From assembly GCF_003590645.1 (NCBI RefSeq), contig NZ_CP031834.1, forward strand, positions 4,402,501-4,466,500: a stretch of DNA of 64,000 nt. Direction: 5' to 3'. Shown piece after piece: positions 1 to 64,000 of the stretch. The DNA is from Mesorhizobium sp. DCY119. Lineage in GTDB: Bacteria; Pseudomonadota; Alphaproteobacteria; Rhizobiales; Rhizobiaceae. Under the pieces are notes generated by a model that saw only the letters and a list, made by a program, of their open reading frames with translations, was not told the origin of the DNA and did no database searches. Numbering within the stretch: position 1 is the stretch's first letter; each line of letters begins with the position of its first letter. The position numbers were made by a program, and so were the translations under genes.

Positions 1-1058
1 TTCAGGCACCGCTCGACACGCCCGGCGTCAAGGGCGCGGAAGTCGCCGTCAAATATCTCAACGACAATGGCGGCGTGCTCGGCAAGCAGATCGAATTCAT
101 CAACATCGACGGCAAGTCCGACCCGGTGACGGTCGGCAATGTCGCGGTCGAGCTGATCGACAAGGGCGCGCAGTTGATCATGGCGCCATGCGATTTCGAC
201 TTCGGCAGCCCGGCCGGCCGTGAAGCACAGGAAGCCGGCATCGTCGGCATTTCGACCTGCGCTTCCGACCCGCTCTACTCGTCCTGGTCGCTCGGCGACA
301 AGCAGTTCACCCTGTCGATGTGGAACACCACGATGGGCGCTGTGGCTGCCGACTTCGCCGCGAAGGAAAAGGGCTGGAAGACGGCCTATGTCGTCACCGA
401 CCAATTCATCGCCTACACCAAGTCGCTGTCGAAATATTTCGTCGAGCAGTTCAAGGCCGATGGCGGCGAAGTGATCCTCGAAGACACCTACACCAACGGC
501 GACAACAACTTTTCGGCCCAGATCGCCCGCCTCCAGGCGCTCGGCAAGAAGCCCGACGTGATCTTCCTGTCCTCATACGGCCAGGACATCGGCGCGATCA
601 TCCGCGCGCTGCGCGAAGTCGGCTATGACGCGCCCGTGCTCGGCGGCGACGCCTATGACGATCCGGCGATGCACGAGGCACTCGGCGAGAAATTCGGCAA
701 CAATGTCTACTTCGTGACCCACACCTGGATGGGGCCGGAAGCACATCCCGACATGCCGAAATTCATCGACCTCTACACCAAGATGCATGGGGCAGCACCT
801 GACACCTCCTTCGTCTCGACCGGCTGGGACACGATCATGCTGATGGCCGACGCGATCAAGGCTGCGGGCAGCACCGACGGTGCAGCCGTCGCCAAGGCGC
901 TCGAGGACGGCCAGTTCAAGCTCCTGACCGGCGATCTGGACTACGGCACGGCCGAGGAAGGCCACGTGCCGAACAAGGCTGCCGTTGTCCTGGAACTCAA
1001 GGGCGGCAAGCCGACCTTCGTCGGCTGGCGCAAGCCCGAGAGCATTCCCGCTCCCTGA
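1..1058 (+). CDS. Liv-type ABC transporter substrate-binding protein, 5' end outside window
   Basis: Reading frame 3 is open from the first bases to TGA at 1056-1058, giving 351 residues; the signal peptide and mature N-terminus lie before the window. The visible start reads QAPLDTPGVKGAEVAVKYLN, typical of the periplasmic leucine/branched-chain amino acid binding fold (Peripla_BP_6), and continues with alternating strands and helices to a C-terminal VGWRKPESIPAP. It should bind a small amino acid-like solute in the periplasm and deliver it to the LivHMGF-type core encoded immediately downstream in the same orientation. The internal ATG at 75 is not a likely start because homology-like sequence runs upstream of it. 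The ligand cannot be read from sequence. Confidence 0.9.
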   Translation, partial: QAPLDTPGVKGAEVAVKYLNDNGGVLGKQIEFINIDGKSDPVTVGNVAVELIDKGAQLIMAPCDFDFGSPAGREAQEAGIVGISTCASDPLYSSWSLGDKQFTLSMWNTTMGAVAADFAAKEKGWKTAYVVTDQFIAYTKSLSKYFVEQFKADGGEVILEDTYTNGDNNFSAQIARLQALGKKPDVIFLSSYGQDIGAIIRALREVGYDAPVLGGDAYDDPAMHEALGEKFGNNVYFVTHTWMGPEAHPDMPKFIDLYTKMHGAAPDTSFVSTGWDTIMLMADAIKAAGSTDGAAVAKALEDGQFKLLTGDLDYGTAEEGHVPNKAAVVLELKGGKPTFVGWRKPESIPAP

Positions 1059-1109
1059 CATCTCAGGCGCCGGGGCCTTGTGCCCCGGTCCCTCGCAATG
1101 GGGCAGTCC

Positions 1110-1844
1110 ATGTCTGACAAATCGCTCAACGCGGCTGGCGTATCGGTCGAGTTTTCCGGCCTTCGCGCGCTCGACAATGTCTCGCTGACGCTGTCGCCGG
1201 CCGAGATCGTCGGCCTGATCGGGCCGAACGGGTCCGGCAAGACCACGCTGATCAACGCCATCACCGGGCAGGTGCCGCTCGCCGCCGGCCGTGTGACCAT
1301 AGGCGACGACCAGATTTCGGGCCTGTCGCCGCGCAAGATCGCCTTGAAAGGCATCAACCGGTCGTTCCAGATCGTGCGCCTGTTCAACAACATGACCGTT
1401 GTCGAAAATGTCGAAAGCTCGGCGCTCGCCCACGGTGTCAGCCTGCGCAAGGCGCGCGAAAAGGCGAACACGCTGCTGGCCGAGTTCTCCCTTTCGGAAA
1501 AGGCCGAGGATCTTGCCGGCAATCTCAGCTATGGCGACAAGCGCCGCGTCGAGATCGCCCGTGCGCTGGCCGCCGACCCGGCCTTCCTGCTGCTGGACGA
1601 GCCGGCGGCCGGCATGAACGAGGCCGAATCCGAAACGCTCCTGCACATCCTGTCCGAACTGCCGCGCACGCGCGGGCTCGGCCTGCTGATCATCGACCAC
1701 GACATGGGCCTGATCATGCGGCTCTGCAACCGGCTGCATGTGCTGGCTTCGGGCCGCACCATCGCCGAAGGCAAGGCGGATGAAGTCCGCAAGAACCCGG
1801 CGGTGATCGAAGCCTATCTCGGATCGGAGGCCGCCCATGCTTGA
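1110..1844 (+). CDS. Liv-type ABC transporter ATP-binding protein (LivG-like)
   Basis: A 244-residue ABC ATPase. Walker A GPNGSGKTT is at residues 38-46, the signature LSYGDKRRVEIARAL and Walker B FLLLDEPAAGMNE follow, and the H-loop is in IIDHDMGLIM. The INRSFQIVRLFNNMTVVENV segment is typical of the LivG subfamily, which energises uptake of branched-chain amino acids, amides or urea. The open frame begins at a GTG (1080), but ATG 1110 gives the usual short N-terminus and is preceded by GGGGCAG. The last 8 bases overlap the next ATPase gene, indicating translational coupling. Confidence 0.9.
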   Translation: MSDKSLNAAGVSVEFSGLRALDNVSLTLSPAEIVGLIGPNGSGKTTLINAITGQVPLAAGRVTIGDDQISGLSPRKIALKGINRSFQIVRLFNNMTVVENVESSALAHGVSLRKAREKANTLLAEFSLSEKAEDLAGNLSYGDKRRVEIARALAADPAFLLLDEPAAGMNEAESETLLHILSELPRTRGLGLLIIDHDMGLIMRLCNRLHVLASGRTIAEGKADEVRKNPAVIEAYLGSEAAHA

Positions 1845-2544
1845 GGTCAACGATCTCGAAGTGCGCTACGGCGCGATCCGCGCCGTGCGCGGCGTCTCGC
1901 TGAAAGCCGACACCGGCGAACTCGTCGCCATTCTCGGGGCCAACGGCGCCGGCAAATCATCGACGCTGATGTGCATCGCCGGCGCGCTGAAGGCTGCCGG
2001 CGGCTCGATCCGGCTCGACGGGCAAGACGTGACATCCGCCAACCCCGAAAAGATGGTGCGGGCGGGCGTCGCCACCGTGCCCGAAACGCGCGACGTGTTT
2101 CCCGACCTGACGGTCACCGAAAACCTGACGCTCGGCAGCTATACCCGGCGCAGCGACCGCGCGGGTGTCACTGAAGATCGCGAGCGGATGCTGGCGCTGT
2201 TCCCGCGCCTTGCCGAGCGCGCCGCGCAGCCTGCCGGCACGCTTTCGGGCGGCGAACAGCAGATGCTGGTGATTGCGCGCGCAATGATGTCGCGGCCCAA
2301 GGTGCTGCTGCTCGACGAGCCGTCGCTGGGGCTTGCGCCTGTCATCGTCGACCAGATTTTCGAGATGATCCGCACCCTGAAGCAATCGGGCCTGACCATC
2401 GTGCTGGTCGAGCAGAATGCCCGCAAGGCGCTATCGGTCGCCGACCGCGCCTATGTGATGCGGCTCGGCAAGATCGCCGCATCGGGAACCGCCGCCGAAA
2501 TCGGCGCGCAAACGGATCTCTCAGCGCTGTATTTGGGGGCGTGA
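1837..2544 (+). CDS. Liv-type ABC transporter ATP-binding protein (LivF-like)
   Basis: A 235-residue ABC ATPase with Walker A GANGAGKS (34-41), signature LSGGEQQMLVIARAM, Walker B VLLLDEPSLGLAP and H-loop region IVLVEQNARKAL, the last being diagnostic for LivF. ATG 1837 lies inside the end of the preceding livG-like gene (8-base overlap). It pairs with that ATPase to drive the two permeases at 2780 and 3678. A palindromic repeat separates it from the first permease, an unusual break in an otherwise tight operon. Confidence 0.9.
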   Translation: MLEVNDLEVRYGAIRAVRGVSLKADTGELVAILGANGAGKSSTLMCIAGALKAAGGSIRLDGQDVTSANPEKMVRAGVATVPETRDVFPDLTVTENLTLGSYTRRSDRAGVTEDRERMLALFPRLAERAAQPAGTLSGGEQQMLVIARAMMSRPKVLLLDEPSLGLAPVIVDQIFEMIRTLKQSGLTIVLVEQNARKALSVADRAYVMRLGKIAASGTAAEIGAQTDLSALYLGA

Positions 2545-2580
2545 GTTTCGATATGGCTTCTGTCTCCCTCGCCGTCCTTG

Positions 2581-2723
2581 TACCCCCACCCCTAACCCCT
2601 CCCCACAAGGGGGAGGGGAACTATGCCGCTGCTTTCTGGGCGCAAACTTTGGAAGGTTGGCTCGCAATGGCACCAGCTCAAAATCCCCCTCCCCCTTGTG
2701 GGGAGGGGCTAGGGGTGGGGGTA
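2581..2723. repeat. Rhizobial palindromic intergenic element with long terminal inverted repeats
   Basis: About 38 bases at the left end (TACCCCCACCCCTAACCCCT and onward to GGGGAGGGG) are the reverse complement of the right end (TAGGGGTGGGGGTA at 2710-2723) with one mismatch near the outer end. The 60-base centre is not repetitive. It occupies most of the livF-livH gap. Such C/G-run palindromes are common between genes in Rhizobiales; in RNA it would form a long hairpin that could reduce read-through or stabilise the upstream message. Confidence 0.8.
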
Positions 2724-2779
2724 GCTTCATATGCGGCTGCACTGCCTTTTGGCTGTCACTCGAACAGGCGGCTCTCCAG

Positions 2780-3670
2780 ATGACCTTCGCAGTTCAATTC
2801 CTCATCGACGTGCTCAGCCTTGGCGGCGCCTACGCGCTGATGGCGCTCGGCCTCGTCATCGTCTACGGCATCCTCAAGCTGGTGAACTTCGCCTATGGCG
2901 AACTCATCATGGTCGCCGGCTATGCCATGTTCCTGATGGGCGGCTCCGGCCTGCCCTGGCTGGTCATGGCGGGGGTTGCGGTCATCATGGCCGTGATCGC
3001 GGGCATCGCCACCGACTATGTCGCCTTCCGCCCGGTTCGGGCAAAGTCGGTGACCGCGGTTCTGATCACCTCCTTCGCCTTCTCGACGCTGTTGCAGAAT
3101 GCGGCGCTGCTGTTCATTTCGCCGCGCCCGCGCCCGGTGCCGCTACCCGACATCTTCTCGCAGACGGTGACGATCTTCGGCGCGATAACGCCCGTGCGAA
3201 ACCTTATCACCATAGTCGCGGCAATCGTGCTTCTGGCGCTGTTTGCCTGGCTGATGCGCCGCACCGTGCTCGGCATCGCCATGCGCGCGGCGGCAACCAA
3301 CTTCACCATGGCGCGGATGCTCGGCGTGCCGGCAAACCTGATCATAACCTCGGCTTTCGCCATCAGCGGCTTCCTGGCTGGCGTCGTTGGGCTGCTGTGG
3401 ATCGGCCGCATCGGCACCGTGGTTCCGGGCATCGGGCTGGAGCCGCTGCTGGTCGCCTTCATCGCTACGGTCATCGGCGGCATGCGCTCGATGACGGGCG
3501 CGGTGATCGGCGGCTTCCTGCTTGCCCTCATCGACACGACGCTGAACTACACGCTGTCGCAGGAGCTGCTGAAGTTCCGCGACGCCTTCACCTTCAGCCT
3601 CGTCATCCTGATCCTGTTGTGGCGGCCGGATGGCCTCATCAAGGGCCCGGCCTCGGGCCAGCGGACGTGA
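2780..3670 (+). CDS. Liv-type ABC transporter permease (LivH-like)
   Basis: A 296-residue inner-membrane permease of the LivH family, about eight hydrophobic segments, with the family-typical GGAYALMALGLVIVYGILKL near the N-terminus, NFAYGE shortly after, and the EAA-like loop VVPGIGLEPLLVAFIATVIGG near 220. The frame is open from 2657, but that stretch translates the palindromic repeat; ATG 2780 (MTFAVQFL) gives the normal start. Stop at 3670 is 7 bases before the second permease. Confidence 0.9.
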   Translation: MTFAVQFLIDVLSLGGAYALMALGLVIVYGILKLVNFAYGELIMVAGYAMFLMGGSGLPWLVMAGVAVIMAVIAGIATDYVAFRPVRAKSVTAVLITSFAFSTLLQNAALLFISPRPRPVPLPDIFSQTVTIFGAITPVRNLITIVAAIVLLALFAWLMRRTVLGIAMRAAATNFTMARMLGVPANLIITSAFAISGFLAGVVGLLWIGRIGTVVPGIGLEPLLVAFIATVIGGMRSMTGAVIGGFLLALIDTTLNYTLSQELLKFRDAFTFSLVILILLWRPDGLIKGPASGQRT

Positions 3671-3677
3671 GGACATC

Positions 3678-4706
3678 ATGAAGCGCCATCTTCTCACCGT
3701 AGCGATCCTCGGCGGCCTCATCGTCCTGCTGGTGCTGCTCAATCAATGGCTGGGCATCCGGCTCTACGACCGCATCGCCACCAATCTGTGCATCTCGCTG
3801 GTGCTGGTGCTGGGCTTGCAGGTGTTCATGGGCAATTCCGGCATCCTGTCCTTTGCCCATATGGGTTTCATGGGCGTCGGCGCCTACACGTCGGCCGTGC
3901 TGACTATACCGGCGCAGATGAAGGGCATGGCCCTGCCCGACGTTTATCCCTTCCTCCAGACCGTGCAGGTATCGCCCTATCTCGCCATCGCTGCGGGCGG
4001 CATCGTCGCGGCTTTGGTTGCCGCCGCTCTGTCCTATCCGCTGATGCGGCTGTCGGATGCGGCGGCGGTGATCACTTCGTTTGCGCTGCTGGTGGTGCTC
4101 TACACGGTGATGACGCATTGGAGCCAGGTGACCAACGGGCCGCGCACGCTGTTTGGCCTGCCCAAAGCGACCGACCTGCCGCTGGCAGCGGGCGTCGCGA
4201 TACTCGCCTTGATCGCCGCACTCGTTTTCAAGGAATCGCGCACCGGTCGTCTGCTGCGCGCAAGCCGCGACGACGAGACGGCTGCGGCGGCGTTAGGCGC
4301 TCATATACCGAGCCTGCGCTGGCGCGCCTTCATCCTGGCAGCACTTTTTGCCGGCGTCGGCGGCGCGTTGTGGGGCCACTTCATCACCTCGTTTTCGCCA
4401 AAGGCCTTCTATCTCAAGGAAACATTCCTGATCCTCAGCATGCTGGTGATCGGCGGCGCGAATACGGTCACCGGGGCGATCGTCGGCACTTTCATCGTCA
4501 CCATCGCCTATGAAAGCCTGCGCGGTTTCGAGGGCGTGCTGAACGAAGCCAAGATCATGTCGAACCCCGTCGTCGGCCTGACGGAAATCGTGCTGGCGCT
4601 GGCGATGATCGCGGTGCTGGCGTTGCGGCCCGGCGGCCTGTTCCCGACCCGCGAAATCGGCGCGCTGTTCGGACGCAAGAAGACCAAGCAGGAGAATGCA
4701 GGATGA
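3678..4706 (+). CDS. Liv-type ABC transporter permease (LivM-like)
   Basis: A 342-residue LivM-family permease with about nine hydrophobic segments; the N-terminal NLCISLVLVLGLQVFMGNSG and SFAHMGFMGVGAY motifs are characteristic, as is the C-terminal GGANTVTGAIVGTFIV followed by LALRPGGLFP. Start ATG 3678 follows GTGAGGACATC. It forms the heterodimeric channel with the preceding permease. Its stop overlaps the next start as ATGA, so the cytoplasmic hydrolase downstream is translationally coupled to the transporter. Confidence 0.9.
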   Translation: MKRHLLTVAILGGLIVLLVLLNQWLGIRLYDRIATNLCISLVLVLGLQVFMGNSGILSFAHMGFMGVGAYTSAVLTIPAQMKGMALPDVYPFLQTVQVSPYLAIAAGGIVAALVAAALSYPLMRLSDAAAVITSFALLVVLYTVMTHWSQVTNGPRTLFGLPKATDLPLAAGVAILALIAALVFKESRTGRLLRASRDDETAAAALGAHIPSLRWRAFILAALFAGVGGALWGHFITSFSPKAFYLKETFLILSMLVIGGANTVTGAIVGTFIVTIAYESLRGFEGVLNEAKIMSNPVVGLTEIVLALAMIAVLALRPGGLFPTREIGALFGRKKTKQENAG

Positions 4707-5371
4707 GCTGGAAAACCGCCTACCGTTCCTTCTACTACGCCAATGCCGAGGAGCCGGCGGATATCAAGCTCGATCCGCAGACGACCGCACTTCTCGTCAT
4801 CGACATCCAGAACACCTATCTCGAGGACAAGGACACGCCTGAGGAAACCGCGCGCTGGCAGCCCTTCTACAGCCGCATGCGCGACACCGTCATTCCCAAC
4901 ACGGCCAAACTGATCGCCGAATGCCGCGCACGCGGCGTCGAGGTCATCTATGCCCGCATCGCCTGCCTGAAGAATGACGGCCGCGACCGCTCGCTCAGCC
5001 AGAAGAAGCCCGGCTTCAACTATCTGCTGCTGCCGAAGGATCGCGAGGATGGCCAGATCGTGCCGGAACTCGCGCCGCTCGCAGACGAGATCACCATCAT
5101 CAAGACCACCGACAGCGCACTGACCGGCACCAATCTGCGGCTGATCCTGCACAATATGGGCATCAAGGACGTCATCTGCGCCGGCATCTTCACCGACCAG
5201 TGCGTGTCCTCGACCGTGCGCAGCCTGGCGGATGAAAGTTTCGGCGTGATCGTCGTCGACGACTGCTCGGCAGCGGCGACGATGGAACTGCACCGGCGCG
5301 AGCTGGAGATCATCAACATGATTTATTGCCATGTCGTGCAGCTGGACGAGGCGGTGGGGTTCTTCAACTAA
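4703..5371 (+). CDS. Isochorismatase-like cysteine hydrolase
   Basis: A 222-residue cytoplasmic hydrolase with the D-K-C catalytic triad of the isochorismatase-like superfamily: Asp34 (VIDIQNTY), Lys134 (TIIKTTDSAL) and Cys167 (TDQCVSSTV), with the usual cis-peptide region before the cysteine. Related enzymes split C-N bonds in amides, ureides, N-carbamoyl compounds or biuret. ATGA overlap with livM and a 26-base gap to the aminotransferase make it part of the importer operon, so it probably acts on the imported solute or its product. Exact substrate unknown; a true isochorismatase role is unlikely in this setting. Confidence 0.85.
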   Translation: MSWKTAYRSFYYANAEEPADIKLDPQTTALLVIDIQNTYLEDKDTPEETARWQPFYSRMRDTVIPNTAKLIAECRARGVEVIYARIACLKNDGRDRSLSQKKPGFNYLLLPKDREDGQIVPELAPLADEITIIKTTDSALTGTNLRLILHNMGIKDVICAGIFTDQCVSSTVRSLADESFGVIVVDDCSAAATMELHRRELEIINMIYCHVVQLDEAVGFFN

Positions 5372-5397
5372 AATCGAGGCAACGAGGGAAGCCGCCC

Positions 5398-6714
5398 ATG
5401 GCAAGCCTTTACGAGCGCGACGCCGCCGCGATCTCAAAAATGTCCTTCCTGCGCTTCTTCCCGCAGGCGGTGGTTGGCGGCGAAGGGTCTTATCTAATCG
5501 GCGACGACGGGCGTCGGCTTCTCGACCTCTCCGCGTCCTGGGGAACTGCCGGCCTCGGCCATTCGCACCCAGCGGTACGCGAGGCGGTCAACAAAGCGCT
5601 GGAAAACCAGGCAGGAGCCAGCCTGCTGTCAACGGCAAACCTGCCCTCGGTCGAACTCGCCGAGAAACTTCTGTCGATCGTGCCGAAGCGCGCCGCCGGC
5701 CGCGTCTGGCTCGGCCATTCCGGCTCGGACGCCAACGAGACGGTCGCACGCGCGGTGATCGCTGCGACCGGCAGGCCGCGCATCCTCGCCTTCAACGGCG
5801 CCTATCATGGCGGCACGTCAGGCTCGATGGCGATTTCGGGTCATCCGGCACAGCAGGGTGTCGCCAAGGCCGCAGGGCTGACGCTGATCCCCTACCCCAA
5901 TGCCTATCGCGACGGCGGCGAGGAACAGGCCGAAGCAACAGCCATCGACCATCTCGAAAAGCTGTTTGCCGGGCCGGTGCCGCCGAATGAGGTCGCCGCG
6001 CTGTTCATCGAGCCGATCCAGTCGGATGGCGGCATGGTGGTGCCGCCGCAGAACTATTTCAAGAAAGTCGAGGCGCTCTGCCGCCAGCACGGCATCCTGC
6101 TCGTCTGCGACGAGGTCAAGGTCGGGCTTGGGCGCAGCGGGCGCCTGCACTGTTTCGAGCATTTCGGCATCGAGCCGGATATCATCGTCTTCGGCAAGGG
6201 CCTTGGCGGCGGACTGCCGATCTCGGCAGCGGTCGGACCCACCGAGATCATGAACCACAGCGCCGCCTTCTCATTCCAAACGGTGCACGGCAATCCCGTC
6301 TGCGCGGCAGCCGCACTCGCCGTGCTGCAGACCATCGAGCGCGACAATCTCGCAGCCAACGCCGCTGAGGTCGGACAGTACCTGATGGGCGGGCTGGAAC
6401 GCCTGAAGCAGAAGCACACAATGATCGGCGACATACGCGGGCGCGGGCTTGCCATCGGCGTCGAACTGGTCACCGACCGCATGAGCAAGACGCCGGCTAG
6501 GCGCGAAACGGCGCTGACCGTCTACCGTGCCTTCGAGCTTGGCCTGGTCCTCTATTATGTCGGCGTCAGCTCCAACATTCTGGAGTTCACGCCGCCGCTG
6601 ACGCTGACAAAGGCGGAAGCGGACAGCGGCCTCGACATGCTTGACCGAGCGCTGTCCGACGTTGCCGACGGCCGCGTCGACCCGGCCGTTCTTGCCGCCT
6701 TCGAGGGCTGGTAA
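5398..6714 (+). CDS. Class III pyridoxal-phosphate aminotransferase
   Basis: A 438-residue fold-type I aminotransferase of the omega-amino/4-aminobutyrate class. Asp238 (LVCDEVKVGLGRSG) should contact the PLP ring nitrogen and Lys267 (VFGKGLGGGLP) form the Schiff base. Substrate-loop sequence reads FIEPIQSDGG where GABA aminotransferases usually have QGEGG, so the substrate may differ. ATG 5398 follows CGAGGGAAG; the longer upstream frame overlaps the hydrolase and is rejected. Last gene of the liv operon, ending 6 bases from the convergent dehydrogenase. Confidence 0.88.
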   Translation: MASLYERDAAAISKMSFLRFFPQAVVGGEGSYLIGDDGRRLLDLSASWGTAGLGHSHPAVREAVNKALENQAGASLLSTANLPSVELAEKLLSIVPKRAAGRVWLGHSGSDANETVARAVIAATGRPRILAFNGAYHGGTSGSMAISGHPAQQGVAKAAGLTLIPYPNAYRDGGEEQAEATAIDHLEKLFAGPVPPNEVAALFIEPIQSDGGMVVPPQNYFKKVEALCRQHGILLVCDEVKVGLGRSGRLHCFEHFGIEPDIIVFGKGLGGGLPISAAVGPTEIMNHSAAFSFQTVHGNPVCAAAALAVLQTIERDNLAANAAEVGQYLMGGLERLKQKHTMIGDIRGRGLAIGVELVTDRMSKTPARRETALTVYRAFELGLVLYYVGVSSNILEFTPPLTLTKAEADSGLDMLDRALSDVADGRVDPAVLAAFEGW

Positions 6715-6720
6715 GCCCTT

Positions 6721-7971
6721 TTACGCTACCGGCAAAAGCCCCTGCGGTTCGATGTCCGGCTTCCGCCCGGCAACGATATCGGACAGGAATTTCCCGGAAC
6801 CGCAGGCCAGCGTCCAGCCGAGATGGCCGTGGCCGGTGTCGAAATAGAGATTGCCGTAGCGGGTCTTGCCGATGACCGGCACCGAGTTCGGCATCATTGG
6901 GCGCAGGCCGGTCCAGCATTCGGCCTTGCTCTCATCGATCGCGCCGGGAAACAGCTCGCGCGCGGTGCCGAACATGCGCTCGAAATCGGCCGGCTTGTGG
7001 CTGCGGTCGAAGCCGGCGAACTCGGCTGTCGAAGCAAGCCGGATGCGATTGCCGAGCCGGGTAAAGACGACATAGCGCTCCTCATCAACGCTGCCCATGG
7101 TCGGCCCGTTGTCCGGGTCTTTCAGTTCCATGGTCGCCGTATAGCCCTTCACCGGATAGATCGGCAGGTCGAGCCCGAGCGTGCGGGCAAAGACCCCACT
7201 TTCCGGACCCATGGAGAGAACCGCTGCGTCGCAGGGGATCGAACCCTTGGCGGTCTTCACGGCGCTGACCCGATCGCCGGAGAATTCCAATCCCGCGACG
7301 TTGGTGTCGTAAAGGAACTTCGCGCCGTGCCGTTCGCTGGCGTAGTCGGCGAGCCGCGTCGTGAACAGCTGCGAATCGCCGGTCTGGTCCATCGGCGAAT
7401 AGATGCCGCCGGCGATCCTGTCGCCCGAATTCGCCAGCCCCGGCTCGATTTCGAACAGGCGCTTGCGGTCCACGACTTCGATTTCCAGCCCACGCTCCCC
7501 GATATAGCTGAAGTGCTCCACACCCCCGTCGAGCCCTTGCTGCGAGCGGTAGAAATAGACGATGCCCTTGCGGCGCTCGTCGAAATCGATGCCGGTTTCC
7601 GAGGTGATTTCGTTGATGCATTCGCGCGAATAGAGCGCCAGCCTGAGCTTCACGTTGGTGTTGGCGTTGGCCCGCGCCTGCGTGCATTGCTGGAGGAACC
7701 GCCAGGTCCAGGACAGAAAGGCTGGATCGAGGCTCGGACGGATCTTTATGCCCAGCTCCGGCTTGTAGAGCGATTTCAGGAACGTTTTGAGCGCTCCGGG
7801 TGAGGCCCAGGCATAGGCGTCTCCGGGCGAGACGAAGCCGGCATTGCTGTAGCTCGTGCCGTTGGCGGGGGCCGGATGGCGCTCGACAACGGTCACTTGA
7901 TGGCCATCGCGGGCGAGATAATAGGCCGCAGCCGTGCCGACCACGCCCGCGCCAAGAACCACGATCTTCAT
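6721..7971 (-). CDS. dadA: D-amino acid dehydrogenase small-subunit-like FAD oxidoreductase
   Basis: A 416-residue DAO-family flavoprotein. The N-terminus KIVVLGAGVVGTAAAYYLA is the FAD dinucleotide-binding motif, followed by VVERHPAPANGTSYSNAG as in DadA, and the C-terminal GHGHLGWTLACGSGK closes the FAD site. DadA enzymes deaminate D-amino acids to 2-oxo acids and pass electrons to the respiratory chain. ATG 7971 is chosen over the frame's earlier start (8028) because it places the beta strand of the FAD motif at residue 2. It converges on the liv/aminotransferase operon and diverges from hemA; a role in the same amino acid catabolism is inferred from position only. Confidence 0.85.
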   Translation of the reverse strand: MKIVVLGAGVVGTAAAYYLARDGHQVTVVERHPAPANGTSYSNAGFVSPGDAYAWASPGALKTFLKSLYKPELGIKIRPSLDPAFLSWTWRFLQQCTQARANANTNVKLRLALYSRECINEITSETGIDFDERRKGIVYFYRSQQGLDGGVEHFSYIGERGLEIEVVDRKRLFEIEPGLANSGDRIAGGIYSPMDQTGDSQLFTTRLADYASERHGAKFLYDTNVAGLEFSGDRVSAVKTAKGSIPCDAAVLSMGPESGVFARTLGLDLPIYPVKGYTATMELKDPDNGPTMGSVDEERYVVFTRLGNRIRLASTAEFAGFDRSHKPADFERMFGTARELFPGAIDESKAECWTGLRPMMPNSVPVIGKTRYGNLYFDTGHGHLGWTLACGSGKFLSDIVAGRKPDIEPQGLLPVA

Positions 7972-8041
7972 GCCATTCCTCATCGCCCAAGACGGCTGCC
8001 GAATAGCAGTTATCGGAAATTTGGGCAAAAACCACGACGCA

Positions 8042-8057
8042 CGTGATCCAGATCACG
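8042..8057. promoter_or_regulatory. CRP/FNR-type palindrome between dadA and hemA
   Basis: CGTGATCCAGATCACG is a perfect palindrome apart from the central CA and fits the GTGA-N6-TCAC pattern bound by CRP/FNR-superfamily regulators. It lies 71 bases upstream of the dadA start and 122 bases upstream of the hemA start, so it could regulate either. FNR-like control of hemA is known in several alphaproteobacteria, but the half-site GTGA is more CRP-like than the FNR TTGA. Confidence 0.5.
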
Positions 8058-8178
8058 GTCTGTACCCAGATAAGAGGGCATATTGCACCAAAGACGGCGT
8101 GGCATTTTGCCCGCATCCATGGAATGGACTGAAAAGCGGGCTGTGATTATGATCCCCATCAAAAATCGGGATGCAGAA

Positions 8179-9456
8179 ATGAACTACCAGCGATTTTTCG
8201 AGGAAGCGATCGACCAGATCCATGCCGAACGACGCTATCGCGTCTTCGCCGATCTGGAGCGCATCGCCGGTTCGTTCCCCAAGGCCATCTGGCGGTCGAA
8301 CGGTGAAGCCCAGGAAATCACCGTCTGGTGCTCCAACGATTATCTCGGCATGGGCCAGCACCCCGACGTCATCGGCGCCTTCCAGAACACTGCCGGCAAG
8401 ATGGGCTCGGGCGCAGGTGGTACGCGCAACATTTCCGGCACCAACCATCCGCTGGTCGAGCTTGAGCTTGAACTCGCCGACCTGCATGGCAAGGAAGCCG
8501 CACTCGTCTTCACGTCGGGCTTCGTTTCCAACGAGGCTTCGATCTCGACGATTGCGCGGCTGCTGCCGAACTGCCTGATCCTCTCGGACGAGCTCAACCA
8601 CGCCTCGATGATCGAGGGCGTGCGCCGCTCGGGTGCTGAGAAGAAGATTTTCCGCCACAATGATGTCGCGCATCTCGAAAGCCTGCTGCAGGCAGCCGGC
8701 CGCGAGCGCGCCAAGCTGATCGTCTTCGAATCCGTCTATTCGATGGATGGCGATATCGCGCCGATCAAGGAGATCGCCGACCTCGCCGAGAAATACAACG
8801 CCATGACCTATATCGACGAGGTCCATGCCGTGGGCATGTACGGTCCGCGCGGCGGCGGCATCACCGAGCGCGAAGGTCTGGCGGACCGCATCGATATCAT
8901 CGAAGGCACGCTTGCCAAGGCATTCGGTACGCTCGGCGGCTATATAACGGGCACGAAATCGGTGATTGACGCCGTGCGCTCATTTGCGCCGGGCTTCATC
9001 TTCACCACCGCGCTGCCGCCGGCGATCGCCGCTGCCGCCACGACCTCGATCCGCCACCTGAAAACCTCACAGGCAGAACGCGACGCCCAGCAGCGTCAGG
9101 CCGCGCGCGCCAAGGAAGTTTTCGCTTCCGTCGGCCTGCCGGTGATGCCGTCGGAAACGCACATCGTGCCGGTGTTGGTCGGCGATCCCGAGCTCTGCAA
9201 GATGGCCACCGACCGCCTGCTCGGCGTCCATGGCATCTACATCCAGCCAATCAACTACCCGACCGTGCCGCGCGGCACGGAGCGCCTTCGCATCACGCCG
9301 ACGCCGTTCCATACGGACGCGCTGATCGATGTTCTCAAGGACGCGCTGGTCGAAACCTGGGATGCGCTTGGCATTCCCTACAACACCGAAGGCAAGCCGG
9401 CGGTGGCCAAGTCCGACCGGATCATTCCACTGCTGGTGCCGAAATCCGGCGGCTGA
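8179..9456 (+). CDS. hemA: 5-aminolevulinate synthase
   Basis: A 425-residue alpha-oxoamine synthase that condenses glycine with succinyl-CoA to 5-aminolevulinate, the first step of tetrapyrrole synthesis by the C4 route of alphaproteobacteria. Motifs: [50 protein letters not shown], and the PLP lysine in [13 protein letters not shown]. The open frame starts at 8083, but [15 protein letters not shown] from ATG 8179 is the usual HemA N-terminus. Single gene with its own upstream region; the CRP/FNR-like palindrome at 8042 is a candidate control site. Confidence 0.96.
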
Positions 9457-9500
9457 CAGGCATCCGCCGCTGTTAATGCCGGGCCAAGCTGCCCGGCTGC

Positions 9501-9989
9501 CTATTTGATCTCGATCGACACCACGCCCTTGACGCTTCTAGCGCCACGGGCGTCATCCGGCACGACCAGCCGGAAACCTTCATCCTGCAATGATTTTCCG
9601 TCCCGCTCGGTGGCGAGCAGAATGGCGCGGTTGCCGAAGTCCGGCGCGATCTCGCCAACCGAGAAGGCGATTTTGTAGCCATCGCTGGCCGTCACCAGAA
9701 ATGTGTGCGCCAAGTCTTCGTGATGGTCGCCGGCGAGTTTGGCCAGCCCCTTCTCCTGAAGCACCGGCCACAGCAGAACGCCCTTGTACCGTCCCGTCTC
9801 CATGCCTTTCTTGGTCATGAAGGAGACTTCCATTTCCGTCGCTGGAAACTTGGCGAGATCGGCCGCAGTCAGCGTGCCGGCCTCTACGCCGACGCCGGAA
9901 AGCGCGATTCCGGCCATGTCTCTGGCCGTCGCCACGAGAGGAACGGCCAGCAGCGCGAATACGGCCAGAAGGACGCGGACGGTTCTCAT
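9501..9989 (-). CDS. Secreted protein with molybdopterin-oxidoreductase-like domain
   Basis: A 162-residue protein with an N-terminal signal peptide (MRTVRVLLAVFALLAVPLVATARD, cleavage after ATA or ARD likely). The rest resembles a compact oxidoreductase molybdopterin-binding domain: DLAKFPATEMEV, GRYKGVLLWPVLQE, LVTASDGYKIAFSVGEIAP, FRLVVPDDARGARSV. No cysteine in the position of the Mo ligand of sulfite-oxidase enzymes can be identified, so it may not bind the cofactor. A perfect inverted repeat sits just upstream of the start (9997-10028). It follows ilvE on the same strand after 87 bases. Confidence 0.7.
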   Translation of the reverse strand: MRTVRVLLAVFALLAVPLVATARDMAGIALSGVGVEAGTLTAADLAKFPATEMEVSFMTKKGMETGRYKGVLLWPVLQEKGLAKLAGDHHEDLAHTFLVTASDGYKIAFSVGEIAPDFGNRAILLATERDGKSLQDEGFRLVVPDDARGARSVKGVVSIEIK

Positions 9990-9996
9990 CGGTTCA

Positions 9997-10028
9997 GCTC
10001 CGTAATACCCAGTGAGATATTACGGAGC
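9997..10028. promoter_or_regulatory. Perfect 11-bp inverted repeat (operator or hairpin)
   Basis: GCTCCGTAATA at 9997-10007 is exactly repeated in inverse as TATTACGGAGC at 10018-10028, with a 10-base spacer. It begins 8 bases upstream of the start codon of the secreted protein gene, so it either binds a dimeric repressor over the promoter or masks the ribosome site in RNA. There is no T-run, so a terminator for ilvE is less likely. Confidence 0.5.
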
Positions 10029-10076
10029 CTGCCGTGAAAGGCAATCCCGGCAGAAGGTCTGTCGGGATGCGAGGTG

Positions 10077-11159
10077 TCAGACCAGATGCACCCAGCCGTG
10101 CTTGTCGGCGACGGTGCCGCGCTGGATGCCGACCAGTTCGCTGCGCAGCTTGGCGGTCACTTCGCCGTCGCCGCTGTTGCCGATGGCGAACGAGCCATCC
10201 TTGAAGCGCACGGAGCCGATGCCCGCCACGACCGCAGCGGTGCCGCAGGCGAATGCCTCGCGAAGCTTGCCGCTTTCGGCATCCTTGCGCCATTGATCGA
10301 AGGAATAGGGTTTTTCGTCGATGCGCAGGCCGGCCTCCTGGGCCAGCTTGAGGATAGAGGCGCGCGTGATGCCGGGCAGGATGGTTCCGCCGAGCGGCGG
10401 CGTGACCAGGCTGCCATCATCCATGACGAAGCAGACATTCATGCCGCCAAGTTCTTCAACCCAGCGATGCTCGGCAGCGTCGAGGAAGACAACCTGGTCG
10501 CAGTCATGCTTGGTTGCCTCGGCCTGGGCGATCAGGCTGGCGGCGTAGTTGCCGCCGCACTTGGCAGCACCGGTGCCGCCGGGAGCCGCCCGCGTGTAAT
10601 CGTCCGAAACCCAGACGGTCACCGCCTTGTAGCCGCCCTTGAAATAGGCCCCGACCGGCGAAGCGATGACGCAGAAGATGTATTCCGATGCCGGGCGCAC
10701 GCCGAGAAACGCCTCGCTGGCGAACATGAATGGCCGGATATAGAGGCTGCCATCGCCCTCCGGAATCCAGTCGGCGTCGGTGCGCACCAGCGTCTCGACC
10801 GCGTCGATGAACAGCTCTTCCGGCACAGTCGGCATCGCCATCCTGTCGGCCGACATTGCCAGGCGCCGTGCATTCTCTTCCGGGCGGAACAGCGCGATGC
10901 CATCCTTGGTCCGATAGGCCTTCATGCCCTCGAAGATTTCCTGCGCGTAATGCAGCACGGCAGACGCGGGGTCGATGGAGAAAGGCGCACGCGCCTTGAT
11001 CTCTGCATCGTGCCAGCCGCGTTCGGCGTTCCACGTCATCGTTACCATATGGTCGCTGAAGACCTTGCCGAAGCCGGGATTTTGCATCAATGCCGCGCGC
11101 GCCTCGGGCGAGGTCGGCGAAGCGTGTGGAATGTGTTTTATCTGCAGTTTGCCTGTCAT
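10077..11159 (-). CDS. ilvE: Branched-chain amino acid aminotransferase
   Basis: A 360-residue fold-type IV PLP enzyme of the longer (eukaryote-like, type II) BCAT group, interconverting Leu/Ile/Val and their 2-oxo acids with glutamate. YAQEIFEGMKAYR, LYIRPFMFASE, the PLP lysine Lys200 in GTGAAKCGGNYAAS, FLDAAEHRWVEELGGMN and FACGTAAVV are all present. ATG 11159 (MTGKLQIKHIPH) is preferred to the upstream in-frame start at 11201, which would cover the inverted repeat at 11175. Confidence 0.95.
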   Translation of the reverse strand: MTGKLQIKHIPHASPTSPEARAALMQNPGFGKVFSDHMVTMTWNAERGWHDAEIKARAPFSIDPASAVLHYAQEIFEGMKAYRTKDGIALFRPEENARRLAMSADRMAMPTVPEELFIDAVETLVRTDADWIPEGDGSLYIRPFMFASEAFLGVRPASEYIFCVIASPVGAYFKGGYKAVTVWVSDDYTRAAPGGTGAAKCGGNYAASLIAQAEATKHDCDQVVFLDAAEHRWVEELGGMNVCFVMDDGSLVTPPLGGTILPGITRASILKLAQEAGLRIDEKPYSFDQWRKDAESGKLREAFACGTAAVVAGIGSVRFKDGSFAIGNSGDGEVTAKLRSELVGIQRGTVADKHGWVHLV

Positions 11160-11174
11160 CGAATTTACTTTCCC

Positions 11175-11196
11175 GGTCTCCCCGAAACTGGAGACC
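11175..11196. promoter_or_regulatory. Perfect 7-bp inverted repeat upstream of ilvE
   Basis: GGTCTCC and GGAGACC flank an 8-base spacer, 16 bases upstream of the ilvE start. It may be an operator or a short leader hairpin; no leader peptide or T-run is seen. Confidence 0.35.
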
Positions 11197-11241
11197 TGCA
11201 TAGTCTACTGCAGCGCTTGACTGCAACAGCGCAAAACCAAA

Positions 11242-12408
11242 TTACCGCTGCGACATCCAGCCTGCCAACCGGGTTGCCGCTTCTTCCAGTTGGTCCAGAC
11301 GGCGATGGAAGCACAGCCGGAAGAACGCCTCGCCACCCTCGCCGAAGGCCGTCCCCGGTGCCAGCCCGACATTGGCCTTGTCGATGATCTCGAAAGCCGC
11401 GCTGCGCGAGTCGCTGATGCCGTCGACCGAAAAGAACAGGTAGAAGGCGCCCTGCGGCGCGCTGATGCGCGCGCGACCGGTTTCGCCGAGAATGCCGCAG
11501 ACGATATCGCGCGCCTGCCTTGCCCGCTCGATCTGCGATTTCAGGAATTCGTCGCCATGTTCGAGTGCGGCTATCGCGCCGCGCTGCATGAATTGCGCAA
11601 CGCCGGAGGTCGAATACTGGATCAGATTCTCGAAGGTCTGCTGCAGCGAAGGATGGATGCGCAGCCAGCCGATACGCCAGCCGGTCATCGCCCAGTTCTT
11701 GGAGAATGTGTTGACGAACAGGATGCGGTCCTCGTCATCCATGATGTCCATGAAGGACGGCGCACGGTCGCCACCATAGTAGAACAGCGTGTAAATCTCG
11801 TCGGCGATGATCCAGAGCCCATGCCGGCGGGCCAGATCGAGAATTGCCTTCAGCGTTTCGAGATCGGCGGTCCAGCCGGTCGGGTTAGACGGGCTGTTGA
11901 GGAAGATCGCCTTGGTACGCGGCGTCACCGCTGCCTCGATCTTGCCAACGTCGCATACCCAGCCATTGTCCGACTGGTCGAGGCGAACCGCCACCGGCTT
12001 TGCCCCGGCAATGCCGGCGGCTCCCGGGAAATTCGGCCAGGCTGGTGTCAGGTAGATGACCTCATCGCCCGCCCCTGCTGTCGCCTGCAAGGCAAGCTGG
12101 ATCGCCTGCATGCCGCCGCCGGTGACCATGAATTCCTCGTCGGCGAAGTGCCGGCCGAAATGACGCTCGTGGTAACGAGCAAGAGCGCTGCGCAGGTCGG
12201 GTATGCCGCGCTGCCATGTGTAGAAGGTTTCACCGGCGGCAAGGCTGCGGGTCGCCGCGTCGGATATGAAGGACGGCGTCGGCAGGTCGCCCTCGCCCGC
12301 CCACAGCGGAATGAGGCCCTCGCGCACGCGGCCATAATTGGCGACTTCGACGATGCCGCTTTCGGGCGCAAGCCGGGCTTCTGCGCGAAGGTTGTCTATC
12401 AGGGTCAT
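11242..12408 (-). CDS. Class I/II pyridoxal-phosphate aminotransferase
   Basis: A 388-residue aspartate aminotransferase-superfamily enzyme. Visible motifs: YTWQRGIPDLRSALARY, NSPSNPTGW (substrate carboxylate and cofactor region), ADEIYTLFYY (Asp for the PLP nitrogen), and the Schiff-base lysine in NTFSKNWAMTGWRIGW, with a C-terminal FRLCFHRRL arginine motif. It transfers an amino group between an amino acid and a 2-oxo acid; specificity cannot be assigned. It is divergent from nothing close: the mscL gene follows in the same orientation beyond a strong terminator. Confidence 0.85.
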   Translation of the reverse strand: MTLIDNLRAEARLAPESGIVEVANYGRVREGLIPLWAGEGDLPTPSFISDAATRSLAAGETFYTWQRGIPDLRSALARYHERHFGRHFADEEFMVTGGGMQAIQLALQATAGAGDEVIYLTPAWPNFPGAAGIAGAKPVAVRLDQSDNGWVCDVGKIEAAVTPRTKAIFLNSPSNPTGWTADLETLKAILDLARRHGLWIIADEIYTLFYYGGDRAPSFMDIMDDEDRILFVNTFSKNWAMTGWRIGWLRIHPSLQQTFENLIQYSTSGVAQFMQRGAIAALEHGDEFLKSQIERARQARDIVCGILGETGRARISAPQGAFYLFFSVDGISDSRSAAFEIIDKANVGLAPGTAFGEGGEAFFRLCFHRRLDQLEEAATRLAGWMSQR

Positions 12409-12468
12409 GATGAATCCAGATGGAAGGTTTGGAAGATAGCTAGCGCGTTTTCAGGCCGCCGAAAACAG

Positions 12469-12497
12469 AAAACCCCGGCTGCGGAAGCCAGGGTTTT
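12469..12497. terminator. Bidirectional intrinsic terminator-like hairpin
   Basis: AAAACCC(C)GGCT and AGCC(A)GGGTTTT form an 11-pair stem with one mismatch around a short loop. On the minus strand it ends the mscL transcript before the aminotransferase gene; the A/T tails make it active in either direction. Confidence 0.75.
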
Positions 12498-12520
12498 CCT
12501 AAAGCGGTTGAAATAAACGG

Positions 12521-12940
12521 CTACTTCTTCGCCAGAAGATCGCGAATTTCGGTCAGCAGCGCGACGTCCGCGGGAGGTGCGGCAGGAGCCACCGGCTTTT
12601 CCGCGATGACACGACGGCGCATGTTGTTCACCGCCTTGACCATCAGGAAGATGATCCAGGCAAGAATGATGAAGTTCAGTACAACGGTGATGAAGCTGCC
12701 ATATGCAAGGACGGCGCCTTGCGCCTTCGCAGCGTCGAGTGACGGTGCCGTAACGGCCGAAGACAAGGGTAAAAAGTAGTTGTTGAAATCGAGGCCGCCA
12801 AAGATCGCGCCGACGATCGGCATGATGACGTCGTTGACCAGCGAGTCGACAATCTTTCCGAAAGCCGCGCCGATGATGACACCGACCGCGAGGTCCATGA
12901 CATTACCTTTGGAGATAAACTCCTGGAATTCCTTAAGCAT
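12521..12940 (-). CDS. mscL: Large-conductance mechanosensitive channel
   Basis: A 139-residue MscL, the pentameric inner-membrane emergency valve that opens under osmotic downshock. The N-terminal [22 protein letters not shown]1 ([23 protein letters not shown]), the periplasmic loop with FNNYF, TM2 ([20 protein letters not shown]) and the C-terminal helix EIRDLLAKK are all intact. The frame extends upstream to 13117, but ATG 12940 preceded by AGGAGAGGG is clearly the start. Confidence 0.96.
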
Positions 12941-13213
12941 AGAACCCTCTCCTTTGATGACGGCCGGGCACTCTGATTTGTCCGCCTCTTCGACTCCGGC
13001 CGGTGCGGCATCATAACAAAAACCATAGATTGCAAAACGTTTAAAATTGCACCGATGCGCGATCCGCACCGCAAAATGGGCGGGGATCAAAAACCCGGTC
13101 GGCAAGGTCTTGCACAACCAATTGTCTAGGGTTCTCGAATGGACAAGCCAGCGCGGCTGTGATTGCCTTCGTTCTATTGCCGAGATCGCTTGGCGTGGGA
13201 GGTTGGTTCAGGC

Positions 13214-16200
13214 GTGCAGGGCTGGGTCGTCGTCATCATCGCAGTTGCCTATGTGACGCTGCTTTTCGCGATTGCGAGCCTGGGCGACAGGCAGGCCGCG
13301 AAGCGCGAACCGGGCCGCCCGCGCCCTTACATCTACGCGCTCAGCCTCGCCATCTATTGCACGTCGTGGACCTTCTTCGGATCGGTCGGGCTCGCCTCCG
13401 AAAAGGGCATAGAGTTCCTCGCCATCTATATCGGCCCGGTGCTGGTCTTCGTCTTCTGCTTCCCGCTGCTCAAACGCATCGTCAAGCTGGCGAAAGCCGA
13501 GAAGATCACTTCGATCGCCGATTTTCTCGGCGCGCGCTACGGCAAGAGCTTTGCCGTGGCACTCATCGCAACGCTGATCGCTATCGTCGGCGCGATCCCT
13601 TACATCGCCCTTCAGCTCAAGGCGATCTCAGGATCGGTCAGCCTGATGGTCGAGCATTACAATGGCTCGCCGCCGTCCTTCGACCCGTTCGTCAGCGACA
13701 TCTCGCTGATCGTCGCCATGCTTCTGGCGCTGTTTGCCGTCCTGTTCGGCACGCGGCACGCCGATGCGACGGAACACCAGGATGGGCTGGTGCTGGCGGT
13801 GGCGGTAGAGTCGGTCGTCAAGCTCGCAGCCTTCCTTGCCGTCGGCCTGATGGTGATGTTCGTGCTTTTCGACGGTCCGGGCGAGATGCTCGACGCCTTC
13901 GCCGCCAATGCCGAGGTACAGCACGCCATGGGCTACACGACCTCGCTTGGAACCTGGCTGGTCTCGACGATCATCAGCGGCTTCGCCATCATCATGCTGC
14001 CGCGCCAGTTCTATGTGATGATCGTCGAGAACCGCAGCGAGGCCGAGCTGCGCACGGCAACCTGGGTGTTTCCGCTCTATCTGGTGCTGATCAACCTGTT
14101 CGTCCTGCCGATCGCATTTGCCGGTCTTGCCATGGTCGGCCCGCAGACGAGCAGCGATCTCTACGTGCTTTCCGTGCCGCTCCTGAGCGGGCAGGACCTG
14201 CTGGCGATGGCGGCCTTCATCGGTGGGCTGTCGGCGGCCACCGCCATGGTGATCGTGGCCAGCGTCGCGCTGTCGATCATGATCTCCAACGACCTGATCA
14301 TTCCGCTGTTCGTGCGGCGCGTGCTCAAGACGGAGGCCAGCGAGAACGAGGACTGGTCGAGCCTGATCCTCAACATCCGCCGCGCATCGATCTTCATCAT
14401 CCTGTTCGTGGCCTTCCTCTATTACCGCGAGAGCACCAACAATGCGCGGCTGGCCTCGATCGGACTGATGTCGTTTGCGGCAATCGCCCAGTTCGCACCA
14501 TCCTTCTTCGGCGGGCTGATCTGGCGTGGCGCCAATGGCCGGGGTGCTGCCCTCGGCATGTCCGCGGGCATCCTCGTATGGGCCTATACGCTGCTGTTTC
14601 CGTCGCTTGCCGCACCAGATACGCAAATCCTGACCGACGGCCTGTTCGGCATCGAGGCGCTGCGGCCGCAGGCGCTGTTTGGCACCGTTGCCGAGCCGCT
14701 GAACCATGGCGTGATGTGGAGCCTCGCGATCAACACGCTCTGCTTCATCCTCGGTTCGCTCTCGCGCGCCTCGGTGCCGCTGGAGCGGATACAGGCGGCG
14801 ATCTTCGTGCCGCGCGACACGAGCCCCATGCCCAGCCTGCGCCGTTTCCGCACCGCCATCACCGTCAACGACCTCAAGGACACGATCTCGCGCTATCTCG
14901 GCGTCGAGCGCACCGAGCGGTCGTTCCAGACCTTTGAGCAGATCGACGGGATCAAGCTCAACGGCAACGAGCAGGCCAGCATGGAGGTGGTGCGCTTTTC
15001 CGAGCAGCTTCTGGCCAGTGCCGTCGGTTCGTCTTCGGCGCGGCTGATCCTGTCGCTGCTGTTCAAGCGCAACGACAGCGCCTCCAAGGACGCCTTCCGC
15101 CTGCTGGACGATGCGACCGAAGCCCTGCAGCACAATCGCGACCTGCTCCAGATCGCGCTCGACCAGATGGAACAGGGCATCACCGTCTTCGACAAGGATT
15201 TCCGCCTGACCTGCTGGAACAGGCAGTATCGCGCCCTGTTCAACCTGCCCGACGACATGGGCCAGGTCGGCGTCTCGCTCGACCAGATCCTGCGCTTTCT
15301 GGCGGCACGCGGCGACATCCCCCATGAGGCACGGCTTTCGACGCTCAACCGGCTGACGGACTTCGACAGCGCCTGGCAGATCGAACTGAAGACCAGCGGG
15401 CGGATCATCGAACTGCGCTCCAACCCGATGCCCGACGGCGGCATCGTCGCGACCTATGCCGATATTTCGGCCCGGGTCGCTGCCGATCTGGCGCTCAAGC
15501 GCGCCAATGAATCGCTGGAACAGCGCGTGAAGAGCCGCACCGCCGAACTGACGCTGGTCAACGAAGAGCTCGCCCAGGCGCAGATGCTGGCCGAGGAGGC
15601 CAATCTCGGCAAGACGCGCTTCCTGGCGGCTGCGGGTCACGACATCCTGCAACCGCTCAACGCCGCACGGCTCTACTGTTCGTCGCTGCTGGAGCGTGCA
15701 GGCAAGGGTGCCGTCGGAGATGCGGCGACGAATATCGAATCCTCGCTGGAGTCCGTCGAAACGATCCTCGGCGCGGTGCTCGACATATCGCGGCTCGACG
15801 CGGGCGCGATGAAACCCGCCGAAACCGTCTTCCGCCTTGACGGCCTGCTGCGCCAGATCGGCACCGACTTCCAGCCCATGGCGGCGGAAAAGAAGCTCGA
15901 GCTCGTCATCGTGCCGTCTTCGCTGACGGTCGAGACCGACCGCAACCTGCTGCGCCGCCTCGTCCAGAACCTCGTCTCCAATGCGATCAAATATACCCGC
16001 AGCGGCCGCGTCCTCGTTGGCGTCCGGCGGCGTGGCGAACTGGCCGAAATCCAGGTGTTTGACACCGGCATCGGCATTCCGGTCGATAAATTGAACACCG
16101 TGTTCCGCGAATTCACCCGCCTCGACGAAGGCGCGCGCGAGGCGCAGGGGCTGGGCCTCGGCCTGTCGATCGTCGACCGCATCGCGCGGGTTCTGCGGCT

Positions 16201-16705
16201 GGAAATCCAGATCGATTCCGGCCGCGGCAAGGGCACGCGCTTCTCCGTCATCCTGCCGGTGACGGATGCGCAGGAGACCGTGACCGAAAGTGTGGCCAAG
16301 CCGCAACCCGCCGCCAATGCCGCCCTGAACGGGCTTTCGGTGCTGTGCGTCGACAATGACGCCCGCATTCTCGAAGGCATGCGCCTGTTGCTCGAAGGAT
16401 GGGGTTGCGAGGTCAGCGCCTATTCGGGGTCGGCGGCTTTCGCGAAAAATCGCCCGGCGCGGCAGCCGGACATCATCCTCGCTGACTATCACCTCGACGG
16501 CGAAACCGGACTGGACGTGATCGCCAGGCTGCGCACGGTCTACGGCAACGGCACGCCGGCGGTGCTTTTGACCGCCGATCGCTCGAACGAGGTGCGCACC
16601 GCCGCCGATCTGATGGACGTGCCGGTCATCAACAAGCCGGTAAAGCCGGCGGTGCTGCGCTCGATGATGACGCGGCTGCGTCGCATGGCGCCGGCGGCTG
16701 AGTAG
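13214..16705 (+). CDS. Transporter-like hybrid sensor histidine kinase (CrbS-like)
   Basis: A very large (1163-residue) membrane kinase. Residues 1-500 form a sodium:solute symporter (SSS/PutP-like) domain of about 13 membrane segments; then a PAS-like region (about 640-760), a coiled coil, a HisKA domain with His809 (AGHDILQPLNAARL), an ATPase domain (LVQNLVSNAIKYT, DTGIGIP, GLGLGLSIV) and a C-terminal receiver with Asp1091 (ILADYHLDG). This order matches CrbS/MxtR kinases that control acetate/acetyl-CoA use in other proteobacteria. A GTG at 13214 following GGGAGG gives a short N-terminus before the first membrane helix; the TTG at 13163 is an alternative. The likely partner regulator is convergent, 9 bases beyond the stop. 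Confidence 0.9.
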   Translation: MQGWVVVIIAVAYVTLLFAIASLGDRQAAKREPGRPRPYIYALSLAIYCTSWTFFGSVGLASEKGIEFLAIYIGPVLVFVFCFPLLKRIVKLAKAEKITSIADFLGARYGKSFAVALIATLIAIVGAIPYIALQLKAISGSVSLMVEHYNGSPPSFDPFVSDISLIVAMLLALFAVLFGTRHADATEHQDGLVLAVAVESVVKLAAFLAVGLMVMFVLFDGPGEMLDAFAANAEVQHAMGYTTSLGTWLVSTIISGFAIIMLPRQFYVMIVENRSEAELRTATWVFPLYLVLINLFVLPIAFAGLAMVGPQTSSDLYVLSVPLLSGQDLLAMAAFIGGLSAATAMVIVASVALSIMISNDLIIPLFVRRVLKTEASENEDWSSLILNIRRASIFIILFVAFLYYRESTNNARLASIGLMSFAAIAQFAPSFFGGLIWRGANGRGAALGMSAGILVWAYTLLFPSLAAPDTQILTDGLFGIEALRPQALFGTVAEPLNHGVMWSLAINTLCFILGSLSRASVPLERIQAAIFVPRDTSPMPSLRRFRTAITVNDLKDTISRYLGVERTERSFQTFEQIDGIKLNGNEQASMEVVRFSEQLLASAVGSSSARLILSLLFKRNDSASKDAFRLLDDATEALQHNRDLLQIALDQMEQGITVFDKDFRLTCWNRQYRALFNLPDDMGQVGVSLDQILRFLAARGDIPHEARLSTLNRLTDFDSAWQIELKTSGRIIELRSNPMPDGGIVATYADISARVAADLALKRANESLEQRVKSRTAELTLVNEELAQAQMLAEEANLGKTRFLAAAGHDILQPLNAARLYCSSLLERAGKGAVGDAATNIESSLESVETILGAVLDISRLDAGAMKPAETVFRLDGLLRQIGTDFQPMAAEKKLELVIVPSSLTVETDRNLLRRLVQNLVSNAIKYTRSGRVLVGVRRRGELAEIQVFDTGIGIPVDKLNTVFREFTRLDEGAREAQGLGLGLSIVDRIARVLRLEIQIDSGRGKGTRFSVILPVTDAQETVTESVAKPQPAANAALNGLSVLCVDNDARILEGMRLLLEGWGCEVSAYSGSAAFAKNRPARQPDIILADYHLDGETGLDVIARLRTVYGNGTPAVLLTADRSNEVRTAADLMDVPVINKPVKPAVLRSMMTRLRRMAPAAE

Positions 16706-16714
16706 CTTATGCGC

Positions 16715-17371
16715 TTAGTTTGCCGAAAGCGGGTCGCTGCCGATCTTTGAGAGCAGGATGACCGCCTGCGTGCGGCTGTCGACGCCGAGCTTCTGCAACA
16801 CGGCCGAGACATGCGCCTTGATGGTCGCTTCGGACACCGACAGTTCATATGCGATCTGCTTGTTCAGAAGCCCCTCGGCCAACATGCCGAGCACTCGCGT
16901 CTGCTGCGGCGTCAGCGATTGCAGGCGCTTGATGAGGTCGGAAATCTCTGGGTCGCGCTCCACACCGAGATCGATCCCGACCGGTGCGCTGATATCGCCC
17001 GAAAGCACCGTCTGAACCGCCTTGCGGATATCGTCCATGCTCGCCGATTTCGAGATGAAGCCCGAAGCGCCGAGTTCCAGCGCGCGCCGGATCGTTTCGG
17101 GATCGTCATGTGCCGAGACCACGACCATCGGCACGGCGGCGTGAATGCCGCGCAGCGAGATCAGCCCGGAAAGGCCGCTGGCCCCCGGCATCGACAGGTC
17201 GAGCAGCAGCAGGTCGATATCCTCATTGGCGGCGACGATCGCCTTGGTCGCCTCGAAATCGCCGGCCTCGAGGATAGTGGCGACGTCGGCAACGCCGGAA
17301 AGCGCCTGTTTCAGCGCGCCGCGAAACAGCGGATGATCGTCCGCGATGACGAACTTGTAGCCTGACGGCAA
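16715..17371 (-). CDS. NarL/LuxR-family response regulator (CrbR-like)
   Basis: A 218-residue response regulator: receiver domain with acidic pair DD (11-12), phospho-acceptor Asp58 (LLLLDLSMPG), the switch Ser and Lys (VVVSAHDD, GFISKSA), a linker, and a C-terminal LuxR-type helix-turn-helix (LTPQQTRVLGMLAEGLLNKQIAYELSVSEATIKAHVSAVLQKL split across 150-195). Tail-to-tail with the SSS-domain kinase, it matches the CrbR/ErdR partner of CrbS-type kinases. Targets are predicted from other bacteria to include acetyl-CoA synthetase genes; none lies in this window. Confidence 0.88.
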   Translation of the reverse strand: MPSGYKFVIADDHPLFRGALKQALSGVADVATILEAGDFEATKAIVAANEDIDLLLLDLSMPGASGLSGLISLRGIHAAVPMVVVSAHDDPETIRRALELGASGFISKSASMDDIRKAVQTVLSGDISAPVGIDLGVERDPEISDLIKRLQSLTPQQTRVLGMLAEGLLNKQIAYELSVSEATIKAHVSAVLQKLGVDSRTQAVILLSKIGSDPLSAN

Positions 17372-17528
17372 ATGTCCCTCCCGAAATCTCGCTTATTGTT
17401 GTTGTATGGCACGAGATCAAGCAACCCAATTATGCGGGGATATACAGGCATTTCAAGCGGCAAGCGCCCGTTTTTGAAGCTCGCGAGCCCGCATCCTCGC
17501 AATACGCGCATGAAATCGGCAGACAGGG

Positions 17529-17972
17529 TCAGGTCTTGTTCGGATCGGAAGGCTGAACGCCGGGCGTCTTGTTGTCCTGATCCAGATCCTTGGCGATGCC
17601 CATGAAGCGGCGCATGAAGCGTTCCATGTAGCCCATCGTCTTTTCGAATTCCTCGTCCGTGGGCAGCACGGATTTCGGGTTTATCAGCGGCGACTTCTCG
17701 AGCGCCGCGACCCGATCATCCAGCGCCTTCAGCTCCGATTGCAGGCGATCGGCCTGATCCTGATAGGCCTTGCGCTCATCGGCGGCGAGCTTGCAGACCA
17801 GTTGTCCCGCGCGCTCCTCGCAGATCGACATCTCGCCGGTCTGCGTGTCCATGCGGACATAGCCGCTTTCGGATTTCTCCAACCGGTAGCGTTCGGTGTC
17901 GGCGGCCTGCGCAGCGGAGGCTGCCAGCATTGCAACAGCCGCCGGGGCAATGATGGTGGTGATGAACCGCAT
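17529..17972 (-). CDS. Small secreted coiled-coil protein of unknown function
   Basis: A 147-residue protein with a clear signal peptide (hydrophobic core to AASAAQA, residue 23). The mature part has CEERAGQLVCKL (two cysteines that could form a disulfide), an alpha-helical coiled coil around DRLQSELKALDDRVAALEKS, and a charged tail EKTMGYMERFMRRFMGIAKDLD. ATG 17972 with GGAGGAAGTC before it is well supported; a longer frame to 18236 is discarded because it overlaps the divergent gene at 18087. Function unknown. Confidence 0.75.
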   Translation of the reverse strand: MRFITTIIAPAAVAMLAASAAQAADTERYRLEKSESGYVRMDTQTGEMSICEERAGQLVCKLAADERKAYQDQADRLQSELKALDDRVAALEKSPLINPKSVLPTDEEFEKTMGYMERFMRRFMGIAKDLDQDNKTPGVQPSDPNKT

Positions 17973-18086
17973 GACTTCCTCCAATCTTAAGCAGACCCGA
18001 CAGGCTGCACTTCGTTTACGCCGGAAATGGGGAGTAAACGGTTCGCCCGTCTTTCCCGTTCCGCGCTTTCGGACTATAGGGCGCGC

Positions 18087-18437
18087 ATGCAACAAACCAT
18101 TTACAAGATATGTCCTGAAGCGCTGTGGCGCGAGGCCGAAAAAACAGGCGTCTTTACCGGAGCGCCGATCGATCTTTCGGACGGCTTCATCCACTTCTCG
18201 ACCGCCGAACAGGCCGTGGAGACGGCAGCCAAGCATTTTTCAGGGCAAACCGACCTGCTGCTCATTGCCATCGACGACGCGAAGCTCGGCCCGGCGCTGA
18301 AATATGAAGTGTCGCGCGGCGGCGCGCTGTTTCCGCATCTCTACGCGCCGCTCGATCTTTCAAGCGTGCTGTGGGTGAAACCGCTGCCGCTCGGCGCCGA
18401 CGGCGCCCATCAATTCCCGCCGCTGGGGTCCGCATGA
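18087..18437 (+). CDS. DUF952 family protein
   Basis: A 116-residue protein of the DUF952 family: YKICPEALWREAEKTGVFTGA, DLSDGFIHFSTAEQ and the C-terminal FPHLYAPLDLSSV are the family's signature segments. Function not established. Its stop overlaps the pyrD start as ATGA, so the two are co-translated, an arrangement I recall as common in Rhizobiales. Confidence 0.85.
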   Translation: MQQTIYKICPEALWREAEKTGVFTGAPIDLSDGFIHFSTAEQAVETAAKHFSGQTDLLLIAIDDAKLGPALKYEVSRGGALFPHLYAPLDLSSVLWVKPLPLGADGAHQFPPLGSA

Positions 18438-19525
18438 GCCTTTTCGATACGCTTGGCCGCAATCTGCTCTTCACGCTGGACCCGGAAGCCGCGCACGGCC
18501 TTTCCATCAAGGCGCTGAGATGCGGTTTTCCGGTTCAGGGCCGGCCTGTCTCCGACAAGCGTCTTCACGTCAGCCTTTGCGGCATCGATTTTCCCAATCC
18601 GCTCGGCATGGCCGCCGGCTACGACAAGAATGCCGAGGTGCCGGATGCGCTGCTCGGCCTCGGCTTCGGTTTCGCCGAGGTCGGCACGGTCACGCCGCTT
18701 GCGCAGTCCGGCAATCCCAAGCCGCGCATTTTCCGCCTGACCCGCGACGACGCCGTCATCAACCGGCTCGGCTTCAACAATGAGGGGCATGAAGCTTGCG
18801 AAAAGCGGCTTGTGACGCGCGCCGGGCGGCCGGGTGTCGTCGGCGTCAATATCGGCGCCAACAAGGACAGCGCCGATCGCATCGCCGACTACGAGCTCGG
18901 GGTGAAGCGCTTTGCGCGCTACGCCTCCTATCTGACCGTTAACATCTCCTCGCCCAATACGCCCGGCCTGCGCAACATGCAGGCGCGCGAAAGCCTTGCC
19001 GAATTGCTCGGCCGCGTCGTGGCGGCGCGCGATGCGGTCACCCAGAACCAGCCACGGAAAACGCCGCTGTTCCTGAAGATCGCGCCGGACCTGCACGAGG
19101 CCGACCTGGAAGACATCGCCGCCGAGGTGACGGAAAAGGCAGTCGAGGGCGTCATCGTTTCCAACACGACGATCACCCGCCCTCGCCTCGCAAGCAGCGC
19201 CCATACCGGCGAGACCGGCGGCCTTTCGGGAAAGCCGCTGTTCGAACGCTCGACGATCGTTCTGGCGAAGATGCGCAGGCTGCTCGGACCGCAGGTGGCC
19301 ATCATCGGCGTCGGCGGCGTCGATTCGACGGAGAACGCGCTTGAGAAAATCCGCGCGGGTGCTGATCTCGTGCAGCTCTATACCAGCATGATCTACGCCG
19401 GACCGTCGCTGCCGGGAAAGATCGTCAAGGGCATGGCGCAGTTCGCAGCGTCCGAAGGCATCGCCAGCTTCCGCGATCTGCGCGATGCGCGGCTGGCGCA
19501 GTGGGCCGACCGTCCGCTCGATTAA
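18434..19525 (+). CDS. pyrD: Dihydroorotate dehydrogenase (quinone), class 2
   Basis: A 363-residue membrane-associated flavoprotein oxidising dihydroorotate to orotate in pyrimidine synthesis. The N-terminal amphipathic helix (LFDTLGRNLLFTLDPEAAHG) that reaches the quinone pool marks class 2. FMN and substrate motifs are NPLGMAAGYDKNAE, GFGFAEVGTVTP, NRLGFNNEG, VNISSPNTPGLRNMQ with the catalytic serine, SNTT, and GVGGVDSTENA. Start at ATG 18434 overlaps the DUF952 stop. Confidence 0.96.
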   Translation: MSLFDTLGRNLLFTLDPEAAHGLSIKALRCGFPVQGRPVSDKRLHVSLCGIDFPNPLGMAAGYDKNAEVPDALLGLGFGFAEVGTVTPLAQSGNPKPRIFRLTRDDAVINRLGFNNEGHEACEKRLVTRAGRPGVVGVNIGANKDSADRIADYELGVKRFARYASYLTVNISSPNTPGLRNMQARESLAELLGRVVAARDAVTQNQPRKTPLFLKIAPDLHEADLEDIAAEVTEKAVEGVIVSNTTITRPRLASSAHTGETGGLSGKPLFERSTIVLAKMRRLLGPQVAIIGVGGVDSTENALEKIRAGADLVQLYTSMIYAGPSLPGKIVKGMAQFAASEGIASFRDLRDARLAQWADRPLD

Positions 19526-19588
19526 TCAGGCAATAGTTTTGCGCATGTCGTCATCGCAAAACCGCTGCACAGTTTTGCGCGCCATACG

Positions 19589-20929
19589 TCAGACGAAGGT
19601 TGCGCGCACAGATCGCGGCATTGCCGCCAGCAGGCTCAATCCGCGCGTGATGAGAAAGACGTGGAGCGCCGCCCAAAGGCCGTGATTGCCGAAATAGCGG
19701 CCGAGCAGCAGAAGTGCTGCGACGAAGGCCGCAAACGATAAGAGCATCATGTTGCGCATGTCGCGCGACCAGGTCGCTCCGATGAAGACACCGTCCATCT
19801 GGAATGCCAGAACGCCGCTCACCGCCGTCAGTGCGGCCCACGGCAAATAGGCCGAAGCCTCTGCGCGCACGTCTGCCGCTGTGGTGATGATGGCGACCAG
19901 TTGGTCTCCGAACAGAAGCACGATGATGGTGACGGCGCCCGCCATGGCGAAACCCCATATCAGCGTCAGCCTGACTGCCCGCTGGAACGCCGGCAGGTAG
20001 CGCGCCCCGACCGCCCTGCCCGCCAGTTGCTCGGCTGCGGTGGCAAAGCCGTCGAGAAAATAGCCCGCCACGAGGAAGAAGTGCATGAGCACTGCATTGG
20101 CGGCGAGTGTCAGCGTGCCAAGTTGCGCGCCCTGCCGCGTGAACAGCGTAAACGCGCCCATCAGCACGAAAGAGCGGATCATGATGTCGCCGTTGAGCGC
20201 CAGCATGCGCCGCATGGCGGCGCTGCTGAAGGTGCGCCGCCACGGCATGTCCGGCATCGGGTGGAAGCGGCGGAGAATGACCGCCAGGCCGACCAGCGTT
20301 GCGACGACCTCGCCACAGACCGTGCCCCAGGCAACGCCTTCGACGCCCCAGCCGAGATGAAGGCCGAACCAGATCGAAAGCACGATGTTCACGCCGTTCA
20401 GCAGAAGCTGAAGCATCAGGCCACGGCTCGCCTCGCCGCGCCCGAGGAAGTAGCCAAGGATGGCGTAGTTCAGCAGCGATGCCGGGGCCGACAGCAGGCG
20501 TATGCGGATGTATGTGTCCATCGCTTGCGTGACGCGCGGTTCCGCCCCCATGAACCATTCGCCGGCGGAAGCGATAAGCGGCGCAAGCAGTATCAGCACG
20601 ACTCCGGCAACCACGGCGATGGCCGCCGCCCGCCAGAAGACCGCCCGTTGTTCCAGCGAATCATCGCGTCCGAACGCTTGCGCGACCAGGCCGGTCGTGC
20701 CCGAGCGCAGGAAATTGAAGGTGGTGAAGACGACGTCGAAAATGATCGCGCCGGCGGCCAATCCGCCGAGCAGGGCGGCATCGCCGAACTGTCCGACGAC
20801 CGCCGTATCGACGAGGCCTAGCAGCGGCGTGGTCAGATAGGCGAGCATCATCGGAATGGCGATCGTCAGCACGAGGCGGTTGTTGACGTCAAAAGCCCTC
20901 GGGCTGGTCGCCGTTGATACCTGATCCAT
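19589..20929 (-). CDS. MATE-family multidrug/DinF-like exporter
   Basis: A 446-residue integral membrane protein with about 12 hydrophobic segments in two similar halves. LTIAIPMMLAYLTTPLLGLVDTAVVGQFGD near the N-terminus and the matching AANAVLMHFFLVAGYFLDGFATAAEQLAGRAVGA are MATE signatures, closest in pattern to the DinF subgroup. It probably expels cationic or toxic small molecules using a sodium or proton gradient. ATG 20929 is preferred; an in-frame ATG at 20992 would add a hydrophilic tail. Divergent from the deacetylase-like gene. Confidence 0.88.
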   Translation of the reverse strand: MDQVSTATSPRAFDVNNRLVLTIAIPMMLAYLTTPLLGLVDTAVVGQFGDAALLGGLAAGAIIFDVVFTTFNFLRSGTTGLVAQAFGRDDSLEQRAVFWRAAAIAVVAGVVLILLAPLIASAGEWFMGAEPRVTQAMDTYIRIRLLSAPASLLNYAILGYFLGRGEASRGLMLQLLLNGVNIVLSIWFGLHLGWGVEGVAWGTVCGEVVATLVGLAVILRRFHPMPDMPWRRTFSSAAMRRMLALNGDIMIRSFVLMGAFTLFTRQGAQLGTLTLAANAVLMHFFLVAGYFLDGFATAAEQLAGRAVGARYLPAFQRAVRLTLIWGFAMAGAVTIIVLLFGDQLVAIITTAADVRAEASAYLPWAALTAVSGVLAFQMDGVFIGATWSRDMRNMMLLSFAAFVAALLLLGRYFGNHGLWAALHVFLITRGLSLLAAMPRSVRATFV

Positions 20930-21080
20930 TCCGGGTCTTTCACTGCTGGCCTGATGCTGGCGCTGGACGCGATCTGAACCATTCCGCATCACCGGCGCAA
21001 GCGGCTGATGTCAGGAGACTTTTGATGCAGGAGCGATATTGCCGCTTCCTTTCTGCTGGATCGCATTGCAAGAAACGACG

Positions 21081-21983
21081 ATGCCGCTCCAGATCGTTCA
21101 TCATCCCGACTACGATGCCGGATTTCCGTCGACCCATCGGTTTCCCATGAGCAAGTATCCGCTGCTCATGGAGGAGTTGACCCGGCGGGGTCTCGTGTCG
21201 GACGGCGATCTGCATCTCACCGATCCCGCGCCTGCGGAGTGGCTGACGCTGGCGCATGACGGTGTCTATGTGGATCAGGTGATCGCCTGTGCCGTGCCCG
21301 CGCAAATTGAGCGCGACATCGGCTTTCCCATCGTCGAACGCGTGTCGCGCCGCGCCCAGCTTGCGGCCGGCGGTACGGTTCTGGCGGCGCGGCTGGCGCT
21401 GGAGCACGGCATCGCCTGCAACACCGCCGGCGGCAGCCATCATGCGCGACGCGCCCAGGGCGCCGGCTTCTGCACTTTCAACGACGTGGCGGTGGCCTCA
21501 CTCGTGCTGCTGTCGGAAGGCCTAGTCGCCAACATCCTCATCGTCGATCTCGACGTGCACCAGGGCGATGGCACGGCCGACATTTTGCAGCCGGAGCCGC
21601 GCGTCTTCACCTTTTCTATGCACGGCGAGCGTAACTATCCCAATCAGAAGATCGCCTCCGATCTCGATGTCGCCTTGCCGGACGGCACGGGTGATGCCGC
21701 CTATCTCGAAACGCTTCGGGAGGTGCTGCCGGCGCTGTCGGAAAAGGCCGATTGGGATCTCGTCTTCTACAATGCCGGTGTCGACCCGCACGCCGATGAC
21801 CGCCTTGGGCGGCTTGCGCTGACCGATGACGGCCTACGCCAGCGCGACCTGACGGTGATCGGCCATTTCCGTGAGCGCGGCATTCCGGTCTGCGGGGTTA
21901 TCGGCGGCGGTTATTCCAAAGACGTGCCGGCACTTGCTGCCCGCCACGCCATACTCTTCGAAGTAGCCTCAGGCTTTGCCTGA
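21081..21983 (+). CDS. Histone deacetylase-family hydrolase
   Basis: A 300-residue arginase/deacetylase-fold enzyme. His120-His121 (GGSHHARRAQGAGFC) is the catalytic pair, and Asp158, His160 (DLDVHQGDGT) plus the later DP-containing NAGVDPHADD supply zinc ligands. Bacterial relatives deacetylate acetylpolyamines, acetoin-related proteins or small amides; the real substrate is unknown. ATG 21081 is used because residues 5 onward (IVHHPDYDAGFPSTHRFP) begin the family alignment. Confidence 0.9.
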   Translation: MPLQIVHHPDYDAGFPSTHRFPMSKYPLLMEELTRRGLVSDGDLHLTDPAPAEWLTLAHDGVYVDQVIACAVPAQIERDIGFPIVERVSRRAQLAAGGTVLAARLALEHGIACNTAGGSHHARRAQGAGFCTFNDVAVASLVLLSEGLVANILIVDLDVHQGDGTADILQPEPRVFTFSMHGERNYPNQKIASDLDVALPDGTGDAAYLETLREVLPALSEKADWDLVFYNAGVDPHADDRLGRLALTDDGLRQRDLTVIGHFRERGIPVCGVIGGGYSKDVPALAARHAILFEVASGFA

Positions 21984-21985
21984 CA

Positions 21986-22249
21986 TCACTTGCGGTAGCT
22001 GAACAGCCGCAACAGGAGGAAGGCCGGAATGACGATCGCCGCGCCCAGGATGAAGTAACCGACGAAGCGGTCGATCGCCCGGAAGCCCATGTTCCACAGC
22101 TGCAGGATCGAATCGCGTATCTGGTAGAACACGTCATAAGGCGACCAGCCGAAGAAGCTCATGACGATGCCGACCAGGAACGAAACCACGACGAGCTTGA
22201 GAAAAACCCGAAGCGGGCTGTCTCCAAGAAAGCGCGTAAGTCCGGACAC
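21986..22249 (-). CDS. Small two-helix membrane protein (probably DUF6460)
   Basis: An 87-residue protein with two hydrophobic helices (FLKLVVVSFLVGIVMSFFG and FVGYFILGAAIVIPAFLLL) separated by a WSPYDVFYQIRDSILQLWNMG segment. The pattern agrees with a small family widespread in Rhizobiales that I believe is DUF6460. Function unknown. Convergent with the deacetylase gene, 2 bases apart. Confidence 0.7.
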   Translation of the reverse strand: MSGLTRFLGDSPLRVFLKLVVVSFLVGIVMSFFGWSPYDVFYQIRDSILQLWNMGFRAIDRFVGYFILGAAIVIPAFLLLRLFSYRK

Positions 22250-22387
22250 TATGGTTCTCCTGCGATTCGCTTTCGCGTTGCCGTCCTGCCGAAATACGCA
22301 CTTGTTGCGTGGCGTTCAAGGTGAATGCCTGTCAGGCCTCGTTTAGCGATTGCCGATTGGCGCTTCACCGTGATATCGAAGCCATAT

Positions 22388-22461
22388 GCGGGTATGATGT
22401 AATGGTAGCTTGTCAGCTTCCCAAGCTGAACGCGAGGGTTCGATTCCCTCTACCCGCTCCA
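22388..22461 (+). tRNA. tRNA-Gly, anticodon CCC
   Basis: Acceptor GCGGGTA pairs with TACCCGC; discriminator T and an encoded CCA follow. The anticodon arm TCAGC-TTCCCAA-GCTGA carries anticodon CCC at loop positions 3-5, reading GGG. The T-arm contains GAGGGTTCGATTCCCTC. A dispersed repeat element starts 20 bases downstream. Confidence 0.97.
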
Positions 22462-22481
22462 GCTTTTCAGCGCGGCCTTTT

Positions 22482-22624
22482 AGAGACCGCTTGATAATTC
22501 GTCCTGCCGAGGCATATGGCGTGGTTTTGGAGAACCGGAGGGAGCGTACATTTAGTACGTGAGTACCGGAAGCGCAGAAAACTGCGTCAGATGGCCGGCA
22601 GGGTAGAATTAGCGAGCAGTCTCT
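22482..22624. repeat. Dispersed inverted-repeat element, copy 1 (143 bp)
   Basis: Starts AGAGACCGCTTGATAA and ends GAATTAGCGAGCAGTCTCT; the ends are imperfect inverted repeats of about 28 bases also containing CCTGCCG/CCGGCAGG. Nearly identical in length and inner sequence to the copy at 56717. The inner part holds GCATATGGCGTGGTTTT and GAAGCGCAGAAAACTGCG, which can pair as a second stem. Its last base is the A of the TGA stop of the dehydratase gene (complement of 22624-22626). Confidence 0.9.
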
Positions 22625-24495
22625 CAAGGCTTGATGAAATCGAACAATATGCTGCGTGCCGCGGCCTCGTCATTGGCGTCGACGGCCGCCTTGAGTTTCT
22701 CCAAAGCAGCGGGCACATCGCGATCTTCCATGCTGGAGCGCTTGGCCCGCATGATTTTCGGATGAAGGGTCGGCAGGGCCGTCGCTTCATCGTAAAAGAG
22801 TTCCTCGAACATTTTTTCTCCGGGCCGCGCACCCGTAATGATGATCTCGATGTCGCCTTCCGGGTGCTGCTGGTCCCGTACCGAAAATCCGGCCAGCCGG
22901 ATCATGTTCTCCGCCAGTTCCTGAATGCGCACCGGCGTTCCCATCTCAAGCAGGAACACGTCGCCGCCTTCCGACAGCGCCGCCGCCTGCACGATCAATT
23001 CCGCTGCCTCGTAGATCGACATGAAATAGCGCGTCATGCGCGTGTCGGTCACCGTGACCGGACCGCCTGCCGCGATCTGCTCCTTGAAAACCGGCACGAC
23101 CGAGCCGTTGGAACCAAGCACATTGCCGAAGCGCACCGCACAAAAGCGGGTGCCCTCGCCTCGTTCGTGGAAAGCCAATGACTGCTCCCGCAGGATCAGT
23201 TCCGCCCAGCGCTTTGTCGCGCCCATGACGTTGGTCGGGCGCACGGCCTTGTCGCTGGAAATCAGCACGAAATTCTTCACGCCGTTGTCGACTGCGGCCT
23301 GCGTCACCGTCATCGTGCCGAAGACATTGTTCCTGATGCCTTCGATCGCATTGGCCTCGACCAGCGGCACATGCTTGTGCGCCGCTGCGTGAAAGATGAC
23401 CTCGACATCGTTGTTCCTGATCGCGCGCCCGATGCTTACTTCATCGGTGACGGAGGCAAGGACCGGCACGATGGGGCAGGAAGTCTTTCGGGTAAGTTCC
23501 TGATCGATGCGATAGAGCGCAAACTCGTTTGCTTCGTAAAGAACCAGCTTGGCAGGCGCCCAGCGCACGATGAGGCGGCACAGTTCCGATCCGATCGATC
23601 CGCCCGCACCGGTAACGAGGATGTTTTTCCCCTCGATCATATTACGGAGCAGGCGGGCGTCGGCGGGCACCGACGAGCGGCCCAGAAGCTCATCGATATC
23701 GATCTCGCGGATCTGGTTGACCAGATACTTGCCCGCGACAAGATCGGTGATCGGCGGCAGGGTGCGGATGCGGAGCGGATACTGGCTGAGGTTGGCGACA
23801 ATGGCCTGCCGGCGGGCCACGCTGATCGACGGCATGGACAGGACCACTTCCTTGATCCCGTTATTGTCGATCAGCGTCTGGATCTGGTTGGGCGAAAAGA
23901 CACGGATGCCGGCTACATCCCTGCCTCTCAGGGAAGAATTGTCATCGAGAAATCCGGCAATGATGATCGTACCCTGGCTGAGCAGGCTTGTGGCCAGCTG
24001 CGATCCTGCATTGCCGGCGCCATAGATGAGTATCTGACTATTCAGGGGAGCCTTGTTGCCCGACGGAGCCAGAAGCAACCGCTTGGCTGCAAACCGGGTT
24101 CCGCCGATCGCGAACGTCCCGAGTATCCAGTAGATCAGCGGAACCGAGCGTGGAACGACAGCGCTACCTGCCATTTCGGTAACGAAAATCACGAAGACCC
24201 AGGCAAGTGCTGCCAGCGTCATGGCTTGCAGAACGGTCCATATCGCCCGTTCGGGCAGGTATCTGATCACCGCACGGTAGAGGCCGATGCGTATGAAGAT
24301 CGGCACGGCCAGCACAGGCGCTACGAGCATGATCATGATCTGCTCGCTGCCGCTCGGCACGAACAGGCGGTTCAGTCTCAGCGAGTAGCTCGCCCACAGA
24401 ACGAACAGAAGCACGACGATATCGAATGCGATCAGGATGCCGCGCTTGGCCCGGCGCGGCAAGATACTGATCGTCGTGCGGAGTCTACTTACCAT
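22624..24495 (-). CDS. Nucleotide-sugar 4,6-dehydratase, membrane-anchored (WbpM/WreQ-like)
   Basis: A 623-residue polysaccharide protein: four N-terminal membrane helices, a first Rossmann domain (ILIYGAGNAGSQLA) and a catalytic extended SDR domain (ILVTGAGGSIGSELCRLIV). In the catalytic segment SSDKAVRPTNVMGATKR a methionine replaces the usual SDR tyrosine, the hallmark of long WbpM/CapD-type UDP-GlcNAc 4,6-dehydratases. With the next two genes it forms the set that makes and transfers QuiNAc-1-phosphate. The frame opens at a TTG (24519); ATG 24495 is taken, overlapping the upstream gene by 11 bases. A repeat element provides the final base of its stop codon. Confidence 0.85.
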   Translation of the reverse strand: MVSRLRTTISILPRRAKRGILIAFDIVVLLFVLWASYSLRLNRLFVPSGSEQIMIMLVAPVLAVPIFIRIGLYRAVIRYLPERAIWTVLQAMTLAALAWVFVIFVTEMAGSAVVPRSVPLIYWILGTFAIGGTRFAAKRLLLAPSGNKAPLNSQILIYGAGNAGSQLATSLLSQGTIIIAGFLDDNSSLRGRDVAGIRVFSPNQIQTLIDNNGIKEVVLSMPSISVARRQAIVANLSQYPLRIRTLPPITDLVAGKYLVNQIREIDIDELLGRSSVPADARLLRNMIEGKNILVTGAGGSIGSELCRLIVRWAPAKLVLYEANEFALYRIDQELTRKTSCPIVPVLASVTDEVSIGRAIRNNDVEVIFHAAAHKHVPLVEANAIEGIRNNVFGTMTVTQAAVDNGVKNFVLISSDKAVRPTNVMGATKRWAELILREQSLAFHERGEGTRFCAVRFGNVLGSNGSVVPVFKEQIAAGGPVTVTDTRMTRYFMSIYEAAELIVQAAALSEGGDVFLLEMGTPVRIQELAENMIRLAGFSVRDQQHPEGDIEIIITGARPGEKMFEELFYDEATALPTLHPKIMRAKRSSMEDRDVPAALEKLKAAVDANDEAAARSILFDFIKP

Positions 24496-25498
24496 CTTCA
24501 GAACGTCCCGCTCCGGCAAAACATGCCGAAATCCCCAAACCCAGATAGGCGACAGCTACCAGCAGCCAGGCTTCCTGCGGCCGGCCGTTTGCCGCAAAGG
24601 CCAGCGGCACCACAAATAGCAGATTCACCCCCGTGTAAATCAGCGTTGCCGAGCGGTGCGATGCAAGGCGACGCGCCAAATGCTGATAGGCATGCTGGCG
24701 ATGGCCGGCCCACCAGCGTTCACGGTTGAGGATACGTCTCAGAAGCGTGACCGTGGCATCGCAGACAAAAGCTGCCGCAAGCACCGCCCATGTCTGATAG
24801 GACAGCCAGCCCGCCGAGATCGACAGCAGCGCCAGCGCGAAAATCATGAAGGCGAGATAGTTGCTACCGGCATCGCCCATGAAGATGCGGGCCGGTGGAA
24901 AGTTCATGCCCAGAAAGCCGGTGGTCGCAGCCGCCACGGCCAGCATCCACCACCACACCGGGCCGGCCGGAATGCCGGTCAAATGTGGCGAGCACAGAAC
25001 GGCGGCCGCCAGCAGCATGACAATTCCCTGCATGCCCGCCAATCCGTCGATGCCGTCCATGAAATTGAAGAGATTGATCCACCACAGGCCGACGAAAGCT
25101 ATGGCGGCCAGCAGCGGCCAGCCGGAAATCGTCACTCCGAAGACTTCAATCGCAGGAAGCGGTGCCATGGTCGCAATCAGAATGCAGATCAGCAGCATCT
25201 GGATCGGAAACCGCAATGCCGATCGCAGGCTGACAATATCGTCGAGCAGGCCAAGCATGGCGAATGCCAGCGAAAGCAGCAGAATGGTCCAGAGCGGAGA
25301 GCCGGATTGCCATGCCACCCAAACGCCGAAGATGGACGCGGTCAGGGCGATACCGACGCCACCGCCGGTCGGCGTGGGACGAACATGCGAGGATCGTTCG
25401 TTCGGTGCCTGCACAAGGCGAAGTTGGACTGCATTACGCCTCACGAAAGCCGTAGCAGCCCATGCCGCTACTCCGCAAAGCACGACGAACAATATCAA
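24485..25498 (-). CDS. Polyprenyl-phosphate sugar-1-phosphate transferase (WecA/WreU/WbpL-like)
   Basis: A 337-residue enzyme with about ten membrane helices and the MraY/WecA motifs LLDDIVSLR, NLFNFMDGIDG, FMGDAGSN and HRQHAYQHL. It loads a UDP-HexNAc sugar onto undecaprenyl phosphate to begin O-antigen or other surface glycan assembly. The position between the reductase (25614) and dehydratase (24495) genes mirrors wreV-wreU-wreQ and wbpV-wbpL-wbpM, so UDP-QuiNAc is the probable donor. Start appears to be TTG at 25498; no ATG in frame gives a full first helix. Confidence 0.87.
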   Translation of the reverse strand: MILFVVLCGVAAWAATAFVRRNAVQLRLVQAPNERSSHVRPTPTGGGVGIALTASIFGVWVAWQSGSPLWTILLLSLAFAMLGLLDDIVSLRSALRFPIQMLLICILIATMAPLPAIEVFGVTISGWPLLAAIAFVGLWWINLFNFMDGIDGLAGMQGIVMLLAAAVLCSPHLTGIPAGPVWWWMLAVAAATTGFLGMNFPPARIFMGDAGSNYLAFMIFALALLSISAGWLSYQTWAVLAAAFVCDATVTLLRRILNRERWWAGHRQHAYQHLARRLASHRSATLIYTGVNLLFVVPLAFAANGRPQEAWLLVAVAYLGLGISACFAGAGRSEDGK

Positions 25499-25613
25499 AT
25501 CATCTTGTCCCGGTTACCCTCGACTGACCTCGTAATGCTGGCGGCGCTGGAAGTCCAGATTGTTTACCGACAAGGCACAGGAGAGATGATCGAACATCTT
25601 TGTTCGCAGATTC

Positions 25614-26615
25614 TTAAAGCCTTTGTTCCCGCCGATAGTATTCGACGGTCTGACGCAGTCCTTCGTCAACGCTGACCGGCGGCGTCCAGCCGAGCAGCCG
25701 TCGCGTCTCCTCGACGTCCATGCGAAGCGAGCCGCACAGCCTGCGGGCTATTTCGCCCTTGCCGAGGAGGCCCGCCAGAGCAGAAAGCATACCAGGCGGC
25801 ACGGAGATCAGACGGTTTGATCGGCCCATGATTGCATAGAGACGGCGCAGAAGGTCGGAAGTCGAAAGGTCTTCGCCATCTCCAGCGAGGATCACCTTTC
25901 CGGCTGCATCCGGATGTTGCGTGCACAGCAGGACAAGGTCGACGAGATTGGGCAGCGCCACCAGCGTGCGCCGATTGTTCACCGCGCCAAGCGGCAGCGG
26001 CACGCCGCGATCGACCCATCGCATCATGTTCAGGAAATTCGCCTTCACGCCCGGGCCATAGACCAGCGGTGGACGCACGATCACGATCTCCATTCCCTGT
26101 CGCGCACCCAGCTCGACAAGCCCGGTTTCGGCCTCCAGTTTGGAGATCGCATAGGGGTCGGAAGGTTGGGGCCTATCGGATGCCCGAAATGCCTGTCCGG
26201 GAGCGGATTCCTCGCCATTGACCTTGATGGTGCTCAGGAACACGAAGCGCTTGACGCCTGCCGCAGCAGCCTGCCGGGCCAACGCCAGCGTGCCTTCGAC
26301 ATTGACGCGCCGGTACTCAGTGAGCGGATCGCCGGAACGATCGTTCAAGATATGAACCCGCGCTGCCGCATGAATGACGACGTCGAGACCCTGCAGAAAG
26401 GACGACCAGTCGGTTTCGCGAGAAAGATCGCCGACGATGGCCGGACGAACTTGCGGCGGCAAGCCCGAAGGTGCCGATCCACGGTAGGCGGCCGTGCAGG
26501 AATTTTTCGTCTCAGCGATTTGCCTGACCAAAGCCCGGCCGACAAAACCCGACGCGCCGGTCACGCCAACGCTCAATCGCGGTACTTGCGACCTTTCCTC
26601 AATCGATCCGGGCAT
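25614..26615 (-). CDS. NAD-dependent nucleotide-sugar epimerase/4-reductase (WbpV/WreV-like)
   Basis: A 333-residue extended SDR. N-terminal VGVTGASGFVGRALV binds the nucleotide; catalytic STIKVNGE and YAISK supply the Ser/Thr and Tyr/Lys. The STIKVNGE motif and its neighbours suggest the WbpV/WreV group that reduces the 4-keto intermediate to UDP-QuiNAc, rather than a true 4-epimerase. ATG 26615 is one codon inside a TTG. Promoter-proximal gene of the three-gene minus-strand set ending at 22624. Confidence 0.8.
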   Translation of the reverse strand: MPGSIEERSQVPRLSVGVTGASGFVGRALVRQIAETKNSCTAAYRGSAPSGLPPQVRPAIVGDLSRETDWSSFLQGLDVVIHAAARVHILNDRSGDPLTEYRRVNVEGTLALARQAAAAGVKRFVFLSTIKVNGEESAPGQAFRASDRPQPSDPYAISKLEAETGLVELGARQGMEIVIVRPPLVYGPGVKANFLNMMRWVDRGVPLPLGAVNNRRTLVALPNLVDLVLLCTQHPDAAGKVILAGDGEDLSTSDLLRRLYAIMGRSNRLISVPPGMLSALAGLLGKGEIARRLCGSLRMDVEETRRLLGWTPPVSVDEGLRQTVEYYRREQRL

Positions 26616-26789
26616 CAAGCGGCGGCCTTGCTTTGCGACATCGCTGTCGGTCTAGCGCAGCCATGGGGGCCATGCTAGTGCAGCGAGCCATGAAACACTT
26701 CGCGCTATGTCACGGAAAGCACTTGGATTCTGCGCCGTTTCCCCTCAGCGCGACGGGTATGGGGCACCCAGACGAATGACTGCAAAGGC

Positions 26790-27953
26790 ATGACGAAAGT
26801 CGTCGTCATCTGCAACGACCAGGAATATTTCCTGCGCCACCGGCTCGCCGTCGTCGAGAAGCTCGTGCAGGCAGGCGCAGAGGTGACCGTCGTCACCGGC
26901 GGGCAGGAAAAGCCCTTGCGCAAGCCGGAAGGCTGGACCTTCGTTCATATGCCGATCGAACGTTTCTCGTTTCGGCCGCTCGGCGATCTGGCGATCGTCG
27001 CGCGCTCAGCACGGCTGATTGCAGCTATGAACCCCGACGCCGTGCATCTGATAACGCTCAAGCCGGCTGTCTTTTCGGGATTTGCCGCCATTCTGGCACG
27101 GCTGGCGGGTAGAGGCCCGCGCCGCATACTCGTCACCATCCCCGGCCTCGGCCGCCTGATGTCGCCGGGGGCGGCGTCGAATGGCACCGCTTCCGCAGCA
27201 CGCTCCATCGTGCGGCGGGCGATACGTTTCCTGTCGGATCGGCGCGGCGTCTATTTCACTTTCGAGACCTCGCACGACCGCAATCTCTGGCTCTCGGACG
27301 GTCTGATCCGCAACGACAATTCCACAGTCATCAACGGCGCCGGGGTCAACCCGGACATATTTTATCCGGTCGCCGGGAAAGCCGCTCGCCCCGGCATCAA
27401 GGTGCTGTTTGCGTCGCGGCTTTTGAAGGCGAAGGGGCTCGACGCCTTCATCGATGCGGCCAAGCAATACGCAAATCGCGCGGATATCGAGTTCATCGTG
27501 GCCGGCATGATCGAGCCCCACGATCCCGACGGCTATTCCCCTGAAGAACTGCGCAAGGAGCCCGCCATTTCCTTCCTCGGCGAGGTGACGGACATGCCCG
27601 CCCTGCTGCGCGACGTCGATCTTGTCTGCCTGCCGACGCGCTACGGCGAAGGCATCCCGCGCATCCTCATCGAAGCGGCAGCAAGCGGTATCGCCTGCCT
27701 GGCGACCGATCTCGAAGGCTGCAAGGAAATCGTCGAGGACGGCGTTTCGGGCACGCTCATCCCGGCATCTGAACCGGAAGCGCTCGACAAGAACATCAGC
27801 AACGCCGTCGACGCCTATCTGCAAAATCCTGAACTGCTGCGCACACAAGGTGCTGCCGGCTACCAGCGCTTCCTGTCAGGCGGCTTCAGCGAGGAAGCGG
27901 TCGTCAGCCACTTCATCGCATTGCTGACCGGGCCGGAGACCGACCGTATCTAG
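26790..27953 (+). CDS. Glycosyltransferase family 4
   Basis: A 387-residue GT-B enzyme. N-terminal VVVICNDQEYFLRHRLAVVEKL resembles WbnK/PglA-like transferases; the C-terminal donor domain contains KVLFASRLLKAKGLDAF and the nucleotide-sugar motif EGIPRILIEAAASGIACLATDLEGC. It should add one sugar to the lipid-linked glycan in the cytoplasm. Divergent from the QuiNAc set (174-base gap) and overlapping galE tail-to-tail by 4 bases. Confidence 0.88.
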   Translation: MTKVVVICNDQEYFLRHRLAVVEKLVQAGAEVTVVTGGQEKPLRKPEGWTFVHMPIERFSFRPLGDLAIVARSARLIAAMNPDAVHLITLKPAVFSGFAAILARLAGRGPRRILVTIPGLGRLMSPGAASNGTASAARSIVRRAIRFLSDRRGVYFTFETSHDRNLWLSDGLIRNDNSTVINGAGVNPDIFYPVAGKAARPGIKVLFASRLLKAKGLDAFIDAAKQYANRADIEFIVAGMIEPHDPDGYSPEELRKEPAISFLGEVTDMPALLRDVDLVCLPTRYGEGIPRILIEAAASGIACLATDLEGCKEIVEDGVSGTLIPASEPEALDKNISNAVDAYLQNPELLRTQGAAGYQRFLSGGFSEEAVVSHFIALLTGPETDRI

Positions 27954-28936
27954 GTATTACGCTTCTTCAGCATCTCTTCCCACTGGATGGCGTGGGAAAC
28001 GATGGTTTCGAGGTTGTCGTATTCGGGCTTCCATTGGAATTCCGACTTTGCCAGATCGGCATTGGCGACGATCGCCACCGCATCGCCCGGGCGCCGTTCG
28101 CGGGTGCGCACTTCGAAATCATGGCCGACGACGCGCTTGACCGCATCTATGACCTCGTGAACCGAATAGCCCTGGCCGTAACCGCAATTGGCGATGATGC
28201 TTTTGCCGCCGTCGCGCAGGCGCTTGAGCGCCAGGTAATGCGCGTTCGCCAGATCGCTGACATGGATGTAGTCGCGCACGCAGGTGCCGTCCGGCGTCGG
28301 ATAGTCGGTGCCGTAGACTTCCATGTAGTCGCGCTTGCCGGTCGCGGCTTCGGACGCGACCTTGATCAGGTGGGTAGCGCCCTTGGTCGACTGGCCCGTG
28401 CGCATCTTCGGGTCGGCGCCGGACACGTTGAAATAGCGCAGGATCGTATAATCGAGGTCATGTGCGGCGGCGGCATCGCGCAGCATCAGTTCCGTCATCA
28501 GCTTGGAGGTGCCGTATGGCGACTCAGGTGCCGCCGCCTCATTTTCGGCAACCGGAATGCGCTCCGGGCTGCCATAAACGGCAGCGGTCGACGAAAAGAT
28601 GAAATTCTTGACGCCCGAGCGCACGGCACTCTCGATCAGGTCGCGCGACTTGGCCGTGTTGTTGAGATAGTAGCCGAGCGGATCGGAAACCGATTCCGGC
28701 ACGATGATCGAGCCGGCGAAATGGATGACGGCATCGACCTTCTTGCGCTTCATCGTCGCTTCGATCAGCGCTTGGTCGGCAATGTCGCCGACAACCAGTT
28801 CGGCCTCTGCGGGCACGGCCCAATCGAAGCCGGTGCTCAGGCGATCGACGACGACGACCTCTTCGCCCTGGTCCAGCAGTTTCCAGACCATGTGGCTGCC
28901 GATATAACCGGCCCCGCCCGTCACCATCACCGCCAT
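27950..28936 (-). CDS. galE: UDP-glucose 4-epimerase
   Basis: A 328-residue extended SDR with MVTGGAGYIGSHM at the N-terminus, DRLSTG binding the adenosine ribose, NFIFSSTAAVYG and the catalytic SPYGTSKLM (Tyr-x3-Lys), and RYFNVSGADP and VRDYIHVSDLA typical of GalE. Interconverts UDP-glucose and UDP-galactose for exopolysaccharide and LPS. Length and motifs agree with rhizobial GalE/ExoB. Confidence 0.93.
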   Translation of the reverse strand: MAVMVTGGAGYIGSHMVWKLLDQGEEVVVVDRLSTGFDWAVPAEAELVVGDIADQALIEATMKRKKVDAVIHFAGSIIVPESVSDPLGYYLNNTAKSRDLIESAVRSGVKNFIFSSTAAVYGSPERIPVAENEAAAPESPYGTSKLMTELMLRDAAAAHDLDYTILRYFNVSGADPKMRTGQSTKGATHLIKVASEAATGKRDYMEVYGTDYPTPDGTCVRDYIHVSDLANAHYLALKRLRDGGKSIIANCGYGQGYSVHEVIDAVKRVVGHDFEVRTRERRPGDAVAIVANADLAKSEFQWKPEYDNLETIVSHAIQWEEMLKKRNT

Positions 28937-29056
28937 GCAATATCCTTTCCATTGTCATCGACAAATTTGCCGATCTGCGTTTTAGCGATTTTTCCCGTTT
29001 TTGCCAGAACAGGCCCGTTCACACTCGCAGACAGCGCCGACACACTTTAAGACACG

Positions 29057-29100
29057 CATCGGAACATTCCGAAAACCGGTATCCACTTTTCGGTCCGATG
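29057..29100. repeat. Two-stem palindromic intergenic element
   Basis: CATCGGA pairs with TCCGATG (outer stem) and CCGAAAA with TTTTCGG (inner stem) around CCGGTATCCAC. The core GAAAACCGGTATCCACTTTT resembles a short repeat I recall from many Rhizobiales intergenic regions. Between galE and the divergent glycosyltransferase; it may terminate or insulate transcription. Confidence 0.65.
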
Positions 29101-29155
29101 CTCTAGAAGTATCGATTATCCTAAAAGCCAAGTGCATCCGAACCCACCGCATTTC

Positions 29156-30040
29156 ATGACCGGAAAACCTGAAATCCCGATGACATTGATCATCCCGGTG
29201 CATGACCGCCAGGGCGCGCTCGACCGCGCGCTGCAAAGCGTGGCCGCACAAGAGGTTGTGCCGGCCGAGGTCATCGTGGTCGATGACGCTTCCGAAACAC
29301 CGATGCTCATCCGGCCTGAATTCACGCGCCAATTGCGGCTGCGCCTCATTCGGCATGACAAGAACAAGGGGGCGGCGGGCGCGCGCAACACGGGTTTGGC
29401 GGCCAGCACTACCGAATGGATAACCTTTCTCGACAGCGATGACGCTCTTCTGCCCGACACGCTCGGCCGCCGCTGGGCGCTCGTGCAGGAAGACCAGCAG
29501 CAGCGCCCGAACGACACAGCCATCTATGGCTGCGGCTGGATCGACTGCGATGAAGACGGCAAATCGCTGGGTATCAGGCGGCCAAGACCGTCGCATGACC
29601 CGCTGGATTTCGCCGCCGGCTGCTGGTTCTCGCCGGGTTCCTGTATCATCCTGAACGGCAGGTGGGCCGTTGAAGCGGCCGGGGGACAGGACGAAACCTT
29701 GCGGCGGTTCGAGGACTGCGACTGGTTCCTGGCACTCGCGCTTAAGGGGTTTTTCCTGCAGGTTCTTCCCGTTATCGGCGCGAACATCGAGCGCAAGCGC
29801 CAGCAAAATCCCCACCGCATAGAACAGGCAGCTGGCGCCCTCTGCCGCAAATGGGCCGAAAAAGGGCTCGACCGGCTTTTGATGTCGCGCTTGCGAAGCT
29901 ATATGAGCCTGGAAACTGCGGCGGCACATTTTTTTGCCGGTTCGCGGGTCAAAGCCCTGCTTTGGCTCGCCCGCTCACTTATTGAATGCCCGCGTTTTTC
30001 GCTTCAACTTTCCCCGGGATGGGATAGGGAGAAAGTTTAA
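29156..30040 (+). CDS. Glycosyltransferase family 2
   Basis: A 294-residue GT-A enzyme: [19 protein letters not shown], the [11 protein letters not shown] nucleotide motif, [11 protein letters not shown] and the metal-binding [12 protein letters not shown] are all present. Adds a sugar from a UDP/GDP donor to a surface glycan. ATG 29156 or ATG 29180 are both possible; a GTG at 29132 is also in frame. Lies in the same direction as fcl (62-base gap). Confidence 0.85.
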
Positions 30041-30102
30041 AGCCGGCGAGAGACGGAATAGGGTTTCCGATGCGACGGATACCCGACATGATAGGATTGA
30101 CC

Positions 30103-31071
30103 ATGACCGATCTTTATTCCCTGAAAAACAAGCGCGTCTTCGTCGCGGGCCATCGCGGCATGGTCGGATCGGCAATCGTGCGCAGGCTGAAGGACGAGGA
30201 TTGCGAGATCCTCACGGCAAGCCGCTCGGAGCTCGATTTGCGGGACCAGTCCGGCGTGCGGCGCTGGATCGCCGAACGCAAGCCCGATGCCGTGGTCCTG
30301 GCCGCTGCGAAAGTCGGAGGCATTCTCGCCAACGACACCTATCCCGCCGATTTCCTCTACGAAAATCTGGTCATCGAGACGAATGTCATTGAAGCTTCTT
30401 TCCGCAGCGAGGTCGGCAAGCTGATCTTCCTCGGCTCGTCCTGCATCTATCCGAAATTCGCGCCGCAGCCGATCCCGGAAGACGCGCTGCTGACCGGACC
30501 GCTCGAGGAGACCAACGAATGGTATGCCATCGCCAAGATCGCCGGCCTTAAGCTCTGCCAGGCCTATCGCCGCCAGCATGGTGTCGATTACATCTCGGCG
30601 ATGCCGACAAACCTCTACGGCCCCGGCGATAATTTCGACCTGGAAAAGAGCCACGTCATCCCGGCTCTGATGCGCAAGGCGCATGAAGCGAAGCTTGCAG
30701 GCGAAAAGCAGCTGACGATCTGGGGCTCGGGAACGCCGAAGCGCGAATTCCTCCATGTCGATGACGCCGCCGACGCCATGGTTTCCCTGCTCAAGACCTA
30801 TTCCGGCGACGGTCATGTGAATGTCGGTTCGGGCGAAGACATCACCATCCTCGAGCTTGCCAAGCTGGTGGCCTCCATCGTCGGTTTCGAGGGCGAAATC
30901 CGCAACGACCCGACCAAGCCGGATGGCACGCCACGCAAGCTGATGGACGTTTCGCGCCTGTTCGAGACGGGCTGGCGGCCGAAATACGACCTCAAAACCG
31001 GCCTGGAAGACGCCTATGCGTGGTTCCGCGAACATGTCGAGAAGGGCGAAGCGCGGCTCAACGTCGCCTGA
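30103..31071 (+). CDS. fcl: GDP-L-fucose synthase
   Basis: A 322-residue extended [21 protein letters not shown] is the distinctive Fcl nucleotide motif; [22 protein letters not shown] and [17 protein letters not shown] (Tyr-x3-Lys) and [10 protein letters not shown] follow. It epimerises and reduces GDP-4-keto-6-deoxymannose to GDP-L-fucose. ATG 30103 preceded by AGGATTG. Its usual partner gmd is not in the window although manB and manC are close. Rhizobial relatives are called nolK when in nod loci. Confidence 0.93.
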
Positions 31072-31093
31072 GCCGCCCACTCGCTAGAGCGGT

Positions 31094-32452
31094 TCAGCCC
31101 GCCCGGATCAGATCCGAAAGCTCTGACACCTTCTTTGCCAAAAGGGCGGTGTCGGCGCGGGTCTCGACATTGAGCCGCAGCAGCGGCTCGGTGTTGGACG
31201 CTCTCAGATTGAAGCGCCAGTCGTCGAACGCCATGCTCAGGCCATCGATGGATTCGACCAGCGGATTCTGAGGCAGGAAACGCTCGGCGATCTTTTCCTG
31301 CGACAGTTTCGCGTCGGCCACCGTGAAGTTGATCTCGCCCGAACAGGGAAATGCGGCAATGCGCTGCTCGACCAGTTCGGCAAGCGTGGCACCGCTGGTC
31401 GAAAGCTCGACGACGATCGCCAGCCAGGCCAGCATGCCGGAATCGCAGTAGGCGAAATCACGGAAATAGTGGTGCGCGCTCATCTCGCCGCCATAGACGG
31501 CGTTTTCCTGACGCATCATGTGCTTGAAGAAAGCGTGGCCCGTCGGGCAGGTCTTGGCCACGCCACCCGCCGCCGTCACCACGTCAATGGTGTTCCATGT
31601 CAGGCGCGGATCATAAAGGATCGTCGAGCCGGGAGCCCAGCGCAGCATCGTCTGCGCGATCAGCCCGACCAGATAATAGCCCTCGATGAAGCGGCCATTG
31701 TGATCGTAGAGGAAGCAGCGGTCGAAATCGCCATCCCAGGCAATGCCGAGATCGGCGCCATGGTCGATGACCGCCTGGCTGGCGCGCGTGCGCTTTTCCG
31801 GCAGCAGCGGGTTTGGAATGCCGTTGGGCAGCGTCGGATCGGGCTCGTGGTCGATCTTGATGAACTCGAATGGCAGATGCTTTTCCAGGAGATCAATGAT
31901 CGGGCCGGCGCAACCATTGCCGGCGTGGCAGACGATCTTCATCGGCTTCAGCTTCACGCCTTTGACCTGCTGCAACAGCCGCTCGATATAGGCATTGCGA
32001 TCGAGCAGAGGCTTCAGCGCTCCACGCGAGCCGTAATCTGAAACAGCCGGAATGACCGTGTTCGACAGAACGAGCTTTTCGATGTCATTCAGCGCATTTT
32101 CCCGCGTTGCAGCGGTCGCGCCTTCCAGCACCATCTTGAAGCCGTTGTAGTTTTCCGGATTATGGCTGGCCGTGACCATGATGCCGGCGTCGGCGCCCGA
32201 GTGCTCGGTGTGAAAATACACCTCTTCCGTGCCGCATTGCCCGACCGGCAGGACGCTCACGCCGCTGTCGAGCAGGCCCTGCGCGAGTGCTGCAGCAAAT
32301 GCCGGGCTGTCCTGGCGCATGTCGTGCCCGACGACCACGGCAGACGGGTTGCGCAGGCTGGCGACCGCCTGCCCAAAACGGTAGGCGAAGGGAGCGTTGA
32401 TCTCATCGGGAATTTGTCCGCGAACGTCATAAGCCTTGAAAGGTGATTTCAC
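31094..32452 (-). CDS. manB: Phosphomannomutase/phosphoglucomutase
   Basis: A 452-residue alpha-D-phosphohexomutase. N-terminal FKAYDVRGQIPDEIN, phosphoserine loop with Ser96 (TASHNPENYNG), metal loop DGDFDRCF, sugar-specificity loop GGEMSAHHYF and phosphate-binding RASNTEPLLR are intact. Supplies mannose-1-phosphate for GDP-mannose and GDP-fucose, perhaps also glucose-1-phosphate. Start is GTG 32452, with GGGGAG five bases upstream. Convergent with fcl. Confidence 0.92.
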   Translation of the reverse strand: MKSPFKAYDVRGQIPDEINAPFAYRFGQAVASLRNPSAVVVGHDMRQDSPAFAAALAQGLLDSGVSVLPVGQCGTEEVYFHTEHSGADAGIMVTASHNPENYNGFKMVLEGATAATRENALNDIEKLVLSNTVIPAVSDYGSRGALKPLLDRNAYIERLLQQVKGVKLKPMKIVCHAGNGCAGPIIDLLEKHLPFEFIKIDHEPDPTLPNGIPNPLLPEKRTRASQAVIDHGADLGIAWDGDFDRCFLYDHNGRFIEGYYLVGLIAQTMLRWAPGSTILYDPRLTWNTIDVVTAAGGVAKTCPTGHAFFKHMMRQENAVYGGEMSAHHYFRDFAYCDSGMLAWLAIVVELSTSGATLAELVEQRIAAFPCSGEINFTVADAKLSQEKIAERFLPQNPLVESIDGLSMAFDDWRFNLRASNTEPLLRLNVETRADTALLAKKVSELSDLIRAG

Positions 32453-32639
32453 GTGGTCTCCCCGACTATCCTTCGCATAACGGCCAAATGCGGCCGGCCA
32501 GCCGTGTTAGAAAGGAAGCAGGCTTGATGCAACCAGTAATCATGTCTACTGGCTTTGTCGGCCGCATGACTTTGCATAACCTGGCCAACCGAAATGTGAT
32601 TGTTGCCTTCCCGCGGGGCTCCGGTCGCGCCCTTTCACT

Positions 32640-32660
32640 TTCCGCCTGTTGAAGGCGGAA
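32640..32660. promoter_or_regulatory. Leader hairpin before glycosyltransferase gene
   Basis: TTCCGCC and GGCGGAA pair perfectly around a 7-base loop, 13 bases before the ATG at 32674. It lacks a T-run; it may modulate translation or be a weak operator. Confidence 0.35.
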
Positions 32661-32673
32661 CTCGGAACTCTCG

Positions 32674-33564
32674 ATGGAGGCTTCGATCCTCAGCATTGTC
32701 ATGCCCTGCCTGAATGGCATGCCGCACATTCGCGATGCGATCGAGTCGGTGAAGTCGGCCATCCCCACCGGAAATGTCGAGATCGTCGTGGCCGATGGCG
32801 GCTCCACAGACGGAACCCTGGAATTTCTGCGCAATGCACCGGTCACGCTGATCGAAGGGCCGGACCGGTCGCTCTATGAGGGCCTGAACAAGGCGATTGC
32901 CAGCGCGCGGGGCGAATATCTCGTCTGGCTTAACTCCGACGATCTCCTTCTGGGCGGCATGACCGAGCTTTGGCGCAAGACACAGGAAAGCCTTGCCGAC
33001 ATCGGTACAGGAGAGGCCGAGATCGCGGTCGACGGCAAGCCGAACTGGAAGAGCGATCATCACGCCCGCGAGATGAGCACCGCATCGCTGCTGTTTGCCG
33101 TGCCAACCATCAACAGCCGGATCATCAGCACCGGACTTCTGCGCGAAGCCGGGCCGTTTCGCTGCGATATCGGCCTGGGCGCCGACCGCGACATGATGCT
33201 GAAGCTGTTTGGCCTGTCGCGGAAGCGGATATTCCTGAATTCGGCCGTCTATCGCTACAATTCGCACAGCGGATCAAGAACGATGGGAGCGACATGGAAG
33301 TCCTATCGGGATGTCCACGACGCCAATCTGCAGATGGTGCGGGTGCTGCACGAGGAGATGACCGGAAACGGCGACCGCGAGCTGATTGCGGCGTTCGAAC
33401 TGGTTTCGACGATTGCCCGCGCCCGCGCCGAATTCTTCAATGGGGCGCCTGCAGCTTCACTTGGCAGCGTTCTCAGGGCTTTTCGCAATCACCCCTCGCC
33501 TCGCACATGGCTCAGAGGCAAATCATTCTATCTCGATAATCGGGGGCGCGGTTCCGGCTGGTAA
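32674..33564 (+). CDS. Glycosyltransferase family 2 (WcaA-like)
   Basis: A 296-residue GT-A enzyme with SIVMPCLNGMPHIRDAIESV, the VVADGGSTDGTLEFL donor motif and LVWLNSDDLLLGGM metal site. The middle section GLGADRDMMLKLFGLSRKRI is typical of small GT2 proteins in exopolysaccharide loci. First gene of a plus-strand pair with manC (107-base gap). The donor could be GDP-mannose or GDP-fucose by context only. Confidence 0.85.
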   Translation: MEASILSIVMPCLNGMPHIRDAIESVKSAIPTGNVEIVVADGGSTDGTLEFLRNAPVTLIEGPDRSLYEGLNKAIASARGEYLVWLNSDDLLLGGMTELWRKTQESLADIGTGEAEIAVDGKPNWKSDHHAREMSTASLLFAVPTINSRIISTGLLREAGPFRCDIGLGADRDMMLKLFGLSRKRIFLNSAVYRYNSHSGSRTMGATWKSYRDVHDANLQMVRVLHEEMTGNGDRELIAAFELVSTIARARAEFFNGAPAASLGSVLRAFRNHPSPRTWLRGKSFYLDNRGRGSGW

Positions 33565-33671
33565 AGCGGGCAACTTCGCCCACAGCAAACGGGAATCAGA
33601 TTTGCCATCACCAACGCGTCCAGTATAGGTGAGCCCGCAAGACTTCGGCCGGTAAGGAGAAATAGCAGTTC

Positions 33672-35075
33672 ATGTTTTTGCCAGTAATCATGGCCGGCGG
33701 TTCCGGCTCGAGACTTTGGCCACTGTCGCGTCACCTCTATCCCAAGCAGTTCCTTGCTCTTACCGGCGAACGGACGCTGCTGCAGGACACGGTGATCCGG
33801 CTTGAAGGCCTGGGCGCTGAGAGCCCGCTGCTCATATGCAACGAGGAGCATCGCTTTCTGGCCGCCGACCAGATGCGCGTGATCGACAAGGAGCAGGCCA
33901 CGATCCTGCTGGAGCCGGTGGGCCGCAATACGGCACCCGCGATAGCGCTTGCCGCATTGCTGGCGACGCGCCAGGGGCAGGACCCGCTTCTGCTGGTGCT
34001 GGCCGCCGACCACTTCATCCAGGATGTCGCGCGCTTTCAGGACGCCATCCGGGCGGCCGTGCCGCTGGCCGAACAAGGCAAGCTGGTGACTTTCGGCATC
34101 GTGCCCAGCCGTCCCGAGACCGGCTACGGCTACATCAAGCGCGGCGGCGAAATCGGCGCGGGCTTCGCCGTGAGCCGCTTCGAGGAGAAGCCCGACCGGG
34201 AAACCGCAGAGGGTTATCTGGCGACGGGCGAGTATTACTGGAACAGCGGTATCTTCATGTTCCGCGCCAGCCGGTATCTGGAGGAACTCAAGCGCCATAA
34301 TCCGGAAATGGTCGCGGCCTGCGATCGCGCGATATCGAACACGCAGACGGACATGCACTTCGTGCGCATCGACGCGGAAGCCTTCAAGGCATGCCCGGCC
34401 GACTCCATCGACTATGCCGTCATGGAGAAAACCTCGGATGCAGTCGTGGTGCCGCTTGATGCGCGCTGGAGCGATATCGGCTCCTGGTCGGCCCTGTGGG
34501 AAGTGCAGGCGCAGAATGCGGAAGGCAACGCATTCCGCGGCGACGTCATCTCCATCGGCAGCACGAACAATCTAGTCCACGCCGAGGGGCGCCTGGTTGC
34601 CGTGATCGGCGTCGAGGATCTTATCGTCGTCGAGACCAAGGACGCGGTGTTGATCGCCCACAAGGATCAGGTCCAGAAGGTCAAGGACGTGGTCGAGCAG
34701 ATCAAGTCCGACGGCCGTCACGAACATCTCAACCATCGCCAGGTCTATCGGCCATGGGGCCACTACGATTCGATCGATTTCGGCGAGCGCGACCAGGTCA
34801 AGCGCATCACGGTCAAGCCCGGCGCCAAGCTTTCGGTCCAGATGCACCACCACCGCGCCGAACACTGGATCGTCGTGCGGGGAACGGCCAAGGTCCACAA
34901 GGGCAAGGAGACGATCCTGCTCACGGAGAACCAGTCGACCTATATTCCTCTCGGCGAAATCCACGCTCTGGAAAATCCCGGCAAGATCGACCTCGAATTG
35001 ATCGAGGTGCAGTCGGGCTCCTATCTGGGTGAAGACGACATCGTCCGCTTCGAGGACAGATACGGCCGGTCGTAA
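33672..35075 (+). CDS. manC: Mannose-1-phosphate guanylyltransferase / mannose-6-phosphate isomerase
   Basis: A 467-residue bifunctional enzyme. Pyrophosphorylase signature [20 protein letters not shown] starts at residue 7; [28 protein letters not shown] and [10 protein letters not shown] line the GDP-mannose site. The C-terminal cupin half carries the isomerase motifs [13 protein letters not shown] and [15 protein letters not shown]. Produces GDP-mannose, feeding the fcl branch. A strong hairpin follows the stop. Confidence 0.95.
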
Positions 35076-35104
35076 GCACCGGCCTGGCGAATGGGGGAAG
35101 AACA

Positions 35105-35264
35105 TTTCGAGCGAAAGCACTGCTGTCGCTCGAAACCAGCGCTTCCCACTTCGTCTGCATGCGCCTTTCACCCTGATTTTGTTGATTAATTACTTCCGTC
35201 ATCCAGCCTCGGCCAAGTGACCGTTTCCGTTGACGGAACAAAAACGGGGCGTCTTTTTCCCCGT
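35105..35264 (+). terminator. Hairpins downstream of manC
   Basis: TTTCGAGCGA (35105-35114) and TCGCTCGAAA (35126-35135) form a perfect 10-bp stem. Further on, TTCCGT-TG-ACGGAA (35225-35238) and ACGGGG/CCCCGT (35244-35249 with 35259-35264) followed by CTTTC form smaller stems. Together they probably end the manC transcript before the gene at 35314. Confidence 0.55.
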
Positions 35265-35313
35265 CTTTCGTGCACGGCCGATACTTCGGGTCTCAACAAT
35301 CGGGACCCTCGCC

Positions 35314-36678
35314 ATGGAAAGTCGCAATCTCAATCTTCCGCTTCTGATGCCATCCCAGGCGCAGAAGCACGTTACCCACAACGAGGCGCTGACCGCGCTC
35401 GACGCCATCGTGCAGCTGGCGGTCGCGGACCGGAACCGCACTTCACCGCCAGGCTCGCCGGCGGACGGTGCCCGCCACATCGTGGCATCCGGCGCTACGG
35501 GCGAGTGGGCCGGCCATGCCGGGCAGATCGCCTGCTTTCTCGACGGCGGCTGGCGGTTCTTCGTCCCGCGGGACGGCTGGCTGGCCTGGCTGACCGACGA
35601 GGCGAAGCTGATGGTGCGAAAGGGCGGGGCGTGGCAAAGCGTCGTCGAGAATTTCCTGTCGCTCGGCGTCAACGCGACGGCCGACACGACGAACCGGCTT
35701 GCAATCGCCAGCGCCGCATCGCTGTTCAGCCATGAGGGCAGCGACCACCAGCTCACGATCAACAAGGCCAATGCTGGCGCGCGTGCCACGCTGATGCTTC
35801 AGGCGGCCTATTCCGGCCGCGCCGAAATCGGCCTGATCGGCAACAACGACCTGCTGTTCAAGGTCAGTGCCGACGGAAGCACCTTCGTGGAAGCGGTCCG
35901 CATCAACAATGCGACGGGCGACACTTGCCTGCGCAGCCTGAATTCCGGCCCGCTGGGGGGATTGCGCAACGCCATCATCAACGGCCGCGGCACAATCAAT
36001 CAGCGCGGTTTTGCCGGCGGCGCGCTCACCGGCTATGGCTACGACCGCTGGAAAGCGGAAGGCACCGGCTGTTCGGTCACTGTCGCAGCCGGACGCTTTT
36101 CACTCATCGGGGCGATCAGCCAGACCATCGAGAAATCCGGCCTGCCCGGTTCGGTCGTTACGGTTTCGGTCGACTCGCCCAGCCGGAACCTGACCGTGAC
36201 GCTCGGCACGCAGACAGGCACCATCCCGTCCGGTACCGGCCGCCGCCACACCACCTTCACGCTCGGCAGTGGAGAGGCCGACGACCTGAAGCTCACCATC
36301 TCGGCGGGTCTGGAAACCACATTCGCCGACGTCCAGGTTGAACATGGGCCATGGCCGACGCCGTTCGAAACCCGCCCTGCGGCGCTGGAGGAAATGCTGT
36401 GCAGGCGCTATTTCGAGGTCGCTTACGCGCTCTTCAGCGGAGCGGTGGTCAGCGGCAGCGGCTTCCGTACAATCGCGCCCTACACCGTTGCGAAGCGGGT
36501 CGTGCCGACAACAACCATCCAGGAGATCGAATTGTCCTTGAACGCGCCCACAACGGTCTCCTCCTATACCTTCAGCGGCTTCGGCCGGATCACCGGCGCG
36601 CATGTATACTTCGTCTCCTCGGCAACGAGCGCCTCAGCAAATGTGCAATTGAAGATATTTGCCAGCGCCGAGTTCTGA
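35314..36678 (+). CDS. DUF2793 protein with tail-fibre-like C-terminus
   Basis: A 454-residue protein. Residues 1-110 (LNLPLLMPSQAQKHVTHNEAL, FLDGGWRFFVPRDGWLAW) match the DUF2793 domain found in phage and rhizobial surface proteins. The centre (LLFKVSADGSTFVEAVRINNATG) and the C-terminal part (NAIINGRGTINQRGFAGG, QVEHGPWPTPFETRP, LCRRYFE) look like phage tail-fibre or glycan-contacting modules. No signal peptide; it lies directly before a type I secretion pair, so export by that machine is conceivable but unproven. No other phage genes are adjacent. Confidence 0.75.
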   Translation: MESRNLNLPLLMPSQAQKHVTHNEALTALDAIVQLAVADRNRTSPPGSPADGARHIVASGATGEWAGHAGQIACFLDGGWRFFVPRDGWLAWLTDEAKLMVRKGGAWQSVVENFLSLGVNATADTTNRLAIASAASLFSHEGSDHQLTINKANAGARATLMLQAAYSGRAEIGLIGNNDLLFKVSADGSTFVEAVRINNATGDTCLRSLNSGPLGGLRNAIINGRGTINQRGFAGGALTGYGYDRWKAEGTGCSVTVAAGRFSLIGAISQTIEKSGLPGSVVTVSVDSPSRNLTVTLGTQTGTIPSGTGRRHTTFTLGSGEADDLKLTISAGLETTFADVQVEHGPWPTPFETRPAALEEMLCRRYFEVAYALFSGAVVSGSGFRTIAPYTVAKRVVPTTTIQEIELSLNAPTTVSSYTFSGFGRITGAHVYFVSSATSASANVQLKIFASAEF

Positions 36679-36716
36679 CCCAATCATCCGCTCACAAATC
36701 AACCGCCTGCGTGCGA

Positions 36717-36748
36717 CCGGACGCGGGCGGGACGATGGCTGCGTCCGG
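36717..36748 (+). terminator. Hairpin after the DUF2793 gene
   Basis: CCGGACGC (36717-36724) and GCGTCCGG (36741-36748) form a perfect 8-bp stem; the following bases CTACCATTGTTT contain only a short T-run. Likely 3' end of the DUF2793 transcript. Confidence 0.5.
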
Positions 36749-36922
36749 CTACCATTGTTTAGTAATGATGTCCTCAGGTGACAGTTGAAGTAATCTTTCT
36801 GTCAGCTAATTTCGATATGCGGCATCTTCTTTTGATTTCATACGGATCGTGTATTACTGCGACCAGCGGTAGAGTTCGGCGAACGGATCGCCTTTTTGGC
36901 AAGCATCTATCATCGGGGAACT

Positions 36923-38686
36923 ATGCGAAAAGTCGACGGCATGGAGGAGGCCAAGGGGACCTTTTGGAAGGCCACCTTGTCGCTCGCATTGTTCAGCTGC
37001 GTCATCAACCTGCTGATGCTGAGCGGCCCGCTCTTCATGCTGCAGATCTACGATCGCGTGCTTTCGAGCGGAAGCGTGCCAACGCTCGTTGCTCTCACCA
37101 TCCTCATCTGTGCGCTGTTCGCCTTCATGGCGCTGATAGACGCAGTGCGCGCGCGCGTCTTCTCGCGCATAGGCGAGCGGATGGAAGAGGTGCTCCAGGC
37201 GCCCACCTTCCTGGCTGTCGTGCGCCGGACCTGGCGCTCGCCTGACAAGGCCGGCGCTCAGCCGCTGCGCGACCTCGACACCGTGCGCAGCTACCTTTCC
37301 AGCGCGGGGCCGGCAGCCTTTTTCGATGTGCCATGGGTTCCGGTGTACATCGCGGCCATTTATATTTTCCATCCGGTGATGGGCACCTTCGCGCTCGCTG
37401 CCGCCATCGTTCTTGTCGTGTTGGCGGTGCTGACCGAACTCCTGACCAGCAAGCGGCAGATGTCTGCGGCAACGGCTTCCGAAGACGCTCATCGCTTTGC
37501 CGAGGAAGTACGCCGGCAATCCGAGATCGTCACGGTGCTGGGCATGAGCGGAGCGCTGAATGACAGCTGGCTCGTGCAGAAGGCCAAGGCGATGGGACTT
37601 CACAGCGCGACGAGCAATCGCGCCACGATGCTGTCGTCGCTTTCGAAATCGCTGCGCCTGCTGTTTCAGTCGGGAATCCTGGCGGTCGGCGCATGGCTGG
37701 CCATCAAGCAGCAGATCACGCCCGGCGCGATGGTTGCAGGCTCGATCATCATGTCGCGGGCGCTGGCGCCGATAGACCAGTTGATCGGCCAGTGGCGCAT
37801 GATGATCGGCGCACGGCGGTCCTGGGCACGCCTCAAGGCACTGCTGAGCGCCGACGCGCAGGCCGGCCATTCGCCGATGGCCCTGCCGAAGCCGGTGGGA
37901 CGGCTCAGCGTTTCGGGACTTGCCTGCCTTGCTCCGGGAAAACAAAAGCCGCTCGTTTCGCGCGTGCAGTTCTCGCTCGAGCCCGGCGCCGGCCTGGGCA
38001 TTATTGGGCCCTCCGGTTCGGGCAAGACAACGCTGACCAAGGCCCTGCTCGGCATCTGGCCGCATACCCAGGGAGACGTACGGCTGGACGGCGCCAAATT
38101 CGACCAGTGGGACCGCGACACGCTCGGCAGGCATATCGGCTATCTTCCGCAGGACGCCGCCCTGCTGCCGGGAACGCTGGCGCAGAACATTTCCCGTTTC
38201 GATCCCGATGCGACTCCCGACAAGATCATCGCCGCAGCCAAGCTTGCCGGCGTTCACGAACTGTCGCTCGGCTTCGAAAATGGCTACGACACCCAGCTCG
38301 GCATCGACGGCGTGCAGCTGTCGGCGGGACAGAGGCAGCGTGTCGCCCTGGCAAGGGCCGTCTATGGTGACCCCGCGCTGATCATTCTCGACGAGCCGAA
38401 TTCCAATCTGGATTCCATCGGCGATGCCGCACTCCACAACGCCATATTGTCGCTGCGCAAGAACGGCACCACCGTCATCGTCGTGGCCCACAGGCCGAGT
38501 GCCGTGAATGCGGTGGACCAGCTGCTGTTCATGGCCGACGGCGCGCAGGTCGAGTTCGGACCCAAGGAAGAGGTTCTGAAGAAAGTGACCCGTGTGGCCA
38601 CACCGCAACCACAGCCTCAGCCCCAACCACAGCCAGCCGCGCAGAACATCTCCAAATTCAGCGTAGGTCCGGTGCGCGTATCATGA
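36923..38686 (+). CDS. Type I secretion permease/ATPase (PrsD-like)
   Basis: A 587-residue ABC exporter: membrane domain (about 20-320) beginning SLALFSCVINLLMLSGPLFMLQIYDRVL, as in PrtD/PrsD/HasD; ATPase domain with Walker A GPSGSGKTT, LSAGQRQRVALARA signature and LIILDEPNSNLD. C-terminal repeat of Pro-Gln pairs near 563-575 is unusual. ATG 36923 follows GGGGAACT; the TTG at 36896 is rejected. Together with the HlyD-type protein it should export glycanases, RTX-type or adhesin proteins through TolC. Stop overlaps the next start (ATGA). Confidence 0.9.
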   Translation: MRKVDGMEEAKGTFWKATLSLALFSCVINLLMLSGPLFMLQIYDRVLSSGSVPTLVALTILICALFAFMALIDAVRARVFSRIGERMEEVLQAPTFLAVVRRTWRSPDKAGAQPLRDLDTVRSYLSSAGPAAFFDVPWVPVYIAAIYIFHPVMGTFALAAAIVLVVLAVLTELLTSKRQMSAATASEDAHRFAEEVRRQSEIVTVLGMSGALNDSWLVQKAKAMGLHSATSNRATMLSSLSKSLRLLFQSGILAVGAWLAIKQQITPGAMVAGSIIMSRALAPIDQLIGQWRMMIGARRSWARLKALLSADAQAGHSPMALPKPVGRLSVSGLACLAPGKQKPLVSRVQFSLEPGAGLGIIGPSGSGKTTLTKALLGIWPHTQGDVRLDGAKFDQWDRDTLGRHIGYLPQDAALLPGTLAQNISRFDPDATPDKIIAAAKLAGVHELSLGFENGYDTQLGIDGVQLSAGQRQRVALARAVYGDPALIILDEPNSNLDSIGDAALHNAILSLRKNGTTVIVVAHRPSAVNAVDQLLFMADGAQVEFGPKEEVLKKVTRVATPQPQPQPQPQPAAQNISKFSVGPVRVS

Positions 38687-39975
38687 GCGTAACGCAAAAA
38701 TCGCTGCGCATGACGCAGGTCTTCGGCGTTCTCGTCGTCCTCCTCCTCGTCGGAGGCGTTGGCGGCTGGGCTGCGACCACCGATATCGCCGGCGCCGTCA
38801 TCGCACGCGGCAAGATGTCGGTTCTGAACAATGCCAAGAAGGTGCAGCATCTTGAAGGCGGCATCGTCGCCAAGCTTGCGGTGCGCAACGGCGACCACGT
38901 CAATGCCGGCGATCTCCTCATCCGGCTGGACGACACCGAAACAAGGGCCAACCTCGCCATCATCGAATCGCAGAGGGACGAGTTCCTGATCGAGCGTGCG
39001 CGCCTGGAAGCAGAGCGTGACATGCGGCCGGCACTGGACCTGCCCGAGAGCCTGGCGGGGGACCAGAACAGCGGCCGGCTGCAGACCATTCTCGAGGGGC
39101 AGCAGAAGCTTCTGAAATCGAAGCTGGACGCGCTCACGGGCAAGAAAAAGCAACTTGCCGAGCAGGTCGAGCAGATCGGCGGGCAGATTTCCGGCCTCGA
39201 GTCCCAGTTCGCCGCCAAGCAGCGGCAGGTGGAAATTCTCGGCCGCGAGCTGGAATCGCTGCAAACGCTGCGCGCCAAGGGTCTTGTCGAGCAAAGCCGT
39301 ATCCTGGCACTGGAGCGGCAGGGCGCGATGCTGGATGGCGACATGGGCCAGATCCAGGCCGAGATAGGTCGCTTGCGCGGGACGATCAGCGAAACCAAGC
39401 TTCGCATCATCCAGGAAGACGAGGAGTGGCGCAGCGAGGCGCTGACCACGCTGGGCGAGGTCCGCGCCAAGCTGGCGACGCTCGAAGAGCAGCGCACGGC
39501 GGCGATCGCCAAGCTGAAGCGGATCGATATCACGGCCCCGCTTTCAGGCTATGTCCACGAGTCGAACGTCTACACCGTTGGCGGCGTGATCGGCTCGGGC
39601 GAGCCGTTGATGCTGATCATACCCGAAAGCGACGCGCTTATCGTCAGGGCGCGGGTCGGGCAGCGCGACATCGACAACATCCATATCGGTCAGGAAGTGC
39701 GGTTGCGCTTCACCTCGCTCAGCCAGCGCGTCACCCCGGAATTGATGGGTGACGTCACCACCATCGCGCCCGACGTGACCACCGATCAGGCCACCGGCGA
39801 GGTCTATTACCCGATCGAAATCACGCTGATCGATGGCGAGATCAAGAAGCTCGAAGGCATCCAGCTGAAGCCCGGCATGCCGGTAGAGGCCTTCATCCAG
39901 ACCGGGATGCGCACGGCGCTATCCTATCTGACCAAGCCGTTCACCGAGCAGCTGCAGCACGCGTTTCGCGAATAA
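38683..39975 (+). CDS. Type I secretion membrane-fusion protein (HlyD family, PrsE-like)
   Basis: A 430-residue periplasmic adaptor: one N-terminal membrane helix (VFGVLVVLLLVGGVGGWAAT), HLEGGIVAKLAVRNGDHVNAGDLLIRLDD (split biotinyl-lipoyl motif), a long coiled coil (about 110-290), the second half-motif ITAPLSGYVHESNVYTVGG and a C-terminal beta domain ending in GMPVEAFIQTGMRTALSYL. Bridges PrsD and an outer-membrane TolC. Translationally coupled to the ATPase. Confidence 0.92.
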   Translation: MSVTQKSLRMTQVFGVLVVLLLVGGVGGWAATTDIAGAVIARGKMSVLNNAKKVQHLEGGIVAKLAVRNGDHVNAGDLLIRLDDTETRANLAIIESQRDEFLIERARLEAERDMRPALDLPESLAGDQNSGRLQTILEGQQKLLKSKLDALTGKKKQLAEQVEQIGGQISGLESQFAAKQRQVEILGRELESLQTLRAKGLVEQSRILALERQGAMLDGDMGQIQAEIGRLRGTISETKLRIIQEDEEWRSEALTTLGEVRAKLATLEEQRTAAIAKLKRIDITAPLSGYVHESNVYTVGGVIGSGEPLMLIIPESDALIVRARVGQRDIDNIHIGQEVRLRFTSLSQRVTPELMGDVTTIAPDVTTDQATGEVYYPIEITLIDGEIKKLEGIQLKPGMPVEAFIQTGMRTALSYLTKPFTEQLQHAFRE

Positions 39976-40016
39976 TACCTGATGGCGTGGCTGCGTGTTA
40001 TGCGCAGGCTGCGCCG

Positions 40017-41111
40017 TCAGCTATCGGTGCGAAAATGCTTCGAAAGCTTCAGGCCCTGCGCCTGATAGTTCGAGCCGAGATCGGTACCGTAGAGCGCCTG
40101 CGGCCGCGACAGCATGTGCTCATAGACGAGGCGGCCTACGATCTGCCCATGTTCAAGGATGAACGGCACCTCGTGGCTGCGCACTTCCAGCACGGCGCGG
40201 CTGCCGGTGCCACCGGCCTTCGAATGGCCGAAACCGGGATCGAAGAAACCGGCATAATGGACGCGGAATTCGCCGACCAGCGGATCGAAAGGCGTCATCT
40301 CGGCGGCATGGCCAGGCGGCACATGCACGGCCTCGCGGCTGACCAGGATGTAGAATTCATCCGGGTCGAGCACCAGTTCGCCCGCGCCGCGCTTGTAGAG
40401 CGGCTCCCAGAAATCATGCGCGTCCTGCGCGGCGCGCTTGTCCACGTCCACCAGCCCGGTGTGATGCTTGCCGCGATAGCCGACCAGCCCATCCTTGTCG
40501 CCGTTGAGATCGATGGAAAGCGCAATGCCGCCGCCCGAGATGTTAGGCGTGTCGGAAGCGACCAGCGTCTCGGTGCGGTGCAGCTCCTGCAGCTCCGCTT
40601 CCGAAAGCAGCGCATTGCCGGTGCGGAAGCGTATCTGCGACAGGCGCGAACCCGTCCTCACGATGATGGGAAAGGTGCGCGGGCTGACTTCGAGATAGAG
40701 CGGCCCGGAATAGCCGGCCGGTATCTTGTCGAACTCCTGGCCGTTGTCGGTCATGACCCGGGTGAAGATGTCGAGCCGGCCCGTCGAGCTTTTCGGGTTT
40801 GCCGAGGCCGAGATCGTCGTCGGCAAAGCGAGGCGCTCCAGCAGCGGCACGATGTAGACGCAGCCGGTTTCCAGCACAGCACCGGCGGTCAGGTCGATCT
40901 CGTGCAGGCGCAACCGGTCGAGCTTTTCGCTCACCTTGTGGCCTGGACCCGGCAGGAAGCTGGCGCGCACCCGCCAGGCCTTTTCGCCGAGCCTGAGATC
41001 GAGGCTGGCCGGTTGGATCTGGTCATTGTCGAGCGGACGCGCAGCAACCAGCGCCCCCGACTGGAAAAGCGCTGCGATGTCCCGATCCGGAAGAATACCC
41101 GACTGCCGCAA
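40017..41111 (-). CDS. dcd: dCTP deaminase, two-domain alphaproteobacterial form
   Basis: A 364-residue protein with two dUTPase-fold halves, about twice the length of classical Dcd. First half holds SSTGRLDIFTRV, and GPLYLEVSPRTFPIIV with the catalytic-type Glu; second half has HYAGFFDPGFGH and VLEVRSHEVPFILEHGQ. It deaminates dCTP to dUTP for dTTP supply. Start is TTG 41111, supported by AGGAG eight bases upstream and no in-frame ATG at a suitable site. Divergent from riboswitch-controlled metZ. Confidence 0.88.
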   Translation of the reverse strand: MRQSGILPDRDIAALFQSGALVAARPLDNDQIQPASLDLRLGEKAWRVRASFLPGPGHKVSEKLDRLRLHEIDLTAGAVLETGCVYIVPLLERLALPTTISASANPKSSTGRLDIFTRVMTDNGQEFDKIPAGYSGPLYLEVSPRTFPIIVRTGSRLSQIRFRTGNALLSEAELQELHRTETLVASDTPNISGGGIALSIDLNGDKDGLVGYRGKHHTGLVDVDKRAAQDAHDFWEPLYKRGAGELVLDPDEFYILVSREAVHVPPGHAAEMTPFDPLVGEFRVHYAGFFDPGFGHSKAGGTGSRAVLEVRSHEVPFILEHGQIVGRLVYEHMLSRPQALYGTDLGSNYQAQGLKLSKHFRTDS

Positions 41112-41194
41112 ACTTCTACTCCTGCGATGAAGGGGCGAGGTTTAACGATGTCCGGCATTGACGCAAGAAGGCACGGGGTCTAAAGGACCGTTAT

Positions 41195-41247
41195 CCCGTG
41201 GTGATTTGGCCGGTCGGCTTGCAGCCACGTTAAACAAGTCGCTAAAG
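41195..41247 (+). ncRNA. SAM-II riboswitch aptamer
   Basis: CCCGTGGTGATTTGG, GGCTTGCAGCCACG and TTAAACAAGTCGCTAAA occur in the order of the alphaproteobacterial metA-motif. P1 is formed by CGTGG (41197-41201) and CCACG (41225-41229); the conserved CTAAA at the 3' end supplies the pseudoknot strand. It binds S-adenosylmethionine and lowers metZ expression when methionine supply is adequate. An intrinsic terminator follows within 13 bases. Confidence 0.93.
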
Positions 41248-41259
41248 GGCCGTCTGTGG

Positions 41260-41292
41260 ACCGGCATGCGACTTTTCGCGGCCGGTTTTTTT
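41260..41292 (+). terminator. metZ leader: Intrinsic terminator of the SAM-II expression platform
   Basis: ACCGGC (41260-41265) pairs with GCCGGT (41281-41286), with inner GCG/CGC pairing and a T7 run to 41292. It lies between the aptamer and metZ ATG 41310, so control is probably by premature termination. Confidence 0.85.
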
Positions 41293-41309
41293 GTGTTTGG
41301 ATCAAGGCT

Positions 41310-42500
41310 ATGACGAACAAGAAGCAGAATTGGAAGCCCGCAACGCAACTCGTTCATTCCGGCGTTCTGCGCTCCGGTTTCGGCGAGACGGCCGAGGCAA
41401 TCTACCTGACGCAGGGCTATGTCTACGACACGGCGGAAGCCGCCGAGGCCCGTTTCAAGGGCGAAGAGCCCGGCTTCATCTATTCGCGCTACGCCAATCC
41501 CACTGTCGACATGTTCGAAAAGCGCATGTGCGCCCTTGAAGGCGCTGAAGACGCGCGCGCACTGGCGTCGGGCATGGCCGCCGTCACCGCCGCGGTGCTG
41601 TGCAGCCTGAAGGCCGGCGATCATATCGTTGCCGCGCGCGCGCTGTTCGGCTCCTGCCGCTGGGTGGTCGAGACGCTGGCGCCGCGATACGGCATTGAGG
41701 CGACGCTGGTTGACGGCACCCAGATCGAGAACTGGGAAAAGGCGGTCCAGCCCAACACCAAGCTGTTCTTCCTGGAAAGCCCGACCAACCCGACGCTGGA
41801 AGTGGTCGACATCGCAGCGGTCGCAGCCCTTGCCAATTCGATCGGCGCAAAGCTGGTGGTCGACAATGTTTTCGCCACGCCCCTCTTGCAGAAACCGCTG
41901 GAACTCGGCGCGCATATCGTCGTCTATTCGGCCACCAAGCACATTGACGGCCAGGGCCGCTGTCTCGGCGGCGTCATCCTCTCCGACAAGGAGTGGATCG
42001 ACGAGAATTTGCACGACTATTTCCGCCACACCGGGCCGAGCCTGTCGCCATTCAACGCCTGGACGCTGCTGAAAGGCCTGGAAACGCTGCCACTGCGCGT
42101 GCGCCAGCAGAGCGAGAACGCCTCGAAAGTCGCCGATTTCCTCGCCGGCCGGCCGGAAGTTTCGCGCGTCATCTATCCGGGCCGCGCCGACCATCCGCAG
42201 GCCGACATCGTCAAGAAGCAGATGAAGGGTGGCTCGACACTGATCTGCCTCGACTTGAAGGGCGGCAAGAAATCGGCCTTCGCCTTCGAGAACGCGCTGG
42301 ATATCATCCTGATCTCCAACAATCTCGGCGATTCCAAGAGCCTGATCACCCATCCGGCCACGACCACGCACAAGAACCTGACCGACGAGGCGCGCGCTGA
42401 GCTCGGCATCGGCGACGGCACGCTGCGCATTTCGCTGGGGCTGGAAGACGCCGATGACCTGCTTGAGGATATCGAAAAGGCGCTGAAGGCGGCGGGGTAA
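41310..42500 (+). CDS. metZ: O-succinylhomoserine sulfhydrylase
   Basis: A 396-residue Cys/Met-metabolism PLP enzyme. TQLVHSGVLRSGFGETAEAIYLTQGYVYDTAE, FIYSRYANPTV, ESPTNPTLEVVDI, VVDNVFATP and the PLP lysine in VYSATKHIDGQGRCLGG are MetZ-like. It makes homocysteine directly from O-succinylhomoserine and sulfide. ATG 41310 is preceded by CAAGG, downstream of the terminator of a SAM-II riboswitch. A longer frame start at 41256 would lie within the terminator stem region and is rejected. Confidence 0.94.
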   Translation: MTNKKQNWKPATQLVHSGVLRSGFGETAEAIYLTQGYVYDTAEAAEARFKGEEPGFIYSRYANPTVDMFEKRMCALEGAEDARALASGMAAVTAAVLCSLKAGDHIVAARALFGSCRWVVETLAPRYGIEATLVDGTQIENWEKAVQPNTKLFFLESPTNPTLEVVDIAAVAALANSIGAKLVVDNVFATPLLQKPLELGAHIVVYSATKHIDGQGRCLGGVILSDKEWIDENLHDYFRHTGPSLSPFNAWTLLKGLETLPLRVRQQSENASKVADFLAGRPEVSRVIYPGRADHPQADIVKKQMKGGSTLICLDLKGGKKSAFAFENALDIILISNNLGDSKSLITHPATTTHKNLTDEARAELGIGDGTLRISLGLEDADDLLEDIEKALKAAG

Positions 42501-42516
42501 CGTCGACGCCATCTTT

Positions 42517-42668
42517 CCTTCTCCCCGTTTACGGGGAGAAGGTGCCCGAAGGGCGGATGAGGGGCAGTGCCAACGTCGAACACTAACGATCAACGTCGGC
42601 GCTGCCCCTCACCCTGCTCCGCCCGGTAAGCCGGGCTTCGCCTTCCCTCTCCCCCTAAACGGGGCGAG
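42517..42668. repeat. Rhizobial intergenic mosaic-type palindromes
   Basis: Contains CTTCTCCCCGT...ACGGGGAGAAGG, then GATGAGGGGCAGTGCCAACG with its inverse CGTCGGCGCTGCCCCTCA, then CTCTCCCC...GGGGCG. The same modules occur at 43845-43959. Fills the metZ to CDP-alcohol phosphotransferase gap (convergent genes) and can fold into several strong hairpins. Confidence 0.8.
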
Positions 42669-42682
42669 GCAAGAGGCGCGCC

Positions 42683-43288
42683 TTAACGAAACACCCGCCC
42701 TGCCAGCACAACGCGCGACAGGGCGGTATAAAACGTCACCGCCGCGAAGACATAGGCGATGACCGCAAACCACGCCGGAAACAGGCAGAAGGCGACGAAG
42801 ACGGCCAGCGTCTCCGTCGCTTCCGCCAGCCCGGTGGTGAAGAACAGCGACTTTTCTCCCCTCGCCTCGCCTTCCAATTTCCGCTTCTCGGCCATGATCG
42901 CGTAGGCGAGGAAGCTGGAGCCGTTGACGTAGAACGACAAGAGCAGCACTGCGCCTGCAACCGCATTCGCTGCTGGATCGGCCAGCACGAAGCCGAGCGG
43001 GATCGCGCCGTAGAAGGCAAAATCGAGCACGATATCGAGATAGCCGCCGAGGTCGGTCTTCCCGCGCACCCTCGCCACCGCACCGTCGAGCCCGTCGCCA
43101 AGGCGGCTGACGAGCAGAAGGGCAAGGCCGGCCAGGAAATGGCCTTGGGCAATGGCTATCGCCGCGGCGACACCGACGGCAAAGGCGGCGATCGTCACCG
43201 CATTGGCCGAGACGCCAGCCTGCGCCAGCCTGCCGCCGATCGCCTCAAGCGCGGGATCGATGCGCTTGCGCGCCCAGCCATCCAGCAT
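42683..43288 (-). CDS. CDP-alcohol phosphatidyltransferase family protein
   Basis: A 201-residue membrane enzyme with five to six helices. The active-site motif is DGAVARVRGKTDLGGYLDIVLD: it keeps DG, AR, G, D and D of the DG-x2-AR-x8-G-x3-D-x3-D signature but is one residue shorter after AR. It transfers a phospho-alcohol group from a CDP-linked donor to an acceptor alcohol; neither substrate is known. Possibly a rhizobial phospholipid or phosphoalcohol-modifying enzyme. Confidence 0.85.
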   Translation of the reverse strand: MLDGWARKRIDPALEAIGGRLAQAGVSANAVTIAAFAVGVAAAIAIAQGHFLAGLALLLVSRLGDGLDGAVARVRGKTDLGGYLDIVLDFAFYGAIPLGFVLADPAANAVAGAVLLLSFYVNGSSFLAYAIMAEKRKLEGEARGEKSLFFTTGLAEATETLAVFVAFCLFPAWFAVIAYVFAAVTFYTALSRVVLAGRVFR

Positions 43289-43428
43289 ATTGGAATCTCC
43301 GCCTCCGATTTACCCAATAGACGCGAAACGCCGCCTTGCGGAAATCACAATCGCGCGGTTTATCGCTTAGGGTTGTTGACCTGCCGGCCATGTCGGCGGA
43401 GTCTTGTTCGAGTTGGAGTAGCAGACAT

Positions 43429-43821
43429 ATGTACAGCGCCATCACGCGCGACATCGAGGTGAGTGTCGAGCCTTTCTATCTGGAGGAACGCTCGGACCCT
43501 GCGCAGAGCCGCTTTGTCTGGGGCTACCGCGTGACCATCGCCAACCAGTCGGACGAGTTCGTGCAGCTTCTGTCGCGCTATTGGCACATCACCGACGGTC
43601 TCGGGCGCGTGGAGGAAGTGCGCGGCGCAGGCGTCGTCGGCGAGCAGCCGGAATTGAACCCCGGCGACAGCTATCAATACATGTCCGGATGCCCGCTCAC
43701 CACGCCATCCGGCATCATGGTCGGCCGCTACACCATGCGCAACGCGCGCGACGAAATGTTCGACGTGGATATACCGGCGTTTTCGCTGGATCTGCCGGGG
43801 ACGAAGCGGACGGTGAATTAG
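43429..43821 (+). CDS. apaG: ApaG protein (Co2+/Mg2+ efflux-associated)
   Basis: A 130-residue ApaG/FN3-like beta-sandwich protein: [62 protein letters not shown] (in two runs) and [17 protein letters not shown] are diagnostic. Biochemical role is uncertain; relatives are linked to cobalt/magnesium resistance. ATG 43429 has GGAGT upstream. Confidence 0.93.
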
Positions 43822-43844
43822 GTTATCCGGGCAGGTTTGCGCTA

Positions 43845-43959
43845 CCCCTCATCCGCCTGCCGGCACTTCTCCCCGTATAGCGACGGGGAGAAGGATGAAG
43901 CTCCAACGCTGACGACCCCCTCTCCCCGTCCTTCACGGGGAGAGGGTAAGGGTGAGGGG
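43845..43959. repeat. Rhizobial intergenic mosaic-type palindromes
   Basis: CCCCTCATCCGCCTGCCGG begins and GGTAAGGGTGAGGGG ends the element; inner stems are CTTCTCCCCGT/ACGGGGAGAAGG and CCCTCTCCCCGT/ACGGGGAGAGGG. Lies between convergent apaG and hslO, 11 bases from the hslO stop. Confidence 0.8.
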
Positions 43960-43970
43960 CGGCGCCGCCC

Positions 43971-44963
43971 TCAAGCCTCCGTCGAAAACTCCGCCGGCTC
44001 GAACTCATACGCCTTCGAGCAGAATTCGCAGTTCACGCGGATGACGCCGTCCTCGACGCTGTCGGTGATCTCCTCGGCGGAAAAGCCGTCGAGGATGCCG
44101 CGGATCTTTTCGCGCGAGCAGGAGCATTCGTCGCGTATTTCGATAGGCTCGAAGACGCGCACGCCGTGCTCGTTGAACAGGCGATAGAGCAGCCGCTCGG
44201 CCCCGATCGTCGGGTCGAGCAGTTCGGTGTGGTCGACGGTCGCGACCAGCGCCAGCAGTTCCTGCCAGGCATTGTCGGTGACTTCCTGCGCGTCCGCACC
44301 CGGGTCGCCGTCGCCGCCGTGAAGATCAGGCATGCGCAGGCGCTCCGGTGCCTTGGGCAGGAACTGCGCCAAGAGCCCACCGGCGCGCCAATGCTCGCGG
44401 CGGCCGCCTTCGGCCGGCAGCACGAGCTTGCCGACAGACAGCTTCACGTCGGTCGGGATCTGCTCCGACTGGCGGAAATAGGTTTTCGCAGCCTCTTCCA
44501 GCGTCGTGCCGTCGAGCTGGACGATGCCCTGGTAGCGCTGCATATGCGTGCCCTGGTCGATGGTCAGCGCCAGAACGCCGCTGCCGAGCAGCGTCTCGGG
44601 CTTGTCTTCGCCGGCATCGAGCAGCGCCTGCAGCCTCTCGGCATCGAAACGCGCATAGGCGCGCAGCGAATGCGGCGTGGTGAAATCGGCGACAAGCATG
44701 TCCACAGGCCCGTCGGTGCGGGTCTGCAGGATGAATTTGCCTTCGAACTTCAGCGAGGTGCCGAGCAGAACGGTGACCACCACCGCCTCGGCCAGCAGCC
44801 GGGCGACGGGTTCGGGATAGTCGTGCCGCGCCAGTATCCGGTCGAGCAGCGGCCCGAGCTGGACCATGCGACCGCGCACGTCGAGCGGGCCGACCTCGAA
44901 AGGTACGACATTGTCATCACCGGCAAAGCCGAATTCGCCAAGCTTGCGTTCCGTGTCAGCCAC
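43971..44963 (-). CDS. hslO: Hsp33 redox-activated chaperone
   Basis: A 330-residue Hsp33. The C-terminal zinc cysteines are Cys-x-Cys (DECSCSREKI) and Cys-x2-Cys (NCEFCSKAYEF), near residues 280-315; oxidation releases zinc and activates holdase function. N-terminal core contains VVTVLLGTSLKFEGKFILQTRTDGPVDMLVAD (in two runs). The C-terminal acidic and extended N-terminus are usual in rhizobia. Confidence 0.94.
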   Translation of the reverse strand: MADTERKLGEFGFAGDDNVVPFEVGPLDVRGRMVQLGPLLDRILARHDYPEPVARLLAEAVVVTVLLGTSLKFEGKFILQTRTDGPVDMLVADFTTPHSLRAYARFDAERLQALLDAGEDKPETLLGSGVLALTIDQGTHMQRYQGIVQLDGTTLEEAAKTYFRQSEQIPTDVKLSVGKLVLPAEGGRREHWRAGGLLAQFLPKAPERLRMPDLHGGDGDPGADAQEVTDNAWQELLALVATVDHTELLDPTIGAERLLYRLFNEHGVRVFEPIEIRDECSCSREKIRGILDGFSAEEITDSVEDGVIRVNCEFCSKAYEFEPAEFSTEA

Positions 44964-45102
44964 CAGACCAAATCCCTTTTACAGTCTCCGGACAGGCAAG
45001 ACTCATCGCCCGGAAACCGCTCGTTCAAACGACAGTTTAATGTGATCTGCCCCAGATAGGCATGCAAGCCTTCAGGATCAAGCTTTCACAGCTTCGCGGC
45101 CC

Positions 45103-45170
45103 TGAGACCGTTTGATAACCCGTCCTGCCGCGTCAGATGACCGGCAGGGTAGAATTAGCAGGCGGTCTCT
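45103..45170. repeat. Dispersed inverted-repeat element, copy 2 (68 bp, internally deleted)
   Basis: Keeps both termini (TGAGACCGTTTGATAACC and GAATTAGCAGGCGGTCTCT) and the right-inner CGTCAGATGACCGGCAGGG, but lacks about 77 bases present in the copies at 22482 and 56717; the deletion joins CCTGCCG to CGTCAGATG. The terminal AG (complement) forms the last two bases of the argF TAG stop. Confidence 0.88.
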
Positions 45171-46086
45171 AAGCGCCGAGGCACCAGGCAAGCACAGCCT
45201 TTTGCGCATGCAGGCGATTTTCAGCCTCGTCGAAGACAACCGAGTTCGGCCCGTCGATGACCTCGTCTGTGACTTCCTCGCCGCGATGCGCCGGCAGGCA
45301 GTGCATGAACAGGGCGTCGGGCTTGGCGCGCTTCATCAGTGCTTCGTTGACCTGATAAGGCTGGAAGATGTTGTGGCCGCGGGCGCGATGCTCCTGGCCC
45401 ATCGACACCCAGCAATCGGTGACGATCGCATCGACGCCTTCCACCGCCTGTTCGGGGCTGCGGGTGAAATTGACCGTGCCGCCATTGCCTTTGGCCCAGT
45501 CGACATATTTCTGCTCCGGCTCGCTGCCTTCCGGCACCGCGACATTGAGGTTGAAGCGGAAGCGTGCAGAGGCTTCCAGCAGCGAATGCAGCACATTGTT
45601 GCCGTCGCCGACCCAGGCCACCGTCTTGCCGGCGACCGGGCCGCGATGTTCCTCGATGGTCATCACATCGGCCATGAGCTGGCACGGGTGGGTGTCGTCG
45701 GTCAGACCGTTGATGACCGGAATCGTTGCATTCTCGGTGAGTTCGAGAAGGCGTTCATGCGAGGTGGTGCGGATCATGATCGCGTCGACATAGCGCGACA
45801 GCACCTTGGCGGTGTCGGCGATGGTCTCGGAGCGGCCGAGCTGCATTTCGGTGCCGGTGAGCATGATCGTCTCGCCGCCGAGTTGGCGCATGCCGACATC
45901 GAAGGAAACGCGCGTGCGGGTTGACGGCTTGTCGAAGATCATCGCCAGAACCTTGCCTTCCAGCGGTCGCGAGCGCTCGCCGGCCTTCAGGCGTCCCTTG
46001 CGCGCGACGGCATCGTCGAGAATGCCGCGCAGCGTCGTTTCGGAAACGGCGGAAAGATCGGTGAAGTGGCGGATACCACTGGTCAT
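45169..46086 (-). CDS. argF: Ornithine carbamoyltransferase
   Basis: A 305-residue enzyme forming citrulline from ornithine and carbamoyl phosphate. Carbamoyl-phosphate loop [21 protein letters not shown], ornithine loop DCWVSMGQE and active-site [11 protein letters not shown] are present. Second gene of an argD-argF unit (27-base gap). Its stop codon TAG is completed by the repeat element downstream. Confidence 0.96.
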
Positions 46087-46113
46087 AGCAAACCCCGGAG
46101 GTGTTGTTTCAGC

Positions 46114-47298
46114 TCATGCGGCGGCTTCGGACAAGCCCTTGGCGGCAGCGCGGATGCGCGACAGCGCTTCGCGGATCTCATCGTCCGTAACGGTCAATGG
46201 CGGCAGCAGGCGCACGACGTTGTCGCCCGCAGGCACCGCCAGCATTTCTTCCTGTCGCAGCGCGCCGTTGACTGCGGTGTTTGGCACTTTGCATTTCAGG
46301 CCGAGCATCAGCCCGGTGCCGCGCACGCTTTCGATGATTTCGGGAAATTCGTCGGAGATCGCGGCCAGCCCCTGCTTCATCAGCAGCGCCTTGCGCTTGA
46401 CCTCGTCGAGGAAGCCGTCTTCCAGCACCACGTCGAGCACGGCATTGCCGACCGCCATGGCGAGCGGGTTGCCGCCGAAGGTGGTGCCGTGGACGCCGGC
46501 CGTCATGCCGACAGCCGCTTCGTCGGTGGCAAGGCAGGCGCCGACGGGGAAGCCGCCGCCGATGCCCTTGGCGATTGCCATCAGGTCCGGCGTCACGCCG
46601 GTCCATTCATAGGCAAACAGCTTGCCGGTGCGGCCGATGCCGCATTGCACTTCGTCGAAAATCAGCAGCAGGCCGTGCTGGTCGCAAAGCTCGCGCAGGC
46701 GCTTCAGAAACGCCGTCGGCACTTCGCGAATGCCGCCCTCGCCCTGGATCGGCTCGATCAGGATCGCCGCCGTCTCCGGCGTGATCGCCTTCTCGACCGC
46801 TGCGATATCGCCAAACGGAACCTGGTCGAAACCGTCGACCTTGGGACCAAAGCCTTCGAGGTATTTTTCCTGGCCGCCGGCAGCGATGGTTGCCAGCGTG
46901 CGGCCGTGGAAAGCGCCCTCGAAGGTGATGGTGCGGAACTTTTCCGGGTGGCCGCTGACATATTGATAGCGCCGCGCCGTCTTGATGGCGCATTCCAGCG
47001 CCTCCGCGCCCGAATTGGTGAAGAACACCTTGTCGGCGAAGGTCGCTGCGACCAGCCGCTCGCCAAGGCGGCGCTGGCCCGGAATCTCATAAAGGTTCGA
47101 GGTGTGCCACAGCTTGCCGGCCTGCTCGGTGAGAGCGGCGACGAGCTGGGGGTGGCCATGGCCGAGCGAATTCACGGCGATGCCGCCGGCAAAATCGAGG
47201 AAGCGTCGGCCGTCATCCGCAACCAGCCAGGTGCCCTCGCCCCTGTCGAAAGCCAGGGGTGCACGTGCGAAAGTCTCGTAAAGCGCCGAACCGCTCAT
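46114..47298 (-). CDS. argD: Acetylornithine/succinyldiaminopimelate aminotransferase
   Basis: A 394-residue class III aminotransferase: [68 protein letters not shown] and the PLP lysine in [15 protein letters not shown]. Acts in arginine (and possibly lysine) synthesis. Its transcript begins somewhere upstream of an intrinsic terminator at 47326-47349, which suggests attenuation. Forms an operon with argF. Confidence 0.95.
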
Positions 47299-47325
47299 TA
47301 TATGCGTCTCCGGGACCGGAAAACC

Positions 47326-47349
47326 AAAAAAGCCGCCTCAAGCGGCGGC
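47326..47349 (-). terminator. Intrinsic terminator inside the argD leader (possible attenuator)
   Basis: Read on the minus strand, GCCGCC-GCTTGA-GGCGGC is followed by T6 (47331 down to 47326), a textbook terminator, 28 bases upstream of the argD ATG. No minus-strand gene lies upstream before divergent gcrA, so it would act on the argD leader itself. No obvious Arg-rich leader peptide is seen. Confidence 0.75.
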
Positions 47350-47473
47350 CTTAACGGGCATATTTCGTTTCCGGTCACAAAGTCAACGAAAACGTCGCGC
47401 AGAAGCGCGCGGCGGACAACTTGGCCCAATAAGCCACCTTTATTGCGGCAAGTTGTTGAAAACCCAAAAAACC

Positions 47474-47620
47474 GATTCGTGTGGCACCCCGGACTCTTGT
47501 CACCGAGTCAGCCGATAAGGTAGTTTGAAGTCTAGAAATAACCAGATTTGGTGCGGCAAACCCAATCACCCGAATATATGTGGTGTCACCCCGAGCATTT
47601 GTCGGGACGGGAATGGATTC
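47474..47620. promoter_or_regulatory. Cluster of four GANTC (CcrM) sites upstream of gcrA
   Basis: GATTC at 47474-47478 and 47616-47620, GACTC at 47492-47496 and GAGTC at 47505-47509. CcrM methylates GANTC and GcrA activates promoters carrying methylated sites, so autoregulation or cell-cycle timing of gcrA is likely. The argD-gcrA gap (357 bases) contains these sites and the argD terminator. Confidence 0.6.
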
Positions 47621-47655
47621 CGGGAGGTCGCACGCACAAGCAGGAGCATGCTCTC

Positions 47656-48174
47656 ATGAACTGGACTGACGAGCGAGTGGAAACCCTCCGCAAATTGTGG
47701 GCCGAAGGCCTGAGCGCCAGCCAGATCGCCGCCCAGCTTGGCGGCGTCAGCCGCAATGCCGTCATCGGCAAGGTCCACCGCCTGAAGCTTTCGAGCCGCG
47801 GCCGCTCGACGGCAGCGCCGGCCCGCCAGAAAAAGACGGTGCACGCGTCGACCGGCGTCAAGACCGCGCCGCGCGCCACGACCACCACGCGCACAGTGAC
47901 GACCTCGATCGGCGCAACCGCGCTGCAGACGCAGTTCGATGCCGAGCCGGTGGCTCGCCACTATCTGCGCCCCGTCGAAAATGTGGTCGTCCCGATCTCG
48001 CGGCATCTTCAGCTCGTCGAGCTCAACGAGCGCACCTGCAAGTGGCCGAATGGCGACCCGCTGACGGAAGAATTCCACTTCTGCGGCAACGACGCTGCCG
48101 AGAGCGGCCCCTATTGCAAGTACCACTCGAAGATCGCTTTCCAGCCGGCATCGGAGCGGCGCAGAAGCCGCTGA
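47656..48174 (+). CDS. gcrA: GcrA cell-cycle regulator
   Basis: A 172-residue GcrA: N-terminal helix-turn-helix MNWTDERVETLRKLWAEG, LSASQIAAQLGGVSRNAVIG and KVHRLKLSSRGR; a basic, Thr/Ala-rich linker; and the conserved C-terminal CKWPNGDP with FCGNDAAESGPYCKYHSKIAF that contacts sigma-70 RNA polymerase. It controls DNA-replication, division and ccrM genes through methylated GANTC promoters. ATG 47656 preceded by AGGAG; the longer frame to 47548 lacks family similarity. Confidence 0.96.
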   Translation: MNWTDERVETLRKLWAEGLSASQIAAQLGGVSRNAVIGKVHRLKLSSRGRSTAAPARQKKTVHASTGVKTAPRATTTTRTVTTSIGATALQTQFDAEPVARHYLRPVENVVVPISRHLQLVELNERTCKWPNGDPLTEEFHFCGNDAAESGPYCKYHSKIAFQPASERRRSR

Positions 48175-48219
48175 TAGTGAATAGTGAATAGTGAATAGTG
48201 AATAGTGAATAGTGAATAG
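48175..48219. repeat. Tandem TAGTGAA repeat (6 units)
   Basis: Six exact 7-base units TAGTGAA from 48175 to 48216 followed by TAG, starting directly after the gcrA stop. CTACTCTCTACTCGCTATTC at 48258-48277 is a degenerate inverted copy, so the convergent gcrA/corA gap can fold into a long imperfect stem that may act as terminator. Confidence 0.95.
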
Positions 48220-48291
48220 AAAGCAGTGCGACGGTTCGCGAAGCGCAATCGCCTAATCTACTCTCTACTCGCTATTCTCTTTCCCCCTTCA

Positions 48292-49299
48292 TCACAGCCA
48301 GCCGTTCTTGCGGAACCGCCAGTAAAGGAAGGCGCAAGTGGCGGCGATTGCCGTCAGCACCATCGGATAGCCGTATTCCATCCTCAGCTCGGGCATGTCG
48401 CTGAAATTCATGCCGTAGATGCCTGCGAGCGCCGTCGGCACCGCCAGAATGGCGGCCCATGAGGCGAGTTTCTTGGAGATCGCCGTTTCCTGGCTCTGCC
48501 CGACCAGAAGGCTCGCCTCGAAGGCGAACGCCAGCACCTCGCGCAGACTGTCGATCTTCTCCTGCACGGTGCGGATGTGATCGGTCACGTCGCGGAACAG
48601 CGGGTGCATTGCGGCATGGATTTGCGGCAGGTCCGCGCTTGTCAGCCGCCTGCAGACCTCGACCAGTGGAAGGGCGGCGTTGCGCAGCCGCAGAAGATCG
48701 CGTCTGAGCATGTAGAGCCGTTCGATCTCGGCGGCGAGCATCGGCTTGAGCAGAACCTTGTCCTCGATCTCCTCGACCTCGTCCTCGATCTGCTCCAGCA
48801 CCGGCATGTAGTTGTCGACGATGAAATCGAGGATGGCGTAGAGGACGAAGTCCTCGCCCTTGGCCAGCGAATGCGGACAGCTTTCCCAATGCTGGCGAAC
48901 GGTGGCGTAGGAGGTCGACGGGCCGTGCCGGACGCTGACGATATAGCCCTTGCCGACGAACAGATGCGTTTCGCCGAAGGTGACGCGACGGTCGATCAGT
49001 TGCGCCGTGCGGGCAACGATGAACAGCGCATCGCCATATTGCTCGATCTTAGGCCGCTGGTGCGGATGCTCGGCATCCTCGATCGCCAACGCATGAAGAT
49101 TGAACTGCGCCTGTACGCGCAGCAGGAGTTCACGGCTGGGCTCGAGAAGGCCTATCCAGACGACATGGCCTTCCTTGCCAGCCCACTCGCCGGCTTCCTC
49201 GACCGGAATATCGGCAACGCGCTTGCCTGCGGCATAGACGCTCGAGGCAACGATCCCGGCTTCCGCCGGAGCGGGCGCGAATTTGCGGACATGATCCAT
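48292..49299 (-). CDS. corA: CorA-type magnesium/cobalt transporter
   Basis: A 335-residue CorA-family protein: large cytoplasmic N-terminal domain with a long helix (about 180-280), two C-terminal membrane helices (AAILAVPTALAGIYGMN and VLTAIAATCAFLYWRF) and the selectivity motif GMN followed by FSDMPEL. ATG 49299 has GGGAGG upstream; a GTG two codons earlier is in frame. It lies 97 bases downstream of phoU on the same strand. Confidence 0.9.
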   Translation of the reverse strand: MDHVRKFAPAPAEAGIVASSVYAAGKRVADIPVEEAGEWAGKEGHVVWIGLLEPSRELLLRVQAQFNLHALAIEDAEHPHQRPKIEQYGDALFIVARTAQLIDRRVTFGETHLFVGKGYIVSVRHGPSTSYATVRQHWESCPHSLAKGEDFVLYAILDFIVDNYMPVLEQIEDEVEEIEDKVLLKPMLAAEIERLYMLRRDLLRLRNAALPLVEVCRRLTSADLPQIHAAMHPLFRDVTDHIRTVQEKIDSLREVLAFAFEASLLVGQSQETAISKKLASWAAILAVPTALAGIYGMNFSDMPELRMEYGYPMVLTAIAATCAFLYWRFRKNGWL

Positions 49300-49396
49300 C
49301 ACCACCTCCCGAAGGCAGAACCTTCACTGCGTGATGAATGCGCAGGTCAGCCAGTCTAGCGCAATTTTGCGGAAAGTTCGAGGATGCGGACCCCGC

Positions 49397-50122
49397 TCAC
49401 TTCGCCGAGATTTCCACCGGCAGCACGACCTTGTCGGTCTTGTCTTCCTTGGGACGGTCGATCGGCATCTGGTCGCCGGTGACGACGTAATAGATCGTCT
49501 CGGCGATGTTGGTGGCGTGGTCGCCGATGCGCTCGATGTTCTTGGCGCAGAACAGGAGATGCGTGCAGGGTGTGATGTTGCGCGGGTCTTCCATCATGTA
49601 GGTCAGGAGCTCGCGGAACAGCGACGTGTACATGGCGTCGATCTGATTGTCGCGGGCGCGCACGAATTCGATGCGCTCGACCGAGCGCGAGGCATAGACG
49701 TCCAGCACTTCCTTGAGCTGCGTCAGTGCCAGTTCGGCCAGCGCCTGCAGGCCGCGAAACAGGCTTACGGGCTGGCGGCCTTCCGAAACCGCCACCACGC
49801 GCTTGGCGACGTTCTTGCCGAGATCGCCGACGCGCTCGAGATCGGCTGAAATGCGGATCGCGCCGATGATTTCGCGCAAATCCCCGGCCACTGGTTGGCG
49901 CTTGGCGATAAGCACGATCGACTTGTCGTCGATCTCGCGCTGGGCTTCGTCGAGGATGGTGTCGTCGGCGATGACCTTCTTGGCCAGTGCCAGATCCGCA
50001 TTGACGAGTGCCGCGATCGCCTGATCGACAAGGCGCTCGGCCTGGCCGCCCATCGCCGCAACCTTGCGGGTCAGGTATTTCAGCTCGTCGTCATAGGCAC
50101 TGACAATGTGGTGCGACTGCAT
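49397..50122 (-). CDS. phoU: Phosphate signalling complex protein PhoU
   Basis: A 241-residue all-helical protein with two PhoU repeats (ISADLERVGDLGKNVAKR and FCAKNIERIGDHATNIAETIYY, the metal-binding E-R-x-G-D motifs). It links the Pst transporter to PhoR and restrains phosphate-starvation signalling. In many rhizobia phoU follows pstB and precedes phoB; here neither flanks it: corA follows and a ClC channel gene diverges upstream. Confidence 0.95.
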   Translation of the reverse strand: MQSHHIVSAYDDELKYLTRKVAAMGGQAERLVDQAIAALVNADLALAKKVIADDTILDEAQREIDDKSIVLIAKRQPVAGDLREIIGAIRISADLERVGDLGKNVAKRVVAVSEGRQPVSLFRGLQALAELALTQLKEVLDVYASRSVERIEFVRARDNQIDAMYTSLFRELLTYMMEDPRNITPCTHLLFCAKNIERIGDHATNIAETIYYVVTGDQMPIDRPKEDKTDKVVLPVEISAK

Positions 50123-50333
50123 GAAGGTCCATCTCTCTTCGGAACCGGCAAATCACGATCCCTGAATCCATGCATATAGGCTAACGACATGACGGAAAAA
50201 AGAAAGCTTGGATTGGCGGCACGCTGACGCCACAATTCGGGCTGATAGCGCCTGCGCGAGGGGTCCGGAAACATCGTCTCCAACGAGCAGCGGTTATTAT
50301 TTTAGCCGGCGCGCAAAGTGGTCTAGCGTTCCC

Positions 50334-52163
50334 GTGACGTCCATCCTCTTGACTGCAAAAGGCCGCGCGGTGTTCCACGGCACGATCACAAAGCTCCTTT
50401 CCTCCTGGAAGAACCGCGCGCAAGTTCACACGGCGCTGCACCTTCTCAACGCGCGCGGCATAGCCGTCGTCGGCGTGGCCTGCGTCGTCGGAGCGCTGGC
50501 GGCGGTGACTGTCACGGCGATGAGCTGGATCGTTCAGGAAATGCACTGGCTGCTTTTCGGGCTGGAGCGCGGCGCGCGGCTGTCGGCCATGTTTTCGCTG
50601 TCCAGCTCTTCCCAGGCGCTGGTGCCGATCATGGGCGGCGTGCTGCTCGGGCTGACGATCGCCTATCTCCGCCGCCGGCAATATCGCACGCCGATCGATC
50701 CGATCGAGGCCAATGCGCTCTATGGCGGAAGGCTGTCGGCCACGGACACCGCCATCGTCGCCGTGCAGACGATCATCTCGAGCGGCTTCGGCGCGTCGGT
50801 CGGGCTTGAGGCGGCCTATACCCAGAGCGGTTCGGGGCTGGCGTCCCGGCTGGCCCGCATTCTGCGGCTGCGCCGCAATGACGTCAGGATACTGGTGGGA
50901 TGCGGCGCGGGCGGCGCTATTGCCGCTGCCTTCGGCGCGCCGTTGACCGGCGCGTTCTACGGTTTCGAGCTTATCATCGGTGTCTATTCCGTCGCCAATG
51001 TCGCGCCGGTGATGGCAGCCGCCGTCACCGCCTCGCTGACGGCGAGCTATCTCGGCGGCGCGCAATTTCCCATCGAAGTCGGCCCCGTGCCGGCGATGAC
51101 GGCCATGCAGTATCTGCCCTATCTGCTGCTGGGCTTTCTGGCGGGTGCTGCGTCTATCGCCATCATGCAACTTGTGACGGTCGTGGAGAAGGGTTTTTCA
51201 CGGCTATCCATCGACGCAGCACTGCGTCCGGCGATCGGCGGGTGCCTGATCGGCGCACTGGCCCTGATCACGCCTCAGGTGCTTTCGAGCGGCCATGGCG
51301 CGCTGCATCGCGAACTGGCGATGAATTACGGCCTCTATGTCGTCGCCGAACTCTTCGTCCTCAAGCTGATCGCATCTGCCGTATCGCTGGGCTCGGGGTT
51401 TCGCGGCGGCCTGTTCTTCGCTTCGCTGTTCCTCGGCGCGCTGCTCGGCAAGATCTTTGCCGAGGCGATGATTTTCCTGCTCCCGCAAACCGGGGTCGAT
51501 CCGATGATCGCGGCCGTCGTCGGCATGACCTCGCTCGCCGTCGGCGTCGTCGGGGCACCGTTGACCATGACATTCCTGGCGCTGGAATCCAGCGGCAACC
51601 TCGCGCTCACCGGCGTTGTTCTCGGGGCATCGATCGTTTCGGCGGTGCTGGTGCGGGAGACCTTCGGCTACTCCTTCTCGACCTGGCGGTTCCATCTGCG
51701 CGGCGAGACGATCCGAAGCGCCCATGACGTGAGCTGGACGCGCAACCTGACCGTCGAGCGCATGATGCGCGAGGACGTTCGCACCTTGCCCGACACAACC
51801 ACGATCGAGGAATTCCGCAAGCAGGTCCCGCTGGGTGCGGCACAGCGCGTGATCGTCACCGACGCCGACAAGAAATATGCCGGGATGCTGCTTGTCGCCG
51901 AAGTCTACGGCCTCGATGCAAGCGTTGAAGCGGAAACCCAATCCATTCGCACGCTGGCGAAATATCAGGACACGCTTCTGGTGCCGTCCATGAACGTCAA
52001 GGCGGCGGCGGATATCTTTGCCCGGTCGGGCAGCGAGGAATTACCGGTCGTCGACAACTTCGCCAACCGCCGGGTGGTCGGGCTTTTGACCGAGGCCCAC
52101 CTGCTGCGCCGCTATGCCGAGGAACTGGACAAGGCGCGCAAGGATCTTTCAGGCGAAAGCTGA
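50334..52163 (+). CDS. ClC-type chloride channel/antiporter with CBS domains
   Basis: About 609 residues: a ClC membrane domain (roughly 40-440) and a C-terminal CBS pair (about 475-600). SGFGASVGLEAAYTQSGSG contains the likely gating glutamate in place of the common GREGP context; GCGAGGAIAAAFGAPLTGAFYGFELI and SGFRGGLFFASLFLGALLGK line the pore; GAPLTMTFLALE follows. Probable chloride/proton exchange under acid or ionic stress. Start is uncertain: GTG 50334 is chosen, while TTG 50208 would add 42 unusual residues. Confidence 0.82.
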   Translation: MTSILLTAKGRAVFHGTITKLLSSWKNRAQVHTALHLLNARGIAVVGVACVVGALAAVTVTAMSWIVQEMHWLLFGLERGARLSAMFSLSSSSQALVPIMGGVLLGLTIAYLRRRQYRTPIDPIEANALYGGRLSATDTAIVAVQTIISSGFGASVGLEAAYTQSGSGLASRLARILRLRRNDVRILVGCGAGGAIAAAFGAPLTGAFYGFELIIGVYSVANVAPVMAAAVTASLTASYLGGAQFPIEVGPVPAMTAMQYLPYLLLGFLAGAASIAIMQLVTVVEKGFSRLSIDAALRPAIGGCLIGALALITPQVLSSGHGALHRELAMNYGLYVVAELFVLKLIASAVSLGSGFRGGLFFASLFLGALLGKIFAEAMIFLLPQTGVDPMIAAVVGMTSLAVGVVGAPLTMTFLALESSGNLALTGVVLGASIVSAVLVRETFGYSFSTWRFHLRGETIRSAHDVSWTRNLTVERMMREDVRTLPDTTTIEEFRKQVPLGAAQRVIVTDADKKYAGMLLVAEVYGLDASVEAETQSIRTLAKYQDTLLVPSMNVKAAADIFARSGSEELPVVDNFANRRVVGLLTEAHLLRRYAEELDKARKDLSGES

Positions 52164-52348
52164 GCGGACTTGGCAAAGCTCGCCCGCGCCCTAACTTTCA
52201 AACAGGACAGAAATCGATAAGATTTGAAACAAAAAACTTTGCCTGGCGACACCGCAATAGTTCTAAATTACCGATTTACATCGTTAGATTCATAGATATA
52301 GCTATTGATACTCATGTTGCGGACAGGCAATCGCACCGAGGAACGGCA

Positions 52349-53074
52349 ATGCTGAATGCACACAGCGAATTGCTCGACTTCATCGAGCGGGCAGAGAGAC
52401 ACCCCTCGATGTCTCTCCTCGTCGACGACTTTTCCCAGGTCATCGACCGGCAGGGCTTCAACGCTTTCATCATGACCGGCCTGCCTTCGGCCGGCATCGA
52501 CGTCGAGCCGATGGTCATCGCCAACCATTGGCCGGAAGCCTGGTCCGATCGTTACAGGGAGCAGGTGTATTTTCCCGACGATCCGGTCTCGAAATGGTCG
52601 ATCACCAAAGACCGGCCTTTCCATTGGCGGGAAGCCTGGAACGCGTTTCCCGTCAGCAAGCGCGTCCAGCAGCTGAACGGCGAGGCCGCTGCTTTTGGCC
52701 TGGTCGACGGCATCGCCTTCCCGCTGCGAACCGCCAGAAGGTGGCAGGCGGTCGTGTCGCTTGCCAGCCACCACAGGATGGACATCGACAAGAAGGACGA
52801 AGGCCTGCTCTACTGCGCCGCCGTCTATTTCCAGATGGCCGCAAATGACCTGGCGTCCCAGAAGGCCCCTCCGCCTCCGACCTTGAGCGACAGGGAGCAG
52901 GAAATCCTGAAATGGGCTGCGGCCGGCAAGACCGCCTGGGAGATATCGACCATCCTCAATATTTCCGAGGCGACGACGCGCACCCACCAGCGGCATATCA
53001 ATGCAAAGCTGGATACCGCCAACACAACCCAGGCGGTCATGGAAGCAATCAGGCAACACATTATTCACGTGTAG
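52349..53074 (+). CDS. LuxR-family acyl-homoserine lactone receptor/regulator
   Basis: A 241-residue LuxR. Residues equivalent to all TraR ligand contacts are in register with a constant offset of eight: Trp65, Tyr69, Asp78, Pro79, Trp93. C-terminal helix-turn-helix TLSDREQEILKWAAAGKTAW, EISTILNISEATTRTHQRHI covers about 177-225. ATG 52349 follows AGGAACGGCA. It precedes a LuxI synthase by 89 bases in the same direction and should respond to that enzyme's signal. No convincing lux-box palindrome found in the nearby gaps. Confidence 0.93.
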   Translation: MLNAHSELLDFIERAERHPSMSLLVDDFSQVIDRQGFNAFIMTGLPSAGIDVEPMVIANHWPEAWSDRYREQVYFPDDPVSKWSITKDRPFHWREAWNAFPVSKRVQQLNGEAAAFGLVDGIAFPLRTARRWQAVVSLASHHRMDIDKKDEGLLYCAAVYFQMAANDLASQKAPPPPTLSDREQEILKWAAAGKTAWEISTILNISEATTRTHQRHINAKLDTANTTQAVMEAIRQHIIHV

Positions 53075-53163
53075 ATTGCCGGTCAATCATCGATTCCGAC
53101 GATAGCTGACAGGCCCGTTACGGTTCATCCTTCTGCGAGAATCAACCGCAGGGGGTAGTAGCC

Positions 53164-53829
53164 GTGCAAATCCACGTCGTGAATGCCGCAAACCGTCACC
53201 TCTATACCGCCGAACTCGAAGACTTCTTTCGTGCCCGTCACGCCATCTATGTCGAAGAAAAGCAATGGCGCGAGGACGACGGGAGCGGCATGGAAATCGA
53301 CCAGTTCGACACCGATGAAGCCACCTACATGATCGGGATCGTTGACGACCAGGTCATGACCGGAACCCGGCTTCTGCCGACGACCGAACCGCATATGCTG
53401 AGCGAGGTGTTTCCGCACAGCTGCAACTTCACCGGCGTCCCGCGGCAACCGGACGTCGCCGAATGGACGCGCGGCTTCATCGTGCCTTCCTTCCGCGAAA
53501 AGGGCCACGGCCCGATCAAGGGCCAGTTCTGCGGAACGGTCATGGAATACTGCCTGAACGAAGGCATCACCCGCATCGGCGGTATTCAGGACCTGTATTG
53601 GCTGCCGCTGTGGAAGCGGTTCGGCTGGACGGTGCGACAGATCGGAAATCCTATTCTGATCGACGACCGCTGGTGTGTCGCCGCCTATTTCGACGTCACG
53701 CAGGAAGCACGCGACCGCGCGCTCGCCAGGGGCAATCTCGACCATTCCATTCTGGTGCATCGCGGCCCCTACGAGCCGTTCATGCAGCAGTTCAGCTCGA
53801 GCCGGACAGGAGGCGCTCGTGCAGCTTAA
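53164..53829 (+). CDS. Acyl-homoserine lactone synthase (LuxI family)
   Basis: A 221-residue LuxI-type enzyme. Residues equivalent to the invariant set are present: Arg25, Trp35, Asp46, Asp49, Arg69, Glu100, Arg103; Tyr29 replaces the usual Phe. EIDQFDTDEATYMIGI and the overall pattern resemble BjaI/RpaI/BraI synthases, which use branched or aryl acyl-CoA rather than fatty acyl-ACP; this is inference from recalled similarity. GTG start at 53164 after AGGGGG. Overlaps the next gene by 11 bases. Confidence 0.92.
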   Translation: MQIHVVNAANRHLYTAELEDFFRARHAIYVEEKQWREDDGSGMEIDQFDTDEATYMIGIVDDQVMTGTRLLPTTEPHMLSEVFPHSCNFTGVPRQPDVAEWTRGFIVPSFREKGHGPIKGQFCGTVMEYCLNEGITRIGGIQDLYWLPLWKRFGWTVRQIGNPILIDDRWCVAAYFDVTQEARDRALARGNLDHSILVHRGPYEPFMQQFSSSRTGGARAA

Positions 53830-54292
53830 AATGGGACAACACGAACACGGGGGGCACCCGGTGCGGCACCGGAACGGATCTCGGGCAGCACTCGCCAACA
53901 CCGGGTACAACGACGATCTGGCGGTGCCCGAAATGCCCCGCAAGGAATATTTCGCTCAGTTCGTGAGCGAACTACGAAAGGAGATGCAAGCAGCCCGCGC
54001 AGAGGAGGCGCGGCTGCTTCAGGCGGACAAGGCGCATATTTCCGGAGGCGGCAGCCTCCGGAAAACGCCGAGCGGAACCGACTACATCCTGTGGGGCAGG
54101 ATCGGCACAGGCGGTGTGCCAGATCTGCTCAACCGTATCGACGACGACATAGAAAGGTGCCGCGAGCCGGTCATCATTACCGGCACGGCCTTCTCCACCC
54201 GATACCGGTTCAGCCGCTGGCTTCTGCGCAACGGTCACATCGCGCGAGCCGATCTCGGCGAAGATGGTTTGGTGGTCGCGAAATCGGCTTAG
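53819..54292 (+). CDS. Unknown protein translationally coupled to luxI
   Basis: A 157-residue soluble protein without signal peptide or membrane segment. GTG 53819 lies inside the luxI end, with AGGAGG at 53808-53813 placed five bases upstream, so coupling is strong; ATG 53831 is an alternative. Features: basic/His-rich N-terminus (MGQHEHGGHPVRHRNG), helical KEYFAQFVSELRKEMQAARAEEARL, then a compact segment SGTDYILWGRIGTGGVPDLL, EPVIITGTAFSTRYRFSRWLLRNGH. No family recognised. Co-expression points to signal synthesis, processing or response. Confidence 0.75.
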   Translation: MQLKMGQHEHGGHPVRHRNGSRAALANTGYNDDLAVPEMPRKEYFAQFVSELRKEMQAARAEEARLLQADKAHISGGGSLRKTPSGTDYILWGRIGTGGVPDLLNRIDDDIERCREPVIITGTAFSTRYRFSRWLLRNGHIARADLGEDGLVVAKSA

Positions 54293-54376
54293 CCGAGCAA
54301 GGAATAGATCGCGTCTTGCGCACCCTTGTACGCGCGTCGCGATAAACAGGTTCGGCCTCCCCGGACATACCGCTCG

Positions 54377-54406
54377 TCCGGCGGCGGATGTCATTCCGCC
54401 GCCGGA
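54377..54406. terminator. Strong hairpin overlapping the phoR stop codon
   Basis: TCCGGCGGCGGA (54377-54388) and TCCGCCGCCGGA (54395-54406) form a perfect 12-bp stem with 6-base loop TGTCAT, which contains the complement of the phoR TGA. It sits between convergent orf157 and phoR and may end both transcripts, but there is no T-run. Confidence 0.55.
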
Positions 54407-55668
54407 AAATGCACCGTGAAGGCCGCACCCTCGCCCAGCTTCGAGCGGATCGACAGGCGGGCGTTGTGACGTGTCAGGATATGCTTGACGATGGAAAGGC
54501 CGAGGCCCGTGCCTTTCTGCGAACGGCTGGTTTCCACATCCACCCGGTAGAAACGCTCGGTCACGCGCGGAATGTGCTCTTCGGGAATGCCGGGACCGAA
54601 ATCCCGTATCGTAACCGTAGTTTCACGCTCGGCATTCGTGTCCGGGCCGGCGATCGAGACGACGACACGGCCGCCCGACGCGCCATACTTGCACGCGTTT
54701 TCCAGCAGGTTCTCGAAGACCTGGAACAGTTCGTCGCGATCGCCCAGCGCCTCGAAAATGCCGGCGGGGAAATCGCGCTCGACGGTGACGCCGGACTCCC
54801 TGGCCAGCGGGCTGAGGGAATCGATGACGCTTTCCACCACACCGCGCAGGTCGACTTTAACGCCGGGCCGCAGATGCGACTTCATCTCCAGCCGCGACAG
54901 CGACAAAAGGTCGTCAATCAGCCGGGCCATGCGCGCGGTCTGGTTCTGCATGATCTGCAGGAAATGATCGCGTGCCTTGGCGTCGTCGCGCGCCGGGCCG
55001 CGTAGCGTCTCCACAAAACCCGAAATGGAAGCCAGCGGCGTACGCAGCTCGTGGCTGGCATTGGCGATGAAATCAGCCCGCATGCGGTCGATGCGGCGCG
55101 TCTCGCTCTGGTCCTTGAACACCATGACATAGAGGCCTGTGCCCCTTCCGACGGCAGACGCGGTGACGCGAAAGACGCGTTCGATCGGCACGCGCTCGAT
55201 GAAGTCGATCTGGCGCGACGCGGCATGGCCGAACAGCACGGCCTGTATCATCTCCTGCATTTCCGGCGCGCGGAATTTCAGCAGCAGCAGGATGCCGGGG
55301 CGCAGCGCCCCGAAAGCGTTGACGGCGGCATCATTGGCATGAACGACCGCGCCGGCTCCGTCGAAGACGATCAGCGGGTCGGTGACGGCGGCGGCCAGGT
55401 TCTCGCCCGAGAGGCCGCGCGTGCCACCATTGGCGGTCTCCTCGGCCTCGGTGGCGAGCAGCCCCGCCGTGCGGCTGGGCGCAAGGCCCGCCACGACGAT
55501 CAGCGCGCCCACCACGGCAGCGACCGTCCGGGTGTCGCCGCCTGCCCAGATGTGGACGGCAAGCACGGCTGCGATGGCTGCGGCCAGCATCCAGCGATTC
55601 TGGCGAAACCGGTGGGCAACCAGCCGCATCGCGCGGCGTATCCATTGTTCGCGGCCTTGATCGCTCAT
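54391..55668 (-). CDS. phoR: Phosphate-regulon sensor histidine kinase PhoR
   Basis: A 425-residue kinase: two N-terminal membrane helices (MLAAAIAAVLAVHIWAG and VAAVVGALIVVAGLA), a PAS domain (VTDPLIVFDGAGAVVHAND), HisKA with NASHELRTPLASISGFVETL, and ATPase motifs FENLLENACKYG, DFGPGIP, GTGLGLSIVKHI. The PAS plus short membrane anchor and FVETL/ARMARLIDDLLSLSRLE pattern fit PhoR. Normally it heads a phoR-pst-phoU-phoB cluster in rhizobia, but pst genes are absent here; it is divergent from ppk2. Confidence 0.88.
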   Translation of the reverse strand: MSDQGREQWIRRAMRLVAHRFRQNRWMLAAAIAAVLAVHIWAGGDTRTVAAVVGALIVVAGLAPSRTAGLLATEAEETANGGTRGLSGENLAAAVTDPLIVFDGAGAVVHANDAAVNAFGALRPGILLLLKFRAPEMQEMIQAVLFGHAASRQIDFIERVPIERVFRVTASAVGRGTGLYVMVFKDQSETRRIDRMRADFIANASHELRTPLASISGFVETLRGPARDDAKARDHFLQIMQNQTARMARLIDDLLSLSRLEMKSHLRPGVKVDLRGVVESVIDSLSPLARESGVTVERDFPAGIFEALGDRDELFQVFENLLENACKYGASGGRVVVSIAGPDTNAERETTVTIRDFGPGIPEEHIPRVTERFYRVDVETSRSQKGTGLGLSIVKHILTRHNARLSIRSKLGEGAAFTVHFPAAE

Positions 55669-55771
55669 GCGAAAATCCCGTGATGCCTTGTACTTCGGGG
55701 TAAAACTTCACGCTGGACCAGTCTGGCCGCACCCAATAGCATGAAAGGGAAACCAAGAAAGGTTTGTCGAA

Positions 55772-56692
55772 ATGAAAAACGCCGACGACGCGCCTGAGAC
55801 CGCAGCAGCCAAGGAGACCGCGGGCCTCACACCGTTGAAACTCAAGGTCGGCGACAAGGATCGGCTTTTCGACATCAACAATCCCGAACTGCCCGACTGG
55901 ATCGACAAGAAGGCCTTGCGTTCGGGCGGGTATCCCTATGACGACAAGATGCCCTCCAAGGACTACGAAGAAACGCTGGAGCGGCTGCAGATCGAACTGG
56001 TCAAGCTTCAGGCCTGGATGCAGGCGACAGGCCACAGGGTGCTGACCCTTTTCGAAGGACGCGACGCCGCCGGCAAGGGCGGGACGATCAACGCGGTGCG
56101 GGAATACATGAACCCGCGTACTGCCCGCAACGTGGCGCTGACCAAGCCGACCGAAACCGAGCGCGGCCAATGGTATTATCAGCGCTACATTTCGCATTTC
56201 CCGACGGCGGGCGAATTCGTCACCTTCGACCGATCCTGGTACAACCGCGCCGGCGTCGAGCCGGTGATGGGCTTCTGCACGCCGGAAGAGCACGAGCATT
56301 TTCTGCAGGAGACGCCGCGTTTCGAAAAGCAGATCGTGCGTGAAGGCATCCATTTCTTCAAGTTCTGGCTGGATACGAGCCAGGAGATCCAGCTCAAGCG
56401 CTTTCACGATCGCCGCCACAGCCCGCTGACCAACTGGAAGTTCTCACCGATGGATGTCGCCGGCATCAGCAAATGGGATGCCTATACCGAAATGCGCGAC
56501 CTGATGGTGAAGCGGACCCACACTGCTGAAACGCCGTGGACGATCGTCAAGGCCAACGACAAAAGGCGGCTGCGTATCGCGGTGATCCGCCACATTCTGC
56601 TCGCACTGCCCTATACGGGACGCGATCTCGACGTCATCGGCAAGCCTGACAAGAAGATCATCGGCGAAGGGCCGAAGTTCCTGAAGGGTTGA
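55772..56692 (+). CDS. ppk2: Polyphosphate kinase 2
   Basis: A 306-residue PPK2-family P-loop kinase: Walker [17 protein letters not shown], lid-region [20 protein letters not shown], Walker [19 protein letters not shown] and [15 protein letters not shown]. It transfers phosphate between polyphosphate and nucleoside diphosphates (class I, single domain). Linkage to phoR and phoU is consistent with phosphate storage. Ends 24 bases before the third repeat copy. Confidence 0.94.
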
Positions 56693-56716
56693 GCGAAAAG
56701 CCTACAACGCCGGGCT

Positions 56717-56861
56717 AGAGACTGTTTGATAACTCGCCCTGCCGAGGCATATGGCGTGGTTTTCGAGAACCGGAGCGGAGCGGACATTTAGGTACGTGAG
56801 CACCGGAAGCGCAGAAAACCGCGTCAGATGACCGGCAGGGTAGAGTTAGCAAGCGGTCTCT
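56717..56861. repeat. Dispersed inverted-repeat element, copy 3 (145 bp)
   Basis: AGAGACTGTTTGATAACTCG at the left and GAGTTAGCAAGCGGTCTCT at the right are inverted repeats of about 28 bases, with CCCTGCCG/CCGGCAGGG inside. Inner sequence (GCATATGGCGTGGTTTTCG, GGTACGTGAGCACCGGAAG, CGCAGAAAACCGCG) matches copy 1 almost base for base. Its terminal AG (complement) completes the TAG stop of the glycosyltransferase fragment. Confidence 0.9.
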
Positions 56862-57330
56862 AACGACGCCGCGCTTCCCGGTGCGGTGTCTTGTGCCAAT
56901 GGTGCGGGCGCTTCCACAGCTCGTAGACAGAGCACCATGCCGCCAGCGACAGCATCAGCCAGTAGACCGGCGTCATCATGCAGACTTTCCAGAAACCCCG
57001 GCTTTCCCGCTCATTGAGCGTCATTCGGCCAAGCACCATGAAGGATGCATAGCCAAGCACCACGGTGGTGGAATCGAACGCCAGCAGGCCCCATTGCCAA
57101 ATTCGCAGGGGAATGCCGCCGCTGACCTGCACGGTCAGCACCAGGGCCGACAGGATCAGGAACGGGTGCATCAATGCCGACATGACCATGCCGGCAAACA
57201 GGATCTGCGCCATGCAGAACGACGCGAAACGCACTTCGCGGGCAAGCCTGACGGGATTGCGCATATGGACAAACCAGGTCTGTATCCAGCCCTTGAACCA
57301 GCGTTCAGGTCTGTTTAGCATCGTCCACAA
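56860..57330 (-). pseudogene. Remnant: C-terminal membrane part of a family 2 glycosyltransferase
   Basis: The 156 codons read RWFKGWIQTWFVHMRNPVRL, then three to four membrane helices (FAGMVMSALMHPFLILSALVL, GLLAFDSTTVVLGYASFMVL, VYWLMLSLAAWCSVYELW). This is the end of a processive GT2 enzyme starting at the QxxRW motif (here RPERW); the catalytic N-terminal domain is missing. The frame has only a TTG start at 57330 and an in-frame TAA just upstream within the repeat-arm fragment at 57337. The loss coincides with the mobile-element boundary, so disruption by integration is likely. A small functional membrane protein cannot be excluded. Confidence 0.75.
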
Positions 57331-57336
57331 TGGTTG

Positions 57337-57350
57337 GAATTAGCGAGCAG
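57337..57350. other. Fragment of the dispersed repeat at the mobile-element edge
   Basis: GAATTAGCGAGCAG is identical to 14 bases of the right arm of repeat copy 1 (22606-22619 region) but no other part of the element is present. It lies between the truncated glycosyltransferase and the integrase promoter and may mark the left junction of the integrated element. Confidence 0.55.
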
Positions 57351-57407
57351 AATCAATGCTGATTGATCCACAGCTATTCGAGCATGTTTGCGTACTTCCA
57401 GCGAAAA

Positions 57408-57445
57408 TGTTGCTATAGTGTTGCTACGAGTCGCGCATAGCAACA
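57408..57445 (+). promoter_or_regulatory. Three TGTTGCTA sites upstream of the integrase (operator or arm sites)
   Basis: TGTTGCTA occurs at 57408-57415 and 57419-57426, and its inverse TAGCAACA at 57438-57445; the last two form an inverted repeat with 11-base spacer. They end 22 bases before the integrase start. Likely binding sites for a regulator or for the integrase itself. Confidence 0.6.
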
Positions 57446-57467
57446 AACCGGCAGGGAACACCAGCTA

Positions 57468-58736
57468 GTGAAGAAGAGATTGACCGCCGTAGTCCTTGCA
57501 TCACTTCAACCGAAGGCGAGCGGCTATTACGTGTCCGACAATCAGCAGACGGGCTTGCGTGTTCGGGTAGCACCATCAGGTATTCTCACCTGGAATCTCG
57601 TCTACCGGATAAAGGGTGAGCCGGCTGCAAAGAGTGCTTCGCTCGGTGTGTGCGATCCAAACGGGAAGAATGGGCTCGGGTTGCAAGAAGCTCGCGAAAG
57701 GGCTGCCGAAATCATAAAGGCGGCTCGCCAAGGCCGGGACCTCCTGGAAGAAGAAGACGAAGCACGGAAAGCCAAACAAGAGCGGCTTACCGTGAAAGAG
57801 CTAATCGGGCGCTACGCCAAACACATCAAGAGCCCTCACCGTAAAGGTGGTGCCCTCCGCACCGCCGATGACATAGAACGTCGGTTGAAGCGGGCATTGC
57901 GCACGAAGTTTCACAGCGCCGCCGACGGCCTTCGACGTAGCGATGTAAGTGACCTACTCGAACCTGTTGCAGACGGTCGCCCGCGCGAAGCTGAAAAGCG
58001 CAGGCAGGTCATTGGCGCGATGTATCGTTGGGGTCTGGCGAAAGGCTATGTAACGACCGACCCCACAGCCGGCACAGAATCGTATGGCAGGGGTGATCCA
58101 CGAAACCGAGTGCTGTCGCCTGACGAGATGAAAACCCTCTGGGACTGGATGGATGCCGGAGCTGATGGAATGACGCCCGACTGCATCGCGGTCCTTCGCG
58201 TGCAATTATGCACCGGGGCGCGGGTCGGAGAAATCGCCAGCATGGACGCATCCGAGATTGAGGATGACGGCGAACGGCTGCTTTGGACGCTTCCCGCCGA
58301 ACGCTCCAAGAACAAGAGCGAGCGCGTCACCCCATTGGTCGGGCTTGCCCGGGAAATCATCCTGGAAGCCTACGAAAGGCGTAAACGCGGATCGTTGTTC
58401 ATAGCTGCCAAATCCGAGCGGGCATTACGTTCAACCGACCTCGGCCATGCGCTCAAAAATCGCGATTTGCCATGCAAGCATTTCACCACCCACGATCTGC
58501 GACGTACGGTGGTCAGCGGTATGGACGAAATGGGTATCGCGCTCGATACCATCGCCGCCGTCGTCGGCCATCAACGCGGAACGAAGGACACGCGCACGTT
58601 GGTTCAACATTATAGCCGCCCACGCCTTAACGAGCGCGTCGAGGCGGCATTGACGTCTTGGGATGCCCGTTTGCGGGGTGTCATTGAAGGCCTAAAGGAA
58701 CAGCCGGGCGACAATTTGGTGAGGTTGCACGGATAG
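57468..58736 (+). CDS. int: Tyrosine recombinase/integrase (P4-type)
   Basis: A 422-residue integrase: N-terminal DUF4102-like arm-binding domain (VSDNQQTGLRVRVAPSG), core-binding domain (about 105-195) and catalytic domain with Arg in LCTGARVGEIASMD, His-x2-Arg in FTTHDLRRTVVSG, VVGHQRG and nucleophile Tyr382 (QHYSRPRL). GTG 57468 start. It should insert and excise the element that continues to the right window edge. Base composition and codon use are less GC-biased from here onward. Confidence 0.93.
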   Translation: MKKRLTAVVLASLQPKASGYYVSDNQQTGLRVRVAPSGILTWNLVYRIKGEPAAKSASLGVCDPNGKNGLGLQEARERAAEIIKAARQGRDLLEEEDEARKAKQERLTVKELIGRYAKHIKSPHRKGGALRTADDIERRLKRALRTKFHSAADGLRRSDVSDLLEPVADGRPREAEKRRQVIGAMYRWGLAKGYVTTDPTAGTESYGRGDPRNRVLSPDEMKTLWDWMDAGADGMTPDCIAVLRVQLCTGARVGEIASMDASEIEDDGERLLWTLPAERSKNKSERVTPLVGLAREIILEAYERRKRGSLFIAAKSERALRSTDLGHALKNRDLPCKHFTTHDLRRTVVSGMDEMGIALDTIAAVVGHQRGTKDTRTLVQHYSRPRLNERVEAALTSWDARLRGVIEGLKEQPGDNLVRLHG

Positions 58737-58741
58737 TAGAT

Positions 58742-58799
58742 CCGTAGGGATAGGACGGCCATCCGACAAGCCGGTAATGCACCACCGGTTTCCCTGCGG
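58742..58799. other. Multi-stem structured segment after the integrase gene
   Basis: CCGTAGGGA (58742-58750) pairs with TCCCTGCGG (58791-58799), one pair being G-U in RNA; inside, CCGGT (58771-58775) pairs with ACCGG (58784-58788), and a small GGA/TCC stem precedes it. Could be a terminator-like or structural RNA element; no T-run. Confidence 0.35.
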
Positions 58800-58829
58800 T
58801 CCCCAAGGTGCGGTCGCGAAGGTGCTGCG

Positions 58830-59723
58830 ATGGACGAGCAAATAATATTTTGGAGCCGGCAGGAAGCGTGGCCTAGAGATACTCCCATATATGTGTTTTT
58901 GGCGCGCGCCGTTCATATTGTGGGAAAGTCCATGTTCCCAACAGAGTGGACTGAAGGTGAGCCGATAACCCCGGAGCCGTACCGGCTGAATTTGGGAATT
59001 AACGGCATCACATCGGCCTTGCCCCAGTCCATGGCTAAGCCGTGGCAAAAGGACACCGTTCATCGGCTTATTTTACGCCACCATCCAGAATTCAAAAGAC
59101 CTCCAACTCGGCATGGAAAGTTTGGACCAGAAAGACTTACGTTCACCGTGGAAGAATGGCAGGCTGCCTATCAAACAGCACAACGTTTGGACGCTGAACG
59201 CCTAGTATCGCGCAGGCGATTTGAAGTTGTAGTGCGCGAAATTGCCAATCAGATTGCTGACGGCATACTTAAATACGCATTACGGGATGCTCGGGGAGGC
59301 ACGATCAGTTCTACCCTCTGCTCGCCGGATTTGTGGAATACTGAGAGCATCTCGCCCCGCTTCTACTGGTGTCAGATGAATAGAGAGAACCCGTTCGGGG
59401 TTGCTGTCGGGGGAGATGGATTTCAGTCCATTTTTATCGAACGGGCTAGCCTTGACCGATTTCTTGCCTCGCGAGTGACGGCTCAGAGTTCGAAGCCCGA
59501 TAGAGGGCCTAAGAAGGCCTATTCGCTTGAGGAAAAGCTATTGCCATACGCCCAAACGATCTACGAGGCTGTGGAGCGCGGAGAAAGCGAACCGCCCACT
59601 CGGGATGAGTTTGTCTCGAAATTTCGCGACAAGTTTCCCGATGTTTCGATTCCTGTGGTTCGAAATTTTGTTTGGCCTACAAGGCCGAAAGCTTGGAACC
59701 GAAGGGCTGCAAAGGGCAGTTAA
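58830..59723 (+). CDS. Hypothetical mobile-element protein
   Basis: A 297-residue soluble protein of unknown family. N-terminal WSRQEAWPRDTPIYVFLARAVH; central helical ERLVSRRRFEVVVREIANQI; SPDLWNTESISPRFYWCQMN; then a C-terminal segment RGPKKAYSLEEKLLPYAQTI and FVSKFRDKFPDVSIPVVRNF that looks like a helix-turn-helix. Only moderately GC-rich, in keeping with acquired DNA. Probably a conserved island protein; I cannot assign a function. Confidence 0.7.
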   Translation: MDEQIIFWSRQEAWPRDTPIYVFLARAVHIVGKSMFPTEWTEGEPITPEPYRLNLGINGITSALPQSMAKPWQKDTVHRLILRHHPEFKRPPTRHGKFGPERLTFTVEEWQAAYQTAQRLDAERLVSRRRFEVVVREIANQIADGILKYALRDARGGTISSTLCSPDLWNTESISPRFYWCQMNRENPFGVAVGGDGFQSIFIERASLDRFLASRVTAQSSKPDRGPKKAYSLEEKLLPYAQTIYEAVERGESEPPTRDEFVSKFRDKFPDVSIPVVRNFVWPTRPKAWNRRAAKGS

Positions 59724-59751
59724 GGGTTTCGACCACCAATCTCACCCTTAA

Positions 59752-59816
59752 GCCACCTGCGCGCCACCCACCGCCACCTTGCGCCACTATCTAAGCCACT
59801 GATTACGTGGCGTAAT
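59752..59816. promoter_or_regulatory. Helically phased GCCAC array with terminal palindrome
   Basis: GCCAC starts at 59752, 59763, 59773, 59783 and 59795 (spacing 11, 10, 10, 12), then the inverse GTGGC at 59807. The last part ATTACG-TGG-CGTAAT (59802-59816) is a perfect palindrome. It lies 68-132 bases upstream of the AlpA-like start and is the best candidate for a control region, excision site or replication iteron set. Confidence 0.65.
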
Positions 59817-59883
59817 TATGGGAACAGACTCGAACGGCGTATTTTGTCCGCGTAGTCAACAACACACGCGGGTGAACGCAACC

Positions 59884-60060
59884 ATGACCAAGATATCCGT
59901 CACCATCCCCGAAGCCGTGCAGATGACCGGCATCGGGCGCTCGTCCCTCTATACCCTCTTTCGCGAAGGTAAGATTCAGCCGCGAAAAAGCGGAAAGCGG
60001 ACGCTGCTCCTCGTCGAGGACTTGAAGCGGTACGTCGAAAACCTTCCGGCTGCATCGTGA
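59884..60060 (+). CDS. AlpA/excisionase-like helix-turn-helix protein
   Basis: A 58-residue MerR-like winged-helix protein (HTH_17): ISVTIPEAVQMTGIGRSSLYTLFREGKIQPRKSGKR is the single DNA-binding domain seen in AlpA and excisionases. It could regulate or direct excision with the integrase at 57468. The ATG at 59884 is used; the frame opens at 59818 but that part overlaps no recognisable sequence. First gene of a compact operon running to 61466. Confidence 0.82.
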   Translation: MTKISVTIPEAVQMTGIGRSSLYTLFREGKIQPRKSGKRTLLLVEDLKRYVENLPAAS

Positions 60061-60069
60061 GGTGCAGCC

Positions 60070-60279
60070 ATGACCCTACATAGAAAAACTGCCGCCCCGA
60101 CTGGCATCGGGAACGGCAGCGGTAATTCGAAAGGTTCTACGCCTCGGATTTATCGCACCACCCTCGAAACTTCAATCTCTGATTATCCGGTTTTCGCAAT
60201 CGCCGGTCGTTATCGGCTGCCGATTTCAACAGCTCGGGAAGTCTGCCGTATGGCCGGAATCGGAGGGAGGCTCAGATGA
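60070..60279 (+). CDS. Small hypothetical mobile-element protein
   Basis: A 69-residue protein; basic, Gly/Ser-rich N-terminus and a C-terminal segment FAIAGRYRLPISTAREVCRMAGI that could be a short helix-turn-helix. ATG after GAGGTGCAGCC. Overlaps the next gene by 4 bases. Confidence 0.6.
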   Translation: MTLHRKTAAPTGIGNGSGNSKGSTPRIYRTTLETSISDYPVFAIAGRYRLPISTAREVCRMAGIGGRLR

Positions 60280-60593
60280 CAGCTCCCCACGAAACGGCCC
60301 TGGACGTGCGGTGTCCTAACGGCGATTCCAATAAGGAAAGCGCGGACGACTATTCCGATGTTGTTACTCGCCTTAATCCCGAGTGGCGCGTCATTGTTTG
60401 CAAGGACCAAATCCAATGGGTTTTGCAGCGCATTGATGGAAAGAGGCACGGCAGAACGCGATGGGTCGGTCGGAGCTATCTCCGAGACCGAAATGCGTTG
60501 ACCCGGGTCTGCCGGACCAATGTGGGCGAAATTGACCCCATTGCCCTACTAGCCCTCGCCGCACTCCCCGAGATGATTGGAGTTCAATCATGA
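60276..60593 (+). CDS. Small hypothetical mobile-element protein
   Basis: A 105-residue protein of unknown family: EWRVIVCKDQIQWVLQRIDG and RWVGRSYLRDRNALTRVCRT suggest a compact mixed alpha/beta fold. Strong ribosome site GGAGGGAGG before ATG 60276. ATGA overlaps on both sides show co-translation. Confidence 0.65.
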   Translation: MTAPHETALDVRCPNGDSNKESADDYSDVVTRLNPEWRVIVCKDQIQWVLQRIDGKRHGRTRWVGRSYLRDRNALTRVCRTNVGEIDPIALLALAALPEMIGVQS

Positions 60594-60886
60594 GCAAGCC
60601 AAGCTATAGCATCGTTGTGTGCGTTGAGCCCGACGGAACACCCTTCACCGTAAAAGGCCGGGATGCCTGGGCCCTGGTGAATCTGATCGAGGCCGGTGAA
60701 AAAGGCTGTACACCCATCACGACGCCTGGGCCTCGTTGGAGCGGCTATGTCCACAAACTGCGCCGTGCCGGCCTGGTGGTCGAGACCATCCATGAAAACC
60801 ATAGCGGCCCCTTCCCTGGCTCGCATGCCCGATATGTCCTGCGTTCGAAGGTGGTGGTCCTTTCAGAGGAAAGGGCAGCCGCTTGA
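60590..60886 (+). CDS. Predicted winged-helix-like mobile-element protein
   Basis: A 98-residue protein: FTVKGRDAWALVNLIEAGEKGCTP, GPRWSGYVHKLRRAGLVVET and HARYVLRSKVVV fit a winged-helix DNA-binding fold seen in rhizobial phage islands. Starts in an ATGA overlap with the preceding gene and ends overlapping the next TTG start. Confidence 0.7.
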   Translation: MSKPSYSIVVCVEPDGTPFTVKGRDAWALVNLIEAGEKGCTPITTPGPRWSGYVHKLRRAGLVVETIHENHSGPFPGSHARYVLRSKVVVLSEERAAA

Positions 60887-61044
60887 CCCAGCAGCAAATC
60901 ACGAAGGCGGCTCAATGGCTTGCGGCGGAGATTTCTCCGCCCAAGCATCTCCTGCCGTATCTTCGCCGTCACTTCGATCTGAGCGCCCAAGAGGCCGTCG
61001 AAGCGATACGGGAGGCCAATTTGATCCGAGCGGGGGCCCACTGA
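60883..61044 (+). CDS. Tiny overlapped protein with TTG start
   Basis: 53 residues, beginning MTQQQITKAAQWLAAEISPP from TTG 60883 (overlapping the previous TGA as TTGA) and ending in IREANLIRAGAH with TGA 61042-61044. AGGAAAGGGC precedes it. Mostly helical; the overlap on both sides and the continuous frame argue that it is expressed. No family recognised. Confidence 0.65.
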   Translation: MTQQQITKAAQWLAAEISPPKHLLPYLRRHFDLSAQEAVEAIREANLIRAGAH

Positions 61045-61466
61045 TGCGTGAGTTCTCCAAGATCAGTCCACAGCTTTGGAATTCGAAACGCTTCCGAAAG
61101 CTCGACAACGATGATGCCAGATATTTTTATCTCTACCTTCTGTCATGCGAACATCAGACCAGCGCGGGATGCTTCAGGCTCCCCGTCGCTTACGCAGCTA
61201 ACGACTTGAATTGGGAGACAGATCGAGTGCAAGATTCTTGCGCCATTCTCGGAAAAAGCGACATGATCTTGCATGATGCAGATACGGATGAGGTCTTTAT
61301 CCGCCGCTGGTTTCGTCATTCGCCGCCGACAAACAAGAAACACGCCGCCGGCATCAGGAGCTATATCGACCGCCTCGAAAGCGAATTCGTGGCAGAAGCT
61401 GCCGACGACGAATTTCTGAAGACAGAGTGGGGATTGAAGTTTACAGAGTCACCGAGCTCAAATTAA
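61044..61466 (+). CDS. Phage replication-protein-like N-terminal domain
   Basis: A 140-residue protein, ATG 61044 overlapping the previous stop (TGATG). REFSKISPQLWNSKRFRKLD, DARYFYLYLLSCEHQTSAGCFRLPVAYAANDL and FIRRWFRHSPPTNKKHAAGI match the winged-helix N-terminal region of phage replication initiation/organiser proteins, which usually continue 100-200 residues further. It is therefore short; either a minimal version or truncated. Convergent with the next minus-strand pair. Confidence 0.7.
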   Translation: MREFSKISPQLWNSKRFRKLDNDDARYFYLYLLSCEHQTSAGCFRLPVAYAANDLNWETDRVQDSCAILGKSDMILHDADTDEVFIRRWFRHSPPTNKKHAAGIRSYIDRLESEFVAEAADDEFLKTEWGLKFTESPSSN

Positions 61467-61482
61467 CATGTGCAAGAGAAAC

Positions 61483-61677
61483 CTACTTGGCGAACTCTTT
61501 ATCGCCATGGTTTTCTTCGCCACGATATTTCATTGCGCGCGCCTTTTGTTCCTCGGTCAATGTGGACCAAAAGCCAGTCATTGGGCGTGGTTTAGCGCAA
61601 AAGGGTTCAGGATCCGGCCTCGGGTTATCCCAAAACCAGACGGAGAGCGACTTAAATGATGCGGCTATTGCGTTCAT
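61483..61677 (-). CDS. Small hypothetical protein
   Basis: 64 residues: SVWFWDNPRPDPEPFCAKPRPMTGFW and TLTEEQKARAMKYRGEENHGD. ATG 61677 has AGGAG in the end of the upstream gene and only two bases separate them, so the two are coupled. Preferred over the antisense frame on the plus strand, which has no ribosome site. Unknown function. Confidence 0.6.
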   Translation of the reverse strand: MNAIAASFKSLSVWFWDNPRPDPEPFCAKPRPMTGFWSTLTEEQKARAMKYRGEENHGDKEFAK

Positions 61678-61679
61678 TG

Positions 61680-62186
61680 TCAGACTCCTTTCCTGTAATA
61701 CGCCGTTCCATTCCGTGGGGATTCACGCACAAACCCGTAAACATTTTCGTAAAGGTCAACGAGTTTGTCTTCGATGGGTTGCAAGCGAATTTCCTTCTTG
61801 CCACGCGCCTGAGCATAATTGGCTGTCGTTTCTAACGCAATCGCAATTCGCATACCTCTTAATGGGCAATCTTGTCGCGGGTCTCCCTCAAGGAACCGAA
61901 GCATGATAGCTTGACCCGTCGTTAAAGCTAACGCCAACGCCGATAGCCTGTCATCTGACCAAATAGCTAACTCGAGCCTGTCTGGCTCCTTATGCCTCTT
62001 ATCGATATCGCGCCAATCGAAATACGGCTTGCCCCAGTCCTCCATGCCATACCAGACTCTCCCGCTCCACTCTGTGATGGATATCTTCCGTTCCAGCACT
62101 TCAGACATGGTGGCAGAAGCGTGTTTGTAAGCAGCGTGGCGGCTTTCAATATATTTGGCTTTCGCTGCGGCTAATGTGGATGACAA
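61680..62186 (-). CDS. Hypothetical mobile-element protein
   Basis: A 168-residue soluble protein: helical N-terminus with AAAKAKYIESRHAAYKHASATM, a WSGRVWYGMEDWGKPYFDWR aromatic segment, LSALALALTTGQAIMLRFLEG and a C-terminal VYGFVRESPRNGTAYY. No recognised family. Forms a two-gene minus-strand unit with 61483-61677, opposite to the small-gene operon. Confidence 0.65.
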   Translation of the reverse strand: MSSTLAAAKAKYIESRHAAYKHASATMSEVLERKISITEWSGRVWYGMEDWGKPYFDWRDIDKRHKEPDRLELAIWSDDRLSALALALTTGQAIMLRFLEGDPRQDCPLRGMRIAIALETTANYAQARGKKEIRLQPIEDKLVDLYENVYGFVRESPRNGTAYYRKGV

Positions 62187-62318
62187 ACGGGAATCTCACA
62201 AGATGTTTCACCCCATTTACATATTCATGGGCCGCTCGTCATCCTTTCTTCATATGGTAATTCAGATACCCCTTTGAAAGCCCTTTCCAAGCCCTACCCA
62301 TAGCCTATCGATACACAG

Positions 62319-62406
62319 AGACTAGACACAGACGGAGACTAGACCGAGAGGCAGACTGAAGACCAAGACCGCAGACGAAAGACATAGACGCCCTTTTGCA
62401 AAGGGC
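62319..62406. repeat. AGAC-rich tract followed by a hairpin
   Basis: Eleven AGAC motifs occur in 71 bases (62319-62389) at irregular 5-12 base spacing; GCCCTTT-TGC-AAAGGGC (62390-62406) is a perfect 7-bp hairpin directly after. The surrounding gap 62187-62545 has no credible gene. The tract may be a protein-binding array, a replication or packaging site, or an RNA. Confidence 0.7.
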
Positions 62407-62545
62407 ATTATTCCTTTCCCCTGGGCTCGATCTTCGAAAGAATGCTCTCAACCGTCACCGTCTCGGAAGCGTCAACGCTGGCTCCATGCTCTGAAGAGGG
62501 ACTGTTGGCAATGTCGGCGCTAGAGATGCTCCTCAGCTGCGGGCA

Positions 62546-62881
62546 TCAATAGCTGGTACAATTCACCGTATTTCCGAAACGATTGCAGGTAGTGGACACT
62601 GTCTTAGGAGTCGAGTTTGCGATGGCTTGTGACGCCATTGCAGAACGAAACGCGGCAGTTTGCCGAGAAGAACCCGCCTCCGCTTGAATGCATTGGGCCA
62701 TTTCTACGGTTCCCAGCTTGAAGCCGTAGGTCACACATCGATCTCGAAAGTACGAAGCCTGCGTGTTAGGCGAGGCTGTTGCGAACCACGCCGGAGAACC
62801 GGGACGGCCAAGGTACTTCTTGCCGTCAACACCAGTGCACCCAGCAAGGGCACACAGGCCAATCAAAACAAAGCGCTTCAC
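62546..62881 (-). CDS. Small lipoprotein
   Basis: A 111-residue protein with a lipoprotein signal: basic VKRF, hydrophobic VLIGLCALAG and lipobox LAGC, acylated at the following Cys (residue 15). Mature part has RDRCVTYGFKLGTVEMAQCIQAE and ends STTCNRFGNTVNCTSY with several cysteines. GTG 62881 with GGAGGGG upstream. Typical of lipoproteins carried by rhizobial phages and islands; role unknown. Confidence 0.7.
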   Translation of the reverse strand: MKRFVLIGLCALAGCTGVDGKKYLGRPGSPAWFATASPNTQASYFRDRCVTYGFKLGTVEMAQCIQAEAGSSRQTAAFRSAMASQAIANSTPKTVSTTCNRFGNTVNCTSY

Positions 62882-63162
62882 GTAATCCCCTCCCCGCAAA
62901 CGCACGGATACCGTACGCCCCTAGTCAGGCTCGAACAAGCCAGTTGAACCGCGACCGTGCTGACAGGACGGATCGAGGCGATTTGTTGGGAACGAACCCA
63001 CCTTTTTTCATGTGACGACGGCGTACAATCGCGCACAGTGGCGCACGCGCGTGAACGGTAAAGTATCATCTAACATATTGAATTTATTGTCTTTTGTTGC
63101 CACAGTTGTTGCTATCCAGACGCAATCTGGTAAACTTGTCTTCAAACTGGTTGGAGATGCCA

Positions 63163-63318
63163 ATGCGATTTTCAGAGGCAATGAACGGACAGATTCGAGT
63201 GCGCGTGGGGGTCGAAGAAAAGCGAGCGCTCATTACCGCCGCTGCCCGGCGTGGAAAGACCCTGAGCGAATTTCTCCGGGAGGCCGTTAGTGAAACCGCA
63301 CAGCGGGTGGGTGCGTAG
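63163..63318 (+). CDS. Ribbon-helix-helix-type DNA-binding protein
   Basis: A 51-residue protein with GQIRVRVGVEEKRALITAAARRGKTLSEFLREAV, i.e. a beta strand and two helices of RHH/CopG or relaxosome accessory proteins. ATG 63163 follows GGAG at 63153-63156. TGTTGCTA, the same 8-mer found three times before the integrase, lies at 63107-63114, upstream. May regulate the element. Confidence 0.7.
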   Translation: MRFSEAMNGQIRVRVGVEEKRALITAAARRGKTLSEFLREAVSETAQRVGA

Positions 63319-63320
63319 TC

Positions 63321-64000
63321 ATGACCCTTCCATCTTCTCCCCCTATCTCTGCTTCGCAGATCAATGTCGAGCTTGGGCGCGCGCCCGATGCACCCTTCAG
63401 CATTACCGGGGCTGAAGAAAGGGCTTTGGCTGGGGTGCCCTCAGGGCCAATCTCATTCTCAGACTTCCTTGCCCTTTTCACATCCGTGGCAGTCGTCGGT
63501 TCAAATGCCGCCACGATCACAATTCCCGCAGATTCTCAGGCGGGCGACCTGGCTGTGATGTATGATTTTGCTGTCAGCGGAAATCCCGGCAACGCGCCGC
63601 CAACTACAACGCCTTCAGGCTGGACGCTTATAACCAGCAACAATAGTGGCGATTTGCGGGGCAGTATTTTCTACAAAATCCTGACCGGTGGCGACCCCGG
63701 CGCTAATGTGACGGGCATGAACGGCGGTGATATCAACCGTAAGGTCATGCGGGTTTTGCGTGGAAGACTTCCCGTTTCTGCGGTTACCACAGGCGGCTGG
63801 GATCAAAACATAACCGTCACTGCCAATTCTCCGGGCAACATAAACGTTCCGGCCTCCGGTGGCTCAACGCCCTTGGTTATCCTTGGCTTCGGTGCCTCCC
63901 GGGGCACGGTTAGCACGTTCTCGTCATCGCCTGCTTTTGACAGCTCGAACGCTGCCAGCGCCACTCGGACGGGCTACAAGAGTTACAAGGGGACGGCCTC
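63321..64000 (+). CDS. Phage tail-like structural protein, 3' end outside window
   Basis: Open from ATG 63321 (two bases after the RHH gene) to the window end, 226 codons so far. N-terminus TLPSSPPISASQINVELGRA and ISFSDFLALF resemble the start of phage tail/glycine-rich structural proteins (PISLSQVN-type motif). The following Gly/Thr/Ser/Asn-rich beta sequence fits a fibre or baseplate protein. It shows the element carries phage structural cargo beyond the edge. Confidence 0.7.
   Translation, partial: MTLPSSPPISASQINVELGRAPDAPFSITGAEERALAGVPSGPISFSDFLALFTSVAVVGSNAATITIPADSQAGDLAVMYDFAVSGNPGNAPPTTTPSGWTLITSNNSGDLRGSIFYKILTGGDPGANVTGMNGGDINRKVMRVLRGRLPVSAVTTGGWDQNITVTANSPGNINVPASGGSTPLVILGFGASRGTVSTFSSSPAFDSSNAASATRTGYKSYKGTA

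Follow-up and report, generated by a model that had tools for sequence, protein, structure and literature searches.

A LuxR-LuxI locus of Mesorhizobium sp. DCY119 and orfX, a candidate accessory gene that overlaps luxI

Known luxI-adjacent genes and the layout of the locus

CinS of Rhizobium leguminosarum and MmaP of Methylobacterium are small proteins which, in the excerpts cited here, are described as co-transcribed with luxI and as binding PraR (PMC4149787, PMC5977203, PMC10790750). In M. japonicum, the crotonase gene mlr5639, located 8 bp after I1, is stated in the cited part of the report to be needed for the signal; the same part indicates that the CoA-using LuxI subgroup can be sorted by bioinformatics and that one of its members makes an unusual signal (PMC10470506). 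The passage cited for BCAM1871 presents this gene as co-transcribed with cepI, enhancing AHL activity and confined to Burkholderia (PMC3356288).

The locus analysed here lies in a window of 64,000 nucleotides (Table 1). Like cinS and mmaP, orfX directly follows luxI on the same strand; however, OrfX has 157 amino acids whereas 59 are given for MmaP in the cited part of PMC10790750, and we liken it to them by gene position and description. The R1-I1-crotonase circuit of M. japonicum resembles the window in combining luxR-luxI, a third gene and a LuxI of the acyl-CoA clade, but OrfX, unlike mlr5639, gave no crotonase match at E<=1 in Pfam or NCBIfam, and its gene overlaps luxI by 11 nt instead of following after an 8-bp gap. 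BCAM1871 is, like OrfX, a lineage-restricted hypothetical protein encoded behind luxI, and is reported in the cited passage to modulate quorum sensing (PMC3356288). The hosts are, however, unrelated bacteria, and the two proteins are likened by description. RsaM, a quorum-sensing regulator which we presume to be similar in size to OrfX, is likewise luxI-adjacent and without known relatives; it has four tryptophans, whereas OrfX has two and no match among PDB sequences.

Table 1. Features of the locus, in window coordinates
Feature	Position	Strand	Description
phoU	49397-50122	-	PF01895; flanks the block on the left
ClC-type chloride channel gene (clc)	50208-52163	+	with CBS domain; PF00654, E 9.8e-65; first gene in the phoU-phoR block
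luxR	52349-53074	+	autoinducer-binding and GerE HTH regulator, 241 aa
luxI	53164-53829	+	acyl-homoserine-lactone synthase, BjaI/RpaI side of the family, 221 aa, GTG start
AGGAGG Shine-Dalgarno site	53808-53813	+	within luxI; 5-nt spacer to the orfX GTG; read from the sequence
orfX	53819-54292	+	orphan gene, 157 aa, GTG start, 11-nt overlap with luxI
phoR-like histidine kinase gene	54391-55668	-	HisKA, HATPase_c; right flank; named by synteny

The luxI frame closes with TAA at 53827-53829, and the histidine kinase gene is convergent with orfX. About 3 kb past orfX, positions 57468-58736 of the window encode a phage-type tyrosine integrase with an Arm domain, which possibly marks the edge of a mobile element.

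The LuxR-LuxI pair and its genomic setting

The complete LuxR-LuxI pair claimed by the original prediction is borne out at the same coordinates. LuxR carries PF03472 (E 5.8e-23) and PF00196 (E 1.2e-17) in the expected order, with LasR as best PDB match (3.1e-21), and LuxI matches PF00765 (E 2.7e-23), the Pfam matches of both proteins lying well over their cut-offs. The predicted W65, Y69, D78, P79 and W93 of LuxR are present, at what we take to be the TraR contact positions. The invariant Arg/Trp/Asp/Glu set of the synthase is also retained: of the 48 synthases in the alignment, 47-48 share R25, W35, D46, D49, R69 and R103, while 46 have E44 and 45 have E128. Palindromes upstream of luxR and luxI scored no better than shuffles in the search for a lux box. 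PF00765 and PF03472 each match once at E<=0.001 in the genome, a single contig of 4.84 Mb, which thus has a single quorum circuit; with one synthase and one receptor by Pfam, single deletions would show what the signal is and what the coupled gene does. The M. zhangyense genome (G104) carries a second luxI elsewhere, 34% identical.

Against the PDB, LuxI scored best with BjaI (8.2e-43, 150 bits) and RpaI (1.1e-37, 133 bits), followed by 6wns (129 bits); these BjaI and RpaI scores are 73-117 bits above those of TofI (60), EsaI (38) and LasI (33). In a tree of 48 rows, of which three were labelled acyl-ACP and three long ones flagged, LuxI grouped with BjaI and RpaI, apart from TraI/TofI, on supported branches (97/86, and 98/93 for the group of 40 rows). 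BjaI and RpaI do not form one clade against the window LuxI, which sits in a supported subclade of seven rows of its own, together with the pAtS4b and pAtG3_79b synthases. The cited part of PMC8188788 links acyl-CoA preference to two tryptophans, W146 and W147 of RpaI. Where RpaI has Trp-Trp, the window LuxI has Tyr145-Trp146, keeping an aromatic-Trp pair with the second Trp; the aligned pair is Phe-Trp in 6wns, Arg-Phe in TraI and Ser-Met in TofI. By grouping, LuxI belongs to the acyl-CoA-type clade; its use of acyl-CoA is not certain, since the pair is Tyr-Trp and not Trp-Trp.

The block clc-luxR-luxI-orfX sits between phoU and phoR in both the DCY119 genome (G000) and G104. Of 26 phoR loci outside the genus, 7 (L043, L044, L045, L046, L051, L053 and L058) have phoU directly after phoR, at most about 200 nt away, as does L073; at L064 it lies about 1 kb away, and the other 18 gave no phoU match within the 1.5-kb flank of phoR. 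No clc match was found in the phoR loci outside the genus. The block was probably acquired as a unit by the ancestor of both species. It is possible that local rearrangement, not acquisition, explains its position, since at L073 (G267) a luxI of 46% identity and a luxR are found on the opposite side of the same phoR-ppk2 region.

Coding constraint and distribution of orfX

The predicted 157-residue protein indeed starts 11 bases inside luxI behind AGGAGG. We place its start at the GTG at 53819 because of this Shine-Dalgarno site; the frame is open upstream as far as a GTG at 53675 inside luxI. Length by itself is weak evidence for a gene, as 74 of 2000 dinucleotide shuffles gave an ORF of at least 157 codons from the same start, and 2 of 200 reached the orfX length in a second test restricted to closed ORFs. 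The conservation at codon level takes orfX beyond chance. Compared with the M. zhangyense orthologue, dN is 0.016, dS 0.147 and dN/dS 0.107 (luxI 0.068 and luxR 0.059 for the same species pair), estimates of constraint that rest on these two sequences. From codon 5 on, 21 of 459 bases differ, 15 of them at third positions (p 0.0004), and the changed codons comprise 14 synonymous and 5 non-synonymous ones. The changes are unevenly distributed: in residues 71-157 all 12 changed codons are synonymous, whereas in residues 5-70 this holds for 2 and the other 5 alter the amino acid (Fisher p 0.0018). Every one of the other five frames contains stop codons; in four of them the differences would mostly change amino acids, and one antisense frame shows 10 synonymous to 9. 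orfX is thus a real protein gene, and the comparison of the two sequences would place the working part of the product in its C-terminal half.

The original prediction had named structure prediction and profile search as ways to place OrfX. The profile searches gave an answer, no recognised family, as had been claimed, but two AlphaFold models (mean pLDDT 50.7 and 47.5) were too poor to use. The sole Pfam match at E<=1, to the reovirus guanylyltransferase domain PF21063 (E 0.11; 12.1 bits, with the cut-off at 27), was taken as chance. Neither NCBIfam nor the PDB sequences gave any match at E<=1, and the two weak PHROGs matches, phrog_32597 (E 0.076) and phrog_5940 (E 0.2), were not significant. 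Among the matches listed in the literature search, the portions of text retrieved held no description of orfX. The N-terminus has many His and Arg residues (window positions 53840-53884, HEHGGHPVRHRNGSR) and might possibly bind metal or nucleic acid.

OrfX was present in both genomes of its genus examined, G000 and G104. In the family sample (394 genomes) these two were accompanied by a weak match in G212, which has E 5.9e-4 and an internal stop and was treated as chance. The order sample (397 genomes) gave the own genome only, besides G522 at E 0.0096, and the class sample (385 genomes) the own genome and five weak matches at 1e-3 to 1e-2, a limit at which about four are expected by chance. 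G522 and these five were likewise treated as chance. The three samples overlap, so that the distinct genomes number fewer than their sum of 1176. The weak-match loci L005, L037 and L087-L090 (about 3 kb each), which cover four of the five class matches, the fifth having given no locus, contained no luxI or luxR match. OrfX was not found in plasmids at E 0.01, in phages at E 1, or in viral contigs scanned with two N-terminal peptide patterns only, and a GTDB contig scan that detects close relatives only returned M. zhangyense alone. On these searches orfX is a genus-level orphan, so far in two species only; its conservation therefore cannot indicate signal chemistry, and the conserved luxI neighbourhood that the original prediction had looked to is largely absent beyond these two species.

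The synthase itself is more widespread, with LuxI matches at 1e-30 in 39 of the 394 family genomes. The next nearest chromosomal luxI genes (L009 and L010, 61-64% identical) are both without orfX. In its place each has another ORF overlapping luxI, of 82 codons at L009 and 73 at L010; ORFs as long as these arose in 30 and 26 of 200 shuffles. Downstream of the nearest plasmid synthases (L038 and L039), at distances of 76 and 71 nt, proteins of 145 and 146 aa are annotated; the one at L038 has weak, sub-threshold HTH matches and a frame open back into luxI.

Candidate roles of OrfX

The reading we prefer, tentatively and at somewhat less than even chances, is that the quorum circuit is of the acyl-CoA type and was acquired, and that its co-translated accessory protein is a regulator, which would act like CinS and MmaP without membership in their families being implied. 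LuxR and LuxI would work in the usual way of their families. To judge from the overlap and the Shine-Dalgarno site, ribosomes finishing luxI would re-initiate at the orfX GTG, so that synthesis of OrfX would keep pace with that of the synthase and the amount of OrfX would track cell density. OrfX would then most likely be a small regulatory partner protein whose conserved C-terminal half binds another protein of the cell. As for CinS and MmaP, the target might be a PraR-type repressor encoded beside metK: the genome has, in this order, an HTH_3 gene, metK and a gene that, judged by eye, would encode a methyltransferase, which is the praR order given in the cited part of PMC10790750, and the HTH_3 gene is thus a putative praR.

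The coding constraint on OrfX, the placement of LuxI, the position of the block and the praR-like gene speak for this reading, and so does the recurrence of genes coupled to luxI. We compared 37 distinct luxI loci, the own locus and that of G104 among them. In 23 of these, an ORF of at least 55 codons starts between 29 nt before and 10 nt after the luxI end, a length that shuffles often reach there. More tellingly, in 11 of the 37, partly close relatives, the longest ORF near the luxI stop begins at exactly a 4-nt overlap; three of these ORFs have 42-45 codons and another has 31. A conserved family of 70-77 aa with the core LLKIQ and YLI-MARME (motifs LLKIQ.LLA.AY and YLI.MARME) accounts for five of the 11 (L015, L017, L019, L020 and L027, genus g47). 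Against the reading stand the lack of sequence similarity between OrfX and these coupled proteins, its greater length, the poor structure models, the Tyr-Trp pair of LuxI, the outcome of the lux box search and the arrangement at L073.

Alternatively, OrfX might be an effector under quorum control, or a housekeeping orphan riding in the operon, in which case the coupling would set the dose only. We regard this as rather unlikely, and the genes found behind luxI in relatives are what speaks for it. GNAT acetyltransferase genes stand directly behind luxI or a short way downstream at L032 and L036 (by Pfam) and at L030, L034 and L035 (by eye), all in the synthase branch that holds 6wns. Since unrelated genes, namely those for HTH proteins, GNATs and small helical proteins, occupy the slot in relatives, it serves many functions. 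Against a mere passenger stands the fact that the overlap and AGGAGG are identical in M. zhangyense, a weak point because both are also luxI coding sequence.

The original prediction had called OrfX a good candidate for a new signalling accessory, on the ground that genes fused to luxI by translation sometimes modify the signal. That it helps to make or change the signal, by supplying or selecting acyl-CoA for LuxI or by binding LuxI, appears improbable to us. The grouping of LuxI in the acyl-CoA clade, where substrate supply can require a dedicated gene, would fit such a role, as would the crotonase gene after I1 that M. japonicum needs for its signal according to the cited part of PMC10470506, and co-translation would suit a partner in a complex. 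Nevertheless, no enzyme family is matched significantly, the PF21063 match being sub-threshold, and orfX was not found beside luxI outside the two species, so the modifier proposal finds no specific support. The closest chromosomal luxI relatives do without orfX, so that synthases of this type have no general requirement for it. A regulatory partner is favoured over a modifier because of precedent and the lack of significant enzyme similarity.

That orfX has no function, being spurious or recently arisen by overprinting, is very unlikely. The orphan status, the shuffles that reach its length and the relaxed look of residues 5-70 would agree with it, but the purely synonymous changes in residues 71-157, the third-position excess and the behaviour of the other five frames speak against it. 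Least credible of all is an RsaM-group regulator diverged past recognition by sequence, for which the presumably similar size, the position next to luxI and the mostly about 25% identity of RsaMs from different genera (cited part of PMC10710839) could be adduced, since OrfX has W92 and W134 only and so no Trp quartet, a feature missing in rare RsaMs by the same account, and no PDB match at E<=1, in a search that may miss 25% identity. For the RsaM fold, in which two helices are surrounded by an antiparallel sheet of five strands, the AlphaFold models of OrfX were too poor to give an answer.

A bolder version, which we consider unlikely, is that OrfX is a new, lineage-specific LuxI partner setting the choice of signal, or else an antirepressor whose fold differs from that of CinS. 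As a LuxI partner it would bind the synthase or the acyl-CoA supply and set which signal is made. It is among synthases of the acyl-CoA type that unusual signals have turned up.

The coupled 70-77 aa proteins of the relatives are possible CinS-like antirepressors in their own right. The one member scanned, from L015, had no Pfam match above cut-off. The family profile found no member in the DCY119 genome and matched 8 of 199 genomes, with two known members and six weak matches, near which (about 3 kb each) no luxI was found. Profile comparisons did not support OrfX as a relative of these proteins (HMM E 1.9, hhalign probability 0.2%); it is about twice their length.

The luxI loci surveyed also suggest that, in this clade, co-translated accessory genes are gained and replaced at the position after luxI; if so, it would be a predictable place to find new quorum-sensing modulators. 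Other neighbours of luxI were also seen. At L070, whose luxI is about 61% identical to that of the window, a T6SS Tle1-like lipase gene (5691-6884) lies about 0.8 kb downstream of luxI. At L079 (1748-2050, pAtEML4) the gene for a GerE-only HTH protein of 100 aa overlaps luxI by 50 nt. XRE-type HTH genes follow soon after luxI at L024 (2450-2677) and L011 (2418-2756); the latter stands behind a coupled 75-aa ORF, and L011 might possibly represent a luxI-antirepressor-repressor cassette.
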